Source: Reyranella sp.
Lineage (GTDB): Bacteria > Pseudomonadota > Alphaproteobacteria > Reyranellales > Reyranellaceae
Assembly (NCBI GenBank): GCA_004296815.1
Contig: SCVT01000150.1
Coordinates: 1 to 20,545 of the forward strand
Direction: 5' to 3'
Length of the DNA stretch: 20,545 nucleotides
Part shown: piece by piece, positions 1 through 20,545 of the stretch
Position numbering within the stretch: position 1 is the stretch's first letter
Layout: the number at the start of each line of letters is the position of its first letter
The notes under the pieces: generated by a model
Told to the model about the DNA's origin: nothing
Seen by the model: the letters and a program-made list of their open reading frames with translations, nothing else
Database searches by the model: none
Made by a program: the position numbers and the translations under genes

Positions 1-540
1 CCAGAGCGGCACCCAGGCCGCCGACAACACGAAGAGCGTGATGAAGGTGAGCCGCCAGTCGAGCCAGGCGAGCAGCGAGGTGACGATCGGCCCGCCGACG
101 GCCAGTGCCAACGGTACGGCGAGCAGGGCGTTGGCGAGCGCCGTCGCGCGTTCGTGCGGCGACAGCCAGGCGCTCACCGCGCCGGTCAGCGCGGGGAAGT
201 TGGGACCCTCCGAGACGCCCAGCAGCACGCGGGCGGCGTAGAGGACGGCGACGCTGGTCGCGACGCCCGTCATGCCGATCGACAGGCTCCACAGGATCGC
301 CGCGACCGTCAGCACGGCGCGGGCCCCGTAGCGGTCGACGGCGAAGCCACCGGCCAGGGTCGTGATGGCGTAGCCCAGCCCGAACGCGCCCAACACCAGG
401 CCGACATCGGTGGAGGATAGACCGAGGTCGCGCTGGATCGCGGGAATTGCATAGGCGATGGCGGCGCGATCGACGTAGTTGATCGCGGTGATCGCAAACA
501 GAAGGAAGACGATGAACCAGCGATACCGCGTCCGCGTCAT
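1..540 (-). CDS. MFS transporter, anion:cation symporter (ACS)-like, 3' part missing at window edge
   Basis: The first 180 codons of an inner-membrane major facilitator are present; the rest lies beyond the left edge. Read on the minus strand from the ATG at 540-538, the protein has a first membrane segment ending in INYVDRAAIAYAIP (residues 20-33), the signature that opens ACS-family organic-anion permeases. MFS motif A follows as GGFAVDRYGAR (residues 64-74). Further on are GVSEGPNFPA and SAWLSPHERATALA, also typical of ACS carriers for hexuronates, phthalate or hydroxyphenylacetate. About five or six helices are covered. GGAG at 547-550 lies six bases before the start and fixes it. The gene diverges from the zinc hydrolase at 609 with only 68 bp between starts, so the two may share control and the carrier may import that enzyme's substrate. 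Family is confident; the substrate is unknown. Confidence 0.9.
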   Translation of the reverse strand, partial: MTRTRYRWFIVFLLFAITAINYVDRAAIAYAIPAIQRDLGLSSTDVGLVLGAFGLGYAITTLAGGFAVDRYGARAVLTVAAILWSLSIGMTGVATSVAVLYAARVLLGVSEGPNFPALTGAVSAWLSPHERATALANALLAVPLALAVGGPIVTSLLAWLDWRLTFITLFVLSAAWVPLW

Positions 541-608
541 CTGCTACTCCTTGTTCCCCACAAGGTAGCATGCGAAGGACGGGAACAGTCCCGGGATGGA
601 AGCAGCAG

Positions 609-1550
609 ATGTCCGATAGTCCGCCGATCGAGTTCGCCTTCCCTGAGCTGCGCAAATGGGAGAAGGGCGCGGCGCCCTACATCCACGTGCTGGAGAGCGG
701 CAAGCCGGGACCGACGGTGATGGTGGCGTCGCTGACCCACGGCAACGAAGTCTCGGGCGCGATCGTGGTCGACGCGCTGCTGTCGGTCGGCCTCAAGCCG
801 CGCCAGGGCACGCTGATCCTCTCGTTCAACAACATCGAGGCCTATCACTCGTTCGATCCCAAGACGCCCTTCAAGTCGCGCCTGATCGACGAGGATTTCA
901 ACCGCACCTGGGGGCGGCTCGACCAGCCCGCGACCACGGTCGAGACGCGCCGCGCGCAGGTGCTGCGGCCCTTCGTCGAGCGCGCCGACCTGCTGCTCGA
1001 CCTCCATTCCATGCACGACGATTGCGTGCCGCTGATGCTGTCGGGTCCGCTCGACAAGGGCGTGGCCTTCGCGAAGAAGATCGGCACGCCGGTCGACATC
1101 ATCCGCGACGCCGGCCACGCCGCCGGCATGCGCATGCGCGACTATGGCGGCTTCGGCGATCCGAAGAGCCCGAAGAATGCGCTGCTGATCGAGACCGGCC
1201 AGCACTGGCGCGCCTCGTCGGTGGTGGTGGCCAAGGACGTGGCCGCGCGTTTCCTGGTTGAGACGGGAGTCGCCGAGGCGGGCGACCTGCCGGCGGGCTG
1301 GCGCCAGTCGACGCCGGCCAAGCAGCGTGTCGTCGAGGTGACCCACGCGGTCGCCACCAAGCGCGGCAACTTCGTGCCGGCCCGGGTCTTCGAAGGCCAG
1401 GAAGTCATCGCCAAGGCGGGGACCGTGCTGGGCCACGACGACGGCGAGGAAGTGACGACGCCCTACGACGATTGCGTGCTGGTGATGCCGTCTTCGAGCC
1501 GCCCGCTGCGGCCCGGCGTCACTGTGGTTCGCCTGGGTCGGTTGACCTGA
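609..1550 (+). CDS. Succinylglutamate desuccinylase/aspartoacylase (AstE/AspA) family zinc hydrolase
   Basis: A 313-residue cytosolic protein of the M14-like AstE/AspA family, which hydrolyses N-acyl amino acids or related amides with one zinc ion. The zinc-binding signature is seen as THGNE (H44, E47) and the third ligand in LLDLHSM (H133). DFNRTWG (about 96-102) matches the substrate-binding DxNR segment, and IETGQHW further on is the position of the conserved glutamate. A C-terminal beta domain follows. I chose the ATG at 609 because GGAAG (598-602) lies six bases upstream; an in-frame ATG at 570 would add 13 residues with no family similarity. The 3' end overlaps murJ convergently by 32 bp. 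The divergent MFS gene may supply the substrate. Members of this group are often annotated only as deacylase/carboxypeptidase; the substrate cannot be read from sequence. Confidence 0.9.
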   Translation: MSDSPPIEFAFPELRKWEKGAAPYIHVLESGKPGPTVMVASLTHGNEVSGAIVVDALLSVGLKPRQGTLILSFNNIEAYHSFDPKTPFKSRLIDEDFNRTWGRLDQPATTVETRRAQVLRPFVERADLLLDLHSMHDDCVPLMLSGPLDKGVAFAKKIGTPVDIIRDAGHAAGMRMRDYGGFGDPKSPKNALLIETGQHWRASSVVVAKDVAARFLVETGVAEAGDLPAGWRQSTPAKQRVVEVTHAVATKRGNFVPARVFEGQEVIAKAGTVLGHDDGEEVTTPYDDCVLVMPSSSRPLRPGVTVVRLGRLT

Positions 1551-3105
1551 GTCCGGGCTGCCGGCGCATCACGTAGCGCAGCTCCGAGAGCTTCACGATC
1601 CCCAGCGCGCCGCCCAGCAGGGCGTAGGCGGCGATCCCGATGGCGCAGATGCCGGCGAGCGCGAAGGCGCCCGTGACGGTGGCCTGCGAGAGCGGCACCG
1701 CCAGCCATTTCAGTCCGAACCAGAGCGCAATGCCCATGCCCGCCGTCGCGCCGACGACGCGCAGGCCGCGCGAGATGAGGCGCCCGTCGGCGATCCATTG
1801 CCGGCGCCGGCGCAGCACCACCGCCAGAAGCGCCGCGTTCAGCCAGCCCGACAGCGAGGAGGCAAGCGCGATGCCGACATGGGCGAGCGTCGTGCCGAAC
1901 AGGAACCAGACGTTCAGCGCGACATTCACGGCGATCGCTGCGATGGCTATATAGAGCGGCGTGCGCGTGTCCTCGCGGGCGAAGAAGCCGGGGGCCAGCG
2001 CCTTCACAGCCACGAAGGCCGGCAGGCCGATGGCGAAGGCTGCCAGCGCGCCGGCGGTGCGCCAGGTGTCCTCGGCCGTGAACTGGCCGCGCTCGAACAG
2101 CACGCGGATGATGGGATCGGCCAGCAGCCACAGCGCCACGGCGGCCGGCAGGCTGAACAGCAGGCCGAACTCGATGGCGCGGTTCTGGTTGACCATCGCG
2201 GACTGGTCGTTGCCGGCGCGCAGCTCGCGCGCCAGCAGCGGCAGCAGCGCCGTGCCGACGGCGATGCCCACGACTCCCAGCGGAAGCTGGGCGATACGGT
2301 CGGCGTAATAGAGCGCCGAGATCGTCCCCACCGGCAGCAGCGAGGCCCAGATCACGTCGAGCACGACGCTGATCTGCTGCACGCCGCCGCCGATCGCGAC
2401 CGGCGTCGCGAGCTTGACCAGCCGCGCCACGCGTTCGGTCCAGCGCGGACGCACGAGCGTCATGGCCACGCCCTCGCGCCGGCAGGCCGCCAGCAGCCAT
2501 AGCCATTGCAATAGGCCCGCGACCGCGACGCCGATCGAGGCGGCGTAGCCCGCGTTGGGCAGGAACGGCGTCAGCCCCAGCACGGCGCCGATCAGCGCGA
2601 CGTTCAGCAGGACCGGCGTGGCCGCCACATGCGCGAAGCGGTCGACGGCGTTCAGCACGCCGCCGTAGAGCGAAGCGAGCGAGATGAACAGCAGGTAGGG
2701 GAAGGCGATGCGACCGAACTCGACGGCGAGTCCGAAGGTCGAGGGATCGTCGCGCAGGCCCGGTGCCATGATCGAGATCACCCAGGGCATGCCGGGGATC
2801 AGCAGCAGCGTGAAGGGGATCAGCACCAGCAGGAGCGCGGCCTGCGCCTGGCGCGCGAAGGCGAGCGCCTCGTCGCGGCCGTTGCCCTGAAGCTCGCGCG
2901 CGAACAGCGGCACGAAGGCCGCCGAGAAGGCGCCCTCGGCGAACAGCCGGCGGAACAGGTTGGGCAGCTTGAAGGCCACGATGAACGCATCGGCGATCGC
3001 GCCCGAGCCCAGCACCGCCGACAGCACGATGTCGCGCACGAAGCCCACGACACGGCTCAGCAAGGTGAACCCGCCGACCGTGGCGATGGCGCGGCCGAGG
3101 CTCAT
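1519..3105 (-). CDS. murJ: Lipid II flippase MurJ
   Basis: A 528-residue MOP-superfamily inner-membrane protein that flips lipid II to the periplasmic face for peptidoglycan synthesis; about 14 hydrophobic segments are visible. The N-terminus carries the functional charged residues at the same numbers as E. coli MurJ: R18, R24, D25, D39 and R52, within SRVVGFVRD and FKLPNLFRRLFAEGAFS. That register supports the ATG at 3103-3105 rather than a TTG six codons upstream; a GAGGT lies just before the ATG with short spacing. The C-terminal ten codons overlap the opposite-strand hydrolase. In many proteobacteria murJ follows glnD, but here it lies alone downstream of a flavin monooxygenase with about 136 bp between. 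A 20-codon open frame ends on its start codon (ATGA). Identification is secure. Confidence 0.96.
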   Translation of the reverse strand: MSLGRAIATVGGFTLLSRVVGFVRDIVLSAVLGSGAIADAFIVAFKLPNLFRRLFAEGAFSAAFVPLFARELQGNGRDEALAFARQAQAALLLVLIPFTLLLIPGMPWVISIMAPGLRDDPSTFGLAVEFGRIAFPYLLFISLASLYGGVLNAVDRFAHVAATPVLLNVALIGAVLGLTPFLPNAGYAASIGVAVAGLLQWLWLLAACRREGVAMTLVRPRWTERVARLVKLATPVAIGGGVQQISVVLDVIWASLLPVGTISALYYADRIAQLPLGVVGIAVGTALLPLLARELRAGNDQSAMVNQNRAIEFGLLFSLPAAVALWLLADPIIRVLFERGQFTAEDTWRTAGALAAFAIGLPAFVAVKALAPGFFAREDTRTPLYIAIAAIAVNVALNVWFLFGTTLAHVGIALASSLSGWLNAALLAVVLRRRRQWIADGRLISRGLRVVGATAGMGIALWFGLKWLAVPLSQATVTGAFALAGICAIGIAAYALLGGALGIVKLSELRYVMRRQPGLRSTDPGEPQ

Positions 3106-3164
3106 TCCACCTCGTCTTTCCAAGGCGTTAGCGACGCCATAATTCCGTCATCGCCTTCCGGCAT
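3102..3164 (-). CDS. Possible 20-codon leader ORF translationally coupled to murJ
   Basis: An open frame beginning at the ATG at 3162-3164, preceded by a purine-rich GAGAGAG, ends in a TGA that overlaps the murJ ATG as ATGA. A shorter version starts at 3140 (12 codons, MASLTPWKDEVE). The one-base-step overlap is typical of coupled translation, but the frame is too short for coding statistics and resembles no known peptide. It may be a chance opening; I record it because murJ's own ribosome site is tightly spaced. Confidence 0.2.
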   Translation of the reverse strand: MPEGDDGIMASLTPWKDEVE

Positions 3165-3219
3165 AGTCTCTCTCGGTGGCGGCCAGCGATGTAATGGCTG
3201 GTTTAAACCGCTGCCACAG

Positions 3220-3248
3220 CCGGTCCCGAAAGGGGCCGGTTTCATTTT
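3220..3248. terminator. GC-rich hairpin with T-rich tail on the plus strand
   Basis: CCGGTCCC (3220-3227) and GGGGCCGG (3232-3239) form an 8-bp stem around a GAAA loop on the plus strand, with one G-U pair, followed by TTTCATTTT. The shape is that of an intrinsic terminator for plus-strand RNA, yet both neighbouring genes are on the minus strand. Read on the minus strand the stem has a C-A mismatch and no T-run. It sits three bases past the monooxygenase stop codon, so it may instead protect or end that transcript. Confidence 0.35.
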
Positions 3249-4492
3249 GCGGCCGCTAGTCTGAGCAACGTCTCGCGGTCCTGCGCCACCAGCTTCTTGT
3301 AGTCGCCGACGATCTTCTCCAACTCGTCCGGCGGCAGCACGCTGTCGAGATCGTTGAAGCCCTGGGGCGCACGCTCTTCGACGATGTCGAGCATGACATC
3401 GATGCCCTTGCGGCGGTTGCTCTCGACGATGCGCGCGGTCGGCGGCAGGCGACGCTCCTCGTAGCGCTTCAGCGCCTTCTCCGGATCGTCGCCAACCAGC
3501 AGTTCCTGCGTGATCGCCTCGCCATCGAGGATCGCCTGCGAGGCGCCGTTGGAGCCGATCGGGTACATCGGATGCGCGGCGTCGCCCAGCAGGGTGATGC
3601 GGCCGTGGCTCCAGCCCGGCAGCGGATCGCGGTCGACCATCGGGAATTCGAGGATGGTGTGCGCGCTCCTGATCACCTCGGGCACGTCGAGCCAGCCGAA
3701 GTTCCAGTTGGCGAAGCGCGGCAGGAAATCCTCGAGCTTGCCCGGCTTGTTCCAGTCCTCGCGCGGCGGCGTCGAGCCGTCGCCCATATGGAGATCGCAG
3801 ATCCAGTTGATCAGCGCCTCGCCGCGCTCGGCATGGGCACGGCTGATCGGGTAGCAGACGAACTTCTGATTGTGGTAGCCGGCCTGCACCATGGTGGCGC
3901 CGCCGAGATAGGGCTTTCCCACGGTGACGCCGCGCCACATCTGGATGCCCTGCCACTTGGGCGGGCCTTCGTCCGGATGGTAGTGCGCGCGCACGGCGGA
4001 GTGGATGCCGTCGGCACCGACCAGGATGTCGGCCTCGACGTTCTCGGCGGGCATGCCGTCGCGATCGACGAAGTGCGCCGAGACCTTGCCGTGATGCTGC
4101 GCGAAGCGCGCGATGCGCCGGCCGAAGCGGATGCGGTCCGCACCCAGCATCTCCTGCGCCGCGCGAAACAGGGTCATCTGCAGCTCGCCGCGATGGATCG
4201 AGAATTGCGGCCATGGCAGCCCGGCATGGCGGCCGCGCGGATCGGCCCAGATCGTCTGGCCGTGGCGGTTGGCGTAGCGCAGCTCGCGCGTCTCGATTCC
4301 CGTGGCCGCCAGCGCGGGCTCGAGCCCCAGGCCGGACAGGATACGGATGGCGCCGGCCTGGATGTTGATGCCGACTCCCAGAGGCCGCATCTCGCCCACG
4401 GCCTCGAAGACATGCACGTCGAAGCCCGCGCGATGCAGGCACATCGCCGCGGTGAGCCCGCCGATCCCGGCGCCGGCGATCACGATCTTCAT
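3242..4492 (-). CDS. PhzS-like FAD-dependent monooxygenase (flavin-dependent oxidoreductase)
   Basis: A 416-residue class A flavoprotein monooxygenase, which uses NAD(P)H and O2 to hydroxylate an aromatic or similar substrate in the cytosol. The N-terminal Rossmann motif is GAGIGG (7-12), with E30 at the end of beta-2 for FAD ribose. FSIHRGELQ (about 98-105) holds the FAD-contacting arginine. The DG motif is DILVGADGIHSAVR (155-168) and the GD motif is LLGDAAHPMYPIGSNGA (301-317). The overall pattern, including RPLGVGIN near residue 36 and the WPQFSIHRGELQ block, is closest to the PhzS-like 'flavin-dependent oxidoreductase' group rather than UbiH or salicylate hydroxylase. The ATG lies seven bases after the DUF971 stop with no clear ribosome site, suggesting coupled translation and one transcript with the four upstream genes. 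The substrate is unknown. Confidence 0.9.
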   Translation of the reverse strand: MKIVIAGAGIGGLTAAMCLHRAGFDVHVFEAVGEMRPLGVGINIQAGAIRILSGLGLEPALAATGIETRELRYANRHGQTIWADPRGRHAGLPWPQFSIHRGELQMTLFRAAQEMLGADRIRFGRRIARFAQHHGKVSAHFVDRDGMPAENVEADILVGADGIHSAVRAHYHPDEGPPKWQGIQMWRGVTVGKPYLGGATMVQAGYHNQKFVCYPISRAHAERGEALINWICDLHMGDGSTPPREDWNKPGKLEDFLPRFANWNFGWLDVPEVIRSAHTILEFPMVDRDPLPGWSHGRITLLGDAAHPMYPIGSNGASQAILDGEAITQELLVGDDPEKALKRYEERRLPPTARIVESNRRKGIDVMLDIVEERAPQGFNDLDSVLPPDELEKIVGDYKKLVAQDRETLLRLAAAK

Positions 4493-4499
4493 GGCCGAT

Positions 4500-4913
4500 T
4501 CAGGCGTCGCGGCTCAGGCCGCGATAGAGCAGGGCGGCCTGGTAGGCGGCCCAGCGCTCGGCCTGCGTCTCGCTGAGCTCGCGCAGGTAGGCCCAGCTGT
4601 AGATACCGCTGTCGTGCTTGTCGTCGAACACGATGCGGATCGCGTAGTGGCCGACCGGCTCGACGGCTGTGATCTTCACGTGACGGCGGCCGGAGACGAT
4701 CTTCTTCTGGCTGGGACCGTGGCCCTGTACCTCGGCCGACGGGCTCTCGACGCGGAGATACTCTGCGGTGAGCGAGCACTTATGGCCGTCGGAGAAATCG
4801 ATCTCGAGCCGTCCTTCTTCCTTGAAGGCACGCAGCTCGACCGGCCACGGCGCTGTCGTCGATTCGTAGCTGCCCTCGTCGGGCACGGCCTTGGGAAAGA
4901 GATCAGCCGTCAT
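4500..4913 (-). CDS. DUF971 domain protein (gamma-butyrobetaine hydroxylase-like N-terminal domain)
   Basis: A 137-residue soluble protein made of one DUF971 domain (PF06155), the fold that also forms the N-terminal domain of gamma-butyrobetaine hydroxylase and is sometimes fused to Mrp/ApbC Fe-S carriers. The core is clear: [15 protein letters not shown] (about 53-67), then [24 protein letters not shown] (about 87-110). No oxygenase domain is attached, so it is not a hydroxylase itself; its role is unknown. The start codon overlaps the Trm112 stop codon as ATGA (4910-4913) and the stop is seven bases before the monooxygenase start, so the three genes are surely co-transcribed. Confidence 0.92.
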
Positions 4914-5128
4914 GGCACGTCGCGGATCTGCCGCGCCTCGCTCACCAGCATGATCGGGATGCCGTCGCGGATCGGGTAGGCGAGGCCAGCCTTGCGGCTG
5001 ATCAGCTCGCCGGCCGCGGCGTCGTATTCCAGCGGCCCGTGCGTCGCCGGGCAGACCAGGATCTCGAGCAGCTTGGGGTCCACGCCGGCGCGGCGCGGGG
5101 CTGCGGTGTCGTCCGATGGAGGGCTCAT
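4910..5128 (-). CDS. Trm112/UPF0434 family small protein
   Basis: A 72-residue protein of the Trm112 family (PF03966; E. coli YcaR type). The diagnostic core is [17 protein letters not shown] followed by [24 protein letters not shown]. Eukaryotic and archaeal Trm112 activates methyltransferases; the bacterial role is unclear. The zinc-ribbon pattern seen in YcaR (CPxC) is reduced here to CPATH, leaving one cysteine, which I recall as common in alphaproteobacterial members. A proline-rich N-terminal tail of about 16 residues precedes the domain. AAGGA (around 5140) lies about ten bases before the ATG. The stop overlaps the DUF971 start; 49 bp separate its start from the LON-domain gene. Confidence 0.92.
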
Positions 5129-5177
5129 CGTGCGTCTTTTCCTTGGCTCTTGTTGAGCGATTTATAGCACGAAGAGG

Positions 5178-5903
5178 TCAGTTCGTCCGGCGCGGCGGCG
5201 TCTCGGAGGAGGGGCCGAAAGCGTTCATTTCCAGGAACGCGATCAGGAGCTTGGCGCGCGCGGAGGTGTCGGCGGCCTCCAGCAGTGCCTGCTTCTCGGC
5301 CGGTCCGAAGGGCAGGACCATCGAGAGCGAGGTCACCAGGTTGGCATCGGCCGCCTGCTTTACCGCGTCCCAGTCGGTCGAGAGGTTCTTGCCGCGGAAG
5401 AAGGCGGCCAGGCCGGCCATCAGCCGGTCGCGGTCGAGCTCGACGATCTCGTCGTCGTGGTCGAGGTCGGCACGGTAGGGCGAGAACAGCGAGGAGACGC
5501 GGCGGTAACCACCTTGGGCCAGCTCGAGCTCGCGACCGACATCGAAGCGGCAGACGCCGGATAGCGCCAGCAGCAGGCGGCCGTCCTCGGTCTCGTTGAA
5601 GCTCACGATACGGCCGGCGCAGCCCACCTTGTGGACCTGCGGACGCCCCCCGTTCGATGGGTCGGCGCCCGGCAGCCCGTCGCCCGCGAAGCCGCCGGGC
5701 TGCACCGGCTGCACCATGCCGATCATGCGATGGCCGGCCAGCGCGTCGAAGATCATCGAGAGATAGCGCGGCTCGAAGATGTTGAGCGGCAGCTTGCCGC
5801 CGGGCAGCAGCAGCACGCCCGACAGCGGGAAGATCGGCAGCGTCTCGGGGAGCTGCTCGAAGCTCGGCTCGAACGGATTGCGGACCGGTGCGCTGTCGCT
5901 CAT
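5178..5903 (-). CDS. LON peptidase substrate-binding domain protein
   Basis: A 241-residue protein consisting of the N-terminal substrate-recognition domain of Lon protease (PF02190) without AAA+ or peptidase parts. The opening LPIFPLSGVLLLPGGKLPLN (about 22-41) leading into IFEPRYLSM is diagnostic, and the later CAGRIVSFNETEDGRLLLALSGVCRF block fits the beta-barrel of the family. Such stand-alone LON-N proteins are common in alphaproteobacteria next to thioredoxin/chaperedoxin genes, suggesting a part in recognising unfolded or oxidised proteins, but the function is not established. The ATG is seven bases past the chaperedoxin stop, without a strong ribosome site, so coupled translation is likely. 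It probably shares one transcript with the downstream Trm112, DUF971 and monooxygenase genes. Confidence 0.93.
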   Translation of the reverse strand: MSDSAPVRNPFEPSFEQLPETLPIFPLSGVLLLPGGKLPLNIFEPRYLSMIFDALAGHRMIGMVQPVQPGGFAGDGLPGADPSNGGRPQVHKVGCAGRIVSFNETEDGRLLLALSGVCRFDVGRELELAQGGYRRVSSLFSPYRADLDHDDEIVELDRDRLMAGLAAFFRGKNLSTDWDAVKQAADANLVTSLSMVLPFGPAEKQALLEAADTSARAKLLIAFLEMNAFGPSSETPPRRTN

Positions 5904-5910
5904 CGACCAG

Positions 5911-6846
5911 TTACGAGAACAGGATGGTCGAGAGCCGCTTGCGGCCGTCCACCGAGATCGGATCGGTGAAACCCAGCGCCTCGAAGAACTTGAGGAGCTG
6001 CTGTCGCGCGGCGCCCTCGTTCCAGTTGCGGTCGAGCTTGATCATGGCGAGCAGCTCGTCGACCGCTTCCTGCTTCTGGTTGCCGGCCCAATAGGCCATC
6101 GCGAGATCGAGGCGCGCCGGAAAATCCTTGGGGTCGGCCGCGGCCTTGGCTTTCAGCGCGTCGATCGGGCCCGCTTCCTTCGCCTTCTCGGCAAGGTCGA
6201 TCGCGGCCTGGACCGCGGCAACGTCCGAGCCGGTGCGCTCCTTGGCCGGGATCTGCTCCAGCAGCTCCTTCGCGGCATCGAGCTCGCCGGCGGCTGCCTG
6301 ATAGCGCGCGAGGCCCGCCAGGGCGCCCACGTGCGTGGGCTCGACGCCCAGGATCTCGCTGTAGATCTGCGCCGCCGTGTCCATGTCGTTCTGCGCGATC
6401 GCTGTTTTGGCCTGCTCGAGCAACTCGGCGATCTGCGCCGCCGGCGATTCGGCTCCGGGCACGCCGCCCGACGCCTGGATCAGGCGATCGACGAACTGCT
6501 TCAGCTGGCTCTCGGGCACCGCGCCCATGAAGCCGTCGACCGGGCGGCCGCCGAAGAAGGCATAGACCGCCGGGATCGACTGGATGCGCAGCTGCTGGGC
6601 CAGCATCTGGTTCTTGTCGATGTCGATCTTGACCAGCTTGACCGCGCCCTTGGCCTCCTTGACGACCTTCTCGATCATCGGCTGGAGCGTCTTGCACGGA
6701 CCACACCACGGCGCCCAGAAGTCGACGATCACCGGCACGGTGCGCGAGGCTTCGAGCACGTCCTTGGCGAACTTAGTCTGGTCGCTGTCCTTGATCAGGT
6801 CGGCGGGGGCAGCCTGCGGCGCGGCGCCCTGCAGCATCGTTTCCAT
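5911..6846 (-). CDS. Chaperedoxin: thioredoxin domain plus TPR region (CnoX/YbbN-like)
   Basis: A 311-residue cytosolic protein. Residues about 15-125 form a thioredoxin domain with VDFWAPWCGPCKTLQPMI, active cysteines C48 and C51, and the cis-proline in IQSIPAVYAFFGG. Residues about 140-311 are helical, TPR-like repeats ending in a conserved tail (RKRLSTILFS). This is the architecture of CnoX (YbbN), which holds unfolded proteins and passes them to GroEL and DnaK. E. coli CnoX lacks an active CxxC; here the CGPC pair is intact, as in Caulobacter-type CnoX, so redox activity is expected. I chose the ATG at 6844-6846, with GAGGA just upstream; an open frame extends to 6948 but the extra 34 residues resemble no domain. 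First gene of the minus-strand unit. Confidence 0.92.
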   Translation of the reverse strand: METMLQGAAPQAAPADLIKDSDQTKFAKDVLEASRTVPVIVDFWAPWCGPCKTLQPMIEKVVKEAKGAVKLVKIDIDKNQMLAQQLRIQSIPAVYAFFGGRPVDGFMGAVPESQLKQFVDRLIQASGGVPGAESPAAQIAELLEQAKTAIAQNDMDTAAQIYSEILGVEPTHVGALAGLARYQAAAGELDAAKELLEQIPAKERTGSDVAAVQAAIDLAEKAKEAGPIDALKAKAAADPKDFPARLDLAMAYWAGNQKQEAVDELLAMIKLDRNWNEGAARQQLLKFFEALGFTDPISVDGRKRLSTILFS

Positions 6847-7007
6847 GGGTCCTCGAACGGGGGATTTTGCGTCGGGCTCAATGTGGCCCCCGCTCCCCCG
6901 CGACGCAAGGGGACGGCCCATCTGCCACGACCGGCCGACAGGCGGCATTGGTCCCTTCCGCTTCCCGACAAGACCGGTGTAGCCTTTCCCGCGGGCGTCC
7001 CGTTGAG

Positions 7008-7030
7008 TTGCGTATCGCGTCGTAACGCAA
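7008..7030 (+). promoter_or_regulatory. Possible LysR-type operator (T-N11-A dyad) before the first TctC gene
   Basis: TTGCGT (7008-7013) and ACGCAA (7025-7030) are perfect 6-bp inverted arms separated by 11 bases, giving the T-N11-A spacing of LysR-type regulator boxes. The dyad ends five bases before the GGAGG of the downstream gene, so binding there would more likely repress than activate. No LysR gene is in the window. Could be chance; no promoter elements were clear in 6847-7047. Confidence 0.3.
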
Positions 7031-7047
7031 ACTGTGGAGGCAGCACC

Positions 7048-8025
7048 GTGAAATTTCCCCGTCGCTCATTCATTCATATGTCCGTGGCTGGTGCCGCGCT
7101 GCCGGCCGTGCCCGGCATTGCGCGGGCGCAAGCCTATCCGTCGCGACCGGCCCGCATCGTCGTCGGCTTTCCCGCCGGTGGCGCCACCGACATCATGGCG
7201 CGCCTGATGAGCGACTGGCTGACCGAGCGCGTCGGCCAGCAGTTCCTCGTTGAGAACAAGCCCGGCGCCAGCGGCAGCATCGGGACAGAGACGGTCGCCA
7301 AGGCAGCCCCGGATGGCTACACGCTGCTACAGGCCGTGACGCCGAATGCGATCAATCCGGCGCTCTACAGCAATCTCGGTTTCGATTTCATCCGGGACTT
7401 CGCGCCAGTCATCTACCAGGCGCGGCTGGCCTACGTCGTCGTCGTCAATCCGTCGGTCCCCGCCAAGACGCTCCCCGAGCTCATCGCCTACGCCAAGGCC
7501 AACCCGGGCAAGATCAACTACGGGTCGGCCGGCCAAGGCACGCCGCAGAACATCACCTGCGAACTCTTCAAGATGATGACCGGGGTGAACCTGGTCCACG
7601 TCCCCTACAAGGGCGGTGCGCCCGCGGTCGCCGATCTGATCGCTGGCCACGTGCAGGTGGTCTTCGCGCCCCTCTCGGAATCGATCCCGCAGATCAAGGC
7701 CGGCAAGCTGCGCGCCCTGGCGGTAACGCCCGTGAAACGTCTGGACGTGCTGCCGGACGTTCCGACGATCGCCGAGTTCGTGCCGGGCTATGAGGCCAGC
7801 GGCTTTGCCGGTATCAGCGTGCCCAAGGGCACGCCGGCCGACGTCATCGATCTGCTGAACAAGCAGCTCAATGCCGCCCTCGCCGACCCCAAGATCAAGG
7901 GCCGGATCGAAGAGCTGGGCGGCACGGTGATGGGGGGCACGCCGGCGGAATTCGGCAAGCTCGTCGCGGACGCCACCGAGAAGTGGGCGAAGGTCATCAA
8001 GGCCGCGGGCATCAAGCCCGAATAG
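7048..8025 (+). CDS. Bug/TctC family tripartite tricarboxylate transporter substrate-binding protein
   Basis: A 325-residue periplasmic binding protein of the Bug family (TctC, PF03401), which captures small carboxylates for TctAB-type carriers or acts as a sensor. It starts at GTG 7048, placed by a perfect GGAGG (7036-7040) seven bases upstream. The N-terminus has a twin-arginine-like signal (PRRSFIH, residues 4-10), a hydrophobic stretch and cleavage probably after ARA (residue 27). Family blocks are VVGFPAGGATDIMARL (around 38-53), VENKPGASGSIGTE, KAAPDGYTLL and VPYKGGAPAVADLIAGHV. It is an orphan: no TctA or TctB genes are in the window. It lies 148 bp before the ABC unit and diverges from the chaperedoxin gene. 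The ligand is unknown. Confidence 0.94.
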   Translation: MKFPRRSFIHMSVAGAALPAVPGIARAQAYPSRPARIVVGFPAGGATDIMARLMSDWLTERVGQQFLVENKPGASGSIGTETVAKAAPDGYTLLQAVTPNAINPALYSNLGFDFIRDFAPVIYQARLAYVVVVNPSVPAKTLPELIAYAKANPGKINYGSAGQGTPQNITCELFKMMTGVNLVHVPYKGGAPAVADLIAGHVQVVFAPLSESIPQIKAGKLRALAVTPVKRLDVLPDVPTIAEFVPGYEASGFAGISVPKGTPADVIDLLNKQLNAALADPKIKGRIEELGGTVMGGTPAEFGKLVADATEKWAKVIKAAGIKPE

Positions 8026-8085
8026 CGCCGGCCGTTCCTGCACGACGGGCATTTCTGCCCAGCGAGTGACCGCGCCGCGGGCGGA

Positions 8086-8123
8086 TTGACTCGTCAAACC
8101 TCGAATGTCCTAATGTCATAACA
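8086..8123 (+). promoter_or_regulatory. Candidate promoter and GntR/HutC operator of the ABC-lyase-hydratase unit
   Basis: TTGACT (8086-8091) resembles a -35 element and is part of the dyad TTGAC-TC-GTCAA (8086-8097). TAATGT (8111-8116) is a weak -10 with a long 19-bp spacer. Overlapping it, TGTCATAACA (8114-8123) is a dyad TGT-N-AT-N-ACA resembling the GTN(x)TATN(y)AC consensus of HutC-type GntR regulators, one of which is encoded in the same unit at 11537. AATGTC is also repeated directly at 8104 and 8112. Autoregulation is an inference from these matches. Confidence 0.35.
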
Positions 8124-8133
8124 ATAGAAGAGC

Positions 8134-8151
8134 CCGCGCCACAAGGCGCGG
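8134..8151 (+). other. Perfect hairpin in the leader of the ABC unit
   Basis: CCGCGCC (8134-8140) and GGCGCGG (8145-8151) pair perfectly around ACAA. It lies between the candidate promoter and the strong GGGAGGG ribosome site (8166-8172). No T-run follows, so it is not an intrinsic terminator; it could stabilise the mRNA 5' end. Confidence 0.45.
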
Positions 8152-8176
8152 AACATGATGTTCCTGGGAGGGAATG

Positions 8177-9160
8177 ATGAAGGCATTGAAAGCCACCATT
8201 CGTGCGCTCGCACTCGCGGGCCTTGGTCTCGCGTCGGCAACGGCTGCCCGCGCCGAGGATATCGTCGTCACGCATTACGGCTCGCTGCTCTACGGCGTGC
8301 CCTACGCGATCGCGATGGAGAAGGGCTACTTCAAGCAAGCCGGCGTCGACATCACGGGCATCCTGACCTCCAAGGGCGGCGGCACCTCCGTGCGCAACAT
8401 GATGGCGGGCGACACGCTGTTCGCCGAAGTGGCGCTGCCGGCGGCGCTCAGCGCCATCAAGGAAGGCTTCAACATCAAGATCATCAGCGGCGGCACCGAC
8501 GGCCGCAGCAGCTTCTGGGTGACGCGGCCCAACGAGGCGATCGACAAGGCCGCCGACCTCAAGGGCAAGCGCTTCGTCTATTCCCGGCCGAAGTCGGTGA
8601 GCGAGAGCATCACGCTTGCGGTCCTGAAGTCGTGGGACGTCCCTGTCGCCGACGTGAAGATGGTAGCGATCGGCGATTTCGGCGCGGGCCTCACGGCGCT
8701 CGAGCACAACAAGATCGATATCGCGATCATCCCCGAGCCGATCTACTCCCAGAAGGAGAAGGCCGGGGTGAAGTACAAGGTCCTGCCGTGGCTGGACGAG
8801 AAGCTGCCGGCCTACGCGCAGACGGTGGGCATCGCGACCGACGAGGCCATCGCCAAGCATGGGCCGAAGCTCAAGGCGGTCATCGAGGCGCGCCGCAAGG
8901 GCGTCGAGTTCCTCTATGCCAACCCCAAGGAGTCGGCCGCCATCCTGGCCAAGGCCTACAACCTGCCACCCGACGTCGCCGCCAGCGCCATCAACAACAT
9001 CCTCAAGATGAACCCGACCTGGTGGAACCATGGCGAGCTGAAGCAGCCGCTGATGGAAGCCATGGCCGAGGCCCTGGGCTCGGTCGGCGCGTTGCAGCTT
9101 CCGATCGACTGGAAGGCCGCGATCAACGCGAGCTTCCTGCCGCCGGCGAAGACGCAATAA
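8177..9160 (+). CDS. ABC transporter substrate-binding protein, SsuA/NMT1 (THI5)-like
   Basis: A 327-residue periplasmic binding protein for an ABC importer. A type I signal peptide is clear (basic start, LALAGLGLASATAARA, cleavage before ED, about residue 26). The mature part has the features of the SsuA/TauA/NMT1 group: GVPYAIAMEKGYFKQAGVDI near the start, GGTSVRNMMAGD, a hinge-like DLKGKRFVYSRPKSVSE, and a late WKAAINASFLPP. Two ATGs are adjacent (8174 and 8177); the GGAGG at 8167-8171 is two bases from the first and five from the second, so I favour 8177. Its stop overlaps the ATPase start (TAATG). First gene of an eight-gene unit. The group binds sulfonates, pyrimidine precursors, nitriles or aromatic and aliphatic acids; the ligand here is inferred from the downstream enzymes to be an organic acid. 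Confidence 0.93.
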   Translation: MKALKATIRALALAGLGLASATAARAEDIVVTHYGSLLYGVPYAIAMEKGYFKQAGVDITGILTSKGGGTSVRNMMAGDTLFAEVALPAALSAIKEGFNIKIISGGTDGRSSFWVTRPNEAIDKAADLKGKRFVYSRPKSVSESITLAVLKSWDVPVADVKMVAIGDFGAGLTALEHNKIDIAIIPEPIYSQKEKAGVKYKVLPWLDEKLPAYAQTVGIATDEAIAKHGPKLKAVIEARRKGVEFLYANPKESAAILAKAYNLPPDVAASAINNILKMNPTWWNHGELKQPLMEAMAEALGSVGALQLPIDWKAAINASFLPPAKTQ

Positions 9161-10014
9161 TGGCGAGCGTTCAGCGCCTGGCGGCGGTCGACGCTGCCTC
9201 GGCACCCAACATCCATGCGCGTCTCGACGGCGTGACGCGCGTCTACCCGCCGCGTGCCGGCCATGCCGAGGTCCATGCGCTGGGCCCGCTGTCGCTCGAC
9301 CTGCGCGCCGGCGAATTCTTCAGCGTCGTCGGCCCCTCGGGTTGCGGCAAGTCGACCCTGCTCGACGTCCTGGCGGGCCTCGCCGTGCCCTCGGCCGGGA
9401 CTGTCGAGTTCGAAGGCAAGCGCGTGCTGGGCGAGGTGCCGGACGGTGTCGGCGTGGTCTTCCAGGAGGATGCGAGCTTTCCCTGGCTGACGGTCGACGA
9501 CAACGTCGCCTTCGGCCTGCGCCGCTCCGGTGTCGATGCCGCAGAGATCAAGCGTCGCGTCGATTTCGCCATCGGTTTCATGGGCCTGCGCGATTTCCGG
9601 CGGGCCTATCCCAGCCAGCTCTCGGGCGGCATGCGCCAGCGCGTCTGCATCGCGCGCACGCTGGTGCTGCAGCCGCGCCTGATCCTGCTCGACGAGCCGT
9701 TCGGGGCACTCGACCAGCAGACACGGCTCCTGATGGGCGACGAGCTGCTGCGGCTGTGGCGCGAGACCTCGGCCACGGTCCTGCTGATCACCCACGCGCT
9801 CGACGAGGCCAATCTTCTCTCCGACCGCATCGGCGTCATGTCGGCGCGTCCTGGCGTTTTCATCGACATCGTCGAGACGGGCTGGCCGCGCGACCGCGAT
9901 TCGCGCCTCGCTGAACGGCCCGACTTCGGCGCGGTGACCTCGCGGCTCTGGTCGTTCCTGCGTGGCGAATCGCTGCGCGCGCTGGGGCAGGGAACGGCGG
10001 CGGCAGCAAGATGA
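9160..10014 (+). CDS. ABC transporter ATP-binding protein (nitrate/sulfonate/taurine type)
   Basis: A 284-residue ATPase that powers the importer at the inner membrane. Walker A is GPSGCGKST (58-66); the Q-loop is VVFQED; the signature is LSGGMRQR; Walker B with catalytic glutamate is LILLDEPFGALD; the switch histidine is in LLITHALDEA. These variants are typical of the SsuB/TauB group. The ATG overlaps the binding-protein TAA by one base, and its TGA overlaps the first permease start by four bases (10011-10014), so translation is coupled. The C-terminal tail of about 45 residues after the switch region fits the family. Function is confident; substrate follows the binding protein. Confidence 0.95.
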   Translation: MASVQRLAAVDAASAPNIHARLDGVTRVYPPRAGHAEVHALGPLSLDLRAGEFFSVVGPSGCGKSTLLDVLAGLAVPSAGTVEFEGKRVLGEVPDGVGVVFQEDASFPWLTVDDNVAFGLRRSGVDAAEIKRRVDFAIGFMGLRDFRRAYPSQLSGGMRQRVCIARTLVLQPRLILLDEPFGALDQQTRLLMGDELLRLWRETSATVLLITHALDEANLLSDRIGVMSARPGVFIDIVETGWPRDRDSRLAERPDFGAVTSRLWSFLRGESLRALGQGTAAAAR

Positions 10015-10760
10015 GCAAAGCCGGCTGGATCCGCACCGTCGTGCTGGTCGCCGCCGTCGGCGCGCTGGAGATCGCCTGTCGTACCGGCGCGATCCCCGCC
10101 ACCATGGTGGTCGCGCCGTCCGTCATGGTGCTGGCGCTGGTCCATACGCTGCAGTCCGACGAGATCGGCATGCATCTCCGCCACACGCTCTCGGCCGTGG
10201 CGATTGCGATGAGCCTGTCGATCGTCGGCGGCTTCATCATCGGCTTCATCCTGAACTGGGTGCCCTTCCTGCGCCGCGCCTTCAGTCCCTTCCTCGCGGC
10301 CTACTACGCCATCCCGCACTTCGCCTTCTACCCGCTGCTGATCGTGATCTTCGGCCTCGGCCCCTTGCCGCTGATCGTGCTGGCGACCCTGTTCGCCATG
10401 GTCGCCATGATCCTCGCCACCATGGCCGGGCTCGACCGCGTGCCGCGCGTGCTGCTCAAGACGGCGCGCATCCATCGCCTGTCGCTGCTTCAGGAGATCT
10501 GGCGCGTACGCCTGCCGGCCGCCGCGCCGCACATCCTGTCCGGGCTGAAGCTCGCGGTGGCCTATTCCTTCATCGGCGTGATCGCCGGCGAGTTCATCCT
10601 GTCGACCAGCGGCATCGGCCACGAGATCGCCTTCGCCTACGACAATTTCGACAACAAGCGCATGTACGCCCTAATCCTGTTCGTGCTGGCGATCGTCACC
10701 ACCTTCAACATGGCGGTCTTCGCCTGGGAACGGCGCATGCTGCGCCGGCGCGGCGCATGA
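10011..10760 (+). CDS. ABC transporter permease (SsuC/TauC-like), first of two
   Basis: A 249-residue inner-membrane permease of the BPD_transp_1 family with about six hydrophobic segments. The cytoplasmic coupling (EAA-like) loop is visible as LLKTARIHRLSLLQEIWRV, followed by RLPAAAPHILSGLKLAVAYSFIGVIAGEF, typical of SsuC/TauC permeases. It overlaps the ATPase gene by four bases and the second permease by four bases (10757-10760). Two different permease genes in one unit indicate a heterodimeric membrane channel, less common in this transporter group, where a single permease often forms a homodimer. Confidence 0.94.
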   Translation: MSKAGWIRTVVLVAAVGALEIACRTGAIPATMVVAPSVMVLALVHTLQSDEIGMHLRHTLSAVAIAMSLSIVGGFIIGFILNWVPFLRRAFSPFLAAYYAIPHFAFYPLLIVIFGLGPLPLIVLATLFAMVAMILATMAGLDRVPRVLLKTARIHRLSLLQEIWRVRLPAAAPHILSGLKLAVAYSFIGVIAGEFILSTSGIGHEIAFAYDNFDNKRMYALILFVLAIVTTFNMAVFAWERRMLRRRGA

Positions 10761-11533
10761 GCCGGGGCCTGCTTTCGCTGCGCGCCTGGCGTGACCCCAT
10801 CCTCGTCGCGATCTCGCTGGTCGCGCTGTGGCAGGTCCTGCACGAGATCGCGGGCGATTCCGCCGTCACCGCGCCCGCCCCGACGCTGTCGCATCTCTGG
10901 GAGATGATCGGCCAGACGCGCTTCCTGCCGCATCTGCGCGAGACCGGCCTCGCTTTCCTGCAGGCGCTGGCCATCGCCTTCGGCGGCGGCGTGCTGCTGG
11001 GCGTCGTGCTGGGCGGCCACAAGCTCACCGGCGAGGTCGCCGAGCCGATCCTGGTGGCGCTCTACTCGATCCCCAAGATCACGCTCTACCCGGTGATCCT
11101 GCTGCTGTTCGGCCTCGGCATGCCGGCCAAGGTGGCGTTCGGCGCGCTGCACGGCATCATCCCGGTGGTGCTGTTCACCATGAACGCCGTGCGCAACGTC
11201 AACCGCACCTATCTCCGTGCCGGCCGCGCCATGCGGCTCTCGCCGGCACAGACCGGCTGGCACATCCTGGTGCCCGCGACCCTGCCCGAGATTTTCTCCG
11301 GCCTGCGCATCGGCTTCTCGCTCACTTTGCTCGGCACCATGCTGGGCGAGCTGTTCGCCTCGCAGCGCGGCCTGGGCTTCCTGCTGATGACGGCGATCGA
11401 CCTGCACGACGTGAAGACCATCCTGGCCATCGCCGTCCTGATCTCGGCCTTCGCCGTCGCGACCAATGCCGCGCTGCTCGCCATCGACCGGCACCTGCAT
11501 CGCGGCGCGGCCGCGGACAGTTCAGGGAAGTAG
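10757..11533 (+). CDS. ABC transporter permease (SsuC/TauC-like), second of two
   Basis: A 258-residue permease paralogous in form to the preceding one. Hydrophobic segments alternate with the coupling loop YLRAGRAMRLSPAQTGWHILV, and then PATLPEIFSGLRIGFSLTLLGTMLGELFAS, the SsuC-type block. The ATG at 10757 overlaps the stop of the first permease; an open frame extends far upstream in this phase but only inside the two preceding genes. The stop (11531-11533) is three bases before the GntR start. It presumably pairs with the first permease and the single ATPase. Confidence 0.94.
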   Translation: MSRGLLSLRAWRDPILVAISLVALWQVLHEIAGDSAVTAPAPTLSHLWEMIGQTRFLPHLRETGLAFLQALAIAFGGGVLLGVVLGGHKLTGEVAEPILVALYSIPKITLYPVILLLFGLGMPAKVAFGALHGIIPVVLFTMNAVRNVNRTYLRAGRAMRLSPAQTGWHILVPATLPEIFSGLRIGFSLTLLGTMLGELFASQRGLGFLLMTAIDLHDVKTILAIAVLISAFAVATNAALLAIDRHLHRGAAADSSGK

Positions 11534-11536
11534 GGC

Positions 11537-12325
11537 ATGGACCGCATCGCCGTCCGCCGCGAGCTGGGATCGCCACTCCACCATCAGATCTATCTCGTGC
11601 TGGCCGATGGCATCTCGACCGGCCGCTACGGCGTGGGCGAGGTGCTGCCGACCGAGGAGCAGCTCACCCGCATGTTCAGCGTGTCGCGGATCACCGTGCG
11701 CCGCGCCATGGAGAGCCTGAACGATGCCGGCCTGATCGAGCGCGGCGCCGGCCGCCGCACCGTGGTGCGCGCCCAGCTCGGTCGGCCGATGCGCATGACG
11801 ATGAACTCGGTCATCGAGAACATCGTGGCCTACGGCAGCGAGACCGACGCCAGGGTCGTCGAGTTCGGCTATGTCGAGGCCCGCGGTGTTGTGCTCGACC
11901 GGCTATGGCAGGCGGCGGAGAAGCCCGTGCAGCGTGCGGTGCGCGTGCGCAGCCACGAGGGCGTGCCGATCATGCATCTCACCAGCTACGTGCCGTCGGC
12001 GCTCGGCGAGACCTTCACCGCCGACGATCTCAACCGCATCCCGATGTTCCAGCTGCTGGCCCGCGCCGGCGCGCACCTCGCGCGCGGCGACCAGGTCGTC
12101 TCGGCGACGCTCGCCGACCCGACCGTGGCCTCGCGTCTGGCCGTCAAGGTCGGTGCGGCGCTGATCGACATGCGCCGCATGATGTTCGACCAGAAGGGCC
12201 GCGCCGTCGAATATATCGAGATGCTGGCCGTCCCCGACCGCATGACCATGCGCATGGAGCTGGGCTCCGGCCACATCGCCTCGGCAAAAGCCAAACGGAA
12301 ACCGTCGCGCACCAACCGCAAGTGA
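11537..12325 (+). CDS. GntR family transcriptional regulator, HutC subfamily (UTRA domain)
   Basis: A 262-residue regulator. Residues about 10-78 form the winged helix-turn-helix, with LPTEEQLTRMFSVSRITVRR (37-56) as the DNA-reading part and AMESLNDAGLIERGAGR after it. Residues about 95-240 form a UTRA effector domain (chorismate lyase fold), with VPIMHLTSYVP and the terminal VEYIEMLAVPDRMTM typical of HutC-type repressors. The lysine/arginine-rich last 15 residues are unusual but short. The gene sits inside the unit between the importer and the enzymes, three bases after a permease stop, which argues that it senses the imported compound or a pathway intermediate and represses the unit. A possible operator is at 8114-8123. 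Confidence 0.93.
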   Translation: MDRIAVRRELGSPLHHQIYLVLADGISTGRYGVGEVLPTEEQLTRMFSVSRITVRRAMESLNDAGLIERGAGRRTVVRAQLGRPMRMTMNSVIENIVAYGSETDARVVEFGYVEARGVVLDRLWQAAEKPVQRAVRVRSHEGVPIMHLTSYVPSALGETFTADDLNRIPMFQLLARAGAHLARGDQVVSATLADPTVASRLAVKVGAALIDMRRMMFDQKGRAVEYIEMLAVPDRMTMRMELGSGHIASAKAKRKPSRTNRK

Positions 12326-12339
12326 GAGAGGGAACCCTC

Positions 12340-13209
12340 ATGTCCAACGCCGCCAAGCTCCGCACGCTGCTCGCGTCGAAGAAGATGATCGTGGCCCCCG
12401 GCGCCATCGACTGCATCACCGGTCGCGCCATCGCCCAGGCGGGCTTCTCCGCCGTCTACATGACCGGCGCCGGCACCTCGGCGACGCTGGGCTATCCGGA
12501 CTACGGCCTCATCACCATGAGCGAGATGGTGGGCAACGCCTCGCGCATCGTGAACTCGATCGACATCCCGCTGATCAGCGACAGCGACACCGGCTTCGGC
12601 AACGAGCTCAACGTCTTCCGCACCGTGCAGGAGTTCGAGCGCGCCGGCGTCGCCGCCATCCACATCGAGGACCAGGTGTTCCCGAAGAAGTGCGGCCATC
12701 TCGACAACAAGGAGCTGGTGAGCCGCGAGGACTTCATCGCCAAGATCCGCGCCGCCTCGGCCGCCCGCAAGACGAAGGACTTCTGCATCATCGCCCGCAC
12801 CGACTCGCGCGCGGTGGTGAGCCTCGACGAGGCGGTCGAGCGCGCCAACGCAGCCCTCGCGGCCGGTGCCGACGTGGCCTTCGTCGAGGCTCCGCAGACC
12901 ATGGCCGAGATCGAGGCCGTGCCGAAGCGCGTGAAGGGGCCGTGCCTGCTGAACATCGTGCGCGGCGGCAAGACGCCCGAGATCGAGCTCGAGACGGCCG
13001 AGCGCATGGGCTACGCCATTTCCATCGTGCCGGGCCTGCTGCTGGGCGGCATCATCTCGACCTGCGACCGCCTGCTGGGCGACCTCAAGCAGGGCAAGTT
13101 CCCGCCGGTCACCGGCTCGCCCGGCAAGACCTTCGCCCGCTTCGGCGCCGCCGAATGGGACGAGCGCCGCACCGCCTTCCGCGACCCGATCAAAGCCGCC
13201 GCCGAGTAG
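12340..13209 (+). CDS. Isocitrate lyase/PEP mutase superfamily C-C lyase (2,3-dimethylmalate lyase/methylisocitrate lyase-like)
   Basis: A 289-residue TIM-barrel enzyme of the ICL/PEPM superfamily. Visible active-site elements are Y40-TGAGTS (40-47), GYPDYGLITM (51-60), the metal ligands in SDSDTGFGN (D81, D83), HIEDQVFPKKCGH (108-120) with E110 and the catalytic cysteine C118, and later NIVRGGKTPEIE. The KKCGH motif marks true lyases (isocitrate, methylisocitrate, dimethylmalate) and is absent from PEP mutase. Short length excludes isocitrate lyase proper; GYPDYGL and GGKTP look more like dimethylmalate lyase than PrpB. Such enzymes cleave a 2-hydroxy dicarboxylate to a 2-oxo acid plus a second acid with Mg2+. 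It starts 14 bp after the regulator, with GAGAGAGGGAA upstream, and is followed by a LeuCD-like hydratase, which could supply its substrate. Often mislabelled carboxyphosphonoenolpyruvate phosphonomutase. Confidence 0.9.
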   Translation: MSNAAKLRTLLASKKMIVAPGAIDCITGRAIAQAGFSAVYMTGAGTSATLGYPDYGLITMSEMVGNASRIVNSIDIPLISDSDTGFGNELNVFRTVQEFERAGVAAIHIEDQVFPKKCGHLDNKELVSREDFIAKIRAASAARKTKDFCIIARTDSRAVVSLDEAVERANAALAAGADVAFVEAPQTMAEIEAVPKRVKGPCLLNIVRGGKTPEIELETAERMGYAISIVPGLLLGGIISTCDRLLGDLKQGKFPPVTGSPGKTFARFGAAEWDERRTAFRDPIKAAAE

Positions 13210-13221
13210 GGAGTTCGTGCC

Positions 13222-14625
13222 ATGGCCGCCGCAGCGCGCACGATGTTCGAGAAGATCTGGCAGCGTCACATCGTCGTCGACCGACCCGACGGCTACACGC
13301 TGCTCTATATCGACCGCCATTTGATGCATGACGGCTCGGCGGCGGGCTTCGCCAAGCTGCGCGAGCGCGGCATCAAGCTGCGCCGGCCCGATCGCGGCTT
13401 CGCGACGCCCGACCACTATGTGAAGAGCGACAGCCGCTCGGTCGCGGCGATCGCCGATCCGCATCACCGCGCGCTGGTCGAGGCGATCCGCACCAACACC
13501 GCCGAGAGCGGCGTCACGCTGTTCGATCTCGGCGACGAGCGGCAGGGCATCGCCCATGTCGTCGGCCCCGAGCAGGGCGTGACTCAGCCCGGCCTGACGC
13601 TGGTCTGCGGCGACAGCCATACCTCGACGCACGGCGCGCTGGGCGCACTCGCCTTCGGCATCGGCTCGTCCGAGGTGGCGCATGTCATGGCGACCGAGTG
13701 CCTGTGGCAGAGGAAGCCCAAGGCGATGCGGGTCAGCGTCGACGGCACCCTGGGTGAGGACATCACGGGCAAGGACGTGATCCTGGCGATCATCGCCAAG
13801 ATCGGCACCGCCGGCGCGGTCGGCCACGTCATCGAATATACCGGCAGCGCGATCCGCGGCCTGTCGATCGAGGGCCGGCTCACCGTCTGCAACATGTCCA
13901 TCGAGGCCGGCGGCAAGGCCGGCATGGTGGCGCCCGACGACACGACCATCGCCTACATGAAGGGCCGGCCCTTCGCGCCCAAGGAAGCCGAATGGGACAA
14001 GGCGGTCGCCTTCTGGCGCACGGTGCCGAGCGACGAGGGCGCCGTCTTCGACCGCGACGTCAGCCTCGACGCCGCGTCGATCGCGCCGATGGTCACCTGG
14101 GGCACCAGCCCCGAGGACGCGCTGTCGATCACCGGCCGCATCCCCGAGCCGTCGACGGCGCCTGATGCCGCCAAGAAGGACAGCATGAAGCGCGCGCTCG
14201 ACTATATGGGGCTGACACCGGGCACGCCGCTCGAGCAGGTTCCCGTCGATCGCGTCTTCATCGGCTCCTGCACCAACAGCCGCATCGAGGACCTGCGCGC
14301 GGCGGCCAAGGTCGCCAAGGGCCGCAAGGTCGTGATCCCCTCCTGGGTGGTCGCGGGCTCCGGCCTGGTGAAGAAGCAGGCCGAGGCGGAAGGGCTCGAC
14401 AAGATCTTCGTCGAGGCGGGCTTCGAATGGCGCGAGCCCGGCTGCTCGATGTGCGTCGGCATGAACGGCGACACCGGCAAGCCGCAGCAGCGCATCGCGT
14501 CCACCTCAAACCGCAACTTCATCGGCCGTCAGGGACCGGGCGTGCGCACGCACCTGCTCAGCCCGGCGATGGCGGTGGCCGCGGCCGTCACCGGCCACTT
14601 CGCCGACGTCCGCAAGCTCGCCTAG
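13222..14625 (+). CDS. leuC: 3-isopropylmalate dehydratase-like large subunit (LeuC family)
   Basis: A 467-residue aconitase-family large subunit with a [4Fe-4S] cluster, closely matching bacterial LeuC in length and layout: [10 protein letters not shown] and LLYIDRHL at the start, [35 protein letters not shown], and [14 protein letters not shown]. Cluster ligands are C350 (FIGSCTNSR) and C408 and C411 (PGCSMC). The enzyme removes and re-adds water across a 2-/3-hydroxy dicarboxylate. Isopropylmalate isomerisation is the default reading, and LeuCD enzymes are also known to hydrate citraconate and maleate. Its place between a C-C lyase and LeuD in an importer unit, with no leuA or leuB, suggests a catabolic paralogue. 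Spacing is 12 bp on each side, with GGGAG before the ATG. The symbol records the family, not a proven leucine role. Confidence 0.9.
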
Positions 14626-14637
14626 GAGGCAACGACC

Positions 14638-15240
14638 ATGGAAGCCTTCACCACCCTCGACGCGGTCGCCATTCCGATCGACCAGCCGAACCTCGACACC
14701 GATCAGATCATCCCGGCGCGCTTCCTCGGCAAGCCGCGGCCCACCCAGGTCGAGGCACTGTTCCACGACCTGCGCTACACGCCCGACAAGAAACCGCGGC
14801 CGGAGTTCGTCACCAACATGCCGGCGTACCAGGGTGCGCGCATCGTGGTGGCGGAACGCAACTTCGCCTGCGGCTCCTCGCGCGAGAACGCCGTCACGGT
14901 GATGGTCGACAACGGCCTGCGCGCCTTCATCGCGCCGAGCTTCGGCGACATCTTCTTCAACAACTGCTTCCAGAACGGCGCGCTGCCGATCCGCCTCGAT
15001 GCCAAGCGCGTGGCGGAGATCCGCGCGGCGCTGCATGCCAAGCCGGGATCGACGGTGAAGATCGACCTCGCCAGCCAGACCGTGACCGGCCCCGACGGGA
15101 AGGCCGACCGGTTCGAGATCGATTCCTTCCGCAAGGACTGCCTGCTGAAGGGCGTCGACGAGGTGAACCTGACCTTGGGCTACGAGAAGGACATCGCGGC
15201 CTTCGAAGCGAAGCAGCGCCAGGAGATGAGCTGGCTGTAG
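14638..15240 (+). CDS. leuD: 3-isopropylmalate dehydratase-like small subunit (LeuD family)
   Basis: A 200-residue small subunit that completes the active site of the LeuC-type dehydratase (swivelling domain). NLDTDQIIPARFLG (18-31) and ERNFACGSSRENA (about 75-87) are the family blocks, followed by APSFGDIFFNNCFQNGALPI. The substrate-recognition loop after IIP reads ARFLGKPRPTQVEALFHDLRY, where classical LeuD has a KQFL...RTG sequence; this change lies where substrate choice is made and supports a different substrate. GGAGG (14625-14629) is eight bases before the ATG. It is the last gene of the unit: its stop abuts a dyad and an intrinsic terminator follows 75 bp later. As with the large subunit, the symbol denotes family. 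Confidence 0.9.
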   Translation: MEAFTTLDAVAIPIDQPNLDTDQIIPARFLGKPRPTQVEALFHDLRYTPDKKPRPEFVTNMPAYQGARIVVAERNFACGSSRENAVTVMVDNGLRAFIAPSFGDIFFNNCFQNGALPIRLDAKRVAEIRAALHAKPGSTVKIDLASQTVTGPDGKADRFEIDSFRKDCLLKGVDEVNLTLGYEKDIAAFEAKQRQEMSWL

Positions 15241-15257
15241 TGCTTGCACTGCAAGCA
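15241..15257 (+). repeat. 17-bp perfect dyad abutting the leuD stop codon
   Basis: TGCTTGCA and TGCAAGCA (15241-15248 and 15250-15257) are perfect 8-bp arms around one C. An overlapping shorter dyad, AGTGC-TT-GCACT, spans 15239-15250 and includes the end of the TAG stop. As RNA it can fold as a 7-bp stem with a 3-base loop. It is not T-tailed. It may be a protein site or an mRNA 3'-end structure. Confidence 0.5.
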
Positions 15258-15315
15258 ATCGCTGACGGCAGCGTGAGTTGCAGGTTCAGCAGGTTCTGAT
15301 AGAAATCATGTATAA

Positions 15316-15346
15316 GCTGGCGCTTCTTGCGCCGGCCTTTTTTGTT
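15316..15346 (+). terminator. Intrinsic terminator of the ABC-lyase-hydratase unit
   Basis: GCTGGCGC (15316-15323) and GCGCCGGC (15329-15336) form an 8-bp stem with one G-U pair around TTCTT, followed by C and six T (15338-15343), then GTTT. This is a textbook Rho-independent terminator 75 bp past the LeuD stop, closing the plus-strand unit. Confidence 0.88.
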
Positions 15347-15647
15347 TGAAGCAGTTGCCATGGGCCGGTCCTGACCGCGCCTGAACCACCACGACGGCGG
15401 ACCCAACCGACCGCACGAGTCTCCTAACCTCTCGAGGCTGGAGATGTCCCCGGAGCGCGCTGCGCTCCCTGATCGAATGAAAGACGAAACGACCGGCGAC
15501 TCTCACGCCGGCCCGAAGTGCGACCTGCGACAACTGCTACAAAGCGGTACGTCGTGGTGTAGCACTCGAAAATCAAATCGACCGCGCAGATGTTGCATCG
15601 AAGGCCCGTCGTACCCGCGTCGGGGCGGCGGTGGAGCTGTAGCGCGG

Positions 15648-15980
15648 CTACGACCGGATCTGGTGCTTCATCAGCTCGTCGCCGAGCCGGCCGGTGAGGA
15701 AGAGTCCGCACATGCGGTAGTCGCTGATCAGCGACCAGAACGGCGCCTCGAAAGTGGCCGGTTTGTTCTTCTCGACGAAGAAATGACTGAACCAGGCCGG
15801 GCCGTAACCCAGGAAGGGCACCGCCAGCAGCCACCACCAGTTCTGGGTGGCGAGCGCCCAGACCAGGAACGCCGCCGAGCCGATGGTGCCGACATAGTGG
15901 ATGGCACGCGTCGACGGCTTGGCATGTTCCCGCAGATAGAACGGCCAGAACTCGGCATAGCTTTGGAAGCGCGAGGCCAT
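15648..15980 (-). CDS. Mpo1/DUF962 family membrane protein
   Basis: A 110-residue integral membrane protein of the Mpo1 (DUF962, PF06127) family. Visible marks are [25 protein letters not shown] (about 8-32), two hydrophobic segments through [22 protein letters not shown], then [30 protein letters not shown]. The conserved histidines in REH, IHY and SHF fit the Fe(II) site of yeast Mpo1, a dioxygenase that shortens 2-hydroxy fatty acids by one carbon in alpha-oxidation. The ATG lies eight bases past the stop of a CoA-transferase gene, with TGAGG close before it, so the two are probably co-transcribed. Bacterial members are mostly uncharacterised; the reaction here is inferred by family. Confidence 0.9.
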
Positions 15981-15988
15981 GCCTCAGT

Positions 15989-17203
15989 CTACCCCAAAGC
16001 GCCCGACTTTTTGAGGGCGTCGATCTCGTCGGCGGAGAAGCCCGCCTCGGCGAGCACCTCGTCGTTATGCTGGCCGACGGCGGGCGGGGGCCCCGCCTTG
16101 CGGGGGCGTGCGAAGCCCAGGCGAATGGGATTGTTCACCGTGCGCGGGATCTCGGGATTGTCGGTATCGGCGAAGATGCCGGCATGGGCCGCCTGCTCGT
16201 CGTCGACCACGTCGGCCAAGCGCCCGATCACGCCGAACGGGATGCCGGTGCCGGCGAGCGCCTGTTCCCACTCCGCGAAAGTGCGCGAGGCGAAGACGGG
16301 CTTCAGGATCGCGAGCAGGTCCATCGCATGGGCGCGGCGCTCGGGGCGTCCGGCGAACCGCTCGTCCTGCAAGAGCTCGGGCCGGTCGATGACGGCGCAG
16401 AACTTCTCCCAGAGCCGATCGTCGCGCACCATCAGGAGCTGCAGCCAGCGATCGTCCTTCGTCCGGTAGAGGTTGGTCAGCGCATTGCCCGGCCGGTCGG
16501 GGCCGCGGCGCGGCGGCAGCTTCGCGCCGAGCAGCGCGCCCGCGGCCGAGGTGCCGTTGGCCCACACGCCGTTGGCGTAGAGTGAGGTGCCGACCCAGCC
16601 GCCCTTGCCGGTCTGGTCGCGTCGCCTGAGACCGAGAAGGATCGCGGCGACCAGCGTCATCGCCGTCGCGCGGTCGCCCTGCGCCGGCAGCGAGAGGCCG
16701 GGCGGGCCGTCCTCGTAGCGCGCGGCGTCGAGGATGCCGGAGCGGCCGAAATAGGCGGTGATGTCGAAGCCCGGCCGGTCGCGGTCGGGGCCGGTTTCGC
16801 CGTAGCCGGTGAGCGAGCAATAGACGAGGCGCGGGTTCAGCGGCTCGATGTCCTCCCAGCGGAGCCGCAGCCGTTCGCGTGCCGGCGGCGGGAAGTTCAC
16901 GATCATCACGTCGGCGGTCTTGATGAGCCGCTCGAGGACGGTGCGGGCGCCGTCGGTCTTGAGATCGAGGGCGAGCGAGCGCTTGTGGCGGCCGTCGAGC
17001 TGCCACGGGAAATTATGCTCGCTCTGCGGGTAGCTGGCGTTGCGGAAGCTGTTGCGGTGCGGGTCGCCGTCGACCGGCGGCTCGATCTTGATCACGTCGG
17101 CGCCGAAATCGGCGAGCGCGACCGCCGCCGCGGGCGCGGCGATGAACGAGCTGACGTCGAGAACCTTCAGCCCGGCAAGCGGCAGAGGCTCATCGCTGCT
17201 CAT
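15989..17203 (-). CDS. Class III (CaiB/BaiF) CoA-transferase, second of tandem pair
   Basis: A 404-residue cytosolic CoA-transferase of the formyl-CoA transferase/CaiB family (PF02515), which moves CoA between carboxylic acids through an aspartyl-CoA intermediate. The N-terminal LPLAGLKVLDVSSFIAAPAA, GADVIKIEPP and DGRHKRSLALDLK blocks are typical. LTGYGETGPDRDRPGFD places the likely catalytic aspartate at D148. NLYRTKDDRWLQL and GIPFGVIGRLADVVDDEQ mark the C-terminal part. The ATG at 17201-17203 overlaps the stop of the upstream paralogue (ATGA); the frame stays open to 17809 but only as a shadow of that gene. The two proteins share most motifs almost word for word, so they arose by duplication and may act as a heteromer. 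Substrates unknown. Confidence 0.93.
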   Translation of the reverse strand: MSSDEPLPLAGLKVLDVSSFIAAPAAAVALADFGADVIKIEPPVDGDPHRNSFRNASYPQSEHNFPWQLDGRHKRSLALDLKTDGARTVLERLIKTADVMIVNFPPPARERLRLRWEDIEPLNPRLVYCSLTGYGETGPDRDRPGFDITAYFGRSGILDAARYEDGPPGLSLPAQGDRATAMTLVAAILLGLRRRDQTGKGGWVGTSLYANGVWANGTSAAGALLGAKLPPRRGPDRPGNALTNLYRTKDDRWLQLLMVRDDRLWEKFCAVIDRPELLQDERFAGRPERRAHAMDLLAILKPVFASRTFAEWEQALAGTGIPFGVIGRLADVVDDEQAAHAGIFADTDNPEIPRTVNNPIRLGFARPRKAGPPPAVGQHNDEVLAEAGFSADEIDALKKSGALG

Positions 17204-18411
17204 CTGACGGCGCCGCTCGCCTTGAGGCTTGCGATCTCCTGCGCGCTGAGCCCGGCCTCGCGCAGGATCTCCTCGCTGTGCTCGCCCAGCGCCGGCGCGG
17301 GCTTCGCGATTCGCTGCGTGGCGAAGCCGAGGCGGATCGGGTCGGCGAGCGTGCGCGGCATGTCGGGGATCGCCGTCTCGACGACGGCGCCGCAGGCCAC
17401 GGCCTGCTGGTCGTCGGGCACGTCCTGCGGGCGGCTGATGACGCCGAAGGTGACGGCCTCCGCCGCCAGCGCATCGCGCCAATGCTCGTAGGGCTTCGTT
17501 GCGAACGTCTTGCTCAGGATCGCCGCCAGCTCGGGCGCGTTGGCGCGGCGCTCGGGCTCCTTGGCGAAGCGCGGATCGTCGATCAGGGCGTCGAGGCCCA
17601 TCGCCTTGCAGAGCGGCGCCCACAATTTGTCGGCGCGCACGATGGTGAGCTGCAGCCAGCGATCGTCCTGGGTGCGGTAGATGTTGCCCAGCGCCGAGCG
17701 CGGCCGGTCGGGCGGCGGGCGATGCGGCAGGAACGCGCCGACGAGCGCGGCCTGGGCGATGACGCCGCACGACCACAGGCCGTTGCCGAGCAGCGATGTG
17801 CCGACCCACGAGCCTTCGCCGGTCTTGGTGCGATGCATCAGCGCCATCAGGATCGCCGAGACGAGCGTCATCGCCGTCGCACGGTCGCCCTGCGCGGGGC
17901 CGGGTACGCCCGGCGGCCCACCTTCGTAACGCTGCGCGTCGAGGAGGCCGGAGCGGGCGAAGTAGGCGGTGGCGTCGAAGCCCGGACGGTCGCGATCCGG
18001 GCCGCTCTCGCCGTAGCCCGTCAGCGAGGCGTAGATCAGCTTCGGGTTCACCTTCTTCACGTCGTCGTAGGCGAGCTTCAGCTTGTCGCGCACCGGCGGC
18101 GGGAAGTTGCAGATCAGGATGTCGGTGTTCACCAGCAGCCGATCGAGCGCGGCCCGCGCCTCGGCCTGCTTGAGGTCGAGCACGAGGGAGCGCTTGTTCC
18201 GCGAATCCATCTGCCAGGGGTAGTTGACCGCGCTTTTCGGGTAGTTCGACGAATCGTGCATGATCCGGCGGTTGGGGTCGCCGTCGGGGCCCTCGATCTT
18301 GATCACCTCGGCGCCCCAGTCGCCCAGCACGGTGGCCGCCGCGGGGGCGGCGATGAACGAGCTGATGTCGAGTACGCGCAAACCTGCCAGCGGCAGGGCA
18401 GAATGGGCCAT
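17200..18411 (-). CDS. Class III (CaiB/BaiF) CoA-transferase, first of tandem pair
   Basis: A 403-residue paralogue of the following gene, with the same order of motifs: LPLAGLRVLDISSFIAAPAA near the start, GAEVIKIEGPDGDPN (about 33-47), NKRSLVLDLK, LTGYGESGPDRDRPGFD with probable catalytic D146, NIYRTQDDRWLQL, and VTFGVISRPQDVPDDQQ. By eye over half of positions agree with the neighbour. The pair resembles in arrangement the two-subunit succinyl-CoA:malate/citramalate CoA-transferase SmtAB of Chloroflexus, also tandem class III genes, although no matching citramalyl-CoA lyase is seen here. The start ATG (18409-18411) has only a weak ribosome site. It diverges from the sulfatase with 50 bp between starts, so regulatory sequences must overlap. 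Confidence 0.93.
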   Translation of the reverse strand: MAHSALPLAGLRVLDISSFIAAPAAATVLGDWGAEVIKIEGPDGDPNRRIMHDSSNYPKSAVNYPWQMDSRNKRSLVLDLKQAEARAALDRLLVNTDILICNFPPPVRDKLKLAYDDVKKVNPKLIYASLTGYGESGPDRDRPGFDATAYFARSGLLDAQRYEGGPPGVPGPAQGDRATAMTLVSAILMALMHRTKTGEGSWVGTSLLGNGLWSCGVIAQAALVGAFLPHRPPPDRPRSALGNIYRTQDDRWLQLTIVRADKLWAPLCKAMGLDALIDDPRFAKEPERRANAPELAAILSKTFATKPYEHWRDALAAEAVTFGVISRPQDVPDDQQAVACGAVVETAIPDMPRTLADPIRLGFATQRIAKPAPALGEHSEEILREAGLSAQEIASLKASGAVR

Positions 18412-18461
18412 GGAAGAAATCCCCGTTTTGCTGATACTAGCGCGGGGCTGAAGAGGTGGAC

Positions 18462-19874
18462 ATGGCGGCGAAGCGGACTGCGAAACGCAAACCCAATTTC
18501 CTGATCGTCCTGATCGACGATCTCCGGTTCGACGAGCTGGGCATCTGCGGCCATCCCTACATGAAGACGCCGCACATCGATCGTATCGGCCACGAAGGCG
18601 CGATGTTCACCTCGGCGTTCCACACCACGCCGCTCTGCTCGCCCAACCGCGCCTCGATCCTGACCAGCCAGTATGCGAGCCGGCACGGCATCATCGACAA
18701 TGTGGCGCGCGACGCGCACAGCCATCGCCTGCCGAACTACCACGTGATCCTGCAGCGCCTGGGCTATGAGACCGCGCATGTCGGCAAGTGGCACATGGGC
18801 AATTCGGGCGGCCCGCGTCCGGGCTACGACAGGTGGGTGAGCTTCCCGGGCCACGGCTCGATCTTCAACCCGGTGCTGAACATCGACGGCGACGAGCGCC
18901 AGCACCAGGGCTACATCACCGACCTTCTCAACCAGCATGCCGTCGACTTCCTGAAGAAGAAGCACGACAAGCCGTTCGCGCTCTTCCTTGCGCACAAGGC
19001 CGTGCATCCCGACGCCTTCCAGGCGCCCGACGGCACGATCGACCTCAGCAAGGGCGGCTACGGCGTGCCCGAGCGCCACAAGGACCTCTACAAGGGCGAG
19101 CACTTCCCACTGCCGCCGAGCGCACTGCCGTACGACGAGGTGGTGAAGCAGAAGCCCGCGTGGAAGGAAGCGTTCGAGCTGAAGGTGAACGAGGCCTCGC
19201 GCGCGGTGCTCGACGGCATCGGCGCCGGCACGCAGGAGGAGATTCGCCTGCGCGCCGCGATGATGGCGTCGGTCGACGAAGGCATGGGCGACATTTTCAA
19301 GGTGCTCGAGGAGACCGGCGAGCTCGACAACACCTTCATCCTGTTCCTGGGCGACAATGGCTACTTCTTCGGCGAACACGGGCTGGGGCCGGAGCGCCGC
19401 TTCGCCTACGAGGAAGGCATCAAGTCGCCGTTCCTCATCCGCTATCCGACTTGGTTCAAGGCAGGGACCGTGAACGACGAGTTGGTGCTGGCGCTCGACA
19501 TTGCGCCGACGCTCGTGGACCTCGCCGGCGGCAAGGAAGCCGACTTCAAGACGATGCAGGGCCTGTCGCTGAAGCCGCTGGCTAGGGGCGCCAAGCCGAA
19601 AGGTTGGCGCACCTCGTTCATGTGCGAATACTTCAGCGAGAACGCCATGCCGTGGCTGGTGGGCATGAGCTACAAGGCGATCCGCACGCGGCGCCACAAG
19701 TACATCCACTGGACGCAGAAGTCGCTCGACGGCGTGGACTGCGACGAGCTCTACGATCTCAAGAGCGATCCCTACGAGATGCACAACTTGATCGGCAAAC
19801 GCAGCGAACGGCCGACCGTCGCGCGATTGCGCAAACAGCTCGCGGCCCTGGTCGCGCAGTCGGTGGGGCTATGA
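18462..19874 (+). CDS. Sulfatase family (S1, FGly-type) hydrolase, no signal peptide
   Basis: A 470-residue enzyme of the alkaline phosphatase superfamily. The formylglycine signature is TTPLCSPNRASILTS, with C59 to be converted by FGE and R63 conserved. Calcium ligands are D19 and D20 in IDDLRFDE, and D298 and N299 in LGDNGYFFGEHGL. GKWHMG holds the active-site lysine and histidine. The C-terminal LYDLKSDPYEMHNLIG is the usual family ending. It hydrolyses a sulfate (or possibly phosphonate) ester; the substrate is unknown, and the CSPNR context is shared by choline- and aryl/glycan-sulfatases. The N-terminus (MAAKRTAKRKPNF) is basic without a hydrophobic core, so it is probably cytosolic. 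AGAGG (18452-18456) five bases before the ATG at 18462 fixes the start; a GTG at 18456 is less likely. Divergent from the CoA-transferases. Confidence 0.93.
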   Translation: MAAKRTAKRKPNFLIVLIDDLRFDELGICGHPYMKTPHIDRIGHEGAMFTSAFHTTPLCSPNRASILTSQYASRHGIIDNVARDAHSHRLPNYHVILQRLGYETAHVGKWHMGNSGGPRPGYDRWVSFPGHGSIFNPVLNIDGDERQHQGYITDLLNQHAVDFLKKKHDKPFALFLAHKAVHPDAFQAPDGTIDLSKGGYGVPERHKDLYKGEHFPLPPSALPYDEVVKQKPAWKEAFELKVNEASRAVLDGIGAGTQEEIRLRAAMMASVDEGMGDIFKVLEETGELDNTFILFLGDNGYFFGEHGLGPERRFAYEEGIKSPFLIRYPTWFKAGTVNDELVLALDIAPTLVDLAGGKEADFKTMQGLSLKPLARGAKPKGWRTSFMCEYFSENAMPWLVGMSYKAIRTRRHKYIHWTQKSLDGVDCDELYDLKSDPYEMHNLIGKRSERPTVARLRKQLAALVAQSVGL

Positions 19875-19878
19875 GCGC

Positions 19879-19957
19879 GCTGGGGGCGCGCCACTCCAGT
19901 GGCGCGATCATCGCTTGCATCAACGAAGACGCGCGACTGGAGTCGCGCGCGCCCAGC
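19879..19957. repeat. REP/BIME-like composite inverted repeat
   Basis: Two palindromic units face each other. CGCGCCACT-CC-AGTGGCGCG (19887-19906) and CGCGCGACT-GG-AGTCGCGCG (19930-19949) each have perfect 9-bp arms, and the whole element is bounded by GCTGGG (19879-19884) and CCCAGC (19952-19957) as outer arms. The units are near-identical inverted copies of one another. This is the organisation of REP pairs (BIMEs), which are mobilised by RAYT transposases and act as transcript ends, mRNA stabilisers or gyrase/IHF sites. It starts five bases after the sulfatase stop and ends just before the ribosome site of the next gene. Confidence 0.7.
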
Positions 19958-19968
19958 AGGAGATCATG

Positions 19969-20545
19969 ATGCTGACGAAGAGAGCCTTCCTGACCGCAAC
20001 GCTCGTTGCGGCATCCGGTGTTGTCCGGGCGCAGACCTATCCTGCCAAGCCGATCCGCATGATCGTCCCCTTGGCGCCGGGCGCCACGGCCGACATCGTC
20101 GCCCGCATCTTCGCCGAGGAACTCGGCAAGGCGCTGGGCCAGACCGTCGTCGTCGACAACAAGACCGGCGCCGGCGGCACCATCGCCACCGCCGAGGCGG
20201 CGCGCGCGCCAGCCGACGGCTACACGGTGGCGCTGGTGAGCCAGGGCACGATGGTCTTCAACATCGGCCTCTACAAAGCACCGGGCTACGATTCACTGAA
20301 GGACCTGACGACGGTGGCGGTGACTGGCGGCGTCTCCAACGTGCTGATCGTGCACCCCGACAATCCCGCCAAGACCGTGGCCGACGTGTTGGCCCAGGCG
20401 CGCGCCAAGCCGGGCGAGCTCACCTATTCGTCGGGCGGCGTCGGCACCAGTCATCACATGTCGGGTGTTCTTCTGGAGATGCGCACCGGTGTGAAGCTGC
20501 AGCACGTGCCCTATCGCGCCACGCCCGCCGGCATCCAGGCGGTGG
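19969..20545 (+). CDS. Bug/TctC family substrate-binding protein, 3' part missing at window edge
   Basis: The first 192 codons of a second periplasmic TctC-type protein; the rest lies past the right edge. A short signal peptide (KRAFLTATLVAASGVVRA, cleavage probably after residue 21) precedes TYPAKPIRMIVPLAPGATADIVAR, VVDNKTGAGGTIATAE, ADGYTVALVSQGT and HVPYRATPAGIQAV, all TctC blocks. Two ATGs are adjacent (19966 and 19969); AGGAG at 19958-19962 is three bases from the first and six from the second, so I prefer 19969. The REP-like element directly precedes the ribosome site. It is only moderately similar to the TctC protein at 7048, and again no TctA/TctB gene is visible. The ligand is unknown; it may be related to the CoA-transferase/sulfatase neighbourhood. 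Confidence 0.92.
   Translation, partial: MLTKRAFLTATLVAASGVVRAQTYPAKPIRMIVPLAPGATADIVARIFAEELGKALGQTVVVDNKTGAGGTIATAEAARAPADGYTVALVSQGTMVFNIGLYKAPGYDSLKDLTTVAVTGGVSNVLIVHPDNPAKTVADVLAQARAKPGELTYSSGGVGTSHHMSGVLLEMRTGVKLQHVPYRATPAGIQAV

Follow-up and report, generated by a model that had tools for sequence, protein, structure and literature searches.

Known systems for the breakdown of branched dicarboxylic acids

In the fermentation of nicotinate, DmdAB acts together with 2,3-dimethylmalate lyase, and these enzymes belong to the same pair of superfamilies as the hydratase and lyase described here (the bacterial DmdAB and Dml proteins were compared by description). That pathway is anaerobic, whereas the unit studied here adds a linked ABC importer and a GntR regulator. 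Aerobic hydration followed by cleavage of the alkyl forms is the course taken by the gentisate-pathway maleate hydratase and the alkylmaleate/alkylmalate enzymes of pseudomonads, which were likewise compared by description. Around 1971, Hopper, Chapman and Dagley reportedly found in aerobic pseudomonads on alkylgentisate precursors that alkylmaleates undergo hydration and alkylmalates cleavage; a maleate hydratase resembling LeuCD was reportedly described in 2015. An earlier note on the present DNA knew of no described aerobic pathway linking such genes to an ABC importer; as a statement on aerobic pathways of this kind, it is not supported in view of the older work. The unit would be a new gene set for a kind of pathway that is already known. 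No published account of a cluster combining a PEP-mutase-type lyase, an isopropylmalate dehydratase and an NMT1/ABC importer was found in a search outside which most subscription papers lay, so that its unpublished status is not shown.

In Pseudomonas, a cluster for itaconate and (S)-citramalate (Ict, Ich, Ccl; PA0878–PA0886) likewise converts methyl-branched C5 diacids to pyruvate and a two-carbon unit and has its own transporter (PMC9875883). Unlike the CoA-free route proposed below, it uses CoA esters, and neither (R)-citramalate nor citraconate supported growth through this cluster in that study; wild-type Pseudomonas putida KT2440 utilized none of the branched diacids offered to it there (PMC9875883).

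Organization of the locus

The window, i.e., the whole analyzed stretch of 20,545 nucleotides from Reyranella sp., contains the following features.

8086..8091, plus strand: putative −35 box TTGACT (upstream alignment)
8104..8125, plus strand: operator-like element AATGTCCTAATGTCATAACAAT, candidate GntR site (conservation in the upstream alignment)
8177..9160, plus strand: NMT1/SsuA-type periplasmic binding protein, alternative ATG at 8174 (upstream conservation, family models)
9160..10014, plus strand: ABC importer ATPase, ABC_tran (open reading frame, family models)
10011..10760, plus strand: ABC importer permease 1, BPD_transp_1 (open reading frame, family models)
10757..11533, plus strand: ABC importer permease 2, BPD_transp_1 (open reading frame, family models)
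11537..12325, plus strand: GntR/HutC-type regulator, GntR and UTRA domains (open reading frame, family models)
12340..13209, plus strand: lyase of the ICL/PEPM superfamily, KKCGH loop, outside the PrpB branch (PEP_mutase and ICL models, residues, tree)
13222..14625, plus strand: LeuC-like hydratase large subunit, accessory, Aconitase (family models, tree)
14638..15240, plus strand: LeuD-like hydratase small subunit, accessory, Aconitase_C, with PARFL and SSRENAV (family models, motifs)
15316..15336, plus strand: terminator-like hairpin of 8 pairs, 7 of them G-C, followed by CTTTTTTGTT

The eight plus-strand genes between 8177 and 15240 were found as described before, overlapping by 1, 4 and 4 bp and otherwise separated by 3, 14, 12 and 12 bp, and family models returned the families named in the earlier note (NMT1-type ABC importer, GntR with UTRA, KKCGH lyase, LeuC/LeuD-like subunits). 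For the binding protein, upstream conservation favors the second ATG at 8177 over the one at 8174. The best NCBIfam model of the regulator was HutC (102 bits, cut-off 220). A family scan of nine further genes in the window gave no pathway lead.

Conservation of the gene neighborhood

The gene order is not unique to this strain. A lyase lies within 1 kb of LeuC in 52 of the best 80 LeuC loci, and within the same 80 every locus with a full NMT1-type importer contains the lyase (26 of 26). The block order is inverted in L024, L043, L049, L051, L070, L075 and L083. Twenty-five LeuC loci have no lyase match at all, two of which (L045 and L056) stop at a contig end just before LeuC. Genes beyond the window were called with a home-made codon score, which left LeuC uncalled in L029–L031, L076, L079 and L084; because such calls miss genes, the locus counts rest on tblastn matches.

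A fixed coupling of importer and LeuCD is not supported by these comparisons. In one member of the genus (L131), importer, GntR regulator and lyase stand together and the LeuCD copy is found elsewhere (L132); therefore, LeuCD may be an optional branch. Among 21 relatives of the binding protein from outside the genus, found independently of LeuC, eight have a lyase homologue nearby and four a LeuC homologue; since these relatives were drawn from the best five or six candidates per genome, importer numbers are to be read as "at least". In some loci (L044, L046, L048, L054, L055, L142 and L144), the lyase adjoins TctC and a TauD-type dioxygenase, neighbors for which a route by hydratase alone offers no explanation. 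The proteins around the lyase loci were reduced to one per cluster with at most 600 residues (134 proteins, 102 of which were annotated), and two further sets of twenty neighbors each were scanned individually. Among the best 25 of 109 families of the 102 annotated neighbors, MFS (5), Amidohydro_3 (3) and TauD (2) were the commonest, and no single extra partner enzyme emerged.

The lyase

Among solved relatives of the lyase, 2,3-dimethylmalate lyase (DML) ranked first (E-value 3e-52), with others close behind. Numbered according to E. coli PrpB, the enzyme retains Phe186 and Pro236, where the solved oxaloacetate hydrolase (OAH) has Leu and Ser, and carries Gly in place of Arg241, as does DML. 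Phe186, Pro236 and the missing Arg241 make the pocket DML-like, and pocket residues are shared with a solved fungal dimethylmalate lyase. We take the retained residues to be those associated with a pyruvate product; Arg241 of PrpB presumably binds the succinate part, and Ser at position 236 is assumed to mark oxaloacetate hydrolases. An identity as oxaloacetate hydrolase was set low, position 236 being Pro and not Ser as in the solved OAH. At position 213, where E. coli PrpB and all five solved fragments in the comparison have Glu, the window enzyme has Arg. In a quick tree computed without bootstraps, from which one out-of-frame row (own_C236) was left out, the lyase falls outside the PrpB branch into a 55-row clade of its own; the A. 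niger DML and the C. parasitica OAH lie on its side of the tree (SH-aLRT 93, subject to a long-branch warning). Of the 52 LeuC-linked lyases, ten share no more than 50% identity with the window lyase and lie in other parts of the tree; one of these ten comes from L043, which counts among the 26 importer loci. A scan of viral contigs gave three pattern matches, none of them related.

With PrpB, the lyase shares the metal-site and KxCGH loop residues, and prpB is its best NCBIfam model, as expected if the unit were a variant of the 2-methylcitrate cycle with the lyase as methylisocitrate lyase and LeuCD as methylaconitase. However, the score (256 bits) stays below the cut-off of 354, Arg241 is gone, S45T and G47A are further differences, the enzyme stands outside the PrpB branch, and neither a citrate synthase nor PrpD occurs among the eight genes. 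Methylisocitrate lyase identity was set low accordingly, and such a cycle is hardly to be expected here.

The unit might instead handle maleate and D-malate or oxaloacetate, e.g., as the final part of a gentisate pathway. LeuCD would then hydrate maleate, and the lyase would either decarboxylate oxaloacetate or work as a malate-type lyase. The LeuCD likeness of the gentisate-pathway enzyme noted above and the relationship of the lyase to the oxaloacetate decarboxylase PA4872 (1e-31) speak for this, but the latter match is far weaker than that to DML, and no gentisate-pathway family was detected in the scanned window genes or among the best 25 of 109 families of the 102 neighbors; we regard it as quite unlikely. 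A published title on a gentisate-pathway maleate hydratase is cited in PMC12294151. The earlier note had held action solely as oxaloacetate decarboxylase or methylisocitrate lyase against its proposal; judged by residues and tree, both identities appear weakened, though they keep some of their weight.

An isocitrate-lyase-like course, in which LeuCD would isomerize a 2-alkylmalate to a 3-alkylmalate and the lyase would release glyoxylate and a fatty acid, is unlikely, but draws on two facts: the lyase family includes isocitrate lyases (ICL), and LeuCD catalyzes an isomerization in leucine synthesis. Positions 234 and 236 of the window lyase, which we take to correspond to the Phe/Thr selectivity positions of ICL, are Ile and Pro. 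L521 and S523 of A. fumigatus PrpB are given as possible selectivity positions, with Phe and Thr in ICL (PMC11982470), and the Ile/Pro pair speaks against an isocitrate-lyase-like reaction.

The importer

Among NCBIfam models, SsuA_fam fits the binding protein best (94 bits, below the cut-off of 164), and the protein passes the Pfam model Phosphonate-bd (29 versus 27). Together with the TauD genes adjoining the lyase in several loci and the PEP-mutase family of the enzyme, this would suit an organosulfur or organophosphorus substrate. Phosphonate or sulfonate metabolism is nevertheless very unlikely: the KKCGH loop and the pocket residues suit C–C lyases, phosphonopyruvate hydrolase is only weakly related to the lyase (2e-31), and the scanned window genes include no C–P lyase or sulfite-handling family. 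Arg74 and Arg240 are invariant in the binding protein and 21 relatives at 38–91% identity to it, which is compatible with an anionic ligand.

The LeuC/LeuD pair

Both subunits pass the NCBIfam equivalog cut-offs of the leucine enzymes (LeuC-like: 674 bits, cut-off 560; LeuD-like: 191 bits, cut-off 116); for comparison, E. coli LeuC and LeuD reach 938 and 344 bits, and a LeuB-linked LeuC of Reyranella 784. The window copy is not the only LeuC of its genome, which carries two further LeuC genes. LeuC copies at least 75% identical to that of the window occur in 15 of 25 genomes of the genus, its own counted, and a separate LeuC (59–65% identity) lies on the same contig as LeuB, less than 3 kb away, in all 24 other genomes, in two of them as fragments. 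In a quick LeuC tree without bootstraps (118 of 143 rows after removal of near-copies), the window protein belongs to a set of 44 rows (SH-aLRT 95), 36 of which are lyase-linked, two adjacent to both lyase and LeuB (L024 and L039) and six to neither. E. coli LeuC and ten LeuB-linked rows form a separate 23-row set (SH-aLRT 100). The window LeuD reads PARFL and SSRENAV versus PKQFL and SSREHAP in the leucine type. The HAP motif occurs in none of 60 lyase-linked rows, none of three rows with lyase and LeuB, and ten of 15 LeuB-linked rows (missing in four, one unread).

From motifs and clade, the window LeuC/LeuD can be assigned as an accessory pair, distinct from the leucine pair. Spare leucine genes next to an unrelated lyase would agree with the equivalog scores and with LeuB lying within 2.5 kb of LeuC in seven of the best 80 loci, L024 and L039 among them. 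The separate clade, the altered LeuD motifs, the conserved lyase linkage and the LeuB-linked copy elsewhere in the 24 genomes make such a duplication very improbable. Yeast Leu1, an isopropylmalate isomerase, accepts citraconate as an artificial substrate (PMC4942693).

The upstream element and the terminator

An alignment of 15 upstream regions whose binding proteins are at least 83% identical revealed a conserved promoter- and operator-like stretch at 8086–8125 upstream of the first gene. Its TTGACT box was not picked up by a sigma-70 consensus scan; a candidate −10 box (CCTAAT, 8109–8114) follows after a 17-base spacer. In L025, the operator-like element is a perfect inverted repeat (ATTGTC-N10-GACAAT); the window copy is imperfect. 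The core ATGTYATRACAAT occurs 20 times across 1.70 Mb of loci, i.e., at 17 distinct places, because three locus pairs (L019/L143, L033/L138 and L040/L140) represent one genome each, and every occurrence lies 29–118 bases upstream of a binding-protein match. This count is partly circular, as the core was derived from the 15 aligned regions, 14 of which carry it (all except L133). It is also present in six of seven further regions with binding proteins of 70–78% identity (all except L131), and its exact form in none of 12 regions with more distant ones.

The strong terminator claimed to follow the operon corresponds to the terminator-like hairpin at 15316–15336, but this class of site is weak evidence by itself because the scan found six such sites versus a mean of 3.8 in shuffled sequences.

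Proposed pathway and its meaning

We propose, with a probability of about 45%, that this GntR-controlled operon serves the uptake and CoA-free breakdown of 2-methyl-branched maleates or malates to pyruvate and acetate or propionate. The NMT1-type importer would take up a small branched diacid belonging to the 2-methylmaleates or 2-methylmalates. Its maleate- and malate-type forms would then be interconverted by the LeuCD-like Fe–S hydratase, with citraconate/(R)-citramalate or dimethylmaleate/2,3-dimethylmalate as candidate pairs. The KKCGH lyase is predicted to split the C2–C3 bond without CoA, yielding pyruvate plus acetate from citramalate or pyruvate plus propionate from dimethylmalate. 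The GntR protein may repress the promoter at about 8086–8125 until its UTRA domain binds a ligand. Gene content, conserved linkage, the distinctness of LeuCD from the leucine pair and of the lyase from PrpB, and the conserved element upstream are observed, whereas the transported substrate, the direction of hydration, the products, repression and the role as operator are predicted. Against this reading speak L131 with its distant LeuCD, the ten LeuC-linked lyases of other clades, the small share of non-genus importers with a lyase nearby, the TctC and TauD neighbors, the leucine equivalog scores of both subunits and Arg at position 213.

A broader version is doubtful but would reach further. 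The operon could represent a CoA-free route that takes up citraconate and (R)-citramalate, perhaps also larger 2-alkyl-3-methylmaleates, through an importer of its own. It would thereby fill a gap, matching on the (R) side the known (S)-citramalyl-CoA route. A new clade of ICL/PEPM lyases would cleave an alkylmalate directly to pyruvate and a free acid, and the partner making the alkylmalate would be, depending on the lineage, a LeuCD hydratase or a TauD-type dioxygenase. The window operon would supply a cassette for a trial in a laboratory strain, and an (R)-side gene set would help to rename LeuCD and "PEP mutase" paralogues that are now labeled as leucine or phosphonate genes.

The unit and its surroundings

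The window corresponds to contig C722 in an assembly of 770 contigs with a completeness of 89.5%, and the unit lies between 8177 and 15240. The number, overlaps and gaps of its eight genes had been described from the sequence alone, and the positions and spacings match exactly; the domain assignments of all eight were confirmed by a domain scan. Because of the gene spacing, a single transcript for all eight genes is likely. The following features flank the unit:

7048–8025: TctC/Bug-type binding protein gene, immediately 5' of the putative unit promoter
15316–15336: terminator-like hairpin, 3' of the last gene (LeuD-like)
15989–19874: minus-strand pair of class III (CaiB-type) CoA-transferase genes and plus-strand sulfatase gene, downstream of the unit

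The CoA-transferase pair and the sulfatase gene are also found downstream of LeuCD in three other loci (L020, L023, and L045), and TctC homologues are present in 16 of the LeuC loci examined (best 80 of 554 LeuC relatives). Among the matches listed, the nearest nine LeuC relatives (92–95% identity) belong to Reyranella and related MAGs or strains.

Linkage of LeuC, lyase, and importer

The neighbors of LeuC were counted by tblastn in the loci of the best 80 of 554 confirmed LeuC relatives from named genomes, and a full importer was defined as a binding protein, an ATPase with >60% identity, and two permease matches. In this set, 52 loci encode a lyase no more than 1 kb away from LeuC, and 55 encode one at any place. 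The full importer is present in 26, all of which have the lyase within 1 kb of LeuC. At LeuC identities of at least 83%, 17 of 18 loci contain the lyase and 14 the importer; the numbers are 21 and 7 of 26 at 70–82% and 14 and 5 of 36 below 70%. The neighborhood search proposed in the earlier note thus revealed that the gene set is not confined to one strain. Regulator, permeases, ATPase, and binding protein are oriented divergently from lyase-LeuC-LeuD in L024 and L043; the importer is convergent and at the opposite side in L049, L051, L070, L075, and L083, and it lies downstream of LeuD in L078. Since the linkage outlasts such block rearrangement, it argues for a functional bond.

The LeuC–lyase linkage is qualified by ten of the 52 lyases, whose identity to the window lyase does not exceed 50% and which are placed outside its part of the lyase tree. 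Five of these (L028–L031, L062) are on the PrpB side, two (L043, L091) group with a paralogue from the window's own genome, and L087, L089, and L090 form a small separate group.

Window-clade LeuCD without a lyase in the locus was found in L032, L037, L041, and L042. When one representative per cluster was scanned, LeuCD adjoined HlyD/MFS efflux-like genes (L032, L037, L041) and a CitMHS-type transporter (L032, L041, L042). The contig of L045 starts just 5' of LeuC, so a lyase could not be visible there.

The binding protein search in 387 genomes of the class yielded 26 matches in 24 genomes. GntR and lyase are adjacent in all five genus loci with the importer (window, L131, L221, L222, L223), and LeuCD adjoins in four. 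The fetched stretches of the 21 non-genus relatives (36–53% identity) included a lyase homologue in eight cases (L172, L203, L205, L206, L207, L208, L216, L220) and a LeuC homologue in four (L208, L216, L219, L220); contig ends cut the stretch short in L207, L210, L217, L219, and L220. A search with the ATPase in 397 genomes of the phylum found five, and the newly found L173 and L174 contain neither lyase nor LeuC in the fetched stretch. The importer-side test is less clean than the LeuC-side linkage. An RraA-type aldolase, TauD, and TPP enzymes are among the neighbors of such importers, and the importer family is thus broader than the pathway. TPP-dependent enzymes were detected near LeuCD or the importer family in L082, L087, L088, L212, L217, and L220 (representatives L082 and L212 scanned).

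An alignment of the window's binding protein with 21 relatives shows His34, Arg74, Ser141, and Arg240 in every one of the 22 sequences; the two invariant arginines are compatible with an anionic ligand.

Upstream element

The motif TTGACT is common to the upstream regions of 15 loci and is accompanied, 12 bases on in the window, by AATGTCCTAATGTCATAACAAT with small changes. With three mismatches allowed, WTGTCNTRATGTCATRACAAT matches the window once, and none of 100 shuffles contained a match. The core ATGTYATRACAAT occurs 20 times (17 distinct places) in 1,702,391 bases of loci, always 29–118 bases 5' of a binding-protein match, a count that is partly circular, the core having been read from aligned upstream regions. 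In L061 and L073 (Albimonas), the binding protein is preceded by related sequences that lack the exact core; TGTTGTTATCAT is located in the divergent binding protein–lyase gap of both L024 and L043.

LeuC and LeuD are accessory copies

LeuC and LeuD of the unit are accessory. The earlier note had considered a genome devoid of other leuC/leuD; two further LeuC genes (54 and 56% identical to the window's) are present. LeuB is encoded on contig C718, which ends within the neighboring LeuD, and the leucine LeuC was therefore probably lost in an assembly gap. All 24 other genus genomes encode a separate LeuC (59–65% identity; fragmented in G020 and G022) less than 3 kb from LeuB on the same contig. 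Of the 25 genus genomes, own included, 15 encode a LeuC that shares at least 75% identity with that of the window (the G013 match spans residues 39–466), and 11 encode a window-type lyase (at least 77%), all among these 15. A twelfth genome, G022, has part of a lyase gene where a contig ends (L101). All these counts are dependent on kinship. The LeuCD copy of G012 (L132) is separated from its lyase and importer (L131) by about 2.3 Mb of the contig, which supports co-retention, yet speaks against strict operon membership. Another lyase-LeuC-LeuD triple of the genus (L136) is 56, 52, and 41% identical to the window's; an importer match was absent from the 18 kb fetched.

In the LeuC tree (118 rows), the window falls within a 44-row set (SH-aLRT 95) with 36 lyase-linked rows, two linked to both lyase and LeuB, and six to neither. 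A separate 23-row set (SH-aLRT 100) holds E. coli LeuC and 10 LeuB-linked rows, and a further 16-row set (SH-aLRT 96) includes 11 lyase-linked rows. Five more LeuB-linked rows (Acetobacteraceae, other Rhodospirillales MAGs) fall elsewhere, so LeuB linkage spans more than one clade; lyase linkage required 14 changes. The LeuD motifs agree with the LeuC tree: of 15 LeuB-linked rows, 10 have HAP after SSRE and 1 was unread, whereas HAP is absent from all 60 lyase-linked rows and from the 3 linked to both; it is present in 8 of 47 linked to neither.

The lyase

The lyase scores 256 bits with the NCBIfam prpB model, below the cut-off of 354. Its best solved relatives are the Aspergillus niger dimethylmalate lyase (DML; E 3e-52) and 4iqd (4e-52), a trivial difference, followed by an oxaloacetate acetylhydrolase (2e-50), a methylisocitrate lyase (3e-48), and the petal death protein (8e-46). 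The window lyase belongs to a 55-row clade (SH-aLRT 99), which falls on the DML and OAH side (SH-aLRT 93) and apart from PrpB, although the tree carried a long-branch warning. The family placement suggested earlier separated LeuC from the set with E. coli LeuC and the lyase from the PrpB branch, the latter subject to that warning.

The metal and loop residues (E. coli PrpB numbering) Asp58, Asp85, Asp87, Glu115, Cys123, Gly124, His125, and Arg158 are retained. Phe186 and Pro236 are shared with PrpB and DML but replaced by Leu and Ser in the solved OAH. At position 241, the window lyase and DML have Gly, and PrpB has the Arg that binds the succinate part of its substrate; position 213 is Arg in place of the Glu of E. 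coli PrpB and the five solved fragments compared. Together, these residues favor a substrate with a C2 methyl group (pyruvate as product) and no charge on any C3 substituent. We take positions 234 and 236 to correspond to L521 and S523 of the A. fumigatus PrpB. L521 and S523 are described as possible selectivity positions (Phe/Thr in ICL), and their exchange had minor effects only (PMC11982470).

Lyase homologues were also found beside TctC and a TauD-type dioxygenase (L044, L046, L048, L054, L055, L142, L144), with two lyases in tandem in L142. Hydroxylation by the dioxygenase is perhaps a second route to the substrate of the lyase.

Relation to known pathways

DmdAB and Dml act in nicotinate fermentation, and the petal death protein acts on alkylmalates; work on alkylgentisate reportedly dates from about 1971. 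Pseudomonas putida with the Pseudomonas itaconate/(S)-citramalate cluster did not grow on (R)-citramalate or citraconate (PMC9875883), yeast Leu1 takes citraconate as an artificial substrate (PMC4942693), maleate hydratase activity is tied to a Methanocaldococcus leuC product (PMC8307300), and a Variovorax gene within a methylcitrate cluster is named dml (PMC9804861). The reference list of PMC12294151 includes a 2015 maleate hydratase paper. Text searches of PMC12290011 for isocitrate lyase, isopropylmalate, LeuC, and ABC transporter gave no hit, and nothing relevant was found in PMC9765439.

The unit is real and conserved. It is best explained as a regulated operon for the breakdown of a branched diacid, the substrate being predicted. 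What is new is the arrangement, not the chemistry or the kind of system.
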